Shown here piece by piece: positions 1-64,000 of a stretch of 64,000 bases of DNA. The DNA comes from an uncultured Trueperaceae bacterium (lineage in GTDB: Bacteria > Deinococcota > Deinococci > Deinococcales > Trueperaceae). Location of the stretch: assembly GCA_937873495.1 (NCBI GenBank), contig CALMXZ010000008.1, positions 186,001 through 250,000 of the forward strand, written 5' to 3'. The position numbers and the translations under genes were made by a program. The notes under the pieces were generated by a model. It was not told where the DNA came from. It was given only the letters and a program-made list of their open reading frames with translations, and did not search any database. Position 1 is the stretch's first letter, and each line of letters opens with the position of its first letter.

Positions 1-1702
1 CCAACGCGTCGACGGCCAGTTGGCTAAGGCTGGCGACGGTCCGCTCGTCGAAAGCGAAGCGGATCCCCGCTGCCTCGTAGAGCTCGTCGAGGGGCAGAGT
101 GCCGCCGAGCGCCAGCGCCGCCTTGTACTGCCGCAGGGCGCGCGGCGCGTCCTGCTGGGCGTTGCGCCACACTTGCAGCGCTCCGAGGTAAGCCATGGCG
201 TACTCGATGTAGTAGAAGGGGTAGTGGAACAGGTGGATGATGTGCCAGCTCTTCGAGCGCAGGCGGTCGAAGCCCGTCATGTCTATCCCGAGGTCGAACC
301 GCTCGCCCAGGCGCCGCCACTCCGCGTCTATCTCCTCGATGGTCGGTCCGTCCTCGCCCGGGTGGGTGTAGACGAAGTGCTGGATGGCGTCGACCTTCGA
401 GGCGCTGACCAGGAGCGACAGCGCGCGCACGAGCAACGCCGCCTGCGAGCGTGCGGCGTCCTCCTGCGAGTAGAAGCCGCCCTTGTCGCGCCCCAGGTAG
501 GGCAGCGTGAGGAGCTCCATCGCCTGCGAGGCCAACTCGCACATCTCCGGGCGCTCCGAGCGGTGGGCGAGGAGCGGCCACCGAGACTGCGTTAGCACCG
601 AGTGGAACGCATGGCCGGCCTCGTGGCGCATGGTGAGCAGGTCGTCGTCGGTGCCGACGGCGCTCCAGTACACGTAGGGCCGCTGCGAGCGCGGGAAGTA
701 GTTCTGGTAGCCGAGGCCGGGGACCTTCGTCGGGCGCGGCTCCAGGTCCATCCAGCCGCCCCGGAGGAGCTCGTACGCCTGCGCCAGCTCGCCGTCCAGG
801 GCGGAGAACATCCGCGCGAGGCCCTCGTCGAGCTCCTCGACCGAGGCGAACGGGGCCAACGCCTCCCTGCCGTGCACGTCGCAATCCAGGTCCCACGGCC
901 GCAGGCGCTCGAGGCCGAGGAGCCGGGCGCGGCGCTCGTAGACCGCGCGTAGGCGGGGCACGACCTCCTTCGCCACCGACTCGTGCATGGCCAGCACGTC
1001 CTGCGGCGTGTACTCGCGCCGCTTCGCCTGGAGCCAGGCGTACTCGCGGAAATCGGCCATCCCGGCGCCCCGTGCGATGCGCTTGCGCAGCGGCACCAGC
1101 TTGGCGAATATCTCGTCCAGCTGCGGCCTGATCGCCTCCCGGCCGGCCTCGATGGCGTGGTAGGCGCGCTCGCGCAGAGCGCGATCAGGCGACTCCAGCT
1201 TGGCGTTCGCTTGGCCGAGCGTGAGGGTCTCGCCGTCGAGCTCGACGCGCAGGCTGCCGCTTACCTCCCCGTGCGCCTGCCCGAGGGCCGCGACCTCCGC
1301 CTCCAGCGGCAGGTTCTCCTCGCGGAAGAGCTCGACGCTGACCCGCATGTCGGCCCAATGGTTGGCGAGGTCGGGCGGCGGGACGAAGTCCGAGACGGCA
1401 AGCTGCTTGCGTTCGAGCGCCGTCCGGAGCGTGGCCAGCTCGGGCACGTGGTTGGTCACGAAGTCGAGGAACGCCGCCTTGGCGACCTCGTCGGCGGTGT
1501 CCTCGTCCATCGCGCGCGTGAGGCCGGCCTCGAGCTCGGAGAAGTCGACGGCGACCTCGTTGACGTCGCGGACGAACTCCGGCATGGTGGCGGCCGTCAC
1601 GGGCACGTCGAGGAGCGCCTTGGCTCTGGAGACCAAGTCGCTCGGATCTATCGGCGCGACGACGAACTTCCGGTGCTCCCTTGTCACATCGGCTATCGAC
1701 AT
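1..1702 (-). CDS. M3-family oligoendopeptidase (PepF-like), 3' end beyond the window
   Basis: Cytoplasmic zinc metallopeptidase that would cut short peptides. About 567 codons are visible and no stop is reached before the window edge, so only the extreme C-terminus can be missing; the family is usually 560-600 aa. The zinc motif HEAGH is at residues 360-364 (bases 611-625), preceded by MR, and the third ligand lies in the following CELASQAMELL helix. The family signature around HYPFYYIEYAMAYLGA follows near residue 490. The start is ATG at 1702: a -10-like TAGACT lies 6 nt upstream, so the mRNA is probably leaderless. It is divergent from nothing obvious and has its own promoter. The exact subfamily (PepF against another M3B) is not resolved. 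Confidence 0.9.
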   Translation of the reverse strand, partial: MSIADVTREHRKFVVAPIDPSDLVSRAKALLDVPVTAATMPEFVRDVNEVAVDFSELEAGLTRAMDEDTADEVAKAAFLDFVTNHVPELATLRTALERKQLAVSDFVPPPDLANHWADMRVSVELFREENLPLEAEVAALGQAHGEVSGSLRVELDGETLTLGQANAKLESPDRALRERAYHAIEAGREAIRPQLDEIFAKLVPLRKRIARGAGMADFREYAWLQAKRREYTPQDVLAMHESVAKEVVPRLRAVYERRARLLGLERLRPWDLDCDVHGREALAPFASVEELDEGLARMFSALDGELAQAYELLRGGWMDLEPRPTKVPGLGYQNYFPRSQRPYVYWSAVGTDDDLLTMRHEAGHAFHSVLTQSRWPLLAHRSERPEMCELASQAMELLTLPYLGRDKGGFYSQEDAARSQAALLVRALSLLVSASKVDAIQHFVYTHPGEDGPTIEEIDAEWRRLGERFDLGIDMTGFDRLRSKSWHIIHLFHYPFYYIEYAMAYLGALQVWRNAQQDAPRALRQYKAALALGGTLPLDELYEAAGIRFAFDERTVASLSQLAVDAL

Positions 1703-1708
1703 GGCGTC

Positions 1709-1714
1709 AGTCTA
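1709..1714 (-). promoter_or_regulatory. -10 box of the M3 peptidase gene
   Basis: TAGACT on the minus strand ends 6 nt before the ATG at 1702. This spacing fits a leaderless promoter, as seen for many genes in this window. Confidence 0.6.
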
Positions 1715-1768
1715 TCGAGCACCGCCGATGGAGCCGGTACGGTTACGGGCCAGGCCGAACGGCCGTCC

Positions 1769-2938
1769 TCACGGCGCGAGCAGCTCGACCGGCAGCGCCT
1801 CACCCACGTGGCCCTCGTGCCCCGTCACGCTCACGGCCAGGCACAAGGAGTCGTAGATGGCCTCCTCCGTCGCCTCGATGGCGGCCAGGAACAGGGGCGA
1901 GAGGTCGTCGTTGCCCACCTCGCGCGTCGGGGCCTTCGGCGCTCCCCCCGCGCGGCGCCTCACGCCTTCGTCGGTGGAGAACGCCACGGCGTAATCGCCC
2001 GACCCGTTCGAGAACGCCGCGCCGGTGCGCGCCAGGCCGGCCATGGACCTGAAGGCCAGGCGCCCAAGCCCGGCGGAGCTCAAGGGTGCGTCGGTGGCGA
2101 TCACGATCATGATCGAGCCGTCGGCGTCCTGGACACTCCCGCGCGGGCTGGCCGGGGCGCCACCGGCCGCCGCCGGCGCCCGACCCGTCACACCAGGCGC
2201 ACCCGCTCCGGCGTGCGCGCCCGCTCCGACGCCGTTCAGCTCGTCGAACAAGTAGTGCCGCCCGGCGAGCACCCCGACCTGGCGCCCGGCCACCTGCAGA
2301 ACGCCGCCGAAGTTCGACTGCACCAAGGCCCCGACGGTGAAGCCGCCGAGCGCCGCCGGCAAGCGCCTGGAGGAGCTCCCGATGCCACCCTTGAAGCCGA
2401 ACGCCATCGTGCCGGTGCCAGCCCCTATCGCGCCCATCGCCACCGGCCCGGCAGCAGCGGCGTCCAACGCGGCCAGCACGTGCTCCGGCCGCACCGCGCG
2501 CGCCCGGATGTCGTTGAGGTAGCCGTCGTTCGTCTCCCCGACGAACGGGTTGACGGACTGGACCCTGGCGTTCCCCTTGCGCCCCAGCGTCCAACCGACG
2601 AGCGCCTCGGCCGCCCGCGCCACGCATAGCGTGTTCGTGAGAGCGATGGGGGTCTCGAGCTCGCCGAGCTCCCGCACCTGTGTCGCGCCGATCAGCTTGC
2701 CGTAGCCGTTGCCGACGAAGAGGGCGGCCGGCACGCGCCATCGGTACGGGTCGTCGTGGTGCGCGAGGACGACGGTTACGCCGGTACGGACGCCCGCGCC
2801 CTCGTACAAGGTCTCGTGGCCGACCCGGACGCCGGCGACGTCGGTGATGGCGTTGAGGGGCCCGGGCGGCAGGACGCCCGGTACCAGCCCGAGCTCGCGG
2901 ACGCGCGCGCGTCCTACTTCCGGCGGATGCGCGGACAT
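1769..2938 (-). CDS. P1-family peptidase (DmpA / L-aminopeptidase/D-esterase type)
   Basis: Ntn-type aminopeptidase of the DmpA family, which self-cleaves between Gly and Ser to expose the catalytic Ser. The protein is 389 aa from the ATG at 2938; an upstream in-frame extension has no family similarity. The N-terminal part carries ITDVAGVRVGH and TGVTVVLAH, the middle has NPFVGETNDGYLND and GAIGAGTGTMAFGFKGGIG, and the autoprocessing site is Gly274-Ser275 in DADGSIMIVIATDAPL. Directly before that site is an Ala/Gly/Pro-rich stretch at about residues 238-268 that looks like an inserted flexible loop. It is followed downstream on the same strand by the M3 peptidase, which suggests a peptide-catabolism pair. 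Assignment is firm at family level; substrate is unknown. Confidence 0.9.
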   Translation of the reverse strand: MSAHPPEVGRARVRELGLVPGVLPPGPLNAITDVAGVRVGHETLYEGAGVRTGVTVVLAHHDDPYRWRVPAALFVGNGYGKLIGATQVRELGELETPIALTNTLCVARAAEALVGWTLGRKGNARVQSVNPFVGETNDGYLNDIRARAVRPEHVLAALDAAAAGPVAMGAIGAGTGTMAFGFKGGIGSSSRRLPAALGGFTVGALVQSNFGGVLQVAGRQVGVLAGRHYLFDELNGVGAGAHAGAGAPGVTGRAPAAAGGAPASPRGSVQDADGSIMIVIATDAPLSSAGLGRLAFRSMAGLARTGAAFSNGSGDYAVAFSTDEGVRRRAGGAPKAPTREVGNDDLSPLFLAAIEATEEAIYDSLCLAVSVTGHEGHVGEALPVELLAP

Positions 2939-3069
2939 ACCGCAGCCTACTATCGTGCGGCAGTGACCATGCACTTGCGCGTGGCGACGCATGACCCGAT
3001 GATTGAGGCGAGCACGAGCCGACGCGCCCACTGGGGGCCCGCCGGACGCACGCCCGGAAAGGCACTTCC

Positions 3070-4335
3070 ATGAGCGATCTACAGCCCGCGCCCACCACCC
3101 CTGACCTCGTTAGGGGCACGCCGCTCAAGTACCTCGACAAGGCGCTCGGTGGCCTGCGCGACCTGGGGCTGCTCCCGGAGAACACGGCCAAGCAGGAAGC
3201 ACCGATCGTCGCCCTCCTCAGCCAGATCTCGGACCTCGACCAGGAACGCGTCGTGGCCATCACCCGCACCCTCGCCCAGGCGTCGCTCTTCAACGACGTC
3301 GTGCGCAAGCAGGTCGAGGCGATGGAAGTAGGCTCCCGCTACGAGGACGTCACGAAGTCGTTCAACAGCATCCGCGACGACGCCAAGGCCATGGTCGATC
3401 AGCTGGCCGACGGCAAGATCAGCACGTTCGAGCGCCTCTCGAACGTCTGGATGAAGGTCACCCGCGGCGACATCTCGAGCCGCTTCGACAAGATCAAGCA
3501 CACGTACCTCGAGGTCACCAAGGACGCCCAGGACCAGATCCAGCGCGAGCACGTCATCCTCGAGGCCTACCGCGACTTCCGCGGCGCCCTGAAGGAGTCG
3601 GAGGTCCTGGCCTTCGAGGTCCTCAAGAAGGGCGAAGCCCAGCTGGAGACCGCGAAGCAAGGCGTCAACGAGGCCATGGCGGCCGTCGACGCGTACACCG
3701 GCGACGAGCCGGCCGAACGCGCCCGCCTCGAGCTCGCGCGCGACGAGCGCGTGCGCGCCCTGCAAGAGGTCGACAAGCGTTACCAGATCGCGAAGGACCT
3801 CTCCGACAACCTGACGATCTCGTACAACACGTCCGAGGTCGTGATGGCGCGCCTCATGCAGACGAACACGGCCAAGGAGCGCGTGAGGGCCCAGGCGGTG
3901 TCGTTCTTCAGCACGAACGAGACCGTCCTGACGGCGCTGACGGCTACCTTCACCGGCCTCTTCGGCCTCAACGAGTCGACCCGCACCCTCGAAGCCATGA
4001 CGAAGGGCGTCAGCGACTCGCTCGACACCCTCTCCGACATCGGCGGCAAGGTGCAGGAGGCTGCCCTCAAGGCCGGTTACGGGCCGACCGTGCGCGCCGA
4101 GTCCGTCAAGCGCCTGGTCGAATCCGTCGTCAACTACCAGGAGCGCTCGCTCGAGATCATCGACGAGATGCGCAAGCAGGCGACCACCAACGCCGCCGAG
4201 ATCCGCGAAGCCGTCGAGGACGGCAAGCGCCGGCTCGCGCGGCTGGCGGAGCAGGGGGCGAAGCTCGACATCGTCGACGCGCCCGGTAGCCCGGCGCGGG
4301 GCGGCACGGCGCAGCTAGGCGGCGACGTTGGCTGA
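3070..4335 (+). CDS. Uncharacterised helical/coiled-coil protein, first gene of a three-gene cassette
   Basis: A 421-residue, almost wholly alpha-helical soluble protein with long charged heptad-rich stretches (about residues 140-260 and 355-405) and no signal peptide or membrane segment. I do not recognise a named family with certainty; the overall pattern of a helical core ending in a long amphipathic helix recalls TelA/toxic-anion-resistance and PspA-like proteins, but I see no diagnostic motif. The C-terminal 20 residues are Gly/Ala-rich and probably disordered. The ATG at 3070 has no strong Shine-Dalgarno (GGAAAGGCACTTCC precedes it). The next gene starts inside the last codons of this one, so the proteins are very likely made together. 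Confidence 0.7.
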   Translation: MSDLQPAPTTPDLVRGTPLKYLDKALGGLRDLGLLPENTAKQEAPIVALLSQISDLDQERVVAITRTLAQASLFNDVVRKQVEAMEVGSRYEDVTKSFNSIRDDAKAMVDQLADGKISTFERLSNVWMKVTRGDISSRFDKIKHTYLEVTKDAQDQIQREHVILEAYRDFRGALKESEVLAFEVLKKGEAQLETAKQGVNEAMAAVDAYTGDEPAERARLELARDERVRALQEVDKRYQIAKDLSDNLTISYNTSEVVMARLMQTNTAKERVRAQAVSFFSTNETVLTALTATFTGLFGLNESTRTLEAMTKGVSDSLDTLSDIGGKVQEAALKAGYGPTVRAESVKRLVESVVNYQERSLEIIDEMRKQATTNAAEIREAVEDGKRRLARLAEQGAKLDIVDAPGSPARGGTAQLGGDVG

Positions 4336-5239
4336 CGCGGTCGCCAGCGCCGGCGCGCGAACCACGCCACCGCCGCTCGACGACGTCATGCTCGCCATGG
4401 ACGTCGTCGACACCCTGCGCCACCGCGAACGCCTCGTGGAGGCGGAGTTGGCGTCCGAGGGGCGCGACGAGGCCATGCTCGAGAGCCTCAGGAGCATCTA
4501 CGCCTCGCAAGGCATCGCCGTGTCGGACGCCGTCTTGCAGCAGGGCGTCGCCGCCCTGCGCGAGGGCCGCTTCGTCTACTCGCCGCCCGCGCGCGGGCCC
4601 GGCACGCGCTGGGCATACGCGTACGTCAACCGCGGCAGATGGGGCAAGCTCCTGCTGGCGATCGTCGTCGTGGCGGCCATGCTCTTCCTCGGGTACGACT
4701 CGCTCGTGCGCGCGCCCCATCGGGCGCTCGTGAAGGACGTCGGCACGGTCTACGCGGAGGTCGTCGCCCGCTCGCAAGACCCCGCGGCGACGCGGCAAGC
4801 CGACACGCTCCACGGCGTCGCCACCACGGCGCTCGCCAAGGGTGACGACCGCGCGGCCCGCACCACGCTCGCGTCGTTGAAGTCCCTCCAGGAGACGCTG
4901 GCCAGCTCGTACGTCTTGCGCATCGCGTCGGACACCACGGGCGTGTGGCGCGTCCCGGACCTCAACCCCGACGCCGCCAACTACTACATCATCGTCGAGC
5001 CCGTCGACCGCAACGGCAGGAACATCGCCGTGAGCGTGATCAACGAGGAGACGGGCGCGGCCGAGAGCGTGAAGCGGTTCGGTCTGCGCGTCAGCGAGGC
5101 GACGTTCGAGGCCATCAAAGCCGACAAGCTCGACGACGGCATCATCCAGAACGACGTGTTCGGCGAGAAGAGCGCCGGCTACCTCCAGCCCGTCTATCGG
5201 TTCGACACGACGGGCGCCGCGATAACGAGTTGGGACTGA
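4328..5239 (+). CDS. Membrane-anchored protein, DUF6384-like, second gene of the cassette
   Basis: 303 residues from a TTG at 4328 that overlaps the previous stop by 8 nt; an ATG at 4388 is the alternative start but would cut into the conserved-looking LDDVMLAMDVVDTLRHRE segment. One clear transmembrane helix lies at about residues 108-126 (LLLAIVVVAAMLFLGY), preceded by Arg/Lys, so the N-terminal 100 residues should be cytoplasmic and the C-terminal 170 outside. The outer part begins with helices and then contains YYIIVEPVDRNG, a beta-rich region. The N-terminal pattern resembles proteins annotated DUF6384; this is from memory and needs a profile search. Function is unknown. Confidence 0.7.
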   Translation: MADAVASAGARTTPPPLDDVMLAMDVVDTLRHRERLVEAELASEGRDEAMLESLRSIYASQGIAVSDAVLQQGVAALREGRFVYSPPARGPGTRWAYAYVNRGRWGKLLLAIVVVAAMLFLGYDSLVRAPHRALVKDVGTVYAEVVARSQDPAATRQADTLHGVATTALAKGDDRAARTTLASLKSLQETLASSYVLRIASDTTGVWRVPDLNPDAANYYIIVEPVDRNGRNIAVSVINEETGAAESVKRFGLRVSEATFEAIKADKLDDGIIQNDVFGEKSAGYLQPVYRFDTTGAAITSWD

Positions 5240-6876
5240 TGATCAGCGGTCGCGACACCTTCAACACGCTCCTCTCCACCATCGCCGAGGAGCAGCAGCG
5301 CATGCGTCAGGTAGACGCGTCGCTCACCAAGAACAACGACGAGCTGCTGAAGCTCGACTCGGCGCGCATGCTCGAGCTGCAGCGCCTCGCGCGCATGCGG
5401 CTCAACTACCTCGCCAACGACAAGACGCAAGTGGCCGACAGCTCCGACGAGCAACTCCTGAAGTTCGTCGCGCAGCGGGACGCGGCGTACGCGGCGCTGC
5501 AGCAGCGCATCTCCGGTCTGCAGGAGAAGGGCGGGGCGCTCCAGGCGGAGCGCTCCAGGGCCATGACCGACCTCGACGCGGCCGCCAAGGCCATCGAGGA
5601 CGCCGAGGTCGCCACCCAACGCCGGCTCGAAGCCGACCCCGATTACCAGCGGCGGCTGGAGGCCGCGCGCGAGGCCGACCGCGTCGCCGGTCGTGCCGAC
5701 GCCAAGGCGACGCAGAGCGAGAACGAGCAGGCCACGAAGGGCGAGGCATACCGCGCCGACCCCCTCTTCGCCTACCTCTGGCGGCGCAAGTACGGCACGG
5801 CCGAGTACCGCGCGGGCGGCCTCATGTTCGCGCCCCTGCTCCGCTACCTCGACGGGCGCATCGCTCGCCTGGTCGGCTACCAGGACGCCAGGGCGAACTA
5901 CAACCGCCTGCTCGAGATCCCGCTCCGCCTGCGCGAGCACGCCACGAACGCCAGGGCCGCCGCCGACGCCGCCCACGCCGAGATGGAGCGGGTCGACCTC
6001 GAGGAGCGCAAGGCCGACGGCATCCCGGTGCTGGAGGAGAAGAAGTCCGCGGTGGAGGCCCGCATCGCGAAGCTCGACGCCGCCGTCCAGGAGGCGAGCG
6101 ACCAACACGCCGCCGCGCTCGCGGAGAGCGAGAAGTTCGCCAAGGGCGCCGACGAGAACTACCTGAACGCCGTCGAGTTCATGCGCGCTCAGCTGGATGC
6201 CGCCCCCCTCGACGTCTTGCGCGTGCGGGCGCTGGCGACCCCGTCCCCCGAGGACGACCTGGTGGTGAGCCGGCTGGCCGGCTTCGCCAGGCGCCGCGAG
6301 GAGTTGGAGCGCACCGTCGCCGAACTGCGCGCCGGCGCGGAGGCCAGCCACAAACGCTCCACCGAGCTCGACTGGCTGCGCACCAACTACACGCGTAGCG
6401 GCCTCGACGCGCCCAACGCCGCCTTCCGCGACGCCGGCGCGGTTAAGACGGGCCTGACGCAGTACATCACCGGCCTGATAACCATGGACGCGCTGTGGCG
6501 CCTCCTGAGCCAACAACGCACGACGGTGCCGACCAAGGTAGACCCGAACTTCGGCTCGGGCGGCTTCGGACGCGGAACGGTCTGGGGTGGCGGAACGACG
6601 CCCCCGCCAGTGAACCCGGGGCCTGTCATAGACGTCATCGGCAGCGTCCTGGAGGGCATCTTCGGTTCTAGCGGCGGCTCACGGCCAAGCGGCGGTCTCG
6701 GGGGCGGGTTCGGCGGCTCCTCGCGGGGCGGCTCCGGCGGCTTCGGCGGCGGCTCCGGCGGCTCGTCCCGCGGCGGCTCCGGCGGGTTCGGCGGGGGCTC
6801 GAAGGGTGGCGGCTCACGGCCAAGCGGCGGAAGCATGCCGCGCGGGGGCGGGTTCAAGACGGGCGGCAAGTTCTGA
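5239..6876 (+). CDS. Coiled-coil protein with Gly/Ser-rich C-terminal tail, third gene of the cassette
   Basis: 545 residues. The ATG at 5239 shares its A with the preceding TGA (TGATG), a typical coupled start; the longer upstream frame is a shadow of the membrane-protein gene. Residues 1-430 are helical with long coiled-coil segments (EEQQRMRQVDASL, then ALQQRISGLQEKGGAL, then MERVDLEERKADG). The middle contains a less regular part around YLWRRKYGTAEYRAGGLMFAPLLRYLDG. From about residue 435 the chain becomes Gly/Ser/Pro-rich and ends GGGFKTGGKF, with repeated GGS(S)RGGSGGFGGG units. No signal peptide or membrane span is seen. It probably acts with the two upstream proteins; the function is unknown. 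Confidence 0.7.
   Translation: MISGRDTFNTLLSTIAEEQQRMRQVDASLTKNNDELLKLDSARMLELQRLARMRLNYLANDKTQVADSSDEQLLKFVAQRDAAYAALQQRISGLQEKGGALQAERSRAMTDLDAAAKAIEDAEVATQRRLEADPDYQRRLEAAREADRVAGRADAKATQSENEQATKGEAYRADPLFAYLWRRKYGTAEYRAGGLMFAPLLRYLDGRIARLVGYQDARANYNRLLEIPLRLREHATNARAAADAAHAEMERVDLEERKADGIPVLEEKKSAVEARIAKLDAAVQEASDQHAAALAESEKFAKGADENYLNAVEFMRAQLDAAPLDVLRVRALATPSPEDDLVVSRLAGFARRREELERTVAELRAGAEASHKRSTELDWLRTNYTRSGLDAPNAAFRDAGAVKTGLTQYITGLITMDALWRLLSQQRTTVPTKVDPNFGSGGFGRGTVWGGGTTPPPVNPGPVIDVIGSVLEGIFGSSGGSRPSGGLGGGFGGSSRGGSGGFGGGSGGSSRGGSGGFGGGSKGGGSRPSGGSMPRGGGFKTGGKF
6673..6869 (+). repeat. GGC/TCC-rich repeat tract coding the Gly/Ser tail
   Basis: Imperfect tandem units of roughly 24-40 bases made of ggcggctcc and ggcttcggcgg blocks encode the repeated GGSSRGGSGGFGGG tail of the third cassette protein. 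The tract could vary in length between strains. Confidence 0.6.
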
Positions 6877-6974
6877 GCCGTCGCCGCTCGCGCGACGCGC
6901 GGCGCAAGGCGGGTCGGGGCGGCGGACGCTCCCACGACGCGCGGCGCAAGGCCGGCTCGCCCCCGGGCACGGTC

Positions 6975-7982
6975 GTGTACACGGGGCAGGAGCGCCCCGG
7001 CGCGGCCAAGCTGCGCCTGCTCACCTTCTCGGAGCAGCAGTTCACCGAGCGCGACGTCGCCGGGCCGGACGAACTCCGGCCGCTCCTCGCCGCTCCCGGC
7101 GTCCACTGGCTCAACGTGCTCGGCGTTCACGACACGCGGCTCCTGGAGGCCCTCGGTACCGCCCTGCGGCTGCACCCGCTCACCGTCGAGGACCTGGCCA
7201 GCCTCGGGCAGCGCCCGAAGGTCGAGGAGTACGACGACTACCTCTTCATGGTCGCCCGCATGCTGCGACCGTGCGCCCCCGACGAGGTGTTGCGTAGCGA
7301 GCAGTTCTCCCTCGTGCTCCGGGAGGGTCTGCTCGTGACCTTCCAGGAGTCGGACGGCGACCCGTTCGGCCCGCTACGCGAGCGGCTGCGCCAGGGTCGC
7401 TCGCGGGTGCGCGGCATGGGCGCCGACTACCTCGCCTACGCCCTGATCGACCTCGTCGTCGACCAGTACTTCGCGGTCCTGGAGGGCTACGGCGACGAGC
7501 TGGAGGCCATGGAGGAGGAGGTCCTCGAGGGGCCGGCGCGCGACCAGGTCCAGCGCGTCGACCGCTTGAAACGTAACCTGCTCGTCGTCCGCCGCGCCGT
7601 CTGGCCGCTGCGCGACGCTCTGGCCTCGCTCTTGCGCACGGAGCCCGCCTACTTCACGCGCCCCGTCAAGGACTACCTCCGCGACGCGCACGACCACGCC
7701 GTTCAGGTCGTCGACGCGGTGGAGACGCAGCGCGAGCTCGTCACGGGCATCCACGACCTCTACCTGACAACGCTGAACGTGCGGATGAACGACGTCATGA
7801 AGGTGCTGACCATCATCGCGACGATCTTCATCCCGCTGACGTTCCTGGCCGGCATCTACGGCATGAACTTCGAGCACATGCCCGAGTACCACTGGCGCTG
7901 GGCGTACCCGGCGCTCTGGCTCATCATGCTCGGCATCGCCTCAGGGATGATCGTCTACTTCAGGCGCCGCGGCTGGCTCTAG
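6975..7982 (+). CDS. corA: CorA-family magnesium/divalent metal transporter
   Basis: Inner-membrane homopentameric Mg2+/Co2+ channel. The 335-aa protein has a large cytoplasmic N-terminal domain, a long stalk helix (about 180-275) and two C-terminal transmembrane helices at about 276-294 and 309-328. The signature GMN is at residues 296-298 (YGMNFEHMPE) at the end of TM1, and the short basic C-terminus FRRRGWL follows TM2. The start is uncertain: GTG at 6975 is the first usual start codon in the frame after the previous gene's stop, but the protein could begin slightly upstream with a basic tail. It lies 98 nt downstream of the three-gene cassette on the same strand and may be cotranscribed. 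Confidence 0.92.
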   Translation: MYTGQERPGAAKLRLLTFSEQQFTERDVAGPDELRPLLAAPGVHWLNVLGVHDTRLLEALGTALRLHPLTVEDLASLGQRPKVEEYDDYLFMVARMLRPCAPDEVLRSEQFSLVLREGLLVTFQESDGDPFGPLRERLRQGRSRVRGMGADYLAYALIDLVVDQYFAVLEGYGDELEAMEEEVLEGPARDQVQRVDRLKRNLLVVRRAVWPLRDALASLLRTEPAYFTRPVKDYLRDAHDHAVQVVDAVETQRELVTGIHDLYLTTLNVRMNDVMKVLTIIATIFIPLTFLAGIYGMNFEHMPEYHWRWAYPALWLIMLGIASGMIVYFRRRGWL

Positions 7983-8049
7983 GGCTTAAGGGTAGGGGCG
8001 CCACCACCGAGCCGGCTCCACTGCGCGCACCGGAACACCGCCCGCAGCT

Positions 8050-8700
8050 TCAGCGCCCCGCGCCCTCCCGCAACGCGGCGATCAGCGGCCGCAGCACGTC
8101 GGCCTTGAGCTTCAGCGCCGCCCGGTTCACCACGAGCCGCGCGCTCGACTCCGTGATGACGTCGACCTCCTCCAAGCCGTTGGCGCGCAGCGTCGCCCCG
8201 GTCTGGACCACGTCGACCACGGCGTCCGCCAAGCCGGAGAGGCACGCCAGCTCCACGTTGCCCGAGAGCTCCACGACCTCGGCCGGGCTGCCGAGGCGCC
8301 CAAGGTACTCGGCCGCCACGCGCGGGTACTTGCTCGCCACGCGCCGCACGGGACTCGTCGCGCCCACCGGCCTGATCAGCGAGAGCCGGCACGCCGCGAA
8401 CCCCAGGTCCACCGGCGCGTAGAGGGCGCTCCCATGCTCGAGGAGCACGTCGCGGCCGACCACCCCGGCGTCCGCGACCCCCAGCTCGACGTACGTAGGC
8501 ACGTCCGCGTTGCGCATCACGAGGACGGTGGCGTCCGCGCCGTCGTGGCGCAGCGCGCGTTCGTCGGCGGCCAGGTCGAGCGTGAGCCCCGCCGTGCGCA
8601 GCGCGGTGAGCGCGTCGGGCAGGACGCGGCCTTTCGGGAGGGCCACCACGAGCCGGGAGGGCGCGTGAGGGGTTCCGGACGAGGCCTCCAGGGAGCTCAT
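8050..8700 (-). CDS. hisG: ATP phosphoribosyltransferase, short form
   Basis: Catalyses the first step of histidine biosynthesis (ATP + PRPP to phosphoribosyl-ATP). At 216 aa it is the short HisG type, which lacks the C-terminal regulatory domain and needs HisZ as partner. Visible motifs are [13 protein letters not shown] at the N-terminus, [18 protein letters not shown], the [11 protein letters not shown] segment, and [18 protein letters not shown] near the C-terminus. Its ATG at 8700 overlaps the hisZ stop (ATGA), so hisZ and hisG are translationally coupled and made in matched amounts, as expected for a hetero-octameric complex. Feedback inhibition by histidine would act through HisZ. Confidence 0.95.
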
Positions 8701-9905
8701 GCCTCGTCACCCGCCAACAGCGCTTGCAGTGCGCCACTGCGCTCCGCGTATGCCCGACCGCCCGCGCCGGTCGGCCGCACCACTCCGGCCACGAGCAGGT
8801 AGGGGATCCCGGCCTCCGCGGCCTCGCGCGCCGCCCCCTCCTCGTCGCCGGCCACGGCGCGGGCCACGCAGACACCCGCCGCGCGCAAGGTCCGCGCCGC
8901 CGGGTCGTCGAGGGCCAGCACCTCCGGCGTAAGGGACGGCGGTCGCACGCCGGCAGACGGGATGTCGCCGGACCCGGCCGCTCCGAGGAGGCGCTCGAGG
9001 CCCATGGAGAACCCGGCGGCGTAAGGCAACAGCGCGGCGTCGTAGCGGCCCCCGCCGAGAAGGGGTCGGCCGTAGTCGGGCGTGAACGCGCGGAACGTCA
9101 CGCCCGTGTAGTAGCTGAGGCGGCGCGCCAGACCGAGGTCGAGCAGGAGCTCGCTCGCGTCCTCGAACTCGGCGAGCACCCCCTCGAGGCGGTCGAGGGC
9201 GAGGTTGGCGGCGGCATCGGGAGCGAGGCGGCGCGCCTCGACGAGGACGCCTTCCGACCCGTAGAGGTCCGGCGCCTGGAGGATGGCGTCGGCAGCCTTG
9301 CCGCGCAGCCCGAGGGCGGCGATGGCGGCCAGGACGTCGGAGCGGTCCTTGCGGTCGATGGCGTCGGCGATGGCGCCCTGGTGCTCGCGCGGGACCTGCG
9401 CCGCCTCCAGCAGCGCCTTCACGTAGGCGGGGTTGCCGACCTCGATGCGCGGGGCGAGGCCGAGGGCCCGCACGGACTCGCGCGCCAGATGGATGATCTC
9501 GGCGTCGGCGCGCGCGTTGCTCACGCCGACGAGTTCGATGCCGACCTGGGTGAACTCGCGCATACCGGCCAGCTCGGGGTGGTTGGCGTGCCAGACGGTG
9601 CCGGCGTAGCGGAACCGGAGCGGCTTGCGCTCGCCGGCCGCCACGGCCGGGTTGGTCAGCGCCACGAGGCGCGCGAGGGCCGGGGTGAAGTCGGAGCGCA
9701 GGGCCAGGACCTCGCTGCCGCCGTCGATCAGCTTGAACGCTTGCGCTTCGCGCGGATGGGACGGGTCGAAGCGTTCCAGGACCGGCACCTCGACGGGCGC
9801 GTAACCCCACGAGGCGTAGAGCTCGCGCAGCTTCGCCAGCCCCGCCTCGCGCCGGGCGGCGACATCGGGCGGCGAGAAGCGGGTGCCGTCGACCAGGCCG
9901 CTCAT
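8697..9905 (-). CDS. hisZ: ATP phosphoribosyltransferase regulatory subunit
   Basis: HisZ is a catalytically inactive histidyl-tRNA-synthetase paralogue that allosterically regulates short HisG. The protein (402 aa from ATG 9905) shows the class II synthetase-like core: [47 protein letters not shown] (motif 2 region), [14 protein letters not shown] and [14 protein letters not shown] at 9920 that overlaps the upstream stop (GTGA) is an alternative start; GAGG about 9 nt before the ATG favours 9905. It is sandwiched between a DUF4345 gene and hisG, overlapping the latter by 4 nt. The rest of the histidine pathway is not in the window. Confidence 0.93.
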
Positions 9906-9916
9906 CTCGCTCAGCC

Positions 9917-10324
9917 TCACGCGGTGGGGGTCTGGGTCGGCTTACGCCGCTCGGGGTCGAGCCAGGCGAGCACGACGCCGGCGAGCGCGACGGTCTCGCT
10001 GATCAGGAACAGCAGGTTGAGGAGCGTCATGGCGCCATCGAGAACGATCGAGAGCAGGCGCCCGACGGCCACAGCGCCGATGAGCAGAGCCGCGACCCGC
10101 AGGTAGACGCCGGCGCCGGGCCGCGGGAGCGAGCCGCGCACGACGATGGCGCCGAGCGCCAGGTGCAGCATCCCGAAGGTGGCGCGTACCTGGCTGAGCC
10201 CGCGCGGGTCGACGATGTCGAGCCCCAACATGCTCGCCGTGAAGATGGGGTTGACCAGCCCGAGGAGCCCGAGGCCGAAGGTGATGGCGGCCGAGACGTA
10301 GATGAGCTGTGACCGCACGTTCAT
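9917..10324 (-). CDS. Small integral membrane protein, DUF4345-like
   Basis: 135-aa protein with four predicted transmembrane helices: residues about 6-25 (LIYVSAAITFGLGLLGLV), 46-64, 74-93 and 98-118. The sequence MLGLDIVDPRGLSQVRATFGMLHLALG resembles the DUF4345 family of four-helix proteins; no function is known. The start at ATG 10324 is supported by a TAGCAT -10 box 7 nt upstream, so 22 upstream in-frame residues are rejected. It is the first gene of the hisZ-hisG unit and is followed closely by hisZ (12 nt gap, or a 4-nt overlap if hisZ uses its GTG). Confidence 0.75.
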   Translation of the reverse strand: MNVRSQLIYVSAAITFGLGLLGLVNPIFTASMLGLDIVDPRGLSQVRATFGMLHLALGAIVVRGSLPRPGAGVYLRVAALLIGAVAVGRLLSIVLDGAMTLLNLLFLISETVALAGVVLAWLDPERRKPTQTPTA

Positions 10325-10331
10325 GGCGCGA

Positions 10332-10337
10332 ATGCTA
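10332..10337 (-). promoter_or_regulatory. -10 box of the DUF4345-hisZ-hisG unit
   Basis: TAGCAT on the minus strand, 7 nt before ATG 10324; leaderless arrangement. Confidence 0.6.
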
Positions 10338-10406
10338 TCACCGAGCCCGTCGCGCCTCGGGTCCGTACGCCTCGCCGGCACGCACCCCAAGGCCTTCGGG
10401 GCCGGC

Positions 10407-11534
10407 CTAGCGCGCGCCGCCCATCACGAGGTTGTCGCGGTGCACGACCTCGTCGTAATCCTTATGACCGAGCAGGTCGGCGACCTCGCGGGTGTGGCGT
10501 CCGCGGATGCGGTCGACCGCGTCCGAGCCGTAGTTGGTGAGCCCGACGCCGACGACCTCGCCGCCGTGGCGCAGCTCGACGGCGTCGCCGAACGTGAACA
10601 CACCCGTCACGCCCACGACGCCGCCTGGCAGGAGGCTCTTGCCACCCCTCAGGGCTTTGACGGCCCCGTCGTCGAGGTGGATGGCGCCGCGCACAGGCTG
10701 GTTGGCGAGCCACGCCTTGCGCGCCGGCACGTGCGCCGCCGCCAGGAAGCGGGTGCCGCGCGCCTCGCCCCGCGCGAGCGCCTCGAGCCCCGCTCCGCCC
10801 CCGCCGAGGATGATGGTCTCGATGCCGGCCCCGGTGGCGATGCGCGCGGCCCTGAGCTTGGTCGCCATGCCGCCGGTGCCGTGGGTCGAGCCGGCGCCGC
10901 CGCCCAGGTGCGCGACCTCGGCGAGGTCCTTGACGACGTCGATCCTGCCTGCGTCAGGGTCGCGGCGCGGGTCGGAGTCGTAGAGCCCGTCCACGTCGGT
11001 GAGGATGACGAGCACGTCGGCATCGACCAGGTAGCTCACCCAGGCGGACAGGGTGTCGTTGTCGCCCAGCTTCAGTTCGGCCGTCGCGACGCTGTCGTTC
11101 TCGTTGACGACCGGCACCGCCCCGAGCCCGAGGGAAGCCTCGAGCGCGCTCTTGGCGTTCACGTAGCGCTCGCGCTCCTGGATGTCGCCGGCGCTCAGGA
11201 GGAGCTGCGCCGTGGGGCGCGGGGCGAGCGCGCGCTCCCAGTCGAGCATCAGGAGCGCCTGACCGACCGCGGCGGCGGCCTGCTTCTGGGGGAGCGTGAG
11301 CGGCAGCTTCAGGCCGAGGCGTTCGCGGCCGGCGGCGCCGGCGCCGGAGGTGACGATGACGAACTGCGCGCCGGTCTTCGCGGACCCACCTGCCGTCTGG
11401 GCGGCGGCGAGGACCTGGGCGCCCCGCGCGATGTCCCACATCTTGTGCTGAGCGATCCGCCCGGAGGCGTCCACGAGTGAGCTCGTGCCAACCTTGATGA
11501 CGATGCGGCGCCAGCGCCCGCGTTCGCGCGACAT
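10407..11534 (-). CDS. proB: Glutamate 5-kinase
   Basis: Phosphorylates glutamate to gamma-glutamyl phosphate, the first step of proline synthesis. The 375-aa protein has the amino-acid-kinase fold (RIVIKVGTSSLVD near the N-terminus, VNENDSVATAELKLGDNDTLSA, ILTDVDGLYDSDPR, and GTGGMATKLRAARIA) followed by a C-terminal PUA domain (about residues 280-365) with VVGVTGVFTFGDAVELR and GLTNYGSDAVDRIRG. The start at ATG 11534 is preceded by TAGCAT at 7 nt; an ATG at 11543 overlaps that -10 box and is rejected. It is divergent from asd with only 68 nt between the start codons. proA is not in the window. Confidence 0.95.
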   Translation of the reverse strand: MSRERGRWRRIVIKVGTSSLVDASGRIAQHKMWDIARGAQVLAAAQTAGGSAKTGAQFVIVTSGAGAAGRERLGLKLPLTLPQKQAAAAVGQALLMLDWERALAPRPTAQLLLSAGDIQERERYVNAKSALEASLGLGAVPVVNENDSVATAELKLGDNDTLSAWVSYLVDADVLVILTDVDGLYDSDPRRDPDAGRIDVVKDLAEVAHLGGGAGSTHGTGGMATKLRAARIATGAGIETIILGGGGAGLEALARGEARGTRFLAAAHVPARKAWLANQPVRGAIHLDDGAVKALRGGKSLLPGGVVGVTGVFTFGDAVELRHGGEVVGVGLTNYGSDAVDRIRGRHTREVADLLGHKDYDEVVHRDNLVMGGAR

Positions 11535-11541
11535 GCGGGCC

Positions 11542-11547
11542 ATGCTA
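11542..11547 (-). promoter_or_regulatory. -10 box of proB
   Basis: TAGCAT on the minus strand, 7 nt before ATG 11534. It decides against the more upstream ATG. Confidence 0.6.
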
Positions 11548-11589
11548 CTGCCAGCGGGCCGCCTCTAGGGCGCCACGGCGGCTTGGTGC

Positions 11590-11595
11590 TACACT
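11590..11595 (+). promoter_or_regulatory. -10 box of asd
   Basis: TACACT, 7 nt before ATG 11603. No Shine-Dalgarno is present, which fits a leaderless mRNA. Confidence 0.65.
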
Positions 11596-11602
11596 CCGCC
11601 GC

Positions 11603-12628
11603 ATGCGCGTCGCCATCGTAGGAGCCAGCGGAGCCGTCGGACAGGAGCTTCTCTCCATCCTCGCGGAGCGGAACTTCCCCACGACAGAGCTCAAGCTCTA
11701 CGCCTCGCCCCGCTCCGCCGGCCGCCTGGTCGAGTTCGCCGGCGCCAAGCACGCCATCATGGCGCTGCCGGAAGACGGCGACCTCGGAGCGGACATCGTG
11801 TTCTCTTCTGCGGGCGGCAGCGTGTCGAAGGCGCACGCCTGGGCCTGGGCGTCGCATGGGGCGGTAGTGGTCGACAACACGAGCGCCTGGCGTATGGACG
11901 AGCGCGTTCCGCTCGTCGTCCCGGAGGTCAACGCGCACGCCATGGCGCACCACCAGGGCGTGATCGCCAACCCGAACTGCTCGACCATCATCGCCCTCAT
12001 GGCGCTCGCGCCGTTGCATAGGGCATTCGGCCTCAAGCGCGCCACCGTCGCCACCTATCAGGCGGTGTCCGGCGCGGGAGCGTCCGGCATAACGGAGCTG
12101 CGCGAGCAGACCGCGGCCGTGCTCGGGGGTGCCAGCGCACCGACCGGCGAGCCGGCGGGCGAGCCGCCCGCGCCGGCAAAGTTTCGGCACCCGATCGCGT
12201 TCAACCTCTTCAGCCACGACTCCGACGTCGGCGACGACGGCTATAACGGCGAGGAGCGCAAGCTCCTCTTCGAATCGCGCAAGATCCTCGAGGCGCCCGA
12301 CCTCGCCGTCAGCGCAACGTGCGTGCGGGTGCCGGTGTTCCGGGCGCACAGCGAGGCCATCCACGCCGAGTTCGAACGGCCCGTGAGCGAGGCCGAGGCC
12401 CGGGCGGTGCTGGAGCGCGCGCCCGGGGTGCGCGTGGTCGACGACCGCGCCAACAACACGTTCCCGATGCCGCTGGCCGCGAGCGGCAAGGACGACACGC
12501 TCGTGGGGCGGCTACGCGCCGATTCGAGCCTCCCGGGCGGCTTGGCGCTGTTCGTCGCGGGCGACCAGATCCGCAAGGGGGCGGCCCTCAACGCCGTGCA
12601 GATCGCCGAGGCGCTGCTGCCCGATTGA
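11603..12628 (+). CDS. asd: Aspartate-semialdehyde dehydrogenase
   Basis: NADPH-dependent reduction of aspartyl phosphate to aspartate semialdehyde, the branch point to lysine/diaminopimelate, threonine and methionine. The 341-aa protein has the Rossmann motif VAIVGASGAVGQELL at the N-terminus, DNTSAWRMD, the nucleophile Cys126 in NPNCSTI, and the substrate/proton-transfer segment RVPVFRAHSEAIHAEF with the catalytic His. A short Ala/Pro/Gly-rich insertion lies at about residues 175-193 (GGASAPTGEPAGEPPAPAK), in a region that is usually a tight loop. Length is normal. Gene is divergent from proB and convergent with the DUF218 gene. Confidence 0.96.
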   Translation: MRVAIVGASGAVGQELLSILAERNFPTTELKLYASPRSAGRLVEFAGAKHAIMALPEDGDLGADIVFSSAGGSVSKAHAWAWASHGAVVVDNTSAWRMDERVPLVVPEVNAHAMAHHQGVIANPNCSTIIALMALAPLHRAFGLKRATVATYQAVSGAGASGITELREQTAAVLGGASAPTGEPAGEPPAPAKFRHPIAFNLFSHDSDVGDDGYNGEERKLLFESRKILEAPDLAVSATCVRVPVFRAHSEAIHAEFERPVSEAEARAVLERAPGVRVVDDRANNTFPMPLAASGKDDTLVGRLRADSSLPGGLALFVAGDQIRKGAALNAVQIAEALLPD

Positions 12629-12681
12629 CCGGGCGCCTGTTGGCCGGTACTTATACAGCCGGTGGAGAAGCCGCTGCCAGG

Positions 12682-13467
12682 CTAGTCGACGATGCGCCCG
12701 GCGCGCTTGTAGACCTGGTAGGCGCCCCACTCCCGCACGACCCGGTCCAGGCCGGCGAGGCGCTTCCCGACGGCCGGGTCGAAGCGCCATGCCGCGCGCC
12801 ACTCGCTGGGCGGCAGCGAGCGGTAGTCGACGGGGAAAGGCGTCACCTGCCAACCCTGCGCCTTGAAGGTGCCGTAGGCGCGGGGCATGTGCAGCGCGCT
12901 CGTGACGAGGAGCCAGGTCGAGCCGGCCGCTGGCGCCACCCTCTCGCGCGCCAGGATCGCCTCTTCGTACGTGCTGCGCGCTTCGCCGAGGAACGTCACG
13001 CGCCGGCCGCGTAGGGCGTCCTGGAACAGCAGCCCGTCGCCGTCGGCGCCCTTCCACTCCTCGCGCAGCGCGTCCATGAACAGGCCGGTGAAGACGAGTT
13101 CGGCTTCCGGGTAGAGCTTGGCGAGCGCGAGGGCGGCGAGGAGGCGCTCACCGGCGTCGTCGAGGGCCAGCTGAGAGCGCGCGGCGCTGATGCGCCACTC
13201 CACGGCGCCGCCGAGCACGATGATCCCGTCGACCCGCTCGGGTAACCGGTCCGGCGCGCTGATCCGGCTCTCGAGGCTGTTGCCGAGGTACTCGTCGACC
13301 GGTGCCAGGACCAGCGCCAGCAGTAGCAGCAGCGGGAAGAAGAGCAGGGCGCCGGCCAAGCGACCGGCGCGGAGCCGTCCGGCCGCGAACGCGAGCAGGA
13401 CCAACAGCACCAACAAGGTGCTCGGGGTGAGCAACCACCACACGGCTTCCAGCATGCTCACCATCAT
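12682..13467 (-). CDS. YdcF/SanA-like DUF218 membrane protein
   Basis: 261 aa with two N-terminal transmembrane helices (about 8-29 and 36-57) followed by an exported DUF218 domain. The domain shows DGIIVLGGAVEWRI, ELVFTGLF, EARSTYEEA and WLLVTSALHMPRAYGTFKAQGW, the usual motif set of this family (SanA, ElyC, YdcF), some members of which act in cell-envelope integrity. Activity is unknown for this protein. Starts at 13467, 13464 and 13455 are all possible; no clear -10 or Shine-Dalgarno decides. It is convergent with asd; the 53-nt gap between them has no strong hairpin. Confidence 0.85.
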   Translation of the reverse strand: MMVSMLEAVWWLLTPSTLLVLLVLLAFAAGRLRAGRLAGALLFFPLLLLLALVLAPVDEYLGNSLESRISAPDRLPERVDGIIVLGGAVEWRISAARSQLALDDAGERLLAALALAKLYPEAELVFTGLFMDALREEWKGADGDGLLFQDALRGRRVTFLGEARSTYEEAILARERVAPAAGSTWLLVTSALHMPRAYGTFKAQGWQVTPFPVDYRSLPPSEWRAAWRFDPAVGKRLAGLDRVVREWGAYQVYKRAGRIVD

Positions 13468-13590
13468 GCCCCAGTCGGTGCCCTGATCTCATGAGCCGCT
13501 GCTTCGCCCACGCCACCGCGGTCGTTTATCCTTGAGCAACCGCGAACGTCAGCTACGCCCCTCGCAATAGCCACAGCATCGGAGCGCCCA

Positions 13591-14442
13591 ATGCCATTAG
13601 CGATCATCACGGACTCGACCTGCGACCTCACCGCCGCCGAACTCGCCAAGCTGAACGTGGAGGCCGTGCCGCTGCACGTGCACTTCCAGGGCGGCACCTT
13701 CAAGGACTGGCTCGAGATCGACCCGGCCAAGATCATCGCCGGGGTGGCGCAAGGCGCCGGCATGCCGTCCACGAGCCAACCGAGCCCGGCCGAGTTCACC
13801 GCCGCCTTCGACCGCGCCATCGCCGCCGGCGCCGACGAGGTCCTCGTCATCACGATCTCGTCCGGCGTCTCCGGCACCTTCCAGTCCGCCACCATCGCCG
13901 CCAACACGTCCGGCGCCAAGGTGACGGTCTTCGATAGCCTGGCCGCGTCGCTCGGCCACGGCGAGATGGTGCGCGTGGCGGCGCGCATGCGCGACGCTGG
14001 CAAGGGCGTCGATGAGATCCTCGCCGCGCTCGAGAAGATCCGCGACACGAACTTCGTGATCTTCACCGTCGCCACCATGGACTTCCTCCAGAAGAACGGC
14101 CGCGTCGGCCGCGCCACCGCGTTCCTCGGCGGGCTCCTCAACGTCAAGCCGCTGCTCACGCTGGAAGGCGGCAAGGTGGGGCCGCTCACCCGCGCCCGCG
14201 GCATCAAGAAGGCCCAGCAGGAGATGGTCGACCGCTTCAAGGCCTACGTGGAAGCGTCCGGCGGCCCCGTGGTGCTCAACCTCATCCACGTCCAGGACCC
14301 GCCCGCTGCCGAGGGGCTGCGCGCCGCCATAGACGCGGCGGGCGTGCCTTACGAGTTCGGCGGGTACCACGAGATCGGCGCCGTCATCGCCAGCCACGTC
14401 GGGCCGAACACGTTCGGGTTGTACGCGCACTTGGCCGTGTAA
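13591..14442 (+). CDS. DegV-family fatty-acid-binding protein
   Basis: 283 aa. DegV/FakB proteins bind a fatty acid and, where a FakA kinase exists, present it for phosphorylation. Visible family motifs are IITDSTCDLTAAEL at the N-terminus, TSQPSPAEF, ITISSGVSGTFQSA and VATMDFLQKNGRVGRATAFLGGLLNVKPLL, with the C-terminal EIGAVIASHVGPNTFGL. The Ser/Thr residues of STC, TSQPS and SGVSGT line the lipid pocket in known structures. A weak Shine-Dalgarno GGAG (13581-13584) sits 6 nt before the ATG. A strong hairpin follows the stop. No FakA gene is visible nearby. Confidence 0.93.
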   Translation: MPLAIITDSTCDLTAAELAKLNVEAVPLHVHFQGGTFKDWLEIDPAKIIAGVAQGAGMPSTSQPSPAEFTAAFDRAIAAGADEVLVITISSGVSGTFQSATIAANTSGAKVTVFDSLAASLGHGEMVRVAARMRDAGKGVDEILAALEKIRDTNFVIFTVATMDFLQKNGRVGRATAFLGGLLNVKPLLTLEGGKVGPLTRARGIKKAQQEMVDRFKAYVEASGGPVVLNLIHVQDPPAAEGLRAAIDAAGVPYEFGGYHEIGAVIASHVGPNTFGLYAHLAV

Positions 14443-14467
14443 AGCTCGCAGATCCGGTGAACGCTCG

Positions 14468-14506
14468 ACGGTCGGCTAGCCAGGCTCCACTCGGCTAGCC
14501 GACCGT
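14468..14506 (+). terminator. Hairpin after the degV gene
   Basis: Perfect 14-bp arms (14468-14481 and 14493-14506, acggtcggctagcc) around an 11-nt loop, 26 nt after the stop codon. There is no T-tract, so termination is likely but not certain. Confidence 0.6.
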
Positions 14507-14548
14507 TCGCTTGGCTGGCTGCGCACCATCGGAGCCTCCATTCGTTTC

Positions 14549-14582
14549 TTAGGCAACATATGGCTTTGGCTTATGATATCAT
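14549..14582 (+). promoter_or_regulatory. AT-rich promoter region of the SHMT-like/aconitase-like unit
   Basis: A -10 candidate TATGAT at 14572-14577 sits in an unusually AT-rich stretch; the -35 is poor (TTAGGC, 14549-14554, 17-nt spacer). The -10 overlaps a perfect 10-bp palindrome ATGATATCAT (14573-14582) that could be an operator. If used, the transcript has a leader of about 120 nt before ATG 14706; I see no recognised riboswitch in it. Confidence 0.45.
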
Positions 14583-14705
14583 CGCTTTGCAGGCCACCTG
14601 ATCGGTCTGTAGCTTTCGTTCTAAAAGTCAAAATCCTTCACCGCCTGGAGACCCGATGCCGTTACGACCGTTCAGACCACGATTCGACGCCACGACGACC
14701 CGCCC

Positions 14706-16028
14706 ATGAGCGATCCCGTAACCGCGAGCTCGCGGTCTCTGGCACCGGCACGACCGGCGCTCGCTACCCAGCCGGCCCCGATTCGCCCTCTCGAGCGCAT
14801 CCTCGCCGCCGTCGAGCACCAGGCCGCCTACCGGGCGGAATGCGTCGGGCTCGTGCCGACCGAGAACCTGCTGAGCCCGGCGGCGCGCGGGGTGATGGGG
14901 TCCGACCTCGGGCACCGCTACCTGTTCCAGAACCCGCAGTGGCGCTACGTCGGCGGGAAGCACCTGGCGGAGGTCGAGACGCTGGCGCAGGAGCTCGCGC
15001 GCGACCTGTTCGGCGCCCGCCACGCGAACGTGCGCCCGCTCTCGGGCGAGAACTGCACCAACATCGTCATCCACACCGTGCTCCGGCCGGGCGGCACCTT
15101 CTACCACCTCGCCATGGAGGACGGCGGCCACTTCGCCGCCAGGAGCGTGGCGGCACGCCTGACCGCCGACCTGCGTCAGGTCCCGTACGACGCCGCCAAC
15201 GCCACCCTCGACCTGGCCGGTTGCGCCCGCGCCTTCGAGGCCGCGCCGCCGGACGTGATCTACCTCGACGCTTCGATGGTCCTCTTCGCCCATCCCGTCA
15301 GGGAGCTGCGGAGCTTGGCCGGGCCGGATGCGATCATCGTCTACGACGCCTCGCAGGTCCTCGGCCTGCTGGCGGGCGGCATCTTCCAGGACCCGCTGCG
15401 CGAGGGCGCGGACGTGGTGTCCGGCAGCACGCACAAGTCGCTGCCCGGACCGCAGAAGGGCCTGATCCTCACCAACCGCGACGACATCGCGGCGCGGGTG
15501 GAGGCGACGATCTTCCCCGGCCACGTCTCCAACTTCCACCTGCATCACGTCGCCGCGCTGGCCGTCACGCTGGCCGAGGCGCAGGAGTACGGCGCCGCGT
15601 ACGCGCGCCAGACGGTGGCGAACGCGCGCGCCCTCGGGCTCGAGCTGGCGCGCCTCGGCCTAGCGGTCCAGGGCGGCGAACGCGTGACCGACTCGCATCA
15701 GGTATGGCTCGACGCGAGCCCGCTCGCCACGCCGGACGAGGCGGTCGAGGCCCTGCACGAGGTCAACCTGATCGCCAACGTCAACCTCATCCCTTCGCTG
15801 CGCCGCAAGGGGCTGCGCCTCGGCACGCCCGAGGTGACGCGCCTTGGCATGCGCGAGCCGGAGATGGCGCGGCTCGCCGCCCTCCTGCACGCGACGCTTA
15901 CAGGCGCCGAGCCGCGCGGACAGGTCCGCGAACGCGTCACGGACCTCGCCCGCCGCTTCAGGACCGTCCAGTACTGCCATCCCGGGGCCGATCGCATTGG
16001 AGCGCCGGCGAACGCCGACGCCGCGTGA
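14706..16028 (+). CDS. Serine-hydroxymethyltransferase-like PLP enzyme (divergent)
   Basis: 440-aa fold-type-I PLP enzyme of the glyA superfamily. The PLP lysine is K244 in SGSTHKSLPGPQKG, preceded by the cofactor-binding Asp214 in IVYDASQVLGLLAGG; canonical SHMT has His three residues after that Asp, here it is Gln217. ECVGLVPTENLLSPAARGVMGSDLGHRY corresponds to the SHMT LIxSEN...SxxxxG...NKY region but is altered. The STHK-PGP form is seen in SHMT-like transaldolases and other beta-hydroxy-amino-acid enzymes, so a role other than one-carbon metabolism is likely. It is cotranscribed with the following aconitase-family gene (GTGA overlap). The true substrate cannot be read from sequence. Confidence 0.8.
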   Translation: MSDPVTASSRSLAPARPALATQPAPIRPLERILAAVEHQAAYRAECVGLVPTENLLSPAARGVMGSDLGHRYLFQNPQWRYVGGKHLAEVETLAQELARDLFGARHANVRPLSGENCTNIVIHTVLRPGGTFYHLAMEDGGHFAARSVAARLTADLRQVPYDAANATLDLAGCARAFEAAPPDVIYLDASMVLFAHPVRELRSLAGPDAIIVYDASQVLGLLAGGIFQDPLREGADVVSGSTHKSLPGPQKGLILTNRDDIAARVEATIFPGHVSNFHLHHVAALAVTLAEAQEYGAAYARQTVANARALGLELARLGLAVQGGERVTDSHQVWLDASPLATPDEAVEALHEVNLIANVNLIPSLRRKGLRLGTPEVTRLGMREPEMARLAALLHATLTGAEPRGQVRERVTDLARRFRTVQYCHPGADRIGAPANADAA

Positions 16029-17905
16029 CCCCGGCCGAGCTCCCGACGCTCATCGAGCGCCGGCTGGGCGCCCCCGCCGGGCAGGAGGTCGATCTCGCGG
16101 TCGACCTCATCGTCACCGACGATTGGACGACGCCCTCCCTCCTTCCGACGCTCGCCGCGCTCGGCACCACGAGGTCGGCCGCGCCGCTCGTGCTCGTGCG
16201 CGACCACACCGGTCCGGTCGACACTTACGCCGGTGCGGAGCGCGACCGGGTGCTTGCGCTCCGCCAGGTCGAGGAGGAGTTCGCGGCCCGCTTCGGCGCC
16301 GAGCGCATCGCGGGCCAGGGGATCCAGCATCATGCCCTCCCGGCCAGCGGCCGCCTGCGCCCCGGCATGCTGGTACTCGGCAACGACTCGCACACGCCGA
16401 CGTTGGGCGCCCACGGCGTCACGGCGTTCGCGGCACAGCCCACCACCCTCGCCGTGGCGATCCACACCGGACGCTTCGTCGTTCGCGTGCCGGAGACGGT
16501 GCGCGTCGACGTCGTCGGTCGGCTCGGCCAGAACGTCACCGTGCGCGACGCGGCCCTCACCCTGCTTGACCTCCTGCGCGGCGGCGGGTCCGTGCCCCGC
16601 CTGGCCACCGGCAAGGCGCTCGAGTTCGGCGGCCCCGGCCTGGCGCACCTCACCGGTGCCGAGCGCGCCGTCCTGGCCAACGTCACCCCCGAGGCCGCCG
16701 CGCTCACGGCGCTCTTCCCCCTGCTCCCGCCCGCCGCGACCGCGCGCGCCACGTGGCCGGTCGTCACGCTCGACCTCGCGCAAGTGGTGCCGTCGGTAGC
16801 GCGCAGCGGCCAGCCGTCCGACGTCGTGCCGCTCGCGCGGCTCGGCGCCAGGCGCGTGGACCGCGTGTTCGTGGGTACGTGCGCCGGCGGCACGTACGAG
16901 GAGATCGCCGCGTTCGCCGGCGCGCTCGGAGCGCACGCGGCGGTGCCGACCGTCGTCGCGCCCGCCTCCACCGGCGTGCTCGAGCGCCTGAGCGCGGCGG
17001 GCATCGTCGACCAGCTCGAGGCCGCCGGCGTAACGCTGCTCGCGCCCGGCTGCGGACCGTGCTTCGGCTTCGGGATGAAGCGCCTAGAGGACGGCGAGGT
17101 GGCGGTCGTTACCGGGAACCGCAACAGCGTCGGCCGCATGGGCTCGCCGAACGCCCAGATCGTCCTCGCGGCCGGCCGCACCGCCGGGCTGGCCGCCGGA
17201 ACCGGGTGGCTGAACCAGCCGACCGGCGCGAGCGGCATGGACGGGAGCGCCGCGGACGGGCATGATGCGGCCGCCCGCCACGCCGCGGCGCCCATACGCA
17301 CCAACGGTCACGGGCAGGCGACGCCGCCGCACCCGGACCGCCCCGCCGCGCCGACGGTGGTCTGGCCCAGCACTGGCAACGTGGTCAGGCTGCGGGGCCT
17401 CGTCTCCACCGACGACCTGACCCCCTCCAGCGTGCCCGGCGTCGGGACGTCGAGCGACCCAGACCCGCGCGTAGCGCGGCGGCTGCTGCTCCACCACGTC
17501 GACCCGAGCGCAGCCGACCGCCGGCTGGATGGCACCGTCTTCGTGGGAGACGAGAACTTCGGGATGGGTAGCAACCGGGCGTCCTCGATCAGGGCCCTGC
17601 TGCATGCGGGCGTGCGCGCCGTGATCGCCCCGAGCATCGCGCCGCTCTACGGGTCGGGCGCGCGCGACGAGGGGCTGCCTGCCATCACCCTGACCGACGA
17701 GGCGTTCTATGCGGCGCTGACACCGGAGGCGACGGTGGAGTTGGACCTCGCCGCGGGCACCGTGACGGTCCGGGCGGCGACGCCCCCCGGCCGACCGCCG
17801 GCCCTCGACCCGCTCCGCTTCCGCTTCGCCCCCGTAGGCCCCTACGAAGCGGCCGTGCTCGCGGCCGGCGGCGCCGTCCCGTACCTTCGCCTCTCGGGAG
17901 CGTAG
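16025..17905 (+). CDS. Aconitase-family (LeuC+LeuD-like) hydro-lyase, single-chain fusion
   Basis: 626 aa from GTG 16025, which overlaps the upstream TGA (GTGA); the very long frame reaching back to 14573 is a shadow. Residues 1-400 form the [4Fe-4S] domain: VLVRDHTGPVDT, GIQHHALPASGRLRPGMLVLGNDSHTPTLGAHG, then cluster cysteines C286 (GTCAGGTYEE), C343 and C346 (APGCGPCFG). A Gly/His/Pro-rich linker (about 405-450) leads to the swivel domain, with GLVSTDDLTP and ENFGMGSNRASSIRALLHAGVRAVIAPS (LeuD-like). Organisation is closer to LeuC/LeuD than to AcnA. It is too divergent to assign isopropylmalate, homoaconitate or citrate as substrate. The SHMT-like partner suggests a special pathway. Confidence 0.8.
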   Translation: MTPAELPTLIERRLGAPAGQEVDLAVDLIVTDDWTTPSLLPTLAALGTTRSAAPLVLVRDHTGPVDTYAGAERDRVLALRQVEEEFAARFGAERIAGQGIQHHALPASGRLRPGMLVLGNDSHTPTLGAHGVTAFAAQPTTLAVAIHTGRFVVRVPETVRVDVVGRLGQNVTVRDAALTLLDLLRGGGSVPRLATGKALEFGGPGLAHLTGAERAVLANVTPEAAALTALFPLLPPAATARATWPVVTLDLAQVVPSVARSGQPSDVVPLARLGARRVDRVFVGTCAGGTYEEIAAFAGALGAHAAVPTVVAPASTGVLERLSAAGIVDQLEAAGVTLLAPGCGPCFGFGMKRLEDGEVAVVTGNRNSVGRMGSPNAQIVLAAGRTAGLAAGTGWLNQPTGASGMDGSAADGHDAAARHAAAPIRTNGHGQATPPHPDRPAAPTVVWPSTGNVVRLRGLVSTDDLTPSSVPGVGTSSDPDPRVARRLLLHHVDPSAADRRLDGTVFVGDENFGMGSNRASSIRALLHAGVRAVIAPSIAPLYGSGARDEGLPAITLTDEAFYAALTPEATVELDLAAGTVTVRAATPPGRPPALDPLRFRFAPVGPYEAAVLAAGGAVPYLRLSGA

Positions 17906-18048
17906 GGCAGGCGGCGGACGCGCTTCCCCGCCGTCCCCTACGCTCGGACACCGCACCACCGCGGCCACCCTCGACCGAGGCCGGTAGCACCGCCTAGCAC
18001 CTGTCGGCCGCCGCCGCGGCACCGGCGACACTACGCGCCGCCCAGCGC

Positions 18049-18054
18049 TACCGT
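18049..18054 (+). promoter_or_regulatory. -10-like box of comM
   Basis: TACCGT, 6 nt before the GTG at 18061; leaderless spacing, weaker match than the others. Confidence 0.4.
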
Positions 18055-18060
18055 CGCCGT

Positions 18061-19608
18061 GTGTTCGCCGCCGTCTCCTCCGCCACCATCCAGGGCGTGG
18101 ACGCGCTCGAGGTGCGCGTCGAGGCGTTCACGAGCGGGGGCCTGCCCACGTTCACGATCGTCGGGCTGCCGGGCGCCGCGGTGCAGGAGTCGCGCGAGCG
18201 CGTGCGGGCCAACCTGAAGCTCCTCGGGTACCCGCTGCCGCCCAGCCGCATCCTCGTCAACCTGGCGCCGGCCGACGTGCGCAAGGAGGGGCCGGCGCTC
18301 GACCTGCCCATCGCCCTCGCTCTGCTCGCGTCCGACCAGCGCGTGCCCCTGACCGCCCTCGATGGGCTCGTGGCGTTCGGGGAGTTGGCGCTCGACGGCA
18401 GCCTGCGGCCAGCGCGGGGTGGGGTGGCCATAGCGAGCATGGCCTCCCTCAAAGCGCGTTCCAGCGGTGCCCCGGCCCGCGTCCTGGCTCCCATGGCCAA
18501 CGCGGTCGAGGCCGCGCTCGTGCCCGGGGTCACCGTGTTCGCCCCGGCCGACCTGGCCGCCGCCGTCGCCCACCTCACGGGGCGGGCGCCGCTCAGGCCG
18601 GTGGCGCCCGACCCGGCGAGCGCGAGTCCACCGGCCGCGCCCCTCCACGACCTGGCCGGCGTGCGCGCTCAGGCGCTCGCCCGCCGCGCGCTCGAGGTCG
18701 CCGCCGCCGGCCGACACAACCTCCTGCTCACCGGGCCGCCCGGGGCCGGCAAGAGCATGCTGGCGCGCTGCCTGCCCGGCATCCTGCCGCCGCTCACGGA
18801 CGCCGAGGCCATCGAGGTCACGCGCGTCCACTCCAGCGCCGGCCGCCTCCCGAACGGCCTCATGCGCGCTCCACCGTTCCGGCAGCCTCACCACTCGGGG
18901 TCGGAGGCCGGCATCGTCGGCGGCGGAGCGGTGGCGCGTCCCGGCGAGGCGAGCCTGGCGCACCTCGGCGTCTTGTTCCTTGACGAACTCCCGGAGTTCT
19001 CGCGCTCGGTGCTGGAGGCGCTGCGGCAGCCGCTCGAGGAGGGTGTGATCACCATCTCGCGCGCCAGCGGCAGCGTCCGGTTGCCCGCCGCCTTCCAGCT
19101 CGTGGCCACGCGCAACCCCTGCCCATGCGGCTACCACGGAGCCGACGGCGGCACCGACGCGGGAGTCGAAGGCGGTGCCGATAGCGGCGTCCAGCCGTGC
19201 ACGTGCCACCCGGCGGCCGTGGCCCGCTACCAACACCGGGTGTCGGGCCCCCTGCTCGACCGCATGGACCTGCTCATCGACGTGGCGCGCCTCACGGACG
19301 CGGAGCTCGTGAGCGCGCCGCCTGGCGAGGCGAGCGGGGCCGTCGCCGTCCGGGTGGCCAGCGCTCGTGGCCAAGCCGTAGCGCGCCAGGGCGTCGCCAA
19401 CGCTCAGCTCGCCGGCAGGGCGCTCGCCACGCACACGGCGCTCTCGCCGGCCGGGCAGGCGGTGCTCGCCAAGCTCGTGCGCAGCCTCAGGCCGTCCGCT
19501 CGGGCGTACGATCGCCTGCTGCGCGTGGCGCGCACCATCGCCGACCTGGCCGGCGAGGGCACGGTGCTGCCCGAACATCTGCTCGAGGCGGCGGCGTACC
19601 GCGGTTGA
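18061..19608 (+). CDS. comM: YifB/ComM-family AAA+ Mg-chelatase-like helicase
   Basis: 515 aa. ComM is a hexameric branch-migration ATPase that helps integrate transforming DNA. The N-terminal ChlI-like domain has VVGLPGAAVQESRERVRANL-type sequence and NLAPADVRKEGPALDLPIALALL; the AAA+ module has Walker A LLTGPPGAGKSMLA, Walker B VLFLDELPEF and the sensor region LVATRNPCPCGYHG. The following zinc-like cysteine region (PCPCGYHG ... PCTCHP) is split by an extra Gly/Asp-rich run, longer than usual. The C-terminal Mg-chelatase domain ends with SARAYDRLLRVARTIADLAGE. GTG start at 18061. Competence in this organism is plausible but not shown. Confidence 0.93.
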   Translation: MFAAVSSATIQGVDALEVRVEAFTSGGLPTFTIVGLPGAAVQESRERVRANLKLLGYPLPPSRILVNLAPADVRKEGPALDLPIALALLASDQRVPLTALDGLVAFGELALDGSLRPARGGVAIASMASLKARSSGAPARVLAPMANAVEAALVPGVTVFAPADLAAAVAHLTGRAPLRPVAPDPASASPPAAPLHDLAGVRAQALARRALEVAAAGRHNLLLTGPPGAGKSMLARCLPGILPPLTDAEAIEVTRVHSSAGRLPNGLMRAPPFRQPHHSGSEAGIVGGGAVARPGEASLAHLGVLFLDELPEFSRSVLEALRQPLEEGVITISRASGSVRLPAAFQLVATRNPCPCGYHGADGGTDAGVEGGADSGVQPCTCHPAAVARYQHRVSGPLLDRMDLLIDVARLTDAELVSAPPGEASGAVAVRVASARGQAVARQGVANAQLAGRALATHTALSPAGQAVLAKLVRSLRPSARAYDRLLRVARTIADLAGEGTVLPEHLLEAAAYRG

Positions 19609-19770
19609 GCGCGGGGCGTTGGCGCCGCCGGCCGAAGGCCAAAGCACCGGGTCCGTCAAGATGAGAGTCCGGTTACATCCTCATGAGCGGCATGGCGCGC
19701 CGAGGCGTCATCCTCGCGCTCGGATGGGCGAAAGAAGCGAAGCCGTTCCCATTCCGCTTCTTAACGCTTG

Positions 19771-19779
19771 TGCTACTCT
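19771..19779 (+). promoter_or_regulatory. Extended -10 promoter of the cta operon
   Basis: TGCTACTCT: a TGn extension plus TACTCT (19774-19779). No good -35 is visible. Transcription would start about 55-60 nt before ctaC, whose strong Shine-Dalgarno AAGGAGG (19832-19838) shows that this operon, unlike many neighbours, has a leader. Confidence 0.5.
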
Positions 19780-19843
19780 GGCGCTCAGAATCTGGGGCCA
19801 ACCCTTCGCATGCCCCCGTATTCATTTACCCAAGGAGGGAATC

Positions 19844-20959
19844 GTGCCCATGAGGTGGTTGAGGCGGGCGTTGCCCGTCGCCTTTCTCGCGCCATTACTG
19901 GCCGGGTGCTCGCTCGACGGCGTCCAGTCGATCATGAGCCCCGCGGCCAGCATCGCGAGGGAGCAGCACGGTCTGTTCATGTGGACGTGGTACCTGAGCA
20001 TCCCCGTCATGGTGGGTGTGTTCGGCGTGCTCATCTACGTCCTCTTCAAGTACCGGCGGCGCAAGGACGACAAGATGCCGGATCAGTCTCACGGCAACCC
20101 GATGACCGAGGTCATCCTGACGATCGTGCCGATCATCATCGTCATCATGGTCGCGGTGCCGTCCGTGCGCTCCATCTTCCGCACGCAGACCGTCGTGCAG
20201 GCCACGAGCGACGACGTGGTCATCCACGTGACCGGCTACCAGTGGTGGTGGAAGTTCGAGTACCCGCAGTACGGCGTCACCACCGCCAACGAGATGCACA
20301 TCCCGGCCGGCAAGCGCGTCATCCTCCAGCTCAACTCCGGCGACGTCGTGCACGCTTTCTGGGCACCCCGCCTCGCGGGCAAGGTCGACCTCATCCCGAA
20401 CCAGGACAACCGCTTGTGGTTCGACACCGATGCCGACATCAAGGACCAGGACGCCGGCTTCGACGTGTACACCGGTCAGTGCGCGGAGCTGTGCCTCGGC
20501 GCCCACGCCTACATGCGCTTCCGCGTCGTCGTGAGCGAGCAGGACGAGTTCGACGACTGGGTGGCCGACTTCCAGCAGCCCACGGTCGCTACGACCGCCA
20601 CCGACCCGCTCGTCGCCCAGGGTCGCCAGCTCGTCGCCACGAAGGGCTGCATCGGCTGCCACAACATCGGCAACTACTCCGAAGGCATGAAGTTCGGCCA
20701 GCCGCAGTACCCGGACCTCACCAACTTCGGCCTGCGTCACACGGTAGGGGCGGCCGTCCTGGACGCCACGCCCGAGAACGTCGCCACGTGGATCCGCGAC
20801 CCGCAAGAGGTCAAGCCGGGCACGCGCATGCCGACGTTGTGGCAGGCCAGCGATCCCAACCGTGACCAGGAGGCGGCAGCCATCGCCGCTTACCTGCTGA
20901 GCCTTGGCGTCGAGGGCGGCACGCAGGCCATGGCCCAGGCTTCGACTGGAGGCAACTGA
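19844..20959 (+). CDS. ctaC: Cytochrome c oxidase subunit II, caa3 type with fused cytochrome c
   Basis: Lipoprotein subunit II that carries the CuA centre and a covalently bound haem c, feeding electrons to subunit I. 371 aa from GTG 19844, chosen because AAGGAGG lies 5-6 nt upstream; ATG 19850 is an alternative. Lipobox LLAGC with Cys22, then two transmembrane helices (about 44-68 and 88-108). The cupredoxin domain has GYQWWWKFEY and CuA ligands H170, C213, C217, H221, M224 (GQCAELCLGAHAYM). The C-terminal cytochrome c domain has CIGCH at 269-273 and a later MPT segment (TRMPTLW) for the axial Met. The stop overlaps ctaD by 1 nt (TGATG). Confidence 0.96.
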   Translation: MPMRWLRRALPVAFLAPLLAGCSLDGVQSIMSPAASIAREQHGLFMWTWYLSIPVMVGVFGVLIYVLFKYRRRKDDKMPDQSHGNPMTEVILTIVPIIIVIMVAVPSVRSIFRTQTVVQATSDDVVIHVTGYQWWWKFEYPQYGVTTANEMHIPAGKRVILQLNSGDVVHAFWAPRLAGKVDLIPNQDNRLWFDTDADIKDQDAGFDVYTGQCAELCLGAHAYMRFRVVVSEQDEFDDWVADFQQPTVATTATDPLVAQGRQLVATKGCIGCHNIGNYSEGMKFGQPQYPDLTNFGLRHTVGAAVLDATPENVATWIRDPQEVKPGTRMPTLWQASDPNRDQEAAAIAAYLLSLGVEGGTQAMAQASTGGN

Positions 20960-22848
20960 TGGCCACCGCGCAGCCAACCGTCACGACTAGGGGCAAGATC
21001 TTCAACCGCCCGACCTGGACCACCGGCATCGGCTCGTGGCTGACCACCGTCGACCACAAGCGCCTCGGTCTCCTCTACATCTGCTCCGCGTTCCTGTTCA
21101 TGCTCCTCGCGGCGGGCGAAGCCGGCCTCATCCGGCTGCAGCTCCTCACGCCGACGATGAAGATCGTCAACCCGGACCACTTCAACCAGCTCTTCACCAT
21201 GCACGGCGTCACGATGGTGTTCCTCGCCATCATGCCCCTCGGCATCGGCCTGGCCAACTACTTCGTGCCGCTCCAGATCGGGGCCCGCGACCTCGCGTTC
21301 CCGCGCCTCAACGCGTTCGGCTACTGGATCTACGCGCTCGGCGGCCTCATGATCTACACGTCGTGGTTCCTCGGCGGAGCCCCCGACGTCGGCTGGTTCG
21401 CCTACGCGCCACTCACCTCGCTGTCGCACAACCCCGGCCTCGGCGTCGACTTCTACATGTTCGGCCTGTTCATCAGCGGCATCGGCACCACCGGCACCGC
21501 GATGAACCTCATCGTCACCATCATCAACATGCGCGCGCCAGGCATGACGATGATGCGCGTGCCCGTCTTCACGTGGATGATCCTCATCATGTCGTTCATG
21601 GTCATCTACGCGTTCCCGCCGCTCACCATCGCGTTCATCGAGGTCATCCTCGACCGCACGTTCGGCACGCTCTTCTTCGTGCAGGAAGCCGGGGCGCTGC
21701 CCATCTTGTGGCAGCACCTCTTCTGGATCTTCGGGCACCCCGAGGTGTACATCATCATCCTGCCGGCCTTCGGCGTCATCAGCGAGATCATCCCGACGTT
21801 CTCGCGCAAGTCGCTGTTCGGCTACCCGGTGATGATCCTCTCCGGCATCCTCATCGGCTTCATGGGCGCGGCCGTGTGGACGCACCACATGTTCACCACC
21901 GGCCTCGGCCCGGTCGTCAACACCGCGTTCTCCCTCACCTCGTTCGTCATCGGCATACCGACGGGCATCAAGATCTTCAACTGGCTCGGTACGATGTGGG
22001 GCGGCAGTATTCGGTTCACCACCCCGATCATCTACGCGATCGCGTTCCTCATAACGTTCACGCTGGGCGGCATAACGGGCATCATGCTCGCCATGCCGAC
22101 GTTCGACGCCCAGGTGCACGACACCTACTTCGTCGTGGCGCACTTCCACTACGTGATGGGCGGTGGTGCCCTGCTCTCCTACCTCGGGGCGCTGTACTAC
22201 TGGTTCCCCAAGATGACGGGCAGGATGATGTCGGAGCGTCTCGGCAAGATCGCGGCCGTCATCACCGTGATCGGCTTCCACGGCATCTTCTTCCCGCAGC
22301 ACATCGCGGGGCTCCTCGGCATGCCGCGGCGCATCCAGACGTATCCGGCCGGCATCGGCCTCGAGCTGTGGAACGCCCTCTCCACCATGGGTAGCTGGCT
22401 CATGGGCATCGGCCTGATCCTCATCCTCATCAACGTCATCCACGGGCTCACGCGCGGCAAGCGCGTCGGCAACGACCCGTGGGACGCCCGCACGCTCGAG
22501 TGGGAGACCTCCTCCCCCCCGCCCTACTACGACTTCGAGGTCCAGCCCGTCGTGAACTCCCTCGACCCGCTGTGGGCGAGGAAGCACCCCGACGCCATGC
22601 ACGTCACGCCGCCCGCCCCCGACGCCGGCGCGAAGTACGACGCGGGCGGGGTGCACATCCCGGGTCAGTCCTGGTACCCGTTCCTGGCTAGCGCCGCCAT
22701 CATGTTCGGCTGCTACGCGCTCATGTACGACAACTTCATCCTCGCCATCGTCTGCGGCCTGTTCTTCATCTTCACGATCTTCGGGTGGGCCTTCGAAGGC
22801 GTCGGCGGTCACCACGTGCACTTCGACGGTGCCAAGGAGCACGCATGA
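20959..22848 (+). CDS. ctaD: Cytochrome c oxidase subunit I (caa3)
   Basis: 629-aa haem-copper oxidase subunit I with at least 12 transmembrane helices and a further C-terminal hydrophobic region (two extra spans near 570-610), as in caa3 enzymes. Haem a and a3/CuB ligands are visible: FTMHGVTMVFLAIMP, WQHLFWIFGHPEVYIIILPAFG (His-Glu-Val-Tyr with the D-channel Glu and the cross-linked Tyr), THHMFTTG and YFVVAHFHYVMGGG. HPEVY puts it in the A1 type. The K-channel lysine is in PTGIKIFNW. It is an integral proton pump reducing O2. Tightly packed operon: ATG shares a base with the ctaC stop and ctaE starts at ATGA. Confidence 0.97.
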   Translation: MATAQPTVTTRGKIFNRPTWTTGIGSWLTTVDHKRLGLLYICSAFLFMLLAAGEAGLIRLQLLTPTMKIVNPDHFNQLFTMHGVTMVFLAIMPLGIGLANYFVPLQIGARDLAFPRLNAFGYWIYALGGLMIYTSWFLGGAPDVGWFAYAPLTSLSHNPGLGVDFYMFGLFISGIGTTGTAMNLIVTIINMRAPGMTMMRVPVFTWMILIMSFMVIYAFPPLTIAFIEVILDRTFGTLFFVQEAGALPILWQHLFWIFGHPEVYIIILPAFGVISEIIPTFSRKSLFGYPVMILSGILIGFMGAAVWTHHMFTTGLGPVVNTAFSLTSFVIGIPTGIKIFNWLGTMWGGSIRFTTPIIYAIAFLITFTLGGITGIMLAMPTFDAQVHDTYFVVAHFHYVMGGGALLSYLGALYYWFPKMTGRMMSERLGKIAAVITVIGFHGIFFPQHIAGLLGMPRRIQTYPAGIGLELWNALSTMGSWLMGIGLILILINVIHGLTRGKRVGNDPWDARTLEWETSSPPPYYDFEVQPVVNSLDPLWARKHPDAMHVTPPAPDAGAKYDAGGVHIPGQSWYPFLASAAIMFGCYALMYDNFILAIVCGLFFIFTIFGWAFEGVGGHHVHFDGAKEHA

Positions 22849-23468
22849 GCGCCGAAGCTTCCAGCCACGCCGCCTCCGGAGCGGGCGCCCACCCGGCGCC
22901 GTACCGCTCCTCCAAGCTGCCGGACGTCAAGCTGCTCATGTGGGTGTTCCTGGCGTCGGACACCATGTTCTTCGGGTCGCTCATCGGCACGTACCTCGCC
23001 TACCGCGAGCGCAGCCTCGTCGGGCCCTTCCCGCGGGACCTGTTCGACATCCCCCTGACCACCGTCAGCACGTTCGTACTCCTCATGTCGAGCTTCCTGA
23101 TGGTCTTGAGCCTGCACGCGCTGCGCCAGAACGACATCGGCAAGTTCCGCCTCTGGACCGCGGGTGTCGCCTTCTTCGGCGCCATCTTCCTCGGCTTCCA
23201 GGTCTTCGAGTTCACTCACTTCGCGCACGCCGGCCTGAGCATCCACCAGAACCTCTTCGGCACGACCTTCTTCATCCTGACGGGCACCCACGGGGTCCAC
23301 GTGACGGTCGGGGTCATCTGGTTGGTGAGCCTGCTGATCACCTCGTACGTCCGACCCATGAAAGCCAAGGACGCCGTCTACCTGGAGATCGCCGGCCTCT
23401 ACTGGCACTTCGTCGACATCGTGTGGATCGTCATCTTCACGGTCGTCTACCTCGTGGAATTCGTGTGA
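22845..23468 (+). CDS. ctaE: Cytochrome c oxidase subunit III
   Basis: 207 aa from ATG 22845, overlapping the ctaD stop by 4 nt; 20 further upstream in-frame residues are a ctaD shadow. Five transmembrane helices: about 27-48, 66-90, 103-124, 141-164 and 184-206, typical of the short caa3-type subunit III. Recognisable stretches are WVFLASDTMFFGSLIGTYLAYRE, QVFEFTHFAHAGL and ILTGTHGVHVTVGVIWL. It stabilises subunit I and is structural, with no redox centre. Confidence 0.95.
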   Translation: MSAEASSHAASGAGAHPAPYRSSKLPDVKLLMWVFLASDTMFFGSLIGTYLAYRERSLVGPFPRDLFDIPLTTVSTFVLLMSSFLMVLSLHALRQNDIGKFRLWTAGVAFFGAIFLGFQVFEFTHFAHAGLSIHQNLFGTTFFILTGTHGVHVTVGVIWLVSLLITSYVRPMKAKDAVYLEIAGLYWHFVDIVWIVIFTVVYLVEFV

Positions 23469-23484
23469 GCGGGGCGCGAGAGTA

Positions 23485-24645
23485 ATGTCTGACGGCAAGC
23501 ACACCTCCGTAAGCACCTACGTGATCGTCGCGCTGATCCTCGGCGTCATCACCTACGTCGAGTTCGCGCTCGTCGAGTACCCGCAGGCCTGGCTCGGGTC
23601 CGGCTGGACGATCTTCCTGCTCGTAGCGCTGTCGATCGTCAAGTTCGTGATGGTCGTGATGTTCTTCATGCACCTCAAGGACGACGACCGCACGTACTCC
23701 GGCTTCTTCTCGAGCGGCATGTTCATAGCCCTGGCCACGTTCGTCGGTCTCACGGCCATGTTCATCCTGCCCAAGGCGGTCGCCTCGACGCGGCCGGACA
23801 ACCGCGCCGCACAGGAAGCCGGCCACGCCGTGCCGCACGAGCTGCTCGACAACATCGAGACCCGCGGCGCGTCGCGCGCCCCGGCCGAGATCGCGGATAC
23901 GCCCGCCGTCGCCGATCGCAGCGTGAGCGTCGAAGCGCCCACCGCTCCGAACGACGCCTCCACCTACAACGTCACCCCGCCCGCGGGCGCGGCGGCGCAG
24001 GGTGGAGCCACCGCCTCGACCGAGGAGACTGAAGCGACCGCCTCGACCGAAGCGACCGCCGAGGCGCCCGGGGCCGTCGAGGCAGCAGCCGAAGAGACCG
24101 CAACCGAGGAGACCGCAGCAGCCGAGAGCACCGAAGCGGCGACCGAAGCTGACGAGACTGCGAGCGAGGAAGCCCCCGCCGCGGCCGAAGAAGCCAGCGC
24201 CGAGGCGCCGGCCGCCGCGGAAGCTCCGGCCGCTGCCGCCATCAGCTGGGACAAGGACCACGGCGCCGCCGTGTTCAACGCCAACTGCATGGCGTGCCAC
24301 CAGATGACCGGCCAGGGCATCCCGGGCGCGTTCCCGCCCCTCGCGAACCACGCCGTCGAGGTCTACGCGGCGGACGGCGGCCGCGACTACCTGGCCGACG
24401 CCGTTCTCTTCGGCCTGCAGGGCGCCATCACCGTCAACGGCATGACCTACAACGGCGTCATGCCGGCGTGGGGCCACCTCGCCGACGCCGACCTGGCCGA
24501 CGCCCTCAACCACGTCCTCACCGCCTGGGACGACGAGCCCGCCGGCTTCCAGCCGTACGTGGCCGCCGACATCGCCGCCAGGCGCGCCGACGGCCTCAGC
24601 GCCGGCGACGTGCATGCCAAGCGGGAGACGCTCGGCCTCCACTGA
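23485..24645 (+). CDS. CtaF-like subunit IV fused to a cytochrome c domain
   Basis: 386 aa with an unusual three-part architecture. Residues 1-100 are a subunit IV (CtaF/COX4-type) membrane domain with three helices (about 10-30, 42-62, 77-97) and the family motif FMHLKDD. Residues about 130-252 are a low-complexity Ala/Glu/Thr linker. Residues about 253-350 are a class I cytochrome c with CMACH at 268-272, GIPGAFPPLANH and the axial-Met segment GVMPAWGHL. Subunit IV proteins are normally about 90-110 aa with no haem, so this oxidase would carry two tethered haem c domains, here and on ctaC. It starts 17 nt after ctaE with no clear Shine-Dalgarno (GCGAGAGTA). Confidence 0.92.
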   Translation: MSDGKHTSVSTYVIVALILGVITYVEFALVEYPQAWLGSGWTIFLLVALSIVKFVMVVMFFMHLKDDDRTYSGFFSSGMFIALATFVGLTAMFILPKAVASTRPDNRAAQEAGHAVPHELLDNIETRGASRAPAEIADTPAVADRSVSVEAPTAPNDASTYNVTPPAGAAAQGGATASTEETEATASTEATAEAPGAVEAAAEETATEETAAAESTEAATEADETASEEAPAAAEEASAEAPAAAEAPAAAAISWDKDHGAAVFNANCMACHQMTGQGIPGAFPPLANHAVEVYAADGGRDYLADAVLFGLQGAITVNGMTYNGVMPAWGHLADADLADALNHVLTAWDDEPAGFQPYVAADIAARRADGLSAGDVHAKRETLGLH

Positions 24646-24668
24646 AGCCAAGGCCCATCCGGCTGCGA

Positions 24669-24704
24669 AAGGCGTGCCCGCTCCAACCAGAGCGGGCACG
24701 CCTT
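24669..24704 (+). terminator. Terminator of the cta operon
   Basis: Perfect 14-bp arms aaggcgtgcccgct / agcgggcacgcctt (24669-24682, 24691-24704) around an 8-nt loop, 24 nt after the last cta stop and followed by cttcac. Confidence 0.75.
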
Positions 24705-24838
24705 CTTCACGGGGCCATTCATGGGGACGATCGCGACCGCGGCCGGACGACCGGCCGCCCCGGACTACTAACCGCCACGGACGACTAACCGCCCAGGACT
24801 ACCGCCCACCGCGGGCGGCACCTCACGCGGTTTCGGTT

Positions 24839-24844
24839 TAGCAT
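24839..24844 (+). promoter_or_regulatory. -10 box of ctaG
   Basis: TAGCAT, 6 nt before GTG 24851, inside a TTTAGCAT stretch. Leaderless spacing; it separates ctaG from the cta operon behind the terminator. Confidence 0.6.
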
Positions 24845-24850
24845 GACAGG

Positions 24851-25654
24851 GTGCTGTACCTATCCTGGCAACTAGAACCGGTCCTCCTGGGCATGATCGC
24901 CACGCTGGCGGTCGCCTACTACCTCTGCGTAGGGCCGCTCCGGAAACGCCTGGCGCCGGGCAAGCCGTACCCCACCCGCTACGCAGTCGTCTTCGGCCTC
25001 GGGCTCCTCGCCCTGTTCCTCAACGAGGGTTCACCGCTGCACGACCTCGCGGAACGCTACCTGCTCATCGCGCACATGGTGCAGCACCTGGTGCTCACGT
25101 ACGCCATCGCGCCGATCCTCCTGGCCGGCACGCCGCCGTGGCTCCTGAAGGCCGCGCTGGCCAACCGCAGCGCCCTGCCGGTGAGCAAGGTCCTGCTCAA
25201 CCCCGTCACGACGTTCGCTATCTTCACGATCGTCCTCTCCGTCTACCACCTGCCGCCCATCTACGACGCGGCCCTCGCCAACACGTCCTTGCACCACGCC
25301 ATCCACGTGATCATGTTGTTCGCGTCCCTGATGATGTGGTGGCCGATGATGAGCCCGTTGGCCGAGCTGCCGCGGCCGCCGTTCCTCGGGCGCGCCGTCT
25401 ACCTCTTCCTCCTGCCGGTCGCCCAGCTCCCCATCTTCGCCAGCGTCACCTTCTCGCCCGACGTCCTGTACGCCGCCTACGCCAACATGCCGACGCGAGC
25501 CTTCGGACTGAGCCCGATGGAGGACCAGCAGGTGGCAGGCGCGGTCATGAAGGTCGGCGGGCTCATCGCGTTCGGTCTGCCGTTCATCTACACGTTCCTG
25601 CAGTGGTTCTGGGTCGAGGACAAGGAGCACCGCTGGGGCGGGGTGCGACCGTGA
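24851..25654 (+). CDS. ctaG: Cytochrome c oxidase assembly factor CtaG (caa3_CtaG)
   Basis: 267-aa polytopic membrane protein with about seven helices. Family marks are LIAHMVQHLVLTYAIAPILLAGTPPW, SLHHAIHVIMLFASLMMWWPMMSPL and the C-terminal FTFLQWFWVED-like segment (YTFLQWFWVEDKEH). The HxxxH residues (MVQH, HHAIH) are the likely copper-handling ligands for CuB insertion in caa3-type oxidases. It has its own leaderless promoter. The stop overlaps the next gene by GTGA. Confidence 0.93.
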   Translation: MLYLSWQLEPVLLGMIATLAVAYYLCVGPLRKRLAPGKPYPTRYAVVFGLGLLALFLNEGSPLHDLAERYLLIAHMVQHLVLTYAIAPILLAGTPPWLLKAALANRSALPVSKVLLNPVTTFAIFTIVLSVYHLPPIYDAALANTSLHHAIHVIMLFASLMMWWPMMSPLAELPRPPFLGRAVYLFLLPVAQLPIFASVTFSPDVLYAAYANMPTRAFGLSPMEDQQVAGAVMKVGGLIAFGLPFIYTFLQWFWVEDKEHRWGGVRP

Positions 25655-26286
25655 CCCGGCTGCCGCAGCCGCTACGCGCCATCGCCTTCGACTGGGGCGG
25701 CGTGTTCACGGAAGGCACCTTCGACTCGCGCGCCCACGCCCGTTTGGCGGAGCTGCACGGGCTGAGCGCCGCCGACGTGCTGCCCCGCTACCTCGAGCTC
25801 ATGGAAGGGTTCGAGGTCGGCGAGTTCGACATGCCCGAGTTCCACCGGCGCTTCCAGGCGGCGGTGGGCCGCACGTCGACGCTGCCGGCCTTCAGGGAGG
25901 CCTTCCTCGGTGCCGTCAGGGAGCGCAAGGCCATGTACGACCTCCTCTCAGCCCTGCCGGAGGACGTGCCGCTCGCCATGCTCTCGAACAACGCCCCGGA
26001 ACTGTGCGACGTCGTGCGCGACGACCCGCGCATGCGCAAGCTCCGCGCCTTCGTGTTCTCGAACGAGATCGGCGTGCGCAAGCCGGACGAGCGGGCGTTC
26101 GCGGCCTTGAGCTCGGCGCTCGCGCTGTCGCCGGCCACCACCGTGTTCATCGACGACAACAGCGACAACATCGCGGCGTGCGAGCGCCTCGGCTTCGTCG
26201 GGCTGCTCCTCGACACGGTTCCGGCCTTCGCCGCGCGGTGGCGCTCGCTCTTCCCCGACCTGCCGCTCCCGCCCGGGTTCGGATGA
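25651..26286 (+). CDS. HAD-superfamily hydrolase
   Basis: 211 aa from GTG 25651 (GTGA overlap with ctaG). HAD motif I is normally DxD; here the site is IAFDWGGVF, Asp then Gly-rich, with Trp at the usual +1 and no second acidic residue, as in some HAD-like proteins annotated epoxide hydrolase/haloacid type (DxGGV). Motif II is AMLSNNAP, motif III is the Lys in VRKPDERAF and motif IV FIDDNSDN. The N-terminal cap is short and helical. Substrate unknown. Cotranscription with ctaG and the following small gene is very likely. Confidence 0.85.
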   Translation: MTRLPQPLRAIAFDWGGVFTEGTFDSRAHARLAELHGLSAADVLPRYLELMEGFEVGEFDMPEFHRRFQAAVGRTSTLPAFREAFLGAVRERKAMYDLLSALPEDVPLAMLSNNAPELCDVVRDDPRMRKLRAFVFSNEIGVRKPDERAFAALSSALALSPATTVFIDDNSDNIAACERLGFVGLLLDTVPAFAARWRSLFPDLPLPPGFG

Positions 26287-26726
26287 GCGGCACCGAGCCG
26301 CCGGACGAACCGGGCGACGAGTCAGCCGGCGAGCCCCGGAGCGGGTACACGGAGCGCGTCGGCAACGACCGCGACCTGTGGGAGGGCGCAGCCACCACGC
26401 CCCGCGCCTTCAAGCTCATCCAGGGCTACATCTGGCACCCGCGCGACCAGGACGTCGATCTCGCCGCCTACCTGCCCGAAGCGCTCGGCCCGGACGTGCA
26501 CGTCCTCTTCGATGCCATGCCCGCCGCGCCGTTCACGTTCTTCGACGACGGCACGCTGAGCGCCACGCAGCTCGTCTACCAGCTCACGGTGGTCGCCATC
26601 GTCCAGCCGGGGCAGGTGCCGGACGCGCTACTGGTCGAGATGGCCGAGCGGCTCGGCGAGCGGCTCGAGACCACCCCGCAGGGCGTCGGCTGGCAGCTGA
26701 TGAGCGACCTGCGCGAGGTCGACTGA
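26283..26726 (+). CDS. Small protein of unknown function
   Basis: 147 aa, ATG 26283 overlapping the HAD stop (ATGA). No signal peptide or membrane span. The N-terminal 25 residues are acidic and probably disordered; the rest is a compact domain with FKLIQGYIWHPRDQDVDLAAYLPEALG, FFDDGTLSATQLVYQL and GVGWQLMSDL. I do not recognise the family. Position behind ctaG and a HAD protein hints at envelope or respiratory assembly, but that is only context. Confidence 0.6.
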   Translation: MSGTEPPDEPGDESAGEPRSGYTERVGNDRDLWEGAATTPRAFKLIQGYIWHPRDQDVDLAAYLPEALGPDVHVLFDAMPAAPFTFFDDGTLSATQLVYQLTVVAIVQPGQVPDALLVEMAERLGERLETTPQGVGWQLMSDLREVD

Positions 26727-26752
26727 CCGGGAGCCCACGCTCCGCACGGGCT

Positions 26753-27637
26753 TCAAGCGCGTCTGGCCAGCAGCTCCTCCAACTGGAAGCCGTGCCGCAT
26801 GGGGTGGGCCACGGCGTGCTCGAGCATGGCCGGGATCGTGATCGGCACACCCCAGTTCGCCGTGAAGACCGTGGCGCGGGTGCTCTCGAGCTCCACGCCC
26901 ATCAGCGCCGTACGCCAGCGTTCGAGCAGGTGCTCGACGTAGTCGTCGACTTGGGCCTCGACCTCCGCGGGAGCGGGGGCGGCGCGCACCCCCGGGTCCG
27001 GTAGCCCCAACTGCCGGCATAGCCAGGCGAGGTAGCTCCCGGAGGACTGCAGGACGTGCAGGAGCAGGTGTTCGTTCGACCGGTAAGCCTCGTTCCCCGA
27101 GGTCGGCAGCGGGAGGCCGCTCACGGCGAACCTGCGCCAGATGGGGAGGAACGCCCGCAGTTCGCGCTCCTGTAGGGAGAGGAGCGCCCTGACCACCCTG
27201 TCTGCGAAGGCGTCCGGGGCCGGGAGCGCGGCGGCGTCCGGGACGTAGCGCACCTGTGCGAGGCGCAGGCCGGGGTCGGCGGCCACCTCGCCCGCGGCGA
27301 TGACGCAGAAGTAGTTGCCGTCAGGGTCCGCCAGCACGGTGTAGTCGGCGTCCGGCCCGTAGCGCCAGTCCACCCTGGTGGCCCCGAGGCCGATGAGGCG
27401 CAGCACCTCCGCTCCCTGGTCGAACGCGTAGAGGTCGAGGTGGTGGCGCCTGCGCTCGTGCGACGGGGCACGAACTTCCTGGAGGGCCAACTGGACGCCG
27501 GTGCCGCGCCTGGGTTTCAGGAGGACCCAGTCTGGGGAGTCACCGCCGCGCGGGGCGTAGTCGAGGGCCGCTGACCAGAACTGGACGGCGCGTTCGACGT
27601 CGCGAACGCCCCACACGATGGAGCCGATCCTGAGCAT
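26753..27637 (-). CDS. VOC (glyoxalase-like) domain fused to a DinB/maleylpyruvate-isomerase-like domain
   Basis: 294 aa with two modules. Residues 1-125 are a vicinal-oxygen-chelate domain: IGSIVWGVRDVERAVQFWSAALDY, HHLDLYAFDQ and LADPDGNYFCVI. Residues about 145-294 are a DinB-like four-helix bundle: SLQERELRAFL, NEHLLLHVLQSSGSYLAWL and the last helix MLEHAVAHPMRHGFQLEEL, giving His residues that could bind a metal. DinB-type proteins are metal-dependent transferases or isomerases using small thiols. Start ATG 27637 has GATAAT 5 nt upstream. The substrate is not predictable. It converges with the upstream 147-aa gene. Confidence 0.8.
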   Translation of the reverse strand: MLRIGSIVWGVRDVERAVQFWSAALDYAPRGGDSPDWVLLKPRRGTGVQLALQEVRAPSHERRRHHLDLYAFDQGAEVLRLIGLGATRVDWRYGPDADYTVLADPDGNYFCVIAAGEVAADPGLRLAQVRYVPDAAALPAPDAFADRVVRALLSLQERELRAFLPIWRRFAVSGLPLPTSGNEAYRSNEHLLLHVLQSSGSYLAWLCRQLGLPDPGVRAAPAPAEVEAQVDDYVEHLLERWRTALMGVELESTRATVFTANWGVPITIPAMLEHAVAHPMRHGFQLEELLARRA

Positions 27638-27710
27638 GGCCCATTATCACCATCCGGGCCGGCCAACGCGGCGCGGCGCGTTCGGCTCCGAGCCCCGCTC
27701 GCCGCGGTCG

Positions 27711-28121
27711 CTACTGACCGCCCGCCCCTCCGGTGACGACCCTGACCTCGTCCGGCAGGATGAACCCCTGCTTGCGAGCGAGGGCTTCCCGGTAGGCGGC
27801 GTCGGCGGCATGGGCCGCCACTTCCTCCAGCCCGCGTCGTTCCGTCTCCAGCCGCGCCACGTCGGCCTCGAGCCGCGCCACCTCGCGGCGCAACACGAAC
27901 ATGCGGTCGCTCTCGACGTAGTTGAGGTAGAGGAGCTGGAGCACACCCAGGCTGGCCAGGACGACGATCACGACGTTGAGCTTGCGCCGACCGGCGGGGC
28001 GGGGCCGCGGCTCGTCACCCTCGCGGTTCCCGAACGGCGCCTCCGCGGCGGCCCGGTGGGCCGCCGCCCGCTGGGCCGCCGCCTGCTGGGCCGCCGCCTG
28101 CTCGCTCCACCGGTCGCTCAA
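27711..28121 (-). CDS. FtsB/DivIC-like septum-formation-initiator-type protein
   Basis: 136 aa. One transmembrane helix (about 48-66, VVIVVLASLGVLQLLYLNYV) followed by a heptad coiled coil (VLRREVARLEADVARLETERRGLEEVA), which is the FtsB/DivIC layout of cytoplasmic tail, span and periplasmic coiled coil. The cytoplasmic tail is Ala/Gln/Arg-rich with repeated AAAQ/AAAH units encoded by about 15-bp repeats of gctgggccgccgcc (28050-28105). TTG start at 28121 overlaps the galT stop. Division role is inferred from architecture; no partner division genes are in the window. Confidence 0.65.
   Translation of the reverse strand: MSDRWSEQAAAQQAAAQRAAAHRAAAEAPFGNREGDEPRPRPAGRRKLNVVIVVLASLGVLQLLYLNYVESDRMFVLRREVARLEADVARLETERRGLEEVAAHAADAAYREALARKQGFILPDEVRVVTGGAGGQ
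28044..28106 (-). repeat. 15-bp tandem repeats in the FtsB-like gene
   Basis: Imperfect repeats of cgctgggccgccgcc encode AAAQ/AAAR/AAAH units near the N-terminus; a slippage-prone tract. Confidence 0.55.
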
Positions 28122-29122
28122 GCACGGACCTCCTGCATGGCCAACGCCTCGCGGAGGAAGCGCACGGCGTCCTCAGGCAGGGTGGGGTTGACGAAGAAGC
28201 CCGTGCCCCAGTCGAACCCCGCCTGGTTGGTCAGGCGCGGCAGCAGCTCGAGGTGCCAGTGGTAGTCGGGTCGCCCCTCCTCGACCACGGTGTGCAGCAT
28301 CAGGTTGTAGGGGGGGTAGTCGAGCGCGTCGTTGATGGCCCGCACCACGGCGCGCAGCAGCTCGGCGAGGGCGGGCAGCGTGTTCGAGGCCACCGTGCTG
28401 AACGAGCTGCCGTGGTGGCGCGGGAGGATCCAGGTCTCGAACGGCGTCTTGGAGGCGAACGGAGCAAGGGCAACGTAGGCGTCGTTCTGGGTGACGACGC
28501 GCTCGCGCGCGTCGATCTCGCGCTCCAGGACGTGGCAGAAGAGGCAACGGCCGTGGGCGGCGTGGTGCGCCGCCGCGACGGCCACCTCCTCCTCCACCCA
28601 CCTGTTCGTGACGGGCACGGCGAGGAGCTGCGCGTATGGGTGGTCGTAGACCGCGCCGGCGGCCCTGCCGACGTTGCGGGTCAACTGCACGTGGGCGATG
28701 CCGGGGCGCGCGGCGGCCAAGGCGATCCGCTCGCGGTAGAAGCGGAGCACTTCGGTCAGGTGCTCGATCGGCATCGTCTCGAGGCGCTGCCTGGCGTCGG
28801 GGTGCTCGACGATGATCTCGTGGTGGCCGTAGGCCGCGGCCTGCTTGAAGAGCTCGGCTCCCGCGCCGACCTCCGTCGGCCTCGAGCTGACGAGCTGCGC
28901 GGGGTGCGCGAGGGCCCTGATGCGCCAGTCGGCAGCGCCGCTATGCGAGCCGGCCGGTCGCACGGCGGCGATCTCCGGCCCGACCCTGTCCTTACTCTCC
29001 GGCGAGAGCGGCGAACGTTCGGGCGCCGGCGGCACGCTGCCGAACGCCGACGGTTCCAGCCCCCGCTCGGGTGAGAGGAGCACCCAAGCGCGGCCGAACG
29101 GATCCTTACGGAATAGCGGCAT
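28118..29122 (-). CDS. galT: Galactose-1-phosphate uridylyltransferase-like protein
   Basis: 334-aa HIT-superfamily nucleotidylyltransferase that would swap UMP between UDP-glucose and galactose 1-phosphate. Present: QLLAVPVTNRW, CLFCHVLE, the His region LPRHHGSSFS, and the active-site YHWHLELLPRL (HxH with the nucleophile His). Odd: the first zinc motif of GalT, CPFCPGNE, reads SPLSPESKD here, so both zinc cysteines are Ser. The enzyme may be structurally zinc-independent or have shifted specificity (ADP/UDP-sugar phosphorylase branch of the family). The TAGACT box 9 nt before ATG 29122 fits a nearly leaderless start. The last codons overlap the FtsB-like gene by 4 nt. Confidence 0.85.
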   Translation of the reverse strand: MPLFRKDPFGRAWVLLSPERGLEPSAFGSVPPAPERSPLSPESKDRVGPEIAAVRPAGSHSGAADWRIRALAHPAQLVSSRPTEVGAGAELFKQAAAYGHHEIIVEHPDARQRLETMPIEHLTEVLRFYRERIALAAARPGIAHVQLTRNVGRAAGAVYDHPYAQLLAVPVTNRWVEEEVAVAAAHHAAHGRCLFCHVLEREIDARERVVTQNDAYVALAPFASKTPFETWILPRHHGSSFSTVASNTLPALAELLRAVVRAINDALDYPPYNLMLHTVVEEGRPDYHWHLELLPRLTNQAGFDWGTGFFVNPTLPEDAVRFLREALAMQEVRA

Positions 29123-29131
29123 GTGAGAGGC

Positions 29132-29137
29132 AGTCTA
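29132..29137 (-). promoter_or_regulatory. -10 box of galT
   Basis: TAGACT on the minus strand, 9 nt before ATG 29122. Confidence 0.5.
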
Positions 29138-29186
29138 GAACGTCAGGCGCGCGAGTGGCGTTACCAACTTCATGCACCGTGCCGCC

Positions 29187-29945
29187 TCAGCCGAAGAGTC
29201 CGGGCTGCTTGGCCGCCTCGTCGCCCAGGCCGGGCAGCGCCGTGACCTCGCGGTACTCCAGCCCCAGGGCGCCGAGGCGGTTCAGCGCCGGCGCCGTCAC
29301 GGCCGGGGCGGCCAGCACGCCGCGCACCTCGCCGGGGTAGCGCGCCCTCACGCTCTTCACGTAACGGTCGAGCTGGTGGACGGCCTCGTGGTTGGCCTTG
29401 CCGCGCTTGAGCTCGACCACGACGAGCCTGCCCTGAGCGTCCATCGCGAAGAGGTCGATGCCGCCCACGTCCGTCGGCAGCTCCAGGTCGATGACCGTGA
29501 GGCCTGGCTCGATGACGGTCGGGTCGCGGGCGAGGGCGCGCTGCATCTCGGCCTCGCTGCCCATCAGGACGAAGTTGCCGCTCTCCTCCAGCCGGAGGGC
29601 CATGGCCAGGGCCGGCGTCTCGAACGACACGCGCACGAGCTCGGCGGGGTTGTAGCGCTCCGCGACCAGCACGGCGCGCCCGTCCTCGACGCTCACGTGT
29701 ACCCCGTCCGTCTGCGGCTGCCAGTTGACCGGCTTGACGCCGCGCGGACCCTGCACCTGGACGCTGCCGTCGGCCTTGAGGATCACGAGGTAGTCGCCCG
29801 CCTCGGCCACGCTGGCGGCCCGGCCCGTATACAGGACCTCGCACTCGCCGGCCACCTGGATGAGCTCGTCCCCCGCCCGCAGGTGCTCGTCGAGGAAGCC
29901 GGCGAGGTCGTCCGGAGTGGGGTTCTCGAGCAGCTCCCTGACCAC
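29187..29945 (-). CDS. nucS: Mismatch-specific endonuclease NucS/EndoMS
   Basis: 252 aa from GTG 29945 (TACACT 7 nt upstream). NucS cleaves both strands at G:T, G:G and T:T mismatches; family knowledge from archaea and actinobacteria. The N-terminal half is the beta DNA-binding domain; the C-terminal RecB-like nuclease shows GGIDLFAMDAQGRLVVVELKRGKANHEAVHQL, which contains the catalytic D...ExK set. The C-terminal tail ends QPGLFG, resembling a short clamp-interaction motif (Q-L-x-x-F/L-F). It is divergent from nfo, with only 129 nt between start codons. Confidence 0.93.
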   Translation of the reverse strand: MVRELLENPTPDDLAGFLDEHLRAGDELIQVAGECEVLYTGRAASVAEAGDYLVILKADGSVQVQGPRGVKPVNWQPQTDGVHVSVEDGRAVLVAERYNPAELVRVSFETPALAMALRLEESGNFVLMGSEAEMQRALARDPTVIEPGLTVIDLELPTDVGGIDLFAMDAQGRLVVVELKRGKANHEAVHQLDRYVKSVRARYPGEVRGVLAAPAVTAPALNRLGALGLEYREVTALPGLGDEAAKQPGLFG

Positions 29946-29952
29946 GGACGCG

Positions 29953-29958
29953 AGTGTA
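29953..29958 (-). promoter_or_regulatory. -10 box of nucS
   Basis: TACACT on the minus strand, 7 nt before GTG 29945. Confidence 0.6.
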
Positions 29959-30061
29959 ACAGCCAGGGGCGCGGGATCCGGGGCTTAAGCTCAGGCAGCC
30001 GGGCCCACACGACGACGCGCGGACGTGCCCAGCGGCGGCGGCGGGCCGGCGGGGCGGGTTG

Positions 30062-30067
30062 TACACT
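30062..30067 (+). promoter_or_regulatory. -10 box of nfo
   Basis: TACACT, 7 nt before ATG 30075; no Shine-Dalgarno. Same box and spacing as asd and nucS. Confidence 0.65.
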
Positions 30068-30074
30068 CGCCCTC

Positions 30075-30923
30075 ATGGCATCACTAGGCGCGCACGTCTC
30101 GACAGCAGGCGGCATGGCCAAGGCGTTCGACCGGGGCGCCGACATCGGCTGTGACGCAGTCCAGGTCTTCGTCAAGAGCCCAAACCAGTGGCGGGCCCGA
30201 CCGCTCGATCCGCAGGAGGTCGAGGGCTTCCGCGCCAGGAGCCTCGAGGCGGGCTGGCCGTTGGCCGCCCACGCGGCGTACCTCATCAACCTCGCCTCGG
30301 CCGACGAAGAGATCGCCGCCAAGTCGCGCGCCGGGCTCAAGGACGAGTTCGCGCGCTGCGGCCAGCTGGGTATCGGCGGCCTCGTCTTCCACCCTGGCGC
30401 GCACCTCGGCGCCGGCATCCAGGTGGGCATCGAGACGATCGCTCGCAACATGGACGCCATCCTGGCCGAGAGCGAAGGGGTCGACACCTTTCTGCTCCTC
30501 GAGAACACCGCCGGGCAAGGGAGCACCGTCGGCGCGCGGTTCGAGGAGCTCGCCGGCATCATCGCCCTGCTCGATCAGCCCGACAGGGTGGGCGTGTGCC
30601 TCGACACCTGCCACGCTTTCTCCGCCGGCTACGACGTCTCCACGGAGGAGGGCCACGAGGCGCTGCTCGCGGAGTTCGATCGCCATCTGGGCCTCGCGCG
30701 CCTCAGGTGCATCCACCTGAACGACTCGAAGCACCTCTTGGGCTCGCACAAGGACCGGCACGAGAACATCGGCAAGGGGTTGATCGGCGAGGACGCGTTC
30801 GCGCGCATCGTCAACGACGCCCGCCTCGCGCACGCGCCCCAGGTCCTCGAGACCCCGCTCGGGGACGACGACGGCGGCCATAGACGCGACCTCGCGCTCC
30901 TGCGCACGTTCCTCACGAGGTGA
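30075..30923 (+). CDS. nfo: Endonuclease IV (AP endonuclease)
   Basis: 282-aa TIM-barrel, trinuclear-zinc AP endonuclease of base-excision repair. Zinc/active-site segments are GAHVSTAGG (N-terminus), AHAAYLINLAS, VFHPGAHLG, LLENTAGQGS, VCLDTCHAFSAGYD, CIHLNDSKHLLGSHKDRHENIGKG and QVLETP. Length is normal. The extra upstream open frame back to 29172 is a shadow of nucS. ATG 30075 is fixed by the 7-nt -10 spacing. A DinB gene follows 5 nt after the stop. Confidence 0.97.
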   Translation: MASLGAHVSTAGGMAKAFDRGADIGCDAVQVFVKSPNQWRARPLDPQEVEGFRARSLEAGWPLAAHAAYLINLASADEEIAAKSRAGLKDEFARCGQLGIGGLVFHPGAHLGAGIQVGIETIARNMDAILAESEGVDTFLLLENTAGQGSTVGARFEELAGIIALLDQPDRVGVCLDTCHAFSAGYDVSTEEGHEALLAEFDRHLGLARLRCIHLNDSKHLLGSHKDRHENIGKGLIGEDAFARIVNDARLAHAPQVLETPLGDDDGGHRRDLALLRTFLTR

Positions 30924-30928
30924 CCCTG

Positions 30929-31435
30929 ATGTCGGACAGCAGCCCTACCCTCCTCGACCCGGCCGCCGTCGACGCCCTCAAGGCGACGCTCGGCGGCATG
31001 CTCACGCGCAACCACCGCATCGTGCTGCAGCTCACCGCCGGCCTCTCCGAGGAGGCCGCCCGCGAACCACTGGTGGCGGACGGGAGCAGCGCCAGGTGGC
31101 TGGTCGGTCACCTGGCCGGCTACCGCGACGTCATGCTCGAGACCCTTGGCGGCGAGCGCCTGCAGGGCCCCGCCCTCGACGAGGCGTTCGGCTACGGGAG
31201 CAAGCCGGAGGGCGAGCCGGAGGCCACGCTCGCCGAGCTGATCGCGGCGTACACCGCGGCGGAAGCGCCGCTGAACGCCGCGTTGGAAGCCGCGAGCGCC
31301 GAGGACCTGGCGCGGCCCTCCGGCAAGACGACCGTGCGCCAACGCTTCGAGTTCCTGCTATGGCACGAGGCCTACCACCTCGGCCAACTGATGCTCTACC
31401 GGCGCGCAGCGGGGCTCGACAACCCGATCGGCTGA
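30929..31435 (+). CDS. DinB-family protein
   Basis: 168-aa four-helix-bundle protein of the DinB superfamily (metal-dependent, thiol-transferase-like; often called DNA-damage-induced but rarely tested). Helices show LTRNHRIVLQLTAGLSEE, ARWLVGHLAGYRDVMLETLGG and FEFLLWHEAYHLGQLMLYRR; His residues in GHLAGYRD and WHEAYHLGQ are the probable metal ligands. ATG 30929 is preceded by GAGG (30917-30920) 8 nt upstream; GTG 30920 is the alternative. It is in the nfo transcript. Confidence 0.88.
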   Translation: MSDSSPTLLDPAAVDALKATLGGMLTRNHRIVLQLTAGLSEEAAREPLVADGSSARWLVGHLAGYRDVMLETLGGERLQGPALDEAFGYGSKPEGEPEATLAELIAAYTAAEAPLNAALEAASAEDLARPSGKTTVRQRFEFLLWHEAYHLGQLMLYRRAAGLDNPIG

Positions 31436-31439
31436 CGGG

Positions 31440-31473
31440 CGCCCCGGCCGCGCAGCAGCGCCGGGGCGCGGCG
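31440..31473 (+). terminator. First hairpin after the DinB gene
   Basis: GC-rich inverted repeat cgccccggc ... gccggggcg, 5 nt after the DinB stop. Together with the following palindrome it ends the nfo-DinB transcript. Confidence 0.5.
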
Positions 31474-31507
31474 CGTTAGCCGGCCGCCGGCGGCCGGCTA
31501 ACGCGCC
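31470..31507. terminator. 38-bp perfect palindrome between convergent genes
   Basis: A perfect palindrome with 19-bp arms around ggccgccggcggcc; it covers the stop codon of the minus-strand binding-protein gene (31498-31500), so it can serve as a bidirectional terminator. Confidence 0.65.
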
Positions 31508-32718
31508 AAGCGCCAGGTCCCGTCGCGGATCTCGGCCAGCACGTAGGCGCGGGCGTCGAGCCCCTGGTGGTCGGTGCCGGTGAAATCGAACACCCCGCCG
31601 ATGCCGGCGAACGGTGCCATGGCCTCCAGGGCGTCGCGCAGTGCGCCGCGCGTGCCGACGGGGTGGCTCAGATCGAGGCGACCCCTCTCCTGCACGTACC
31701 GGACGGCCGAGACGATGGCCTCGACGGCATCGTAGGCGTGGCCGGCGAAGGTGGAAGGCCTCGTGCCCGGATAGGCGGCCGTGTAGTCAGCGAGGAACGC
31801 CGTGGTGGCGGCGCGGGTCGGGGCGGTAGCGGCGAGATCGTCGACCACGAGCAGCGGGCCGACGGCCAAGCGCACGCCTTCCGCAGCGGCGCCGGCCAGT
31901 TGGATGAAGCGGTCGTTGCCGACGCCGTGGCTGACGTAGATGTCGCCGCCGTAGCCGCGGGCGCGCAGCTCGCGCACCATGCGCGCCGAGTCGTCGACGA
32001 TGCCCCAGACGAGCACGGCTTGCGGGCGCGAGAGGAGGGCGGCCAGGGCGGGCGCCGTGTACGACGCGGCGTCGGCTTCGTAGCGCACGGCCTGGTCGAG
32101 GCGGATGTTGGTGTTCATGAGCTGGAGCTGGAGCTCGACCAGGCCGCTCTCACCGAACGCGTCGGCGAGGCCGAGGAACACGACGTCCGTGATGCCGCGC
32201 GCCCGCATGTCGGCGACCACGCCGGAGAGGATGAGGCGATCGGTCGGAACGGTCGTGAAGACCCAGCGCCTCGACTCGGCCGGCTCGGCGATCGGGGCGG
32301 CCGCCGCGAGGCTGATGAGGGGCACGCCCGCCGACTGGGCGAGCGTGACGACGGCGAGGGAGCCTACGGAGCGCGTGCAGCAGATGATGGCGTCCACGCG
32401 CCCATCGGCTATGAGGCCCTGGACGTGCGCGACCGTCTGAGCGAGCGAGGAGCCGTCGTCGAGCACGGTGATGTCGAGCGCCACGCCCCCACCGAGTCCG
32501 GCGGCGTACCGGCGCTGCAGGAGCTCGAGGGTGGCGGCTTCGCCCTCGCCGAGGGCCGCGGACCCTCCCGTGCGCGAGACCACGGCGCCGACGCGCAGGA
32601 CCTGGTCCTGAGCGTGGGCGATGCCGGGGACGAAGGCGGCTGGCGTGAGTGCAGCGAAGCCTGAGAGGGCAACGGCGGCTGTCGCGATGTAGGCGGCGCG
32701 TCTGACTATGTCAAACAT
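31498..32718 (-). CDS. Periplasmic substrate-binding protein, branched-chain amino acid (LivK/Peripla_BP_6) type
   Basis: 406 aa from ATG 32718, with Shine-Dalgarno GGAGGGG 4 nt upstream; the longer frame is rejected because the signal peptide begins at MFDIVRRAAYIATAAVAL and ends near AHA-QDQ. The mature domain shows LRVGAVVSRTGGSAALGEGEAATLEL, DDGSSLAQTVAHVQGLI and DAIICCTRSVGSLAVV, as in LivK-type receptors. LTFAGHAYDAVEAIVSAVRYV-like C-terminal sequence is present (FAGHAYDAVEAIVSA). No permease or ATPase gene is near, so it is an orphan receptor, possibly serving a remote ABC transporter. Ligand unknown. Confidence 0.9.
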   Translation of the reverse strand: MFDIVRRAAYIATAAVALSGFAALTPAAFVPGIAHAQDQVLRVGAVVSRTGGSAALGEGEAATLELLQRRYAAGLGGGVALDITVLDDGSSLAQTVAHVQGLIADGRVDAIICCTRSVGSLAVVTLAQSAGVPLISLAAAAPIAEPAESRRWVFTTVPTDRLILSGVVADMRARGITDVVFLGLADAFGESGLVELQLQLMNTNIRLDQAVRYEADAASYTAPALAALLSRPQAVLVWGIVDDSARMVRELRARGYGGDIYVSHGVGNDRFIQLAGAAAEGVRLAVGPLLVVDDLAATAPTRAATTAFLADYTAAYPGTRPSTFAGHAYDAVEAIVSAVRYVQERGRLDLSHPVGTRGALRDALEAMAPFAGIGGVFDFTGTDHQGLDARAYVLAEIRDGTWRLAR

Positions 32719-32892
32719 GGTCCCCTCCGGAGGACGGCGGTGGGCTTGGCGCCCACCTCTTGCGAGACGATTGGCGACTGCCTCAGTTCGTACCACGATG
32801 TTGCCATGGCGCGAACGCCCCCGGATAGCTCACCCGGTCGGCATGGGGCACAACGCCGCGTGGCGAGCCCGACTGGGACGCGTGTTTCGGGC

Positions 32893-34344
32893 TCAGCGTC
32901 GCCCGCGGCGCAGGAAGCCGTCTATCAGGGCCCGCGCCGCCGACGTGTCGTACTCGCGGCGCAGGGCCGACTGGTTCCTGACCGGGTCGCCGAAGAAGTA
33001 CATCTCGTAGAGGCTCTGGCGCCCACCGAACGCCGAGATGCTCATGTCCCACGCGAGCCGGAAGAGCCGGAGCCGGTCCTCGGCCGCAAGGTTGCTCGCC
33101 TGCAGGTAGCGGTCGATGGCGTCGGCCATGGGCCCCTGGCGTTCGCGTTCGCCCGGGAGCATGATCAGCCCGCTGGCGCCGAGGAGCTGCATGACCTCGA
33201 CCAGGCGCGGGTAGACCTGCGGGAAGTACGCCCTCGCGGTGGCAAGCGCAGCCTTGTCGGGCGTCATCGTGCCGTGCTCGTCGGGGGTGGCGAACTCCTC
33301 GGCCTGCGTCTTGAGCGCCTTGAGCACCTCGAGGACCGTAACCAGCTCGGCCAGCTTCAGCTGCACGTGCTCGAAGCGCCCGCTGCCGATGGCCGCCACG
33401 ATGAGTTCGGCCACGCCGAGGAACGCCTCCGCCTTCACGATCTTGACGTTCAGGACCTGGTGGCCCATCTGGTAGACGGCGTTGGTGGCTCCGTACATGC
33501 CGGCGGCCAGATCGGCGTCTCCCAGGAGGAACACGCGCTCCCACGGCACCAGGACGTCGTCGAACGTCACCAAGGCGTCAAGCTCGTCGAAGCGCGCGCT
33601 CAGGGGGTGGTCGGTAAGGTTGCGCCGTTCCTCGAGGGGCTCGCGCGCGATGAACGTGAGGCCGGGCGTGGAACAGGGGACGGCGAAGGCGAGGGTGTAA
33701 CGCTCGGGTTCGAGGGCGGTGCTGCCGGCAGGCGGCGGCATGATCAGGAGCTCGTCGGCCACCGGGAGCGTGGCGAGCATGCGCGCGCCGCGCACGACCA
33801 CGCCTGCGCTCGTCTCGCGCACGACTCCGAGGGCGATGTACGGGTCGGGCAGCCGGTCGCTCGGAACGGCGCGGTTGACCTGTGGGTCGGTCAGGGCGTG
33901 GGTGAGGCACAGGTCGTTCTCGCGCACGTGCTCGAAGTAGCGCCGCAGGTTCTCACCGAACCGCTCACCGCCGCGCGCGAAGTACGGCGCGGCCCTGGCG
34001 CACGCCATGAGGTTCACGTTGAGGTAGTCGGGGCTGCGCCCGAGGAAGCCGAGCGAGTAGCGCGCCCACGCGCGGTGCATCGCGGCGCGCCTGCGCAGGT
34101 CGTCCTTGGTGAGCGGCTCGATGAAGCTCAGCCCCACCTGCGCGCCGCTCGTCGGGCTGGCGAACGTCATCTCGCAGCCGAGGCCGGCGCCCTGTTGGAG
34201 GTCGTACAGGTCGGCGATGGCGCGCGCGGCCGCGGCCGTGGCCCGATGCGTGGTCGGGTCGAGGACGCGCTCGCCGTCGACGTAGAGGTTGGGCGGGTCG
34301 CGCCTCAGGCCGTCGAGGAACTGTTGCCCGTCGCGCGCAGGCAC
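32893..34344 (-). CDS. hpaB: 4-hydroxyphenylacetate 3-hydroxylase-type oxygenase (HpaB family)
   Basis: 483-aa FADH2-dependent monooxygenase, acyl-CoA-dehydrogenase fold. The large component adds OH to phenols and needs reduced flavin from an HpaC partner. Motifs: ARGGERFGENLRRYFEHVRENDLCLTHALTDPQVNR, TDHPLSARFDELDALVTFDDVLVPWERVFL and LVTVLEVLKALKTQAEEF; C-terminal NQSALRREYDTSAA. Slightly short at the N-terminus compared with the family (480-520). Two genes away on the same strand is the HpaC-like reductase; the M20 peptidase lies between them. The actual phenolic substrate is unknown (hydroxyphenylacetate, chlorophenol or other). Confidence 0.9.
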   Translation of the reverse strand: MPARDGQQFLDGLRRDPPNLYVDGERVLDPTTHRATAAAARAIADLYDLQQGAGLGCEMTFASPTSGAQVGLSFIEPLTKDDLRRRAAMHRAWARYSLGFLGRSPDYLNVNLMACARAAPYFARGGERFGENLRRYFEHVRENDLCLTHALTDPQVNRAVPSDRLPDPYIALGVVRETSAGVVVRGARMLATLPVADELLIMPPPAGSTALEPERYTLAFAVPCSTPGLTFIAREPLEERRNLTDHPLSARFDELDALVTFDDVLVPWERVFLLGDADLAAGMYGATNAVYQMGHQVLNVKIVKAEAFLGVAELIVAAIGSGRFEHVQLKLAELVTVLEVLKALKTQAEEFATPDEHGTMTPDKAALATARAYFPQVYPRLVEVMQLLGASGLIMLPGERERQGPMADAIDRYLQASNLAAEDRLRLFRLAWDMSISAFGGRQSLYEMYFFGDPVRNQSALRREYDTSAARALIDGFLRRGRR

Positions 34345-34357
34345 GGCTCGTCAGCGC

Positions 34358-35764
34358 TCAGGCGAGAGGCGCCCGCAACGCATCCTTGCCGGCCGCCGCG
34401 AGGGCGTACAGGAGCCGCACGGTCGCCTCTGTGCCCTTCTCCATGGCCGACAGGCGGAAGAACTCGTTGGGGGCGTGCAGGCCGTTGTCCGGCTCACCGA
34501 ACGCGAAGTAGAGGCACCACATGCCGAGGACGCTGCCGAACTGCTCGGCCACCGGCACCGTGCCGCCCGTGAACACCGGGAAGGGGCGTGCGCCGTACGC
34601 CGCTTGCATGGCTTGCCCGGCAATCGCCAGGACGGGGTGGTCGAGGGGCATGAGGTAGGCCCTGCCCTTGCCGGCCAGGGGCTTGACGCTCACCTTCACG
34701 CCGGCGGGCGTGTGGTTACGGATGTGCTCCGTGAGCGCGGCCACGACCTTGTCGGGGTCCTGACCGACCACCAGGCGGCAGGTGATCTTGGCGTGGGCCT
34801 CCTTGGGCAGCACGGTCTTGATGCCGCCGCCCTGGTAACCGCCCCACATGCCGTTGATCTCGAGGGTCGGCCTGGCCACGCGGCGTTCCGCCGGAGTGTA
34901 GGCCGGGTCGCCCCACCAGCCGTCCAGACCGAGGTCGGCGGCGGCGCCCTCCCTAGGTACGCTCCCGATCGCCGCCCGCAACTCGTCGCTCAGCTCCGGG
35001 ATGCCGTCGAAGAACCCGTCCACGAGGACCCGCCCGTCGGCGTCTTGCATGCTCGCGAGGATGCGCGCGAGCGCCATGATCGGGTTGGCGACGGCGCCGC
35101 CGTACATGCCGGAGTGCAGGTCGGCGTTGGCGCCCGTGACGCTCACCTCGACGCCGGCCAACCCGCGCGAGCCGACGGTGACAGACGGGATGCCGACCCC
35201 GAAGATGCCGCCGTCTGCGCTGATGGCCAGGTCGGCGGCCAGGAGGGCGGCGTTCTCGGCGAGGAACGGAGCGAGGTTCGGGCTGCCGATCTCCTCTTCC
35301 CCTTCGATCAGGAACGTGACGTTGACCGGCGGCGCGCCTGAGGCCGCCGCGCTCGCCTCGACGGCGTGGAGCGCGATCATGACCCCGCCCTTGTCGTCGC
35401 TGGCGCCGCGACCGTAGATGCGCCCGTCGCGGACTTCCGGCACGAACGGCTGCGAGTTCCACAGCTCGAGCGGCTCGGGCGGCTGGACGTCGTAATGCCC
35501 GTAGATGATGACCGTGGGCGCGTTCTCGGCGTGATGCCAGCGGGCCACGACGACCGGGTGACCCTTGGTGGGCAGGACCCGCACGTCGGGCACCCCGGCG
35601 CGCTCGAAGCGCGCGGCCAACCACCTGGCGGCCTCGTCGATGTCATGTCGGTGCTCGGGCGCCGTCGAGACGCTCGGCACGCGCACGAACTCCATCAGCT
35701 CCTCGGCGTTCCTGGCTGCGCCTGCCTTGGCTGACTTGACGGCCTCTTCGACTGCCTGGCTCAC
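34358..35764 (-). CDS. M20-family dipeptidase / metallopeptidase
   Basis: 468-aa cytosolic dizinc peptidase. Metal and catalytic motifs are VIIYGHYDVQPPEP (His-Asp), YGRGASDDKGG (bridging Asp), IEGEEEIGSPN (catalytic and ligand Glu) and the late FGEPDNGLHAPNEF (His). The lid/dimerisation domain spans about residues 195-350. Length fits carnosine-dipeptidase-like and ArgE/DapE-related M20 enzymes. GTG start at 35764. It is 13 nt from hpaB and 42 nt from hpaC, so the three genes form one transcript; why a dipeptidase sits in a hydroxylase operon is unclear. Confidence 0.93.
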   Translation of the reverse strand: MSQAVEEAVKSAKAGAARNAEELMEFVRVPSVSTAPEHRHDIDEAARWLAARFERAGVPDVRVLPTKGHPVVVARWHHAENAPTVIIYGHYDVQPPEPLELWNSQPFVPEVRDGRIYGRGASDDKGGVMIALHAVEASAAASGAPPVNVTFLIEGEEEIGSPNLAPFLAENAALLAADLAISADGGIFGVGIPSVTVGSRGLAGVEVSVTGANADLHSGMYGGAVANPIMALARILASMQDADGRVLVDGFFDGIPELSDELRAAIGSVPREGAAADLGLDGWWGDPAYTPAERRVARPTLEINGMWGGYQGGGIKTVLPKEAHAKITCRLVVGQDPDKVVAALTEHIRNHTPAGVKVSVKPLAGKGRAYLMPLDHPVLAIAGQAMQAAYGARPFPVFTGGTVPVAEQFGSVLGMWCLYFAFGEPDNGLHAPNEFFRLSAMEKGTEATVRLLYALAAAGKDALRAPLA

Positions 35765-35806
35765 GGGTCACACCACCTTCTGGAGGTACTGGTTCGCTGC
35801 TCTCGC

Positions 35807-36496
35807 TCAAGGCTCCGGCAGCCGCCGGTAAGCACTGCTGAAGTAGATGAGCGGCGCGCCGTCGGCGTAGCGCAGGGCCTCGACCCTGCCGACGAAGAGC
35901 GTGTGATCGCCGACGTCGACCTGCTGTTCGGTGCGCAAGACGAGCTGCGCGATGGCGCCCCGGATGACGGGGAAGCCCTCGTACTCCTCGTACGGTACAC
36001 CGCCCAGCTCGACGGGTCGGCCGGCGAAGTGGTCCGAGACGGGCACTTGCTCCGCGGAGAGGACCGAGACGCCGAAGCGTCGCGACGCGACCAGGGTCTT
36101 GTGCGCCCTGGCACGCTTGTCGATCGATACGGCCACCAGCGGCGGGTCGAGCGACAAGGACAGGAAGGCGTTGACCGTGATGCCGAAGGGCTCCGGCTCG
36201 CCGGCCTGGCTCGGACCGAGCATGGTGACGACCGTGATGCCGGTCGCGAACCGACCGAGCGCGGCGCGGAAGTTGCGCCCACCAACGGCGGCACCGGAGA
36301 ACTCGTTGCCAGAGAACTCGTTGCCAGAGAGCTCGCTGCTAGAGAGCTCGTTGCCGGCGAACACATCGACGGCGGGCCCGTCGACCGTTGGCTCAGGATC
36401 TACCAGTCCACGATCGACCAGTCCATGGCCACCGAACCGGCGCCCCGCGCCCTCGTCGTCGGCGTGCCTTGCGGTGAGCGAATCGGAGGCCGTCAC
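35807..36496 (-). CDS. hpaC: HpaC-type flavin reductase with repeat-bearing N-terminal extension
   Basis: 229 aa from GTG 36496. The flavin-reductase domain (about residues 72-225) has NFRAALGRFATGITVVTM, PFGITVNAFLSLSLDPPLVAVSIDKRARAHKTL and GVSVLSAEQVPVSDHFAGRP; it supplies FADH2/FMNH2 to HpaB. The first 70 residues are extra: after a charged stretch come NELSSSELSGNEFSGNEFSG units coded by 15-bp repeats. A start near MTASDSL is only one option; GRNFRAAL could be closer to the real N-terminus if the extension is not translated. First gene of the operon, divergent from the PucR-type regulator. Confidence 0.88.
   Translation of the reverse strand: MTASDSLTARHADDEGAGRRFGGHGLVDRGLVDPEPTVDGPAVDVFAGNELSSSELSGNEFSGNEFSGAAVGGRNFRAALGRFATGITVVTMLGPSQAGEPEPFGITVNAFLSLSLDPPLVAVSIDKRARAHKTLVASRRFGVSVLSAEQVPVSDHFAGRPVELGGVPYEEYEGFPVIRGAIAQLVLRTEQQVDVGDHTLFVGRVEALRYADGAPLIYFSSAYRRLPEP
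36297..36358 (-). repeat. 15-bp tandem repeats in the hpaC 5' region
   Basis: Four imperfect copies of agaactcgttgccag (36297-36358) code the NEFSG/NELSS units. Copy number could change by slippage. Confidence 0.7.
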
Positions 36497-36575
36497 TGAA
36501 CGACCAGGCTATCCCTTGTGCCGTAGAGAGCCAATCGTAGTAACGAACAATCACAAAGTGAAAACTGTCCATAAG

Positions 36576-36581
36576 TACAAT
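36576..36581 (+). promoter_or_regulatory. -10 box of the PucR-type regulator
   Basis: TACAAT in an AT-rich stretch (36541-36581), 5 nt before GTG 36587. The intergenic region also serves hpaC on the other strand, and TCGTAGTAACGA (36535-36546) could be part of an operator. Confidence 0.5.
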
Positions 36582-36586
36582 GAGGC

Positions 36587-38191
36587 GTGGTCGCCCCGGA
36601 GCCCGACTCCCCCATCCCCCCCGGCGCGCCGTCCGACCGCCGGGCGCCGGGCGCTCCGCTGAGCGCGCTCCTCGAAGACCGGCGGCTAGGGCTGACCCTC
36701 GTTAGCGGCGACCCGACCAGACGCTTCCTTGACGTGCGGTGGCCCGAGCGGGAGCCGGATCGGCGCTGGCTCGAGCCCGGTGACCTACGGCTGGCGAGCG
36801 CAGGAACGCCGGGCGCCTCGTTCGAGCCGCTCGTGCGCGCCGGTCCGGCCGCCATCGTCTACGCGCTCACGCCGTCCGAGCGCCGCCTCCCCGACGGGCT
36901 CGCGGCACGCGCTCGGTCCGCGGGGGTCGCCCTCGTCGGCGCACCACCTTCGACCGCCCCGGAGCGGGTCGAGGCCGCCGCGCTGCGCCTCCTCGCCGCC
37001 GTGCCGGAGGCCGCGGCCGCCACCCACGCGCCGCAAGCCTTCCTGCTCGCCGCGTTGGACGGCGTCAAGCCGGAGCGGGACCTCCTGGCGCGCCTCCACG
37101 AGCTGACGGGCGCCGACCTCGTGCTGCTGAACCCCTCCGGCGAGGTGGTCGCTAGAGCGGGAACGGGCACCTGGCGACCGCGGGCGGACGCCCCGGCCGG
37201 CGCTTGGACGGAGGGCCGCGTGCGGCTGGACGGGCGAGAAGCGCTCCTCTACCGCGTGAACCATCGCGGGAGGCTCCGCGCCGTCCTGTTGGCCTTCGCG
37301 GACGGGCGGCAGGACCCGCGGCCGTTGACCGAGTTCGCACGCACGCTGCTCGCCATGGCGTACGAGCGCCGCAGCGCCGAGGCCCGCGCCATGCGCGCGG
37401 AGCGTGCAGGCCTCCTCGCCCTCTGGTTGGCCGCCCCGACCGCCGCGGGACTGGCCCCCCGCCTAGCCGCGCACGGCTTCGGCCCCCGGACCCCGTACCG
37501 CGTGGCGGTCGGCGACGCGGGAGCAGCCGCTACTCTGGCCGACGCCGCCGGCGAAGACCACTTCGCGCAGCGAGCCGTGCCGGCGCTCTCGGACGTACGT
37601 GAGGGGCGCGTCGTGTGGCTGTTCGCTGACACGGGCGGCGCGACATCAGACGGCTCCGCCCACACGACCGCGCTCCTACGCGCGCTGGCGGAAGCCGGAC
37701 CGGACGGAGGCGAGCGCGGAGACGGACGGGGCGGCGGCCAAGGCGGCGAGCGAAACGACCGTGAGCGCGGCGGCGCGCCGCGCCTCGGCATCAGCGAGGT
37801 GGTCGAGGGCCTCGCGGCGGCGCCGGAGGCGTACCGGCGCGCCGCGACGGCGCTGGAGCAGGCCGCGCCGGGCAGCATCAAGGCCTACGAGCCCGACGTG
37901 GTGGCGGAGCTGCTGAGCCACCAACCGCCCGAGCAGCTCCGGGCCCTACGCGAGACCGTGCTGGGCGGGCTCACCGCCGGCGACCCGCGCGGCAAGCTGC
38001 GCGCCACCCTCGAGGCCTACCTGCTTGACCGGCACGACCTCACGGGCCTCGCGGAGCAGCTCGGCGTGCACGTGAACACGCTCCGTTACCGCCTGAAGCG
38101 CATAGAGGAGCTGCTGGGGGCGCCTCTCACGGACCCGAAGACGCTGGCGAAGCTCTGGCTGGCGACGCGCGGGAGCGACGACCGAGGCTAG
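36587..38191 (+). CDS. PucR/CdaR-family transcriptional regulator
   Basis: 534-aa cytoplasmic regulator. The N-terminal half is a PucR-type sensor domain (ALLEDRRLGLTLVSGDP, RWLEPGDLRLASAGTP), the middle is a GAF/GGDEF-like module, and the C-terminal 65 residues are the HTH_30 DNA-binding domain: RETVLGGLTAGDPRGKLRATLEAYLLDRHDLTGLAEQLGVHVNTLRYRLKRIEELLG. The Gly/Asp/Glu/Arg-rich stretch near residue 375 is low complexity. Divergent from the hpaC-M20-hpaB operon with only 90 nt between starts, so it most likely controls that operon in response to its substrate. Confidence 0.9.
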   Translation: MVAPEPDSPIPPGAPSDRRAPGAPLSALLEDRRLGLTLVSGDPTRRFLDVRWPEREPDRRWLEPGDLRLASAGTPGASFEPLVRAGPAAIVYALTPSERRLPDGLAARARSAGVALVGAPPSTAPERVEAAALRLLAAVPEAAAATHAPQAFLLAALDGVKPERDLLARLHELTGADLVLLNPSGEVVARAGTGTWRPRADAPAGAWTEGRVRLDGREALLYRVNHRGRLRAVLLAFADGRQDPRPLTEFARTLLAMAYERRSAEARAMRAERAGLLALWLAAPTAAGLAPRLAAHGFGPRTPYRVAVGDAGAAATLADAAGEDHFAQRAVPALSDVREGRVVWLFADTGGATSDGSAHTTALLRALAEAGPDGGERGDGRGGGQGGERNDRERGGAPRLGISEVVEGLAAAPEAYRRAATALEQAAPGSIKAYEPDVVAELLSHQPPEQLRALRETVLGGLTAGDPRGKLRATLEAYLLDRHDLTGLAEQLGVHVNTLRYRLKRIEELLGAPLTDPKTLAKLWLATRGSDDRG

Positions 38192-38324
38192 CCGCCGCGC
38201 GCGGCAGGGAGCCCGTGGCGCGCGGCGCCGCGTGCACCCGACCGAGCCTCGGCGCCACCCGCCCCGAGGGCCCGTTCTCTCACCGGTCTGTGGCGGGGGC
38301 GGTAGGACCACGCGGTCATCGCCG

Positions 38325-38330
38325 TACAAT
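38325..38330 (+). promoter_or_regulatory. -10 box of the MBL-fold gene
   Basis: TACAAT, 17 nt before ATG 38348, with GGAGG (38338-38342) between; this gene has a short leader and a Shine-Dalgarno. Confidence 0.5.
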
Positions 38331-38347
38331 CGCGGCTGGAGGCGAAG

Positions 38348-39100
38348 ATGGCCAAGGTCCACCTACTAGGCACGGGGGCGGCACTGTCGGACAAGAGCAG
38401 GACCACGACGATGCTGGCTCTGGAGGGGGAAGAGAGCTTGCTGCTCGTCGACTGCGGCGGCGACGCCGCCCAGCGTCTCCTGGCCAACGACCTCGACCTG
38501 ACCAAGGTGAGCGGCCTGATCGCGACGCACGAGCACGCCGATCACATCGGCGGCTTCGCGCTGCTGATGGAGCGCCTGTGGCTCGCCGGCCACAAGCGGA
38601 AGTTCGACGTGTTCGGCATCAGAGCGGCCTTGGACCAGGCGCGCCGCGTCCACGACGCGTTCGACACGGCGGAGTGGCCCGGCTACCCCGAGATCCGTTA
38701 CCACGAGGTCGAGCGCGCCCTTGGCGCGCCGGTGCTGACGAACGAGGACTTCGAGATCACAGCCGTGCCAGGCGACCATGCCGTGCCGGTCATAGGCCTG
38801 CGGGTGACGGACAAGCGTTCCGGCAGCGTCCTCGCTTACTCGTGCGACACGGAGTTCTCCGAGACGGTCGTCGAGGGCGCGCGCGGCGCCGACCTGCTCG
38901 TCCACGAGGCCAGCGGCGCGTTCCCGGGCCACTCCACGGGGGCGGACGCCGCCGCCGTGGCGTCCAGGGCCGGCGCCAAGCGCCTCGTCCTGGTGCACAT
39001 CCCGCCGCAACGCGACGGCGGGGCGGCGCTCCTTGTCTCGGCCCGCGCCGGGTTCGCCGCCGCCGAGCTCGGCGCGGACGGCGACGTGCACGAGTTCTGA
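38348..39100 (+). CDS. Metallo-beta-lactamase-fold hydrolase (RNase Z/ElaC-like)
   Basis: 250 aa. Dizinc motif HEHADH at residues 61-66 (THEHADHIGG), followed by later ligands in VPGDHAVPVIG, SCDTEFSE and LVHIPPQRDGG. N-terminal KVHLLGTGAALSDKSRTTTMLAL is typical of RNase Z/ElaC-like and YycJ-like members, but the exosite arm of true RNase Z is not obvious, so the substrate is open. GGAGG 6 nt upstream supports the start. Confidence 0.88.
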   Translation: MAKVHLLGTGAALSDKSRTTTMLALEGEESLLLVDCGGDAAQRLLANDLDLTKVSGLIATHEHADHIGGFALLMERLWLAGHKRKFDVFGIRAALDQARRVHDAFDTAEWPGYPEIRYHEVERALGAPVLTNEDFEITAVPGDHAVPVIGLRVTDKRSGSVLAYSCDTEFSETVVEGARGADLLVHEASGAFPGHSTGADAAAVASRAGAKRLVLVHIPPQRDGGAALLVSARAGFAAAELGADGDVHEF

Positions 39101-39110
39101 CGCCCGTGGC

Positions 39111-39617
39111 TCAGTAGCTGGCGCCCGGCAGGAGTTCGTGGCCCTCGGACCCGGACTCCGCGCGCTGCCGCTTCAGCTCCTGCATGGCGACGATGCTCAG
39201 GCGCGCGATGGACGTGATGCGCGCCAGCCCGAGCGCGTCGGCCGGCTCCCAGTAGTCGAAACCCGCGCCCTCCGCGAGCACCATTTCTTCCTTCGGGGCA
39301 TCGATGGCCGCGAGGAAGATGTGGTACCGGGCGCGCCAGCCGTCGTAGACGAGCAGCGGGCGGAAGTGGCGCACGTGGAAGCCGATCTCCTCGGCGATCT
39401 CCCGGCACATGCCCTCCGCCGGCGTCTCGCCGACGTCCAGCCCGCCGCCGAACAGCGACCACTCGCCAGGCGACACGATGCCGGGCTTGTCGTCGCGCAG
39501 TTGCAGCAGCACGCGGCCGTCGGGGCGCAGCAGCACCGCCCCGGCCACCGCGCGGCGGCCGTCGGGCAGACGCACGTCGGGCTCGACGCCCGCGTCGGGC
39601 TCGACGCGCACCGTCAC
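39111..39617 (-). CDS. NUDIX hydrolase
   Basis: 168 aa. NUDIX box GGGLDVGETPAEGMCREIAEEIGF (Gx5Ex7REUXEEXGU) is at about residues 57-80. The N-terminal part is a beta-sandwich with AVAGAVLLRPDGRVLLQLR, and DYWEPADALGLA lies C-terminal. Likely hydrolyses a nucleoside-diphosphate-linked compound; target unknown. GTG 39617 overlaps the speA stop (ATGTGA), so it is cotranscribed behind speA. Confidence 0.9.
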   Translation of the reverse strand: MTVRVEPDAGVEPDVRLPDGRRAVAGAVLLRPDGRVLLQLRDDKPGIVSPGEWSLFGGGLDVGETPAEGMCREIAEEIGFHVRHFRPLLVYDGWRARYHIFLAAIDAPKEEMVLAEGAGFDYWEPADALGLARITSIARLSIVAMQELKRQRAESGSEGHELLPGASY

Positions 39618-41527
39618 ATCGCCTCTAGGTAGGTGTAGCCGACCAGCTCGCGGTCGTACAGCTCGAGGAACTCCTCGACCTCGTCCGCGTCGAGGACGCC
39701 TTCGGCCCGCAGCTCCTCCACCTGGCGTTGGACGGCGGCGTGCAGCTCCGGGGTCTCGTAGCCCATGTTGTGGATGACGCGGCGCGCCTTCTGACCCTCG
39801 ACGTACAGCTCGACGTGCGCGCCGTCCTTGCCCAACCGCACGTGCGCCTCGTTTACGCGCCCGAAGAGGTTGTGGGCGTTGGCGAGGACGTCCTGGTACG
39901 CGCCGGTCAGGAAGACGCCGAGGTAGTAGGGCTGGCCGGGCACGAAGTCGTGCACCGGCAGCGTGGAACGAACGTCGCGCAGGTCGATGAAGCGCTCGAT
40001 CTTGCCGTCGGAGTCGCAGCTGATGTCGACCAGGGTCGCGTTGCGCGTCGGCTTCTCCGCCAGGCGCTGCAGCGGCACGATCGGGAAGAGCGTCTTGATG
40101 GCCCAGTGGTCCGGCAGGCTCTGGAACAACGAGAAGTTGACCACGTACTTGTCGGCGAGCATCTGCGGGAGGAGCTCGAACTCCTCCGGCACGTAGTCGA
40201 GCCCCGAGACCACCTTGGCGACGCGCTCCAGGAGGCGGTTGTAGAGCTGCTCGAAGTGCGCGCGCTCAAGGAGGCTCAGGTAGCCGAGGTCGAAGAGGCT
40301 ATGCATCGTCTCCTTGTTCGAGACGGCCTCGTTGAAGACCTCGCGGTACGTCTTGACGGTCACGGCCTTGTCGAGCTCCTGCATGTCGCGCAGGAGCGCG
40401 TGGACCTCGCCCGTGAGGGGCGGCAGGTCGGCGCCGGTCCTCGTCGGCCCGATGGCGTCGACGACGGGCACGATCACGACGGAGTGGTGGGCCGTGAGCG
40501 CCCTCCCGGACTCCGTGACGATGACCGGGTGCGCCACCTCCCACTCCTGACACGACTCCATGATGGTGTAGACGACCGTGTCGGCGTACTCGCGCAGGCC
40601 GTAGTTGGCCGAGGTGTAGTAGGTCGTCTTCGACCCGTCGTAGTCCACCGCCAGGCCGCCGCCCACGTCGAGGTACTTGACCCCGACGCCCATCTCGGCG
40701 AGCTCGACGTAGGCCTGGGCGGCCTCGCGCACCGCGGCGCGGATGCGCCGGATGTCGGTGAGCTGGCTGCCGACATGGCAGTGCAGGAGCACGAGCCTGT
40801 GGCCGAGGCCCTCCGCCTGCACGCGCTGCGCGACGGTGATGAGTTCCGAGGCGGTGAGGCCGAACTTGGCGTCGTCGCCGCCGGACGCCTCCCACTGGCC
40901 GCTGCCGCGCGCGTGCAGCTTGAAGCGCACGCCGAGCAGGGGTTCGACGCCCACCTCCTTGCTGATGCGCAGGACGCGCTCCAGCTCGCCGGCCTTCTCC
41001 AGCGTGATGATGACGTTGCGCCCGAGCTTGCGGCCCCACAGGGCCAGCCGGATGAAGTCGTCGTCCTTGAAGCCGTTGCAGCAGATGAGCGCGTCGTCGT
41101 GCGTCTCGTGCGCCAGGCAGAGGGCGAGTTCAGCCTTGCTACCTGCCTCGAGGCCCGTGCGGTACTTGGCGCCGTACGACGCGATGGTCTCGACGACCAT
41201 CCGGCGCTGGTTGACCTTGATGGGGAACACGCCCTGGTAACGGTTCTGATACCCGGCCTCGGCTATGGCCGCCGCGAACGCCTCGTTGATGCGGTCCATG
41301 CGGTCCTCGAGGATGTCCGGGAAGCGCAGCACGATGGGCAGCGCGTGACCCTGCTCCGTGAGGTCGTCGACGATGCTCCTGAGCGACACCGCGGGCGAAC
41401 CCTTCACCGACACCGTGAGCTCGCCCCGTTTCGAGACCCCGAAGAACCCGCTCGACCACGCCTTGATGCTGTAAAGCTCGTCGGCGTCCGCGATGCTGAA
41501 ACCTGGGTCGAGGGTGGGTCTGCTCAC
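39614..41527 (-). CDS. speA: Biosynthetic arginine decarboxylase
   Basis: 637-aa PLP enzyme (fold type III, ODC-like barrel plus C-terminal domain) making agmatine from arginine, feeding aguA-aguB to putrescine. PLP lysine in VFPIKVNQRR; other motifs are GLEAGSKAEL, LLGVRFKLHARGSGQWEASGGDDAKFGL, LHCHVGSQLTD, LDVGGGLAVDYDGS, and the C-terminal active Cys-containing VDISCDSDGKIE. Start GTG 41527 is chosen because GGAGG (41535-41539) sits about 7 nt upstream; 23 more upstream residues in the frame have no similarity. Divergent from aguAB across 1.5 kb of decayed DNA; NUDIX follows. Confidence 0.95.
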   Translation of the reverse strand: MSRPTLDPGFSIADADELYSIKAWSSGFFGVSKRGELTVSVKGSPAVSLRSIVDDLTEQGHALPIVLRFPDILEDRMDRINEAFAAAIAEAGYQNRYQGVFPIKVNQRRMVVETIASYGAKYRTGLEAGSKAELALCLAHETHDDALICCNGFKDDDFIRLALWGRKLGRNVIITLEKAGELERVLRISKEVGVEPLLGVRFKLHARGSGQWEASGGDDAKFGLTASELITVAQRVQAEGLGHRLVLLHCHVGSQLTDIRRIRAAVREAAQAYVELAEMGVGVKYLDVGGGLAVDYDGSKTTYYTSANYGLREYADTVVYTIMESCQEWEVAHPVIVTESGRALTAHHSVVIVPVVDAIGPTRTGADLPPLTGEVHALLRDMQELDKAVTVKTYREVFNEAVSNKETMHSLFDLGYLSLLERAHFEQLYNRLLERVAKVVSGLDYVPEEFELLPQMLADKYVVNFSLFQSLPDHWAIKTLFPIVPLQRLAEKPTRNATLVDISCDSDGKIERFIDLRDVRSTLPVHDFVPGQPYYLGVFLTGAYQDVLANAHNLFGRVNEAHVRLGKDGAHVELYVEGQKARRVIHNMGYETPELHAAVQRQVEELRAEGVLDADEVEEFLELYDRELVGYTYLEAM

Positions 41528-41962
41528 TTCTGGTCCTCCACGTGGCGGGGCGCTCCGCCGTGCTGCTTCGGGCCGCGCGGCCCGAGTGGCCGGCACTGCT
41601 CGCGGTTCGGTGGGAACGCGAGCGCCGCTTCTTGAAGCGCGTGCCTCGCCGAACGGATTACGCTAGCACTTCCTCGGGAAAGGTTGGGCGGCATCGCGGT
41701 TGTCGACCTACCTGAACGGGAAGGTGGCACCCTCGTCGAGGTTGCTCGTGCGGATGGAGCGGGTCGCCGGGAAGGGCGCAGCGAGCTTCCGCAGTGACGA
41801 TTGGATGGACCCTGCCGATCGCCTCGAGTCCGCCTCCTAGCGACGAAACGGGCTCTACGGCAGGGCTCCCTGGTCGACATCAAAGCAGCTTTGCTTGCAC
41901 TTCTATGTGCTTACACATGAGTGTGCGAGCACATTCATGTGTAAGCACGCAGGCGTGTAGAG
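41528..41962. other. Intergenic region without a supported gene
   Basis: About 430 nt between speA and the hepT remnant. Several short open frames in both strands lack family similarity. The second half is lower in GC and contains the inverted repeat at 41907-41948. No promoter was identified confidently for speA. Confidence 0.5.
41907..41948. repeat. Inverted repeat, 14-bp perfect arms
   Basis: gtgcttacacatga (41907-41920) pairs exactly with tcatgtgtaagcac (41935-41948) around a 14-nt loop that is itself partly symmetric. It ends 14 nt before the broken end of hepT. It may be an operator, a terminator, or the scar of a mobile element. Confidence 0.7.
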
Positions 41963-42253
41963 CTAGGCGTGGAGCACGAACTGCCGCCAACCTATCCTCG
42001 ATCTCGGGGCTCGGCCGAAGTGACCTCCGCCATCAACGCGACGTTGGAGAGGAATCAAGCGTGCAGCCTCCCAAATGACAGCGAGGTTCCAGACCACGGC
42101 ATCCCTCGTCCGTCTATCCTGTTTGAAGGCGGGCAAATCCAGGCCGACTGTATAATCCTCGATCCTGCCGATCGCATCTAGGATGTCTTCAATGCGCAAG
42201 AGCCAGTCCCTAGGTGGCGCTGATGGCCTCTCTAAGAACTCGCTCCCGCACAC
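41963..42253 (-). pseudogene. Truncated HepT-like toxin (MntA-HepT system)
   Basis: HepT (DUF86/HEPN) RNase toxin remnant, 96 codons from GTG 42253 overlapping the antitoxin gene. PRDWLLRIEDILDAIGRIEDYTVGLDLPAF and DAVVWNLAVIWEAARLIP match the HEPN N-terminal helices. The C-terminal catalytic motif normally reads RNxLxHxY with about 20 more residues; here it is GWRQFVLHA followed by a TAG where the conserved Tyr codon is expected. Active motif R-x4-H-x-Y is therefore incomplete and the protein is probably inactive. The inverted repeat begins just downstream. Confidence 0.65.
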
Positions 42254-42500
42254 GCGGCTTCAGGCCTCCCGGAGTCACCATATCCACCCGCGTTCCCAAT
42301 ATCTCCTCCAGACGCTCCCTTACCGCGAAGTACTCGAAGAGACCCACGGGGACGGAGAACTCGACCAGCTGGTCGACATCGCTGCTAGGCGTCGCCTCGT
42401 CGCGCGCCACGGATCCGAAGAGGGCCAACGACTTGACCCCCATGCCAGTCAACTCGGCCATGTGGTCATGCAATAGCTCGAGTACCTGGGAGCGCTCCAC
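42210..42500 (-). CDS. MntA-type minimal nucleotidyltransferase antitoxin
   Basis: 96 aa from GTG 42500, with GAGGAGG about 9 nt upstream. The NTase motif is FGSVARDEATPSSDVDQLVEF (GSxxR ... SDxD), as in MntA antitoxins that AMPylate HepT. C-terminal GTRVDMVTPGGLKPRVRERVLREA fits. The overlong frame up to 42713 is unsupported. It precedes and overlaps hepT on the same strand, the normal MntA-HepT order, but the toxin is truncated. Confidence 0.75.
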   Translation of the reverse strand: MERSQVLELLHDHMAELTGMGVKSLALFGSVARDEATPSSDVDQLVEFSVPVGLFEYFAVRERLEEILGTRVDMVTPGGLKPRVRERVLREAISAT

Positions 42501-42648
42501 TCCACTCAGCCTCCTCAACTGAGTAGAGGTCTCCAGTGACTTACCGCAACGGCCCGGAACCTCAAGGTTAGCGTGTACGTGCCGCAACCCGATTAACTGA
42601 AAGCGCGCCATGCGAGGTGTACCGAGAACCCGGTGATCCGACTGGCGA

Positions 42649-43020
42649 TCACGCCAAACCCGCAGCCTCAGCGCGATCCGTTCGGACCATGAGCAGCAGC
42701 GATGCGTTGCCACCTGTTCTCAACTCGCTAGCAGCGAACAACCCGCTCCTGAACGCGAAGTCCCGCTTCGGATCAGGCTTCCCTCGCCAACCCTCCGGCC
42801 AGAGCTCCTCTGGTGTCAGATCGTCGAGAACCATCATCCCTGACGGTCGGACAAGGTTAGCAACGGCCAGCCAGTTGGCACTTTGCAGGGCATCGTTCGT
42901 CCCGCCGTCGAAGAACACCAAGTCGAAGGGGCCCCTCTCTCGGAAAGCATCTCGCCAGTCGCCCGCTAGAACGTCCACGTTCTCGTAGCCCATGAATAAC
43001 TCCCGGACAGCCGATGCCAA
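42649..43020 (-). pseudogene. 5'-truncated SAM-dependent (O-)methyltransferase
   Basis: Only the C-terminal two-thirds of a class I methyltransferase remains (123 codons from a TTG at 43020). NVDVLAGDWRDAF, GPFDLVFFDGGTNDALQ and NLVRPSGMMVLDDLTPEELWPEGW match the post-motif-I part of the family; the N-terminal glycine-rich SAM-binding motif I is missing because the frame runs into the aguA promoter. Family affiliation good; activity unlikely. Confidence 0.6.
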
Positions 43021-43044
43021 ACGTCCGTGCCTGCCTCCCCGGCC

Positions 43045-43050
43045 TAGACT
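43045..43050 (+). promoter_or_regulatory. -10 box of aguA
   Basis: TAGACT, 9 nt before ATG 43060. It survives intact beside the truncated methyltransferase. Confidence 0.45.
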
Positions 43051-43059
43051 GTCCCAAGC

Positions 43060-44149
43060 ATGCCCACGACCCCTACCCCAACCCCCGCATCACTGGGCTT
43101 CCGCATGCCCCCCGAGTGGGCACCTCACGCCGCCACCTGGACGTCATGGCCGTTCGACGACTGGCTCTGGGTCGGGCACCTCGAGGGGGTCCGGCGCGAG
43201 TTCGCGGACCTCGTGGCCACCATCGCGCGCTTCGAGCCCGTCGTACTGAACGTGCGCGACGGCGAGGCCGAGAAGGACGCCCGCGCGCGCATCGCGAAGG
43301 CAGCGGCCGCCCGGCACGGTGACGAAGCGGAACGCGTGCTCGGCAACGTGACCTACAACCTGCTGCCCCTCAACGACGTCTGGTTCCGCGACAACGGCCC
43401 CCTCTTCGTGCGGGCCGCCGAGTCTGGCCGCGTGGCCCTCACGGACTGGGGCTTCAACGCTTGGGGCAAGAAGTACGCCCCGTGGTCGGACGACGACCGC
43501 GCTCCGGCCACGCTCGCAGCGCGCCTCGGCATGCGGCGCTTCGTCGCCCCGGCCGTCATGGAGGGCGGCTCGCTCGAGCTGAACGGCCACGGTGTGTGCC
43601 TCACCACGCGCTCATGCCTCCTGGAGCCGAATCGCAACCCAGACCTCGGCCCGGCCGAGCTCGAACTGCTCCTGCGCGACTACCTCGGCGTCACACAGCT
43701 CGTGTGGCTGGAGGAAGGCCTGGAAGGCGACCATACCGACGGCCACATCGACACGATCGTGCGCTTCACGGACGACGACACGATCGTGTGCGCCGTCGAA
43801 CCGCGCGAGGACGACCCCAACCACGCCACCATGGCGCGCAACCTGGAGCAGCTCCAGAGCCTGCGCACGGCCAAGGGTGCGCCGTACCGGGTCGTCGAAC
43901 TCCCCCTCCCCCTCAAGCACATGGAGCTGGAGGGCCAGCGCCTGCCACCCACCTACGCCAACTTCTACGTCGGTAACGGCTTCGTGGTCGTGCCGCAGTA
44001 CGACGACGCGAACGACGAGCAGGCCTTGCGTATCCTGCGCCCGCTCTTCCCCGGCCGCGAGGTCATCGGCCTTAGCGCCGTGAGCCTCATCACGGGCGGC
44101 GGCGCGTTCCACTGCGTGACGCAGCAGCAGCCCCTAGGAGAGGTCGAAC

Positions 44150-44157
<8 letters not shown>
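43060..44157 (+). CDS. aguA: Agmatine deiminase
   Basis: Converts agmatine to N-carbamoylputrescine. 365 aa of the peptidyl-arginine-deiminase fold: MPPEWAPHAATWTSWP, the NDVWFRDNGPLFV loop (Asp/Trp substrate-binding), WGFNAWGKKYAPW, GGSLELNGHGVCLTT, EGDHTDGHIDTI (catalytic His/Asp) and the C-terminal nucleophile Cys352 in GGGAFHCVTQQQP. Length normal. Followed by aguB with 8-nt overlap. Confidence 0.97.
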
Positions 44158-45031
<874 letters not shown>

Positions 45032-45039
45032 GGCGCCCC

Positions 45040-46932
45040 CTACCCAACATCCACGAACCTCACGCCCGCCGGCGCCGCCCCGCCGGCGTACATGGCGCGC
45101 ACGACCGCGGCGTGGTCCGCTACCACCTTGTCGCGCCGGATGCTCAGCTTCGGCGTCACGGAGCCGTCGGCCATCGTCAGCTCCTTCAGAACTGCCGCCA
45201 CGCGCTTCACGCTCGACCAGTCCGGCATGCCGGCGTTCGCGCGCTGGACCGCCTCGCGCAACGCCCCCGCCAGGTCGGCCTGCTCTAGCACGCTCTGGGT
45301 GACGGGGCCGTAACGGTCCGCCAGCACCTCGCGGTCGAGGAACAGGAGCGCCGCGCAGAACTTCTCGCCAGGACCGACGACGATGGCCGTGGCGATCAGC
45401 GGGTCGGCCTCCAGGCGCTCCGTGATCGGGTCCGGCATGACGTACTTGCCCGTCGAGAGCTTGAAGAGGTTCTTCAGGCGGCCGGTTATCGAGAGGTAGC
45501 CGTCCTCCAGCTTCCCGAGGTCGCCGGTGTGGAACCAGCCGTCCGCGTCGATGACCTTGGCCGTCTCGTCCGGCCTGGCGAAGTAGCCGAGCATGACGTG
45601 CGGCCCGCGCGTGAGGATCTCGTCCTCGTCGCTGATGCCGATCTCGACGCCCGGTATGGCCTCGCCGACGGTGCCGGCGCGGTTACGCCCTGGCCGGTTG
45701 AAGCAGATCACGGGGCTCGTCTCCGTGAGGCCGTAGCCCTGCAGCACGGCGATGCCGGCCGCGCCAAGGCGGTTCACCAGCTCGCCGCGCAGCGCGGCCC
45801 CACCGACGATGATCGTCTTGAGCCGCCCACCGAGCGCCGCACGCCACTTCGAGTAGACGAGCTTGTCCAGGGCGCCGTGCTCCATGGCGGCGATCCAGCC
45901 CTCCGGCAGGCTCACGTCGTAGGCGCCTGCGAAGGCCAAGGCCCGCGCGTAGGCGATCTTCTTGAAGCCGGTGAGGGTGGTACCGACGGCCTCCATCCGC
46001 TCCCACGACTTCTCCAGGACGCGCGGCACGGCCGCCATGAACGTCGGGCGGACCTCCTGCAGGTCCTCGCGCACCGAGTCCGTCGTGCCGAAGTACACGC
46101 TCGAACCGAACCAGACGTTCGCGTACATGAGGGTGCGCGCGAAGATGTGCGTGAGTGGCAGGAAGGAGAGCACGGTCTCCCGGTCGCCCGGGAGGAACGT
46201 CGACAGGTCCGTCAGGGAGGCGATGGCGTTGCTCGAGAGGTTCTCGTGACTGAGCATCACGCCTTTCGGCGAGCCCGTCGTGCCCGACGTGTAGATGATC
46301 GTGGCCACGTCGCTCGCCTGCTGGCCGGCGGCGAACGTCCGGATCAGGTCGGGGCGCCGCGCCAGTTCGCCTTCGCCCCTGGCGATGATGGCCGCGTAGT
46401 CCGTGACGAGCGGCCTGCCGTCGCCGGCGAGCTCCGGCGGCGCGCCGGTGGCAAGCGCCAGTAGCGTGACGGCTTCGAGATCGCGCGTCGCCTCGAGCAT
46501 CCGTGCGAGCAGCGCCTCGTCCGAAGCGAGCACGGCCGCGCACCCGCTCTCGTGCAGGATGAAACGCATGGCGTCCGGCGTGTGCGTCAGGTAGATGGGC
46601 ACGTCGACGAGGCCCGCTATCAAGCAGGCCATGTCGGCCAGCACGAAGCTCATGTCCGAGTGCGTGAAGAGGGCGACGCGGTCGCCGCGCTCCAACCCCA
46701 TGGAACGCAGACCCGCGGCCATGGCCTCCGCCTTGCGCTTGAACTCGCCGTTGGACAGCGTCGTCCAGGCAGCCCCCGGCCCCCCCGGCTTACCGGGCAC
46801 CGTCGAAGGCCGGTCGTTGAACGCGCGCTCGTTCGGCCTCTCCGAGACCGCCTCGGCGAGCAACACCGGCAGCGTGCGGCCAAGCTCCAGGCGCCCGGGT
46901 CCTGCCGTCCATCGCGCCGTTCTCACGACCAT
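45040..46932 (-). CDS. Long-chain acyl-CoA synthetase (AMP-dependent)
   Basis: Activates fatty acids to acyl-CoA (ANL superfamily), 630 aa from ATG 46932, with GGAGGG 6 nt upstream; 22 upstream in-frame residues rejected. Motifs: TIIYTSGTTGSPKGVMLSHEN (P-loop-like A3), YGLTETSPVI (A5), GPHVMLGYFARPDET, WFHTGDLGKLEDGYLSITGRLKNLFKLSTGKYVMP (A7-A8), with the C-terminal Lys region KLSIRRDKVV. Length and order of motifs fit FadD15/LACS-type rather than short-chain enzymes. Converges on aguB with a gap of 8 nt and no obvious terminator. Confidence 0.94.
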   Translation of the reverse strand: MVVRTARWTAGPGRLELGRTLPVLLAEAVSERPNERAFNDRPSTVPGKPGGPGAAWTTLSNGEFKRKAEAMAAGLRSMGLERGDRVALFTHSDMSFVLADMACLIAGLVDVPIYLTHTPDAMRFILHESGCAAVLASDEALLARMLEATRDLEAVTLLALATGAPPELAGDGRPLVTDYAAIIARGEGELARRPDLIRTFAAGQQASDVATIIYTSGTTGSPKGVMLSHENLSSNAIASLTDLSTFLPGDRETVLSFLPLTHIFARTLMYANVWFGSSVYFGTTDSVREDLQEVRPTFMAAVPRVLEKSWERMEAVGTTLTGFKKIAYARALAFAGAYDVSLPEGWIAAMEHGALDKLVYSKWRAALGGRLKTIIVGGAALRGELVNRLGAAGIAVLQGYGLTETSPVICFNRPGRNRAGTVGEAIPGVEIGISDEDEILTRGPHVMLGYFARPDETAKVIDADGWFHTGDLGKLEDGYLSITGRLKNLFKLSTGKYVMPDPITERLEADPLIATAIVVGPGEKFCAALLFLDREVLADRYGPVTQSVLEQADLAGALREAVQRANAGMPDWSSVKRVAAVLKELTMADGSVTPKLSIRRDKVVADHAAVVRAMYAGGAAPAGVRFVDVG

Positions 46933-47018
46933 CTCGGCCCTCCTAACGACCCACTGGCGGCAGGCTGCTCGGTCGCACGCCCCCTCGGGCGCGAGCACCT
47001 ACGGCGCGCTGCCGGCGC

Positions 47019-47372
47019 CTACGCCCGCTGGGCGCCTCCCGCCTGCGCCGCGCGCGACGCCTTGTCGGCGAAGTCTCTCGCGAACAGCTTGATCTCGCTC
47101 GCCAAGCCGGCGTCGTTCGTTGCCTTGCGGTAAGTATCCGCCATGGAGAGGAAGGTCTGGAAGAAGAAATCGTTCATGTCGTCGACCGACATCTCCTTGA
47201 CCCACAGGTCGATGCGCAGGGCGTTGCGTTGAACGCCGTCCCACAGGGACAAGATCATGGCCCCGGCGTCGTGCTGGCCCGGCTCGGGGGAGTCGTCGGC
47301 CTGCCAGCGGATGGCCTCGATGCCACTGTCATCCATGTCTACTGCCAGGCTGATGCGGGAAGACTTCGACAT
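47019..47372 (-). CDS. gldC: GldC-like protein
   Basis: 117 aa from ATG 47372; TACCAT lies 6 nt upstream, so the 27 upstream residues are rejected. SSRISLAVDMDDSGIEAIRWQADD ... AGAMILSLWDGVQRNALRIDLWVKEMSVDDMNDFFFQTFLSMADTYRKAT matches the GldC family, first described in Bacteroidota gliding operons and widely present elsewhere with unknown role. No other gliding gene is in the window, so gliding should not be inferred. Gap to the acyl-CoA synthetase is 86 nt. Confidence 0.85.
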   Translation of the reverse strand: MSKSSRISLAVDMDDSGIEAIRWQADDSPEPGQHDAGAMILSLWDGVQRNALRIDLWVKEMSVDDMNDFFFQTFLSMADTYRKATNDAGLASEIKLFARDFADKASRAAQAGGAQRA

Positions 47373-47378
47373 GCCCGC

Positions 47379-47384
47379 ATGGTA
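47379..47384 (-). promoter_or_regulatory. -10 box of gldC
   Basis: TACCAT on the minus strand, 6 nt before ATG 47372; it fixes the start. Confidence 0.5.
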
Positions 47385-47486
47385 ACTGCACGGTGACGCG
47401 GCGCACGGTATCTTCGAGGGCGTTGGCCGGCGCTGAGCGCGGAGCGGTTCCAACCGCCCTGTCGCCGCCCGTCAGGGAGGAACCTC

Positions 47487-48554
47487 GTGAAGGGACTCAT
47501 ACTCGCAGCCGGTCTCGGCACCCGCCTGCGCCCGATAACCAGCCTCAAACCGAAGCCGACCATCGCGGTGGCCAACAAGCCGCTCATCCACCACGCCGTC
47601 GACAACCTGGTCGAGGCCGGCGTCCGCGAGATCGGCGTCGTGGTCAGCTACCTGACGCTCAACTCCATCAAGGAGACGCTGGACGGCTACCCGGGCGTGC
47701 GTTTCGAGTACATCATGCAGAACCCGCCGCAAGGCCTGGCGCACGCCGTCAAGGTCTCGCGCGAGTTCCTCGGCGACGAGTCGTTCGTCATGTACCTCTC
47801 CGACAACCTCTTCGAGCATGGCATCACGGAGTTCGTGAACCGCTTCAGGCCGGGCGAGAGCAACGCCGTCATGGCCCTCGTGCCCGTGAGCCGCGAGGCC
47901 GCCAAGTCGCTCGGCGTGGCGGTGGTGGAAGGCGAGCGCATCACCAAGCTCGTCGAGAAGCCGAGCGATCCGCCCAGCACCCTGGCCGTGGCAGGCGTCT
48001 ACGTCTTCGACTCGCGCATCCACGCCATGATCGAGGGCCTGGCGCCGGGCGCCAAGGGCGAGTACCAGATCACCGACGCCATCCAGCGCCTCATCGAGGC
48101 CGGCGACGAGGTGGTGCCCGTCACGGTCCGCGGCTGGTGGAAGGACACGGGCCAGGCGGACGACATCCTCGACGCCAACCGGCTGCTCCTCACGCGCCTC
48201 AAGCGCGACGTGCGAGGCGAGACGGAGAACGCCACCCTCATCGGCGAGGTGGTCATCGGCGCAGGCGCCGTGGTGAAGGACACCACGGTGTTCGGCCCCG
48301 TCATCATCGGCGCAGGCGCGCACGTGGAGCGGGCCTACGTCGGTCCGTTCACGGCCATCGGCGACGGCTGCACGGTGCGCAACGCGGAGCTCGAGTACTC
48401 CGTCGTCGGCAACCGCACCGTGATCGACGGCGTGAAGCCGCGCATCCAGGCCAGCCTCATCGGCGAGGACGTGACGATAACGGGCCACGACTCACGGCCG
48501 GCCACGCACCGCATGGTCGTGGGGGACGAGAGTCGGATCTCGCTGCACGAGTAG
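47487..48554 (+). CDS. Sugar-1-phosphate nucleotidyltransferase (RmlA-like, long form)
   Basis: 355 aa from GTG 47487, Shine-Dalgarno AGGGAGG 7 nt upstream. N-terminal nucleotidyltransferase: MKGLILAAGLGTRLRPITSLKPKPTIAVANKPLI, the FVMYLSDNLFE (metal-binding Asp) and LVEKPSDPPS motifs. From about residue 240 a left-handed beta-helix follows (IGEVVIGAGAVVKDTTVFGPVIIGAGAHVERAYVGPFTAIGDGC). This is the long RmlA/GlmU-like type used for dTDP-glucose or similar activated sugars. The specific nucleotide and sugar cannot be fixed. Confidence 0.92.
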   Translation: MKGLILAAGLGTRLRPITSLKPKPTIAVANKPLIHHAVDNLVEAGVREIGVVVSYLTLNSIKETLDGYPGVRFEYIMQNPPQGLAHAVKVSREFLGDESFVMYLSDNLFEHGITEFVNRFRPGESNAVMALVPVSREAAKSLGVAVVEGERITKLVEKPSDPPSTLAVAGVYVFDSRIHAMIEGLAPGAKGEYQITDAIQRLIEAGDEVVPVTVRGWWKDTGQADDILDANRLLLTRLKRDVRGETENATLIGEVVIGAGAVVKDTTVFGPVIIGAGAHVERAYVGPFTAIGDGCTVRNAELEYSVVGNRTVIDGVKPRIQASLIGEDVTITGHDSRPATHRMVVGDESRISLHE

Positions 48555-48947
48555 GCGTCCCGACAGTCCTGGCCGACTGGCTAGCTTGTCAGAAGCGAAG
48601 TTTCCGCATGATCATCATGTTGATGGGGTTCATGCTAGCTACTCGTCGGAGGGTCAGTGCGGAACATAACTCTCAGAGCAGAAGGAAGCGTCATCCATCG
48701 AGGCGGCGCGTAACCGCGCACGGCGGGAGCGTTCCACGCTCAAAGACGAGTTCCGTCGCTAGCTGGAGCAGTATGCCCGCGGCGAGGAGCAGAGCCTGGT
48801 GGCGATGCAGGTCATCAGTGACATACGGTCGAGGGTGCGCACCGGCGGGCGCCTCTTTACGAGAGAAGAGCTGAACGAGCGTTGACTTCGGCGACATGAA
48901 CACCGCTCCACCGCTTCATGACGACCAAACTCGTTGACTTGCCCTTA
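48555..48947. other. Intergenic region, mostly non-coding
   Basis: Nearly 400 nt between the nucleotidyltransferase and the GH13 stop. Apart from the antitoxin-like remnant it holds no supported gene; several short reverse frames have no similarity. It includes AT-richer segments with repeated atgatcatcatgttgatg. Confidence 0.5.
48670..48885 (+). pseudogene. Antitoxin-like remnant with an in-frame TAG
   Basis: Bases 48670-48885 read as one frame broken by a TAG at 48760-48762. The parts before and after it, SIEAARNRARRERSTLKDEFRR and LEQYARGEEQSLVAMQVISDIRS, and then VRTGGRLFTREELNER, resemble the C-terminal half of short VapB-like antitoxins; the TAG stands where a Trp (TGG) would fit. No start codon in frame upstream (a TAA lies at 48667) and no toxin gene follows. 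Family similarity is from memory only. Confidence 0.35.
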
Positions 48948-50396
48948 TCAAGCGGGAGTGATCAACACCCCACCCCTACCGGCCACAACCAGGGCCCCCT
49001 CAGCCTGCTCCACGACGTCACCTGACAGCACATCCCGGTACCGCCCAGCCGGCACCACGCTGGTCGGCACCGCAGCAGCCCCCTCACCCACGTTGACGAC
49101 CACCCACACCGGCGGCTCCTCTTCCAGCCGCCGCTCGACCACCACGAGGCCGTCTGCTGGCGCGCTTACCGTCGTGGCACCCCGCCGCAGCGCGGCGAAC
49201 TCGTGGCGCGCGCGTATGAGCACGCGCAAGTAGCCGAGCAGCCCCTCGTCCCACTGGTCCCGCCGCTCCCAGGGCATGCCCGCGCGGCAGCCTGGGTCGT
49301 GCCCGCCGCGCAGGCCGAGTTCGTCGCCGTAGTACAAGCACGGGGCGCCCGGCCACGTGAACAGCAGGAGGAACGCCTGGCGCAGCGCGCTGCCGTCGCC
49401 CTTCAGGGTCGTGGCGACGCGCGGGGTGTCGTGCGAGCCGAGCAGGTTGAGCTGCGAGCGCACGGCGGCTTCCGGGTAGGCGGCCAAGAGGCGGGTCGCC
49501 GTCTCCGCGAACGCGCCGGCCGACAGGTGCTGGATGCCGTTGAGGCCACTGCGCGCGAGCTCGTCGTGAGCCAGGTCCTTGGCCACGAAGCCGAGGACGG
49601 CGCGATTGAACTGGTAGTTCATCACACCGTCGAAGATGTCGCCCTTCAACCAGCGCCCGGCCTCGTCCCAGATCTCCCCGACCAAGTAGGCGTCTGGGTT
49701 GACGGCGCGGCACCGGGCGCGGAAGGCGCGCCAGAAGTCGTCGTCGTCGATCTCGTTGGGCACGTCGAGGCGCCAACCGTCCATACCGGCCGCCAGCCAC
49801 TTCTCCGCCACCTGGTAGATGAACTCGCGCACGGCGGGCGTGGAGGTGTTGAACTTCGGCAGCGCGGCGAGCCCCCACCAGGCGTCGTAGCCGAGGTGCC
49901 CGCCGCCGTAGGCGTGCAAGGGGAAGTGGCGCACGTGGAACCAGTCGAGGTAAGCGCTGCTCGAGCCGTTCTCCAGGATGTCGTGGAACTGCAGCAGGCC
50001 GCGGCTCGCGTGGTTGAACACGCCGTCGAGCACCACGCGCATGCCGCGCTTGTGGCAGGCGGCGATCAGCTCGTCGAGGGCGGCGTTGCCGCCGAGCATC
50101 GGGTCGACCTGATGGAAGTCCTGCGTGTGATAGCGGTGGTTGGAGCCCGAGGCGAAGATCGGGTTGAGGTAGAGGGCGGTGATGCCGAGGTCCTGCAGGT
50201 AGTCGAGCTTCTCCACCACGCCGAGGAGGTCGCCGCCCTTGTAGCCGTGCAGCGTCGGCGGGGCGTCCCACGCCTCGAGGTTGCTCGGCTTGTGAACGCG
50301 CGTACTACGTGCGAAGCGGTCGGGGAAGATCTGGTAGAAGACGGCGTCTTGCACCCACGCCGGCGAGATGTCACTTCCAGTGTCGCTTCCAGGCAT
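48948..50396 (-). CDS. GH13 alpha-amylase-family enzyme (neopullulanase/cyclomaltodextrinase-like)
   Basis: 482 aa with no signal peptide, so probably cytoplasmic. Catalytic GH13 barrel motifs: VVLDGVFNH (region I, 122-129), GWRLDVPNE (nucleophile Asp211), LVGEIWDEA (acid/base Glu241) and NLLGSHDTPR (Asp323, region IV). GYKGGDLLGVVEKLDYLQDLGITALYLNPIF is typical of neopullulanase/cyclomaltodextrinase. The N-terminal CBM34 of those enzymes is absent, so the protein is short. C-terminal all-beta domain (about 395-482). Start ATG 50396 has TAGCAT 7 nt upstream. Divergent from the YczE-like gene with 46 nt between starts. Confidence 0.93.
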   Translation of the reverse strand: MPGSDTGSDISPAWVQDAVFYQIFPDRFARSTRVHKPSNLEAWDAPPTLHGYKGGDLLGVVEKLDYLQDLGITALYLNPIFASGSNHRYHTQDFHQVDPMLGGNAALDELIAACHKRGMRVVLDGVFNHASRGLLQFHDILENGSSSAYLDWFHVRHFPLHAYGGGHLGYDAWWGLAALPKFNTSTPAVREFIYQVAEKWLAAGMDGWRLDVPNEIDDDDFWRAFRARCRAVNPDAYLVGEIWDEAGRWLKGDIFDGVMNYQFNRAVLGFVAKDLAHDELARSGLNGIQHLSAGAFAETATRLLAAYPEAAVRSQLNLLGSHDTPRVATTLKGDGSALRQAFLLLFTWPGAPCLYYGDELGLRGGHDPGCRAGMPWERRDQWDEGLLGYLRVLIRARHEFAALRRGATTVSAPADGLVVVERRLEEEPPVWVVVNVGEGAAAVPTSVVPAGRYRDVLSGDVVEQAEGALVVAGRGGVLITPA

Positions 50397-50403
50397 GCCG
50401 GGA

Positions 50404-50409
50404 ATGCTA
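50404..50409 (-). promoter_or_regulatory. -10 box of the GH13 gene
   Basis: TAGCAT on the minus strand, 7 nt before ATG 50396. Confidence 0.6.
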
Positions 50410-50430
50410 ACCCGGTGGCCTTTGCGGAGT

Positions 50431-50436
50431 TACGCT
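50431..50436 (+). promoter_or_regulatory. -10 box of the YczE-like gene
   Basis: TACGCT, 6 nt before GTG 50443; divergent promoter pair with the GH13 gene in a 46-nt space. Confidence 0.55.
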
Positions 50437-50442
50437 CCGCTG

Positions 50443-51153
50443 GTGACCCTGCCCCGCCGACCTCTCTCCTGGCGCGTCTTCCTCCTCCGTATGCTGCAGC
50501 TCAACGTCGGCCTCGTGATCTACGGCCTGTCCGTCGCGTTCATGGTCAACGCCGGCATCGGGCTGGGGCCGTGGGACGTCTTCCACCAAGGCCTCTCGAA
50601 GCTGACACCGCTGAGCATGGGCCAGGCGATGATCCTCGCCGGGCTCGCCATCCTCGTCTACTCCGTCATCGGCCCCAAGGTGAGGATCGGCATAGCCACC
50701 GTGCTGAACATGGTCCTGATCGGCGTGTGGTGCGACGTCTTCCTCGCCATCCCGGGCTTCCCCCACGACATGAGTTACGCGGTGGGCGTACTGGTCTTCG
50801 CGCTCGGCACGGTGCTGTGTGGCGTGGCCACCGGGCTCTACATCACGGCGGGGCTCGGGGCCGGCCCGCGGGACGGCTTCGTCCTCGGCGTGGCCAAGGT
50901 GACCGGCGCCAAGGTGCGAACTGTGCGCACCATCACGGAGCTATCGGTGTTCGCGCTCGGCTGGCTGATGGGCGGAACCGTAGGGCTCGGCACGGCGCTG
51001 TTCGCGCTCACGGCCGGACCGCTCATGCAGTTCTTCCTGCGGGTGTTCCGGGGGTTGGGGTCGGCGCATACGTCGCTCGAGAAGCGGATCGCGGTCGGCC
51101 ACGCCGGCGGGGCTGCGGTCTCTATCACGCCCACCGAGCCGACCCGAAACTAG
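50443..51153 (+). CDS. YczE/YitT-like membrane protein
   Basis: 236-aa polytopic protein with five to six helices: about 18-38, 52-72, 78-98, 105-125, 135-158 and 165-185. LNVGLVIYGLSVAFMVNAGIGLGPWDVFHQGLS and TGLYITAGLGAGPRDGFVLGVAKVTG form the repeated half-motif (GlGpWDvfhqGls) of the YczE family. Function unknown. GTG 50443 is chosen because of the 6-nt -10 spacing; the upstream frame into the GH13 gene is rejected. Confidence 0.85.
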   Translation: MTLPRRPLSWRVFLLRMLQLNVGLVIYGLSVAFMVNAGIGLGPWDVFHQGLSKLTPLSMGQAMILAGLAILVYSVIGPKVRIGIATVLNMVLIGVWCDVFLAIPGFPHDMSYAVGVLVFALGTVLCGVATGLYITAGLGAGPRDGFVLGVAKVTGAKVRTVRTITELSVFALGWLMGGTVGLGTALFALTAGPLMQFFLRVFRGLGSAHTSLEKRIAVGHAGGAAVSITPTEPTRN

Positions 51154-51169
51154 GCCTGCGCGGTAGCGC

Positions 51170-51442
51170 CTACGTGCCGCCCCGCCGCTCCCGCCTGGGC
51201 CATACGGCGTTGCGAACAGCGGCCCCCAAGTAATAGAACGCGGTCACGGCCAGGAACCTAAGGACTATCCCGGTCCACGAACTCGGTTGCAAGCGGTCTC
51301 TCTCCAGCAGGTAGACGAGGAACCCCACGAGGAGCGGACCCATCAGGAGGTCCTTCCGGTAAAGCCTCAATCTGCCAAGACTGATCAACGGTTCCGCCGC
51401 CACCTGCGCACCTCGCCAAGCAAGCGTGTTCGGCTCGTCCAC
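51170..51442 (-). CDS. Small putative membrane protein
   Basis: About 90 aa with two hydrophobic stretches (MGPLLVGFLVYLLE and IVLRFLAVTAFYYLGAAV) and a basic tail WPRRERRGGT. No family recognised. Start uncertain (GTG 51442 assumed; GTG 51403 possible). Tail-to-tail with the YczE-like gene. Confidence 0.4.
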   Translation of the reverse strand: MDEPNTLAWRGAQVAAEPLISLGRLRLYRKDLLMGPLLVGFLVYLLERDRLQPSSWTGIVLRFLAVTAFYYLGAAVRNAVWPRRERRGGT

Positions 51443-51564
51443 TCCGGGTCGTCTCGGCCAGGATAGCCCGACCGCGCCGGAACGCCCCGCCGCCGTGAAC
51501 CGCTCCGAACACACCCTAGGCTGGTCTGGCGATCAGGGGCGAGCTACCTAGCGCTCGCGGAATC

Positions 51565-53193
51565 TCACTGCGGCCGCAACAACGGAAACAGGATCACGTC
51601 CCTGATGCTCGGCACGTCCGCCAACAGCATCGCCAGGCGGTCGATCCCGAGCCCGAGGCCGCCCGTCGGCGGCATGCCGTACTCGAGCGCGGTCAGGAAG
51701 TCCTCGTCGAGCATCTGCGCTTCGTCGTCGCCGGCGTCGCGCAGCGCCTGCTGGCGCTCGAAGCGCTCCCGCTGGTCGAGCGGGTCGTTCAGCTCGCTGA
51801 AGGCGTTGCCGAGCTCCATGCCGACGGCCACGGGCTCGAAGCGCTCGACAAGGCCGGGGCGGCTACGGTGGCGCTTGGCGAGCGGGCTGATGGCCTCCGG
51901 ATGGTCCATGACGAACACGGGGCCTACGAGGTTGGGCTCGACGTAGATGTCGTAGAGCTTGTCGAAGAGCTGGTTGAGGGGGCGCTGCGCCAGCGGCAGC
52001 TCGCCCGCCGCGGCGCCGGGGTGCTTCTCGGCGGTCCAGGCGCGCAGGCGTTCTTCGTCGAGCGGGTCGAAGTCGAACCCGGCGCGCTTGGCGAGTTCGC
52101 CCGTGTAGTCGACGCGCGGCCATGGCGGCGTGAAGTCGAGCACCGTGCCCTGGTACGTGAGCTTGGTGGTGCCGAGCAGCTCCTGCACGAGCCCGGAGTA
52201 CAGCGTCTCGACCAGTGCGAGGATGTCCAGGTAGTCCTTGCCCGCCCAGTACAGCTCGAGCATCGTGTACTCGGGGTTGTGCTTGTAGCTGATGCCCTCG
52301 TTGCGGAAGTTGCGGCCGATCTCGTAGACGGCGTCGAACCCGCCCACGATGAGGCGCTTGAGGTAGAGCTCCAGCGAGATGCGCAGGTGGAAGTCGTAGT
52401 CGAGCGCGTTGTGGTGGGTGACGAACGGCCGCGCCTCGGCGCCGCCCGGCACGGCCTGGAGCACCGGCGTCTCGACCTCGAGGAAACCGAGGCCATCCAG
52501 GTAGCGGCGGATGTAGCTCGTCGCCTTGCCGCGCAGCTCGAAGGCGCGCTTCACTTCCGGGTTGACCATGAGGTCGAGGTAGCGCTGGCGGTACCTCGCC
52601 TCCTTCTCCGTGAGGCCGTGGTGCTTGTCAGGCAGCGGCCGCAGGCTCTTCACGAGCGGCCTGAACGCGTCAGCGTCGACCGTCAGCTCACCCGTCTTGG
52701 TGGCGTAAAGCGTGCCGCCCACCTCGAGCCAGTCGCCGAGGTCGACCTTCTTGAGGGCGTTGTACGCCTCCAGCTTGTCCTTCTGGAAGGAGGCCTGGAT
52801 GCGCCCCCCGGAGCCATCCTGCAGGGTGGCAAAGGTGAGCTTGCCGAGCATGCGCAGGAGCAGGACGCGCCCGGCCACGACGACGCGCTCGTCGCCGAGC
52901 CTGTCGCCCGGCTCCGGCGCAGGATGCAGCTCGTGCAGCCGCGCGGCCGTGTGGGTTGGCGCGTAGGCGTAGGGGTGCGCCTCGAAGCCGCGCTCGACCA
53001 GGGCTTCGAGGTTGCGCAGCCGCTGCTCGCGCTGCTCGTTGAGCGAGCGCTGCTCGGTTTGAGGGCGCTGCTCGCCCTGGGAGTGCTCGGCCTGCGTCTT
53101 CCGCTCGGGCGCCTGCCCCTGCTCAGCGCCCTGCGCCCCCTCCGCCGCCGTCCGTTGGCCCCGCTCCGGCTCCCTGTCTGGGTTATCGCTCAT
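51565..53193 (-). CDS. lysS: Lysyl-tRNA synthetase, class II
   Basis: 542 aa. N-terminal OB-fold anticodon-binding domain ([30 protein letters not shown], about 100-180), then class II core: motif 1 [28 protein letters not shown], motif 2 [28 protein letters not shown], motif 3 [27 protein letters not shown]. The first 55 residues are an extra Gln/Glu-rich low-complexity extension ([13 protein letters not shown]). Gap to gfh1 upstream is 13 nt, so the two are probably cotranscribed. Confidence 0.96.
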
Positions 53194-53206
53194 CGCGCCC
53201 GCCGCT

Positions 53207-53677
53207 TCAGCTTATGGACTCGATGCGGTACTCGTCGGTGCCGGCCTGCGTGGCGACCTTGAACTTCTCGCCCTTCGACCGACCCATGAGGGCCTTGCCG
53301 AGTGGGGAGGCGTCTGAGACCTTGGGCACGTCGCCCTCAAGAACCCCCGCCTCGACCGGGGAGACGACCTGGACCTCGAACGTCTCGCCCGACTTGGTCT
53401 GCGTGAGCGTGACGACGCTCCCGTAGTCGACGTGGCCGCGGCCCTTCGTCTCGATGAGCTCGGCGCTCTTGAGCTGCTGCTCGAGCTCGTCGATACGCAG
53501 CTCGATGCGCGCCTTCTCCGCCTTGGCGTCTTCCAGGCCCGTGTCGTCGTAGTCGTCCGACGAGCCGGTGAGCTCCTGCAGGATCTTCGTGGCCTCTTCC
53601 AAGCGGGCGTACTCTTGCTCAAGCGTGGCCTTGAGGCGCTCGTAGCCCTCAGGCGTGATGCGAACTCTCATCGCCAT
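53207..53677 (-). CDS. gfh1: Gfh1, GreA-fold transcription inhibitor
   Basis: 156 aa, the same length as Thermus Gfh1. N-terminal coiled-coil domain with the tip loop [12 protein letters not shown] (Asp41, Asp42, Asp44, Asp45), then the C-terminal FKBP-like domain ([28 protein letters not shown]). In GreA the tip carries the DxxE pair that stimulates RNA cleavage; here four Asp are clustered, as in Gfh1, which instead enters the RNA polymerase secondary channel and inhibits catalysis. It is thus likely mis-annotated as GreA in automatic pipelines. Shine-Dalgarno AAGGAG 6 nt before ATG 53677. Confidence 0.9.
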
Positions 53678-53938
53678 GTGGTTCTCCTTCAGACGCTCAC
53701 TTCGTGAGTTGAACTAGGGACCGTTAGCAAGCGGCTTGCCCTGCGACGAGGACAAGCCGTCATGCTCCCAACTGTCCTTCCAGTCTACCCCACGTCCATG
53801 AGAAGCGGGGAACGTGGCTTACCGCTCCACGACGCGCTCCCGGCCTCCGCGCGCCGCGCCCGAGCCGGGTGGCTGAGCTCCCGTCACGCTCGAACCGCGG
53901 TGTCCGATGCCTTTCACCTTGCACACTCCTCGGCTGCT

Positions 53939-53944
53939 TACACT
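53939..53944 (+). promoter_or_regulatory. -10 box of the lytic transglycosylase gene
   Basis: TACACT, 6 nt before ATG 53951; it fixes the start against the longer frame from 53762. Confidence 0.55.
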
Positions 53945-53950
53945 TGGCTC

Positions 53951-55774
53951 ATGTCGTTGCGCAGCATCGTCCTGGTCGGCCTGGCGCTCATCGCGCTCGC
54001 CCTCCACGGCCGGGCCGCCGCGCCCGACTCGGCCATGAGCATCACCCTGCTCGAGCCCTACCAAGAGCTGTACGCGGCGCGAGCCACCGGCGACGCCGCC
54101 GCGCTGGAGCGGTTGGCCTTCGGGGGCGATCGTTACTCCGCCTACCTGGCCGCCGTCGAGCTCTCCGCGTGGCCGCAGCTGAGCGCCGGTCTGCGCCTCA
54201 GGGCACTCGAGCGCGCGCTGGAACTACGCATGCCGGACTCCCTGCTGCGCGCCGAGAAGCTGCGCCTCGACCTGATGCACGGCGAACTCGCCGAGGCAGC
54301 CGGCGAGTCGGCGGTCGCGGTGGCGGCCTACCGGGAGGCACTCCCCGACGCCACCGCGCTGGCGGCGTTCCTGCGCCTGGAGCAAGACCCGTACGCGCGC
54401 GCCAACGGCCTGCTCGTGTCCGGCAAGAACGAAGCCGCCCTCCAGGCGCTCGACGGGCGCTCCGCCCCGTCCATCGAGGCGCCGGCCCTGCGCGCCCTGG
54501 GCCGCTACGCGGAGGCGCTGGCCGCCTACGACGCGTGGCTCGCCGCGGACCCCGGCAACGCCACCGCCGCCCTCGGCAGGGCGTGGTGCTTCTACTACCT
54601 GAGGCAAGACGACGCCGCGGCCGCCGCCTTCGCCGCCCTCGGCCAGGCGGGCGACTACGGTCTCGGCCTGCTCGCGAACCGGGCTGGGCGCACGGACGCC
54701 GCCGTCGACTACCTGCGCGCCACCGGCAGGGCCGACTACATCTGGCTCGCCACCGACTACCTCGAGGCGCAAGGGCGTTACGCCGACGCCATCCCCGTCT
54801 ACCTCGAGCTCGCGCGGAGCGGCAGCTCTTACGCCGACGACGCCGCCTACCGCGCCTACGTGCTCGCCCAGCGGCTCGGCGACGCGGGGGCCGAACGCGC
54901 CGCGCTCGACCTGATCCCGCTCGGGAGCTTCTTCGCGCTCAAGCTCGGCGGCCTGTCGGCCGCGCCCGACCCGACGTCCGCCCCGGTGGGCGAGTACACG
55001 CGCGCCGCCATCCTTGGCACGGCGTCCGAACGGGCGGCGCCCACGCTCACCCTCGCCTCGTACCTCGTCGGCTCGGGCGACAAGCCTTCCGCCGTAGGCG
55101 AGCTCCTCTTCGGCCTGCGCGACTCGGAGGCTGCCGGCGACGTCTACGCCGTGCTCCAGCTCAGCGAGGCGCTGCAGGGGCTGGACGAGTACCGCCAGAG
55201 CGTCCGGGCCGCCCGCGCGCTCCTTGGGGCCGGCATCGACGACCTGCGGGTATGGCGCCTCGCCTACCCGCCCGCCTGGCCGGCCACCGTGAGGGCGGCC
55301 GCGCAGGACAACGACATCGAGCCGGCGCTCATCTGGGCGGTCATGCGCCAGGAGTCGGCCTTCAGCCCCGTGGCCGTCTCACGCTCCAACGCGCAGGGGC
55401 TCATGCAGGTCGTGCCCACCACCTGGGACTGGCTGGCGGAGCTGCGCAAGGAGCAGCCGGGCGACCCGTTCGACGTGGTCGCCAACATCGAGTACGGCGC
55501 CACCTACCTTCGCTGGCTGCTCAACTACTTCTCAGGCGACGAGGAGCTGGTGATCGCCGGCTACAACGGTGGCCAGGGCTACGTCCGCCGCACGCTCGAG
55601 GGCGACGTCATCAAGGGCGACCGCGACGATTTCTACCGCCTGATGGACCGCAGTGAGACGCGCGAGTACCTGCAGCTCGTGTCGGAGAACCTGGCCGTCT
55701 ACCGGGTCCTCTACCCGGGCCTGAGCGCCGACGGTAGCGACTGGGCCTCGCTGCTCGCCGACCGGGGCGAGTGA
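53951..55774 (+). CDS. SLT-domain lytic transglycosylase with TPR region
   Basis: 607-aa exported murein transglycosylase. Signal peptide MSLRSIVLVGLALIALALHGRAAA. Residues about 30-430 are helical repeats (GRYAEALAAYDAWLAADPGNATAALGRAWCFYYL type), as in Slt70-like enzymes. The C-terminal SLT domain has catalytic Glu468 in WAVMRQESAFSPVAVSRSNAQGLMQVVPTTW and the later AGYNGGQGYV. It cleaves the MurNAc-GlcNAc bond, forming 1,6-anhydroMurNAc. Confidence 0.93.
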   Translation: MSLRSIVLVGLALIALALHGRAAAPDSAMSITLLEPYQELYAARATGDAAALERLAFGGDRYSAYLAAVELSAWPQLSAGLRLRALERALELRMPDSLLRAEKLRLDLMHGELAEAAGESAVAVAAYREALPDATALAAFLRLEQDPYARANGLLVSGKNEAALQALDGRSAPSIEAPALRALGRYAEALAAYDAWLAADPGNATAALGRAWCFYYLRQDDAAAAAFAALGQAGDYGLGLLANRAGRTDAAVDYLRATGRADYIWLATDYLEAQGRYADAIPVYLELARSGSSYADDAAYRAYVLAQRLGDAGAERAALDLIPLGSFFALKLGGLSAAPDPTSAPVGEYTRAAILGTASERAAPTLTLASYLVGSGDKPSAVGELLFGLRDSEAAGDVYAVLQLSEALQGLDEYRQSVRAARALLGAGIDDLRVWRLAYPPAWPATVRAAAQDNDIEPALIWAVMRQESAFSPVAVSRSNAQGLMQVVPTTWDWLAELRKEQPGDPFDVVANIEYGATYLRWLLNYFSGDEELVIAGYNGGQGYVRRTLEGDVIKGDRDDFYRLMDRSETREYLQLVSENLAVYRVLYPGLSADGSDWASLLADRGE

Positions 55775-55809
55775 GGATCGTCGGCTAGCGCCGAGCCGCG
55801 CCTCGTAGG

Positions 55810-56337
55810 CTAGCGGGCGAAGCCGCCGAGCAAGGCGAAACCTCGGGCCACCACGTCATGCACCCACCGGTCGTCCGGCTTCCGCCCCTCGAGCAGCACG
55901 TGGAGCTCGCCGGCCGTCAGCCAGCGCCCCTCGCCGTGCTTGTCCGGCTCCAGGCGCGGCCTGAGCAGGTCACCAGCGACCGTGACCAGGAAGTCGACCT
56001 CGCTGCGCGCCACCCCACTGGCCTCCCAGTCGAGCACCTCGACGACGGGCCCGACCACGCCGAGGGCCCAGCCCGTCTCCTCGCGCACCTCGCGCTCTAG
56101 CGCCGGCAAGACGCTCTCGCCGGGCTCGACGTGCCCGCCGACCAGGTCCCAGCACCCCGGGAATACGGCTCGCGTGAGGCTGCGGCGTTGGACGTAGATA
56201 CGGCCGGCCGGGTCGGTGACGAGTGCACCCACCACCACCCGCCGGCCGGCGGCGCCGGCAGCGGCTGCGAAGAGCTCGAGCGCTCTGGGGGAGGCCGTGG
56301 TTCCGACCTGGAGATGCGCGAGATGTGAAGTTCCCAT
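55810..56337 (-). CDS. NUDIX hydrolase
   Basis: 175 aa from ATG 56337 (TAAGGT 8 nt upstream), rejecting 14 upstream residues. NUDIX box GGHVEPGESVLPALEREVREETGW. N-terminal IYVQRRSLTRAVFPGCWDLVGGH suggests a housekeeping NUDIX that handles damaged or excess nucleotides (MutT/NudF branch). C-terminal half ends GFALLGGF. It is convergent with the lytic transglycosylase. Confidence 0.9.
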   Translation of the reverse strand: MGTSHLAHLQVGTTASPRALELFAAAAGAAGRRVVVGALVTDPAGRIYVQRRSLTRAVFPGCWDLVGGHVEPGESVLPALEREVREETGWALGVVGPVVEVLDWEASGVARSEVDFLVTVAGDLLRPRLEPDKHGEGRWLTAGELHVLLEGRKPDDRWVHDVVARGFALLGGFAR

Positions 56338-56360
56338 CCGGCGCGACCTTACCTCACAAG

Positions 56361-56412
56361 GCGGCGGGCGTTCGGGCACGCCCTTCGAGAAGGTCGCCCG
56401 AACGCCCGCCGC
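56361..56412 (-). terminator. Terminator after yceI
   Basis: Perfect 17-bp arms gcggcgggcgttcgggc / gcccgaacgcccgccgc (56361-56377, 56396-56412) around an 18-nt loop with its own small stem; 36 nt after the yceI stop. Confidence 0.7.
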
Positions 56413-56448
56413 GAGCTTCAGCTACCTCAGGCCTGGATCAGGCCTGGC

Positions 56449-56979
56449 TCAGGCCGCGACCTGAGCCTTCTCGACGAGCTGAACGGAGAAGCTGAACTTG
56501 ACGTCCTCGCTCACGAGGAGCCCGCCCGTCTCGAGGGCCTGGTTCCAAGTGAGGCCGAACTGGGCGCGGTTGATCTTGCCGCTGCCCTCGGCCGCCGTAC
56601 GCTGGTTGCCCCACGGGTCCTTCACGAAGCCGGTGGCCTCGGTGTGGAACACGGCCGGCTTGGTGGTGCCGCGGATGGTGAGGTCGCCATGGACCTCGAG
56701 GTCGTCGCCCTTGCGCTCGATCGCCGTCGAACGGAAGGCGATGGTGGGGTAGTTCGCCACATCGAAGAAGTCGGGGCCTCTGAGGTGGTTGTCGCGGCCC
56801 TCGACGCCCGTGGTGATGCTCGCGGCGTCGATGTCGACCTCGATGGAGGTGGGGATGCCGGCCGCGTCGGCCGTGGCCTTGACGTCGAACTTCGTGAAGT
56901 GACCGCGCACGGTAGCGAGGCCCATGTGACGAACGGAGAACTCGATGCCGCTGTGGGTGGTGTCTAGCACTAGGCTCAT
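56449..56979 (-). CDS. YceI-family protein
   Basis: 176-aa lipocalin-like beta barrel that binds isoprenoids or similar lipids. Motifs: LDTTHSGIEFSVRHMGLATVRGHF, SIEVDIDAASITTGVEGRDNHLRGPDFFDVANYPTIAFRS and GDLTIRGTTKPAVFH. No signal peptide, so a cytoplasmic member. Shine-Dalgarno AAGGAG before the ATG and a consensus TTGACA -35 upstream. Divergent from the HxlR regulator, a common pairing. Confidence 0.95.
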   Translation of the reverse strand: MSLVLDTTHSGIEFSVRHMGLATVRGHFTKFDVKATADAAGIPTSIEVDIDAASITTGVEGRDNHLRGPDFFDVANYPTIAFRSTAIERKGDDLEVHGDLTIRGTTKPAVFHTEATGFVKDPWGNQRTAAEGSGKINRAQFGLTWNQALETGGLLVSEDVKFSFSVQLVEKAQVAA

Positions 56980-57002
56980 GGGAAGCTCCTTAACGAGGTC
57001 GC

Positions 57003-57032
57003 ATCATCACATATAGCACTCTAGAATGTCAA
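57003..57032 (-). promoter_or_regulatory. Promoter of yceI (-35 TTGACA, -10 GATGAT)
   Basis: TTGACA (57027-57032, minus strand) and GATGAT (57003-57008) with an 18-nt spacer. HxlR regulators often bind between such divergent genes, so the operator is probably here. Confidence 0.5.
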
Positions 57033-57062
57033 GCGCCATAACATCCCAAGTACTCCAGCTGC

Positions 57063-57068
57063 TAAGAT
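57063..57068 (+). promoter_or_regulatory. -10 box of the HxlR gene
   Basis: TAAGAT, 7 nt before ATG 57076, overlapping the upstream ATG at 57067, which argues for the later ATG. Confidence 0.55.
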
Positions 57069-57075
57069 GACGCTC

Positions 57076-57537
57076 ATGAACCCAGAGGCCGGCGTCTGGT
57101 GCCCCGTCTACAGCTCCATCGAGCTGTTCCAGGAGAAGTGGGTCCTGCACATCGTGCGGGCCCTGCTCGGGGGTCCGCACGGTTTCAACGAGCTGAGCCG
57201 CGCCGTCGGCGGGGCCAACACCACCACCCTGTCGCAGCGCCTCGAGCACCTGGAGCGCCTCGGGATCGTCGACAAGACCGTCGAGTCCACCATGCCGCCG
57301 CGCAGCCGCTACGAGCTGACGAAGGCGGGGCTGGAGCTCGAGGAGATCATCGCGGCCATCGACTCGTGGGCACGCGCGCACATGCGCCGCTGCCAGGAGC
57401 ACGACGCGAGCGGAGCTCCCCGCCGGCTGGAGGCGTTCGAGGCGCGAGGCGGGATCGCGGGTCAAGGCAAGCCCGCAGGTCAGGACAAGCCCACGGCTCA
57501 GGGTGAGAGCGGCGCTCCGGACGAGCGCCGCGCCTAG
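57076..57537 (+). CDS. HxlR-family transcriptional regulator
   Basis: About 153 aa from ATG 57076. Winged helix: CPVYSSIELFQEKWVLHIVRALLGGPHGFNELSR, TTLSQRLEHLERLGIV (recognition helix) and SRYELTKAGLELEEIIAAIDSWA. Cys9 at the start of helix 1 is the usual redox- or aldehyde-sensing Cys of this family. The C-terminal 40 residues (GQGKPAGQDKPTAQGESG) are low complexity. Divergent from yceI; likely its regulator. Confidence 0.9.
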   Translation: MNPEAGVWCPVYSSIELFQEKWVLHIVRALLGGPHGFNELSRAVGGANTTTLSQRLEHLERLGIVDKTVESTMPPRSRYELTKAGLELEEIIAAIDSWARAHMRRCQEHDASGAPRRLEAFEARGGIAGQGKPAGQDKPTAQGESGAPDERRA

Positions 57538-57561
57538 CCGGGGCCGGCGCGGGCGCTAGCG

Positions 57562-58326
57562 GTGCTCGAGCTCGTCCAACTGACGAAGCGTTACGGTCGC
57601 ACCGCGGCGGTCGACGGCCTCGACCTGGCCGCCAAGGCGGGCGAGGTGCTCGCTCTGCTCGGCCCCAACGGCGCGGGTAAGACCACGGCCATCCGCTGCG
57701 TGACGGGCCTCATCAAGCCGAGCGGCGGCCGGATCCTCATCGGCGGCCACGATGTGGAGCGCGAGCCCATCGCCGCCAAGACCCTCACCGGCTTCGTGCC
57801 GGACCGGGCCTGGTTCTACCCCAAGGTCACCGCGCGCGAACTCCTGCGCTACCTGGCAAGCGTGCGCGGGCTGAGCGCGGCGGAGAGCCGCATGGACGCG
57901 CTGCTCGAGCGTTTCCGCCTCACCCGCAGCGCAGACAGCCTCACGGAGACGTTCAGCCACGGCATGCGCCAGCGCCTGGCGTTCTGCGCGGCCCTGATCG
58001 GCAATCCCAGGCTCTTCATCGCGGACGAGCCCATGGTCGGGCTCGACGTCCAGGGTCACCGCGACGTGAAGCTACTCTTCCGGGAACTGGCAGCCGCGGG
58101 TCTCGCCGTCATCCTCACCACCCACACGCTGGCCGTCGCCGAGGAGGTCGCCGACCGGATCGCGGTCATAGACCGGGGCAAGCTCGTGGCCCTCGGCACG
58201 CTCGCCGAGCTCCGAGCCAGGCTGAACCGCTCCGATGACACGTCCCTCGAGGAGCTCTTCATCCTTCTGACCGAGCCGCAAGCACCGGGGTCGGACGAGC
58301 ACCTCGCTTCGCCAGAGCGCACGTGA
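57562..58326 (+). CDS. ABC transporter ATP-binding protein
   Basis: 254 aa, GTG 57562. Walker A LLGPNGAGKTTAIRC, signature TFSHGMRQRLAF (variant of LSGGQ), Walker B RLFIADEPMVGLDV, H-loop TTHTLAVAEE. The usual Q-loop Gln is not obvious (GFVPDRAWFYPKVT). This is the ABC-2/exporter type and pairs with the next gene (overlap GTGA). Confidence 0.93.
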   Translation: MLELVQLTKRYGRTAAVDGLDLAAKAGEVLALLGPNGAGKTTAIRCVTGLIKPSGGRILIGGHDVEREPIAAKTLTGFVPDRAWFYPKVTARELLRYLASVRGLSAAESRMDALLERFRLTRSADSLTETFSHGMRQRLAFCAALIGNPRLFIADEPMVGLDVQGHRDVKLLFRELAAAGLAVILTTHTLAVAEEVADRIAVIDRGKLVALGTLAELRARLNRSDDTSLEELFILLTEPQAPGSDEHLASPERT

Positions 58327-59993
58327 CGCTCTTCCGGCTCCGCGCGCTCGGTGCGTTGCGCTCCCTCACGGCGCGCCCCGCCTGGCTCGTGGTGGGCTCC
58401 GGGCTGCTGCTCGGCATCGGCTACGCCATCTTCCGGGGCGTCGCGGCCGGCGTGCGGTGGCTCTACGCCTACCCGCTCGTCGACCGCCTGGCGCCGACGG
58501 TCCTGCAGCGCAGCCTCGAGGGCCTCTTCCTCATGCTGATGGCGGCCGTGCTCTTCAGCGTGCTCGTCGCCAGCATCGGCATCCTCTACGGGAGCGCCGA
58601 CCTTGAGCTGCTCCTCGCCCAACCGACCGGCCGAGCCCGGGTGTTCGGCATGAAGGTCGTCGAACTGTTCGTGAACGCCGCCGGCCTCCCCCTGCTCTTC
58701 ACCTTGCCCGTGCTGGCCGGGGTCGGCGTGGCGCTGGGCGCGGGCCCGCTCTACTACCTGGTCAGCGCCGTCGCGGCCTCGGCCCTGTACGCCCTGCCTG
58801 TGGCGCTTGGGGCGCTGCTGGCGCTCGTCCTGGTGCGCGTGGCGCCCGCCGGGCGTGTGCGCGAGGTGGCAACGGCCGCCAGCGTCAGCGTGGCGGCGCT
58901 CGCGCTCCTCGGCTTGCGCGCCCTGCGCCCCGAACAGCTCTTCCGCCTCGGAGACCAGGACGCGGACGCCTTCGAGCGCTTCCTGACGTCCTTCGCACGC
59001 CTCGACGCGGGCTGGCTACCGCCCGCCTGGGCGGCCAACGCGAGCTGGGCGGCCCTCGACGGCCGCGTGCATGCCGGCCTGCTCGTCCTCCTCGCCACGG
59101 GTGCGGCCGGCCTCGGGCTGGCCGGGCTCCTGGCGCACGTGGCCTTCGCGCGGGGCTGGGTGAGGAGCCTCGACGCCACCCCGGTGGCCGCGCCGCGGCG
59201 CCGGTCGGCCACCCCGTGGTGGGAGCGCGTCCTGGTGGCGCGCTTCGGGGTGGCCGGCGCCATCATCGTCAAGGACACGCGCGTGTTCATGCGCGACGTG
59301 CAGCAGTGGAGCCAGCTCATCGTCCTGGCCGCGCTGGCCGGGGTGTACTTCGTGAGCCTGGCCTCCATCCCCGTGCCGACGCAGCAGTTCCGCGACGTCC
59401 TCGGCGCCATGAACATCGCGTTCGTCGGCTTCATCGTGGCCGGCATCGGGCTGCGGGTCGCCTACCCGAGCGTCTCCTTCGACGACGGAGCGTTCTGGCT
59501 CTCGCAGGTCCAGCCCGTCCGCAAGCGCGCCATCGTGCTGGCGAAGTTCCTGTTCGCACTGCCTCTCATGCTCGTCCTGGCGCTCGGGCTCGGCGTCACC
59601 GCCGGCAAGGTGTTGGACGCGAGCCCCGTGTTGGCCTTCGGCGCCCCCCTCGCGGCTGGCCTTGGCGCCCTGGCGATCACGGCACTGGCCGTGGGGCTCG
59701 GCGCGGCCAACGCGCGCTTCGAGTTCACGAGCCCGAACGAGCTCGTCATGACCCCGGGCGCGTTCGCCTACATGGCGCTCGCCCTCGCCTACACCGCCAT
59801 CGTGACCGTGCTCCTGGCGCGACCGGCGTGGCTCGTGATCAGCGGTGGCGGCACGGCGGCCTACTGGTCGACCGCCGAGGGGCTCGCCGTGATCGCGGTC
59901 CTGACGGCGCTCACCGTCGGTACGGTCATCGCCGCCCTGGCCTTCGGGGTCAGGCAGCTCGCGCGCACGGAAGCGGGCCTGCCCGGAGGGTGA
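58323..59993 (+). CDS. ABC exporter permease
   Basis: 556-aa integral membrane protein with roughly ten to twelve helices (for example LLGIGYAIFRGVAAGV, LLLFTLPVLAGVGVAL, LALLLGLRAL, YMALALAYTAIVTVLL). Partner of the preceding ATPase; GTG start overlaps its stop. The cargo is unknown. It resembles large permeases annotated putative ABC exporter in Deinococcota. Confidence 0.85.
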   Translation: MTLFRLRALGALRSLTARPAWLVVGSGLLLGIGYAIFRGVAAGVRWLYAYPLVDRLAPTVLQRSLEGLFLMLMAAVLFSVLVASIGILYGSADLELLLAQPTGRARVFGMKVVELFVNAAGLPLLFTLPVLAGVGVALGAGPLYYLVSAVAASALYALPVALGALLALVLVRVAPAGRVREVATAASVSVAALALLGLRALRPEQLFRLGDQDADAFERFLTSFARLDAGWLPPAWAANASWAALDGRVHAGLLVLLATGAAGLGLAGLLAHVAFARGWVRSLDATPVAAPRRRSATPWWERVLVARFGVAGAIIVKDTRVFMRDVQQWSQLIVLAALAGVYFVSLASIPVPTQQFRDVLGAMNIAFVGFIVAGIGLRVAYPSVSFDDGAFWLSQVQPVRKRAIVLAKFLFALPLMLVLALGLGVTAGKVLDASPVLAFGAPLAAGLGALAITALAVGLGAANARFEFTSPNELVMTPGAFAYMALALAYTAIVTVLLARPAWLVISGGGTAAYWSTAEGLAVIAVLTALTVGTVIAALAFGVRQLARTEAGLPGG

Positions 59994-60191
59994 TCCGCCG
60001 GAGCCGGCTTATACCCCATGGACCGCCCTGCGGACGGTGCAGCCGTCGTCCGCCCTCGGGATCACCGCGGTAACTTGGCGACAGGCAGCGGGCGCCGGCC
60101 CAGCCGCCGGTCACCAGCGCGGCCCAGCGTGCTGGAGACGTGGGCTCGCGGCCGGGAACGGCCGCCCACGCCAGGGACAAAGGGAGGCTCC

Positions 60192-60422
60192 ATGCGACCC
60201 ATCACCGTGATCGGTATCGTCCTGATCCTGCTCGGCATAGTCGGCTTCGCGATCAAGAGCATCACCTACACGAAGGACACCACGAAGCTCGATGTCGGCC
60301 CGCTCGAGGTGACGGCCTCGGAGAAGCGCACGGTCGACATCCCGGACATAGCCGCGGGAGCGGCTGTCGTTGCGGGCGTGGTGCTCGTGTTCGCGGGCCG
60401 GTCCGCGGGCAAACGGGGCTGA
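60192..60422 (+). CDS. Small two-span membrane protein (DUF3185-like)
   Basis: 76 aa from ATG 60192 with Shine-Dalgarno GGGAGG 4 nt upstream. Two hydrophobic helices (about 4-21 and 52-70) separated by a charged loop with DTTKLDVGPLEVTASEKR. Looks like the DUF3185/YtxH-sized envelope proteins; function unknown. Confidence 0.65.
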   Translation: MRPITVIGIVLILLGIVGFAIKSITYTKDTTKLDVGPLEVTASEKRTVDIPDIAAGAAVVAGVVLVFAGRSAGKRG

Positions 60423-60480
60423 GCGTCGGCGCGGGCCGGCGGCTGCCCGCTCCTACGTTACGCCGCAGGCCAACGGACGA

Positions 60481-60521
60481 AGCCCGCACCAGGCCGGCAG
60501 GACCGGACGATGGTGCGGGCT
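60481..60521 (-). terminator. Terminator of the rRNA/tRNA operon
   Basis: Arms agcccgcacca (60481-60491) and tggtgcgggct (60511-60521), 11 bp perfect with a 19-nt loop, 5 nt after the tRNA CCA end on the minus strand. Confidence 0.6.
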
Positions 60522-60526
60522 TGTCT

Positions 60527-60603
<77 letters not shown>

Positions 60604-60684
60604 CGCGTTGCACGCCGACCGCTTGGGCAGCGTATATGGAGCGGTCTGAGGTGCAAGACCTCAGACCGGCTCCTTGAAAGATAA

Positions 60685-60806
60685 CCTCCTCGCACTGACC
60701 TACTCTTGCAGGGGGCTTCCCCCCAACTACCATCGGCGCTGGCGTGCTTAACTTCCGAGTTCGGAATGGGTTCGGGTGGGTCCACGCCGCTAAGAGCACG
60801 AAGAGG
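60685..60806 (-). rRNA. rrf: 5S ribosomal RNA
   Basis: About 122 nt. Helix I pairs CCTCTTCGTG with TGCGAGGAGG at the two ends; conserved loop elements such as CCCATTCCGAACTCGGAAG and the GATGGTAGT segment are present. Lies between 23S and tRNA-Gly. Confidence 0.95.
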
Positions 60807-60815
60807 AAAGATAGG

Positions 60816-60841
60816 GACAGGCTATAGAAGGCAAGATCAGG
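60816..60841 (-). other. 3' strand of the 23S processing stem
   Basis: On the RNA strand this reads CCTGATCTTGCCTTCTATAGC then CTGTC (reverse complement of 60816-60841) and pairs almost perfectly with the leader segment 63920-63948, bringing together both ends of 23S for RNase III-type cleavage. Confidence 0.7.
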
Positions 60842-60867
60842 TGTCTAATCTCGGATAAGTCCGAGAA

Positions 60868-63807
<2,940 letters not shown>

Positions 63808-64000
63808 CATTTCTTTCATTGATGTGTATGAGCAGACACGCGATTCAAGTTTTCGAAAAAACCCGATTCGCGGCCCGTACGTTTTCGCGTTCCTGACGGA
63901 ACTACGAGCCCGTCCGAGCCCTGATGTCTTGCCTTCTATTCGCCTGTCAATGTTCTCGCCGGTCTTTCGAGCGGCAAAAGTTAGAGTACATCTCCGGAGC
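63808..64000 (-). promoter_or_regulatory. Leader and possible promoter of the 23S-5S-tRNA-Gly operon
   Basis: No 16S 3' end or anti-Shine-Dalgarno lies in these 193 nt, so the operon starts here or just outside. A -10 candidate TACTCT is at 63983-63988 (minus strand), with any -35 outside the window. The 5' strand of the 23S processing stem is at 63920-63948; the TTGACA inside it is part of the stem, not a promoter. Confidence 0.45.

Follow-up and report, generated by a model that had tools for sequence, protein, structure and literature searches.

A paired SHMT-like and aconitase-like enzyme set under the lysine operator of Trueperaceae: a candidate entry into alpha-aminoadipate synthesis

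Two routes to lysine are known, one through diaminopimelate (DAP) and the other through alpha-aminoadipate (AAA). A full AAA cluster has been described in Truepera, and DapB is absent from the phylum outside D. proteolyticus (PMC3356886). The AAA-type LysX is recognized by an Asn-Thr signature (PMC10433800). Among the PLP enzymes, the L-threonine transaldolase ObiH uses the catalytic residues H131, D204 and K234, and two of its loops are linked to the choice of acceptor (PMC10495429). AcnX, a member of the aconitase superfamily, dehydrates cis-3-hydroxyproline, the substrate nitrogen being held by an Asp (PMC8184944). A literature search for a pair formed by an SHMT-like and an aconitase-like enzyme, such as that described here, found no paper.

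In this study, a two-gene locus was analyzed in a window of 64,000 nucleotides, by which the whole stretch of DNA under analysis is meant. The window comes from a 3.4 Mb genome whose family is that of public genomes named Trueperaceae (Deinococcota). An earlier note on this DNA had described two genes overlapping by GTGA, and this arrangement is borne out:

14572..14577, plus strand: probable -10 box TATGAT in the conserved TTATGATA (upstream comparison of eight genomes)
14573-14582: ATGATATCAT palindrome, confined to the window genome and the two genomes closest to it
14613..14627, plus strand: lysine-regulon operator CTTTCGTTCTAAAAG, left half-site intact, three mismatches to CTTWCGNWTCGWAAG
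14656..14709, plus strand: possible 17-codon leader ORF MPLRPFRPRFDATTTRP with a GGAGA ribosome site (from the sequence)
14706..16028, plus strand: SHMT/threonine-transaldolase-like PLP enzyme, 440 aa (PF00464, 156 bits)
15354..15356, plus strand: codon of Gln217 (DASQ; His in SHMT and transaldolases; alignment)
15435..15437, plus strand: codon of the PLP lysine K244 (STHK), invariant in ten orthologues (alignment)
16025..16028, plus strand: GTGA start/stop overlap that couples both genes (from the sequence)
16025..17905, plus strand: single-chain aconitase-family [4Fe-4S] hydro-lyase-like protein, 626 aa, GTG start (PF00330 and PF00694)
16880..16882, plus strand: codon of cluster Cys286, followed by Ala-Gly-Gly (Thr-Asn in other family members; alignment)
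17051..17062, plus strand: codons of cluster Cys343 and Cys346 (alignment)

The window genome encodes an ordinary GlyA and an AcnA separately, and also LeuC with LeuD behind it; the pair is therefore additional to these enzymes. Conservation of the pairing in other genomes had been suggested as a check, and the pairing proved constant: the SHMT-like gene was found in ten of 111 Deinococcota genomes, every carrier being a member of the Trueperaceae, and the aconitase-like gene adjoins it in all ten. An eleventh Trueperaceae genome has the aconitase-like gene at a contig edge, and with this case included the pair-positive genomes number 11 of 39. The gene trees of the two proteins are largely congruent, agreeing on most branches within the family. 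No conserved neighbours were found next to the pair, and the flanking genes vary between genera. Furthermore, no pair was found outside the Trueperaceae when 390 genomes, including the 111 of Deinococcota, were searched with the SHMT-like protein; approximately 280 genomes of other phyla gave four SHMT-like matches (36-38%), none of them beside an aconitase. A peptide-pattern scan of genome contigs, using narrow patterns, likewise returned matches from Trueperaceae only.

Upstream of the pair, the earlier note had pointed to a palindrome across the -10 region. The palindrome is present as ATGATATCAT, but its conservation does not extend past the window genome and the two genomes closest to it; in the rest of the family only TTATGATA is kept, in most genomes, as expected for a -10 box. 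The conserved upstream element is an inverted repeat, CTTWCGNWTCGWAAG, located downstream of TTATGATA. It occurs with at most one mismatch in seven of the nine available pair upstream regions versus one of 10,640 background windows, a degree of conservation far above chance. The window genome's own copy of the operator has decayed to one intact half-site with three mismatches, and this degeneracy counts against a lysine-regulon explanation. The stop codon of the possible leader ORF overlaps the ATG of the SHMT-like gene, and a similar arrangement is found in genome G092.

Scanning all 11 pair genomes in full gave few copies of the repeat, most of which lie before the pair or before lysW. In these genomes it precedes lysW-lysX-lysY-lysZ-lysJ-lysK, usually as two copies ~200-225 bp apart. 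Where relatives possess homocitrate synthase, LysX lacks the site, but a similar one (0-2 mismatches) is located 78-315 bp upstream of the homocitrate synthase profile match in six of ten cases. Since the repeat stands before the pair, the lysW operon and homocitrate synthase, it marks the lysine regulon of the Trueperaceae, and the pair shares its operator with both. The link to the regulon is thereby shown and gives the pair a probable pathway; the two genes are read as a co-inherited unit of the regulon. An Rfam search of the pair and lysW regions tested found no riboswitch. The window genome has the LysW/X/Z/K set, and its lysW operon also encodes LysY and LysJ; the host LysW ends in EDWGE and LysX carries the Asn-Thr motif. 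Assignment of the operon to the arginine pathway was ruled out, because argB and argC are located separately and LysX, LysZ and LysK are of the lysine type, each scoring over the corresponding cut-off.

Homocitrate synthase scored over the cut-off in ten of the 39 Trueperaceae, namely in none of the 11 pair-positive genomes versus ten of the 28 pair-negative genomes (Fisher p=0.02; p=0.011 in genomes at least 90% complete). This exclusion speaks for a supply of AAA by the pair, although it follows phylogeny in part. HacA-like large subunits were seen in pair-negative Trueperaceae only. Nine genomes that are at least 90% complete, for example the single-contig G093, have neither the pair nor homocitrate synthase, and a LysX operon with an operator-like site was confirmed in at least four genomes of this kind (G085, G093, G100 and G102). 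The pair is therefore not a general requirement, and another source of AAA must exist there; these genomes count against such a supply by the pair. A check of G000 for DAP genes covered roughly half of its sequence; within this half, a lone dapB scored over the cut-off, which also counts against the pair as the source of lysine, and no dapF or lysA was found. A DapA-like gene was rejected as a DAP enzyme; it falls under the dapA cut-off and lies beside apparent hydroxyproline-catabolism genes.

The SHMT-like protein scores below the NCBIfam cut-offs for both SHMT (290 bits; cut-off 335) and fluorothreonine transaldolase (231 bits; cut-off 650). A tree of 40 sequences unites the pair proteins (support 99/98) with ObiH, fluorothreonine transaldolase and SHMT-like enzymes from clusters on Streptomyces plasmids, and the SHMT-like protein has the catalytic residues H142, D214 and K244 of a threonine transaldolase. 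Grouping with ordinary GlyA, which the earlier note had named as the outcome that would speak against its reading, was rejected by the AU test (p-AU 0.0016, several of the clade partners being long branches); this result and the Gln in place of His rule out an ordinary GlyA. The PLP Asp is D214, in the DASQ motif. The lysine motif and the Gln near the PLP Asp had both been noticed earlier, and both hold, K244 and Q217 being invariant in all ten orthologues, whereas His occupies the latter position in all other SHMT-family sequences compared. Thus, of the GlyA triad, Lys and Asp are kept and His is replaced by Gln in all ten pair proteins. The replacement need not disable the enzyme, because in cysteine desulfurases a Gln at a comparable place bonds PLP O3'. 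In addition, two basic residues invariant in the ten pair proteins, R80 and K368, are located in the two ObiH-type acceptor-choice loops, where they would suit a carboxylated acceptor. The AlphaFold2 model of this protein is weak (pLDDT 66.5), and no structural argument is therefore based on it.

The nearest SHMT relatives lie in natural-product clusters (of S. clavuligerus, where the enzyme is OrfA of the alanylclavam cluster, and of Streptomyces FR1/F8), which, together with the patchy distribution of the pair, would agree with the synthesis of a specialized beta-hydroxy amino acid (a modified lysine, another LysW substrate or a natural-product block) and not of AAA. However, no other biosynthetic genes are conserved beside the pair, which moreover stands under the operator of primary lysine genes, and a specialized product is considered quite unlikely.

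The aconitase-like protein scores under every NCBIfam cut-off for aconitase, isopropylmalate isomerase and homoaconitase (HacA_Meth, 175 of 550 bits; hacA_fam, 208.5 of 385.7 bits). It consists of a LeuC-like and a LeuD-like part in one chain, and the three cluster cysteines that the earlier note had placed in this fusion (C286, C343 and C346) are indeed invariant among the pair proteins, as is the catalytic Ser516. The cysteines, the base Ser (S516 at the Ser642 position) and the fold match are those of the [4Fe-4S] aconitase superfamily; the best PDB matches of the AlphaFold2 model (pLDDT 81.6) are aconitase and homoaconitase. Because the cluster and catalytic residues are kept (cluster cysteines, Asp-His, Asp-Ser-His, Asn-Arg...Arg, base Ser and the next Arg), the protein looks catalytically competent from its sequence. 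At three sites the pair protein departs from a residue that is uniform, or almost so, in the aconitases, LeuC, HacA and single-chain enzymes compared: C-T-N next to the first cluster Cys has become C-A/S-G, the Gln that usually follows the active-site His is replaced by His or a second His, and Ser643 is Asn. E. coli YbhJ, the function of which is unknown, has a similar cluster-Cys motif, C-S-G-G.

In the tree, the aconitase-like protein forms its own long branch adjoining LeuCD plus HacAB. AU tests rejected joining it with the 640-660-aa single-chain aconitases (p=0.0045) and with homoaconitase-type HacAB (p=0.010). The earlier reading also depended on a distinction from the LeuCD of the leucine pathway; the genome has a separate LeuCD and the protein scores far below the LeuCD cut-offs, but a LeuCD grouping was not formally rejected (p=0.069). 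Since a homoisocitrate-dehydrogenase-type gene is retained in G000 and G083, the protein might be a fused homoaconitase (LysT plus LysU) that feeds this dehydrogenase, with a promiscuous LeuA/CimA-type enzyme as the source of homocitrate and a side job for the SHMT-like protein. The shared lysine operator and the adjoining LeuCD plus HacAB branch are consistent with such a role. However, the lack of homocitrate synthase over the cut-off in pair genomes, the rejected HacAB grouping and the substitutions at Ser643 and beside the first Cys argue against it, and the invariably paired SHMT-like enzyme is left unexplained; a fused homoaconitase is thus held to be unlikely. Conversely, the retained homoisocitrate dehydrogenase would be superfluous under a route through the pair unless it acts as an isocitrate dehydrogenase, which counts against that route.

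In the preferred reading, AAA or 2-oxoadipate is the product of the pair, which is a serious possibility although not quite a probable one; the same measure of confidence is attached to the pair's supplying either compound to the LysW pathway in those Trueperaceae that lack homocitrate synthase and the heterodimeric homoaconitase (LysTU). More tentatively, and with some doubt, the pair may be a new AAA entry, in which a PLP aldolase and an Fe-S dehydratase would convert a glycyl unit and a C4/C5 carboxylated acceptor into 2-oxoadipate and so replace homocitrate synthase, homoaconitase and homoisocitrate dehydrogenase. The best mechanistic guess is that a putative beta-hydroxy amino acid from the first enzyme is dehydrated by the second, as the earlier note had supposed. 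The PLP enzyme would combine the glycyl unit (from glycine, serine or threonine) with a carboxylated C4 acceptor, for which succinic semialdehyde is the simplest choice, to give 3-hydroxy-2-aminoadipate; the Fe-S enzyme would remove water to leave the enamine of 2-oxoadipate, and tautomerization and hydrolysis would then release 2-oxoadipate, which could be transaminated to AAA to feed LysW-dependent lysine synthesis. Succinic semialdehyde is itself a somewhat unlikely choice of acceptor. In a variant, 2-oxoglutarate as the acceptor would give amino-homocitrate, oxaloglutarate and then 2-oxoadipate, and the homocitrate-like product would better fit the classical aconitase geometry; to our knowledge, enzymes with the fold of the SHMT-like protein are rarely found to use a ketone as the aldol acceptor, and 2-oxoglutarate is very improbable in this role. 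The Asp32 of the Fe-S enzyme, at the aconitase Gln72 position, together with the precedent of AcnX, in which an Asp holds the nitrogen (PMC8184944), argues for amino-acid dehydration by the pair.

The same two activities might also serve glyoxylate assimilation, in which glycine and glyoxylate would give 3-hydroxyaspartate and its dehydration iminosuccinate/oxaloacetate, in the manner of two beta-hydroxyaspartate-cycle steps, but on different folds. Chemically, 3-hydroxyaspartate is a malate substituted at position 3, and as aminomalate it has the shape bound by aconitase-family enzymes. Malate synthase is missing in ten of the 11 pair genomes, but also in 21 of the 28 pair-negative genomes, and it is present in the window genome. 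Furthermore, pair genomes gave no strong isocitrate lyase match, a survey of malate synthase, isocitrate lyase and OCD-family genes in the 39 Trueperaceae found no informative correlation with the pair, and the lysine operator would be left unexplained. Glyoxylate assimilation is accordingly regarded as decidedly unlikely.

Under the preferred AAA reading, the pair offers a tangible candidate for a third entry into lysine synthesis, in a lineage that keeps the later half of the AAA pathway without its first enzyme and controls its lysine genes and an unrelated aldolase/dehydratase pair by one and the same switch. If true, it could be a short route to 2-oxoadipate and AAA for which acetyl-CoA is not needed.

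Compared with known systems, the SHMT-like protein forms one clade (99/98) with the L-threonine transaldolases (ObiH/ObaG and fluorothreonine transaldolase) and the S. clavuligerus SHMT-like enzyme, with which it has in common the Asp-x-Ser motif, GPQKG after the PLP lysine and the catalytic His-Asp-Lys. However, identity is 32-42%, the pair protein has Gln for His near the PLP Asp and a different specificity loop, and it is partnered by an aconitase-like enzyme. The archaeal-type SHMT of M. jannaschii (4UQV) gives the top PDB score (~37% identity), but it falls with GlyA outside this clade and has His where the pair has Gln. On the Fe-S side, LeuCD and LysTU/HacAB form the nearest branch. The pair protein retains their cluster cysteines, Asp-Ser-His, Asn-Arg...Arg and catalytic Ser, but it is a single chain below all NCBIfam cut-offs, with CAGG for CTN, GSNR for GSSR and Asp at the Gln72 position. 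AcnX is likewise an aconitase-superfamily enzyme with a 3-hydroxy amino acid as its substrate (PMC5144071; PMC8184944), although its cluster ligands and domain order differ from those of the pair protein and there is no close sequence relation. Finally, the LysW-LysX-LysY-LysZ-LysJ-LysK set of the AAA pathway in Thermus and Truepera (PMC3356886) is also present in the pair host, which, in contrast, is without homocitrate synthase and LysTU and has the pair under the same operator instead.

In the genome containing the window (G000), the lysW promoter is flanked by two copies of the operator, the inverted repeat found upstream of lysW operons, homocitrate synthase genes and the SHMT-like/Fe-S enzyme pair in Trueperaceae.

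L143 9739 and 9952 (G000:C2), operator copies with the lysW promoter between them

These copies lie 213 bp apart, and the spacing is ∼198–232 bp in most lysW operons and in two homocitrate synthase operons; because similar spacing recurs across both operon types, a repressor acting by looping at paired copies is suggested. Intact-looking LysW/LysX with operator-like sites also occur in G093 (L208), G085 (L209), G100 (L201) and G102 (L200), despite which these Trueperaceae genomes have neither the pair nor homocitrate synthase. G000 also encodes a DapB scoring above its NCBIfam cut-off, with no diaminopimelate cluster seen in its surroundings; a 2012 survey recorded DapB within the phylum in D. 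proteolyticus only (PMC3356886).

L240 14469-15275 (G000:C11), dapB

The window contains two other frames.

14656-14709, + strand, possible leader ORF of 17 codons, preceded by a separate ribosome site
39617-40954, − strand, open frame with a match to biosynthetic arginine decarboxylase that covers the C-terminal two thirds of that enzyme

The stop codon of the former overlaps the ATG of the SHMT-like gene, an arrangement similar to that in G092 (Trueperaceae), and the two may be translationally coupled.

SHMT-like proteins occur in other settings. On Streptomyces FR1/F8 plasmids, one accompanies radical SAM, P450, GT9, carbamoyltransferase and GDSL esterase genes, in what looks like a natural-product cluster including a transaldolase-like enzyme.

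L032 5514-13620, also L109, Streptomyces FR1/F8 plasmid cluster

In Vescimonas fastidiosa (L116) an SHMT-like domain is apparently fused to a gcvT gene. The SHMT-like proteins of G074 and Paraburkholderia sp. PGU19 (L108, L036), with NPATN and STYKS motifs, form a separate divergent clade.

The Fe-S enzyme shares two features with the uncharacterized E. coli protein YbhJ.

L120 3004-5265, E. coli ybhJ

An unusual C-S/A-G-G follows the first cluster Cys in both proteins, and Ser643 is changed in each.
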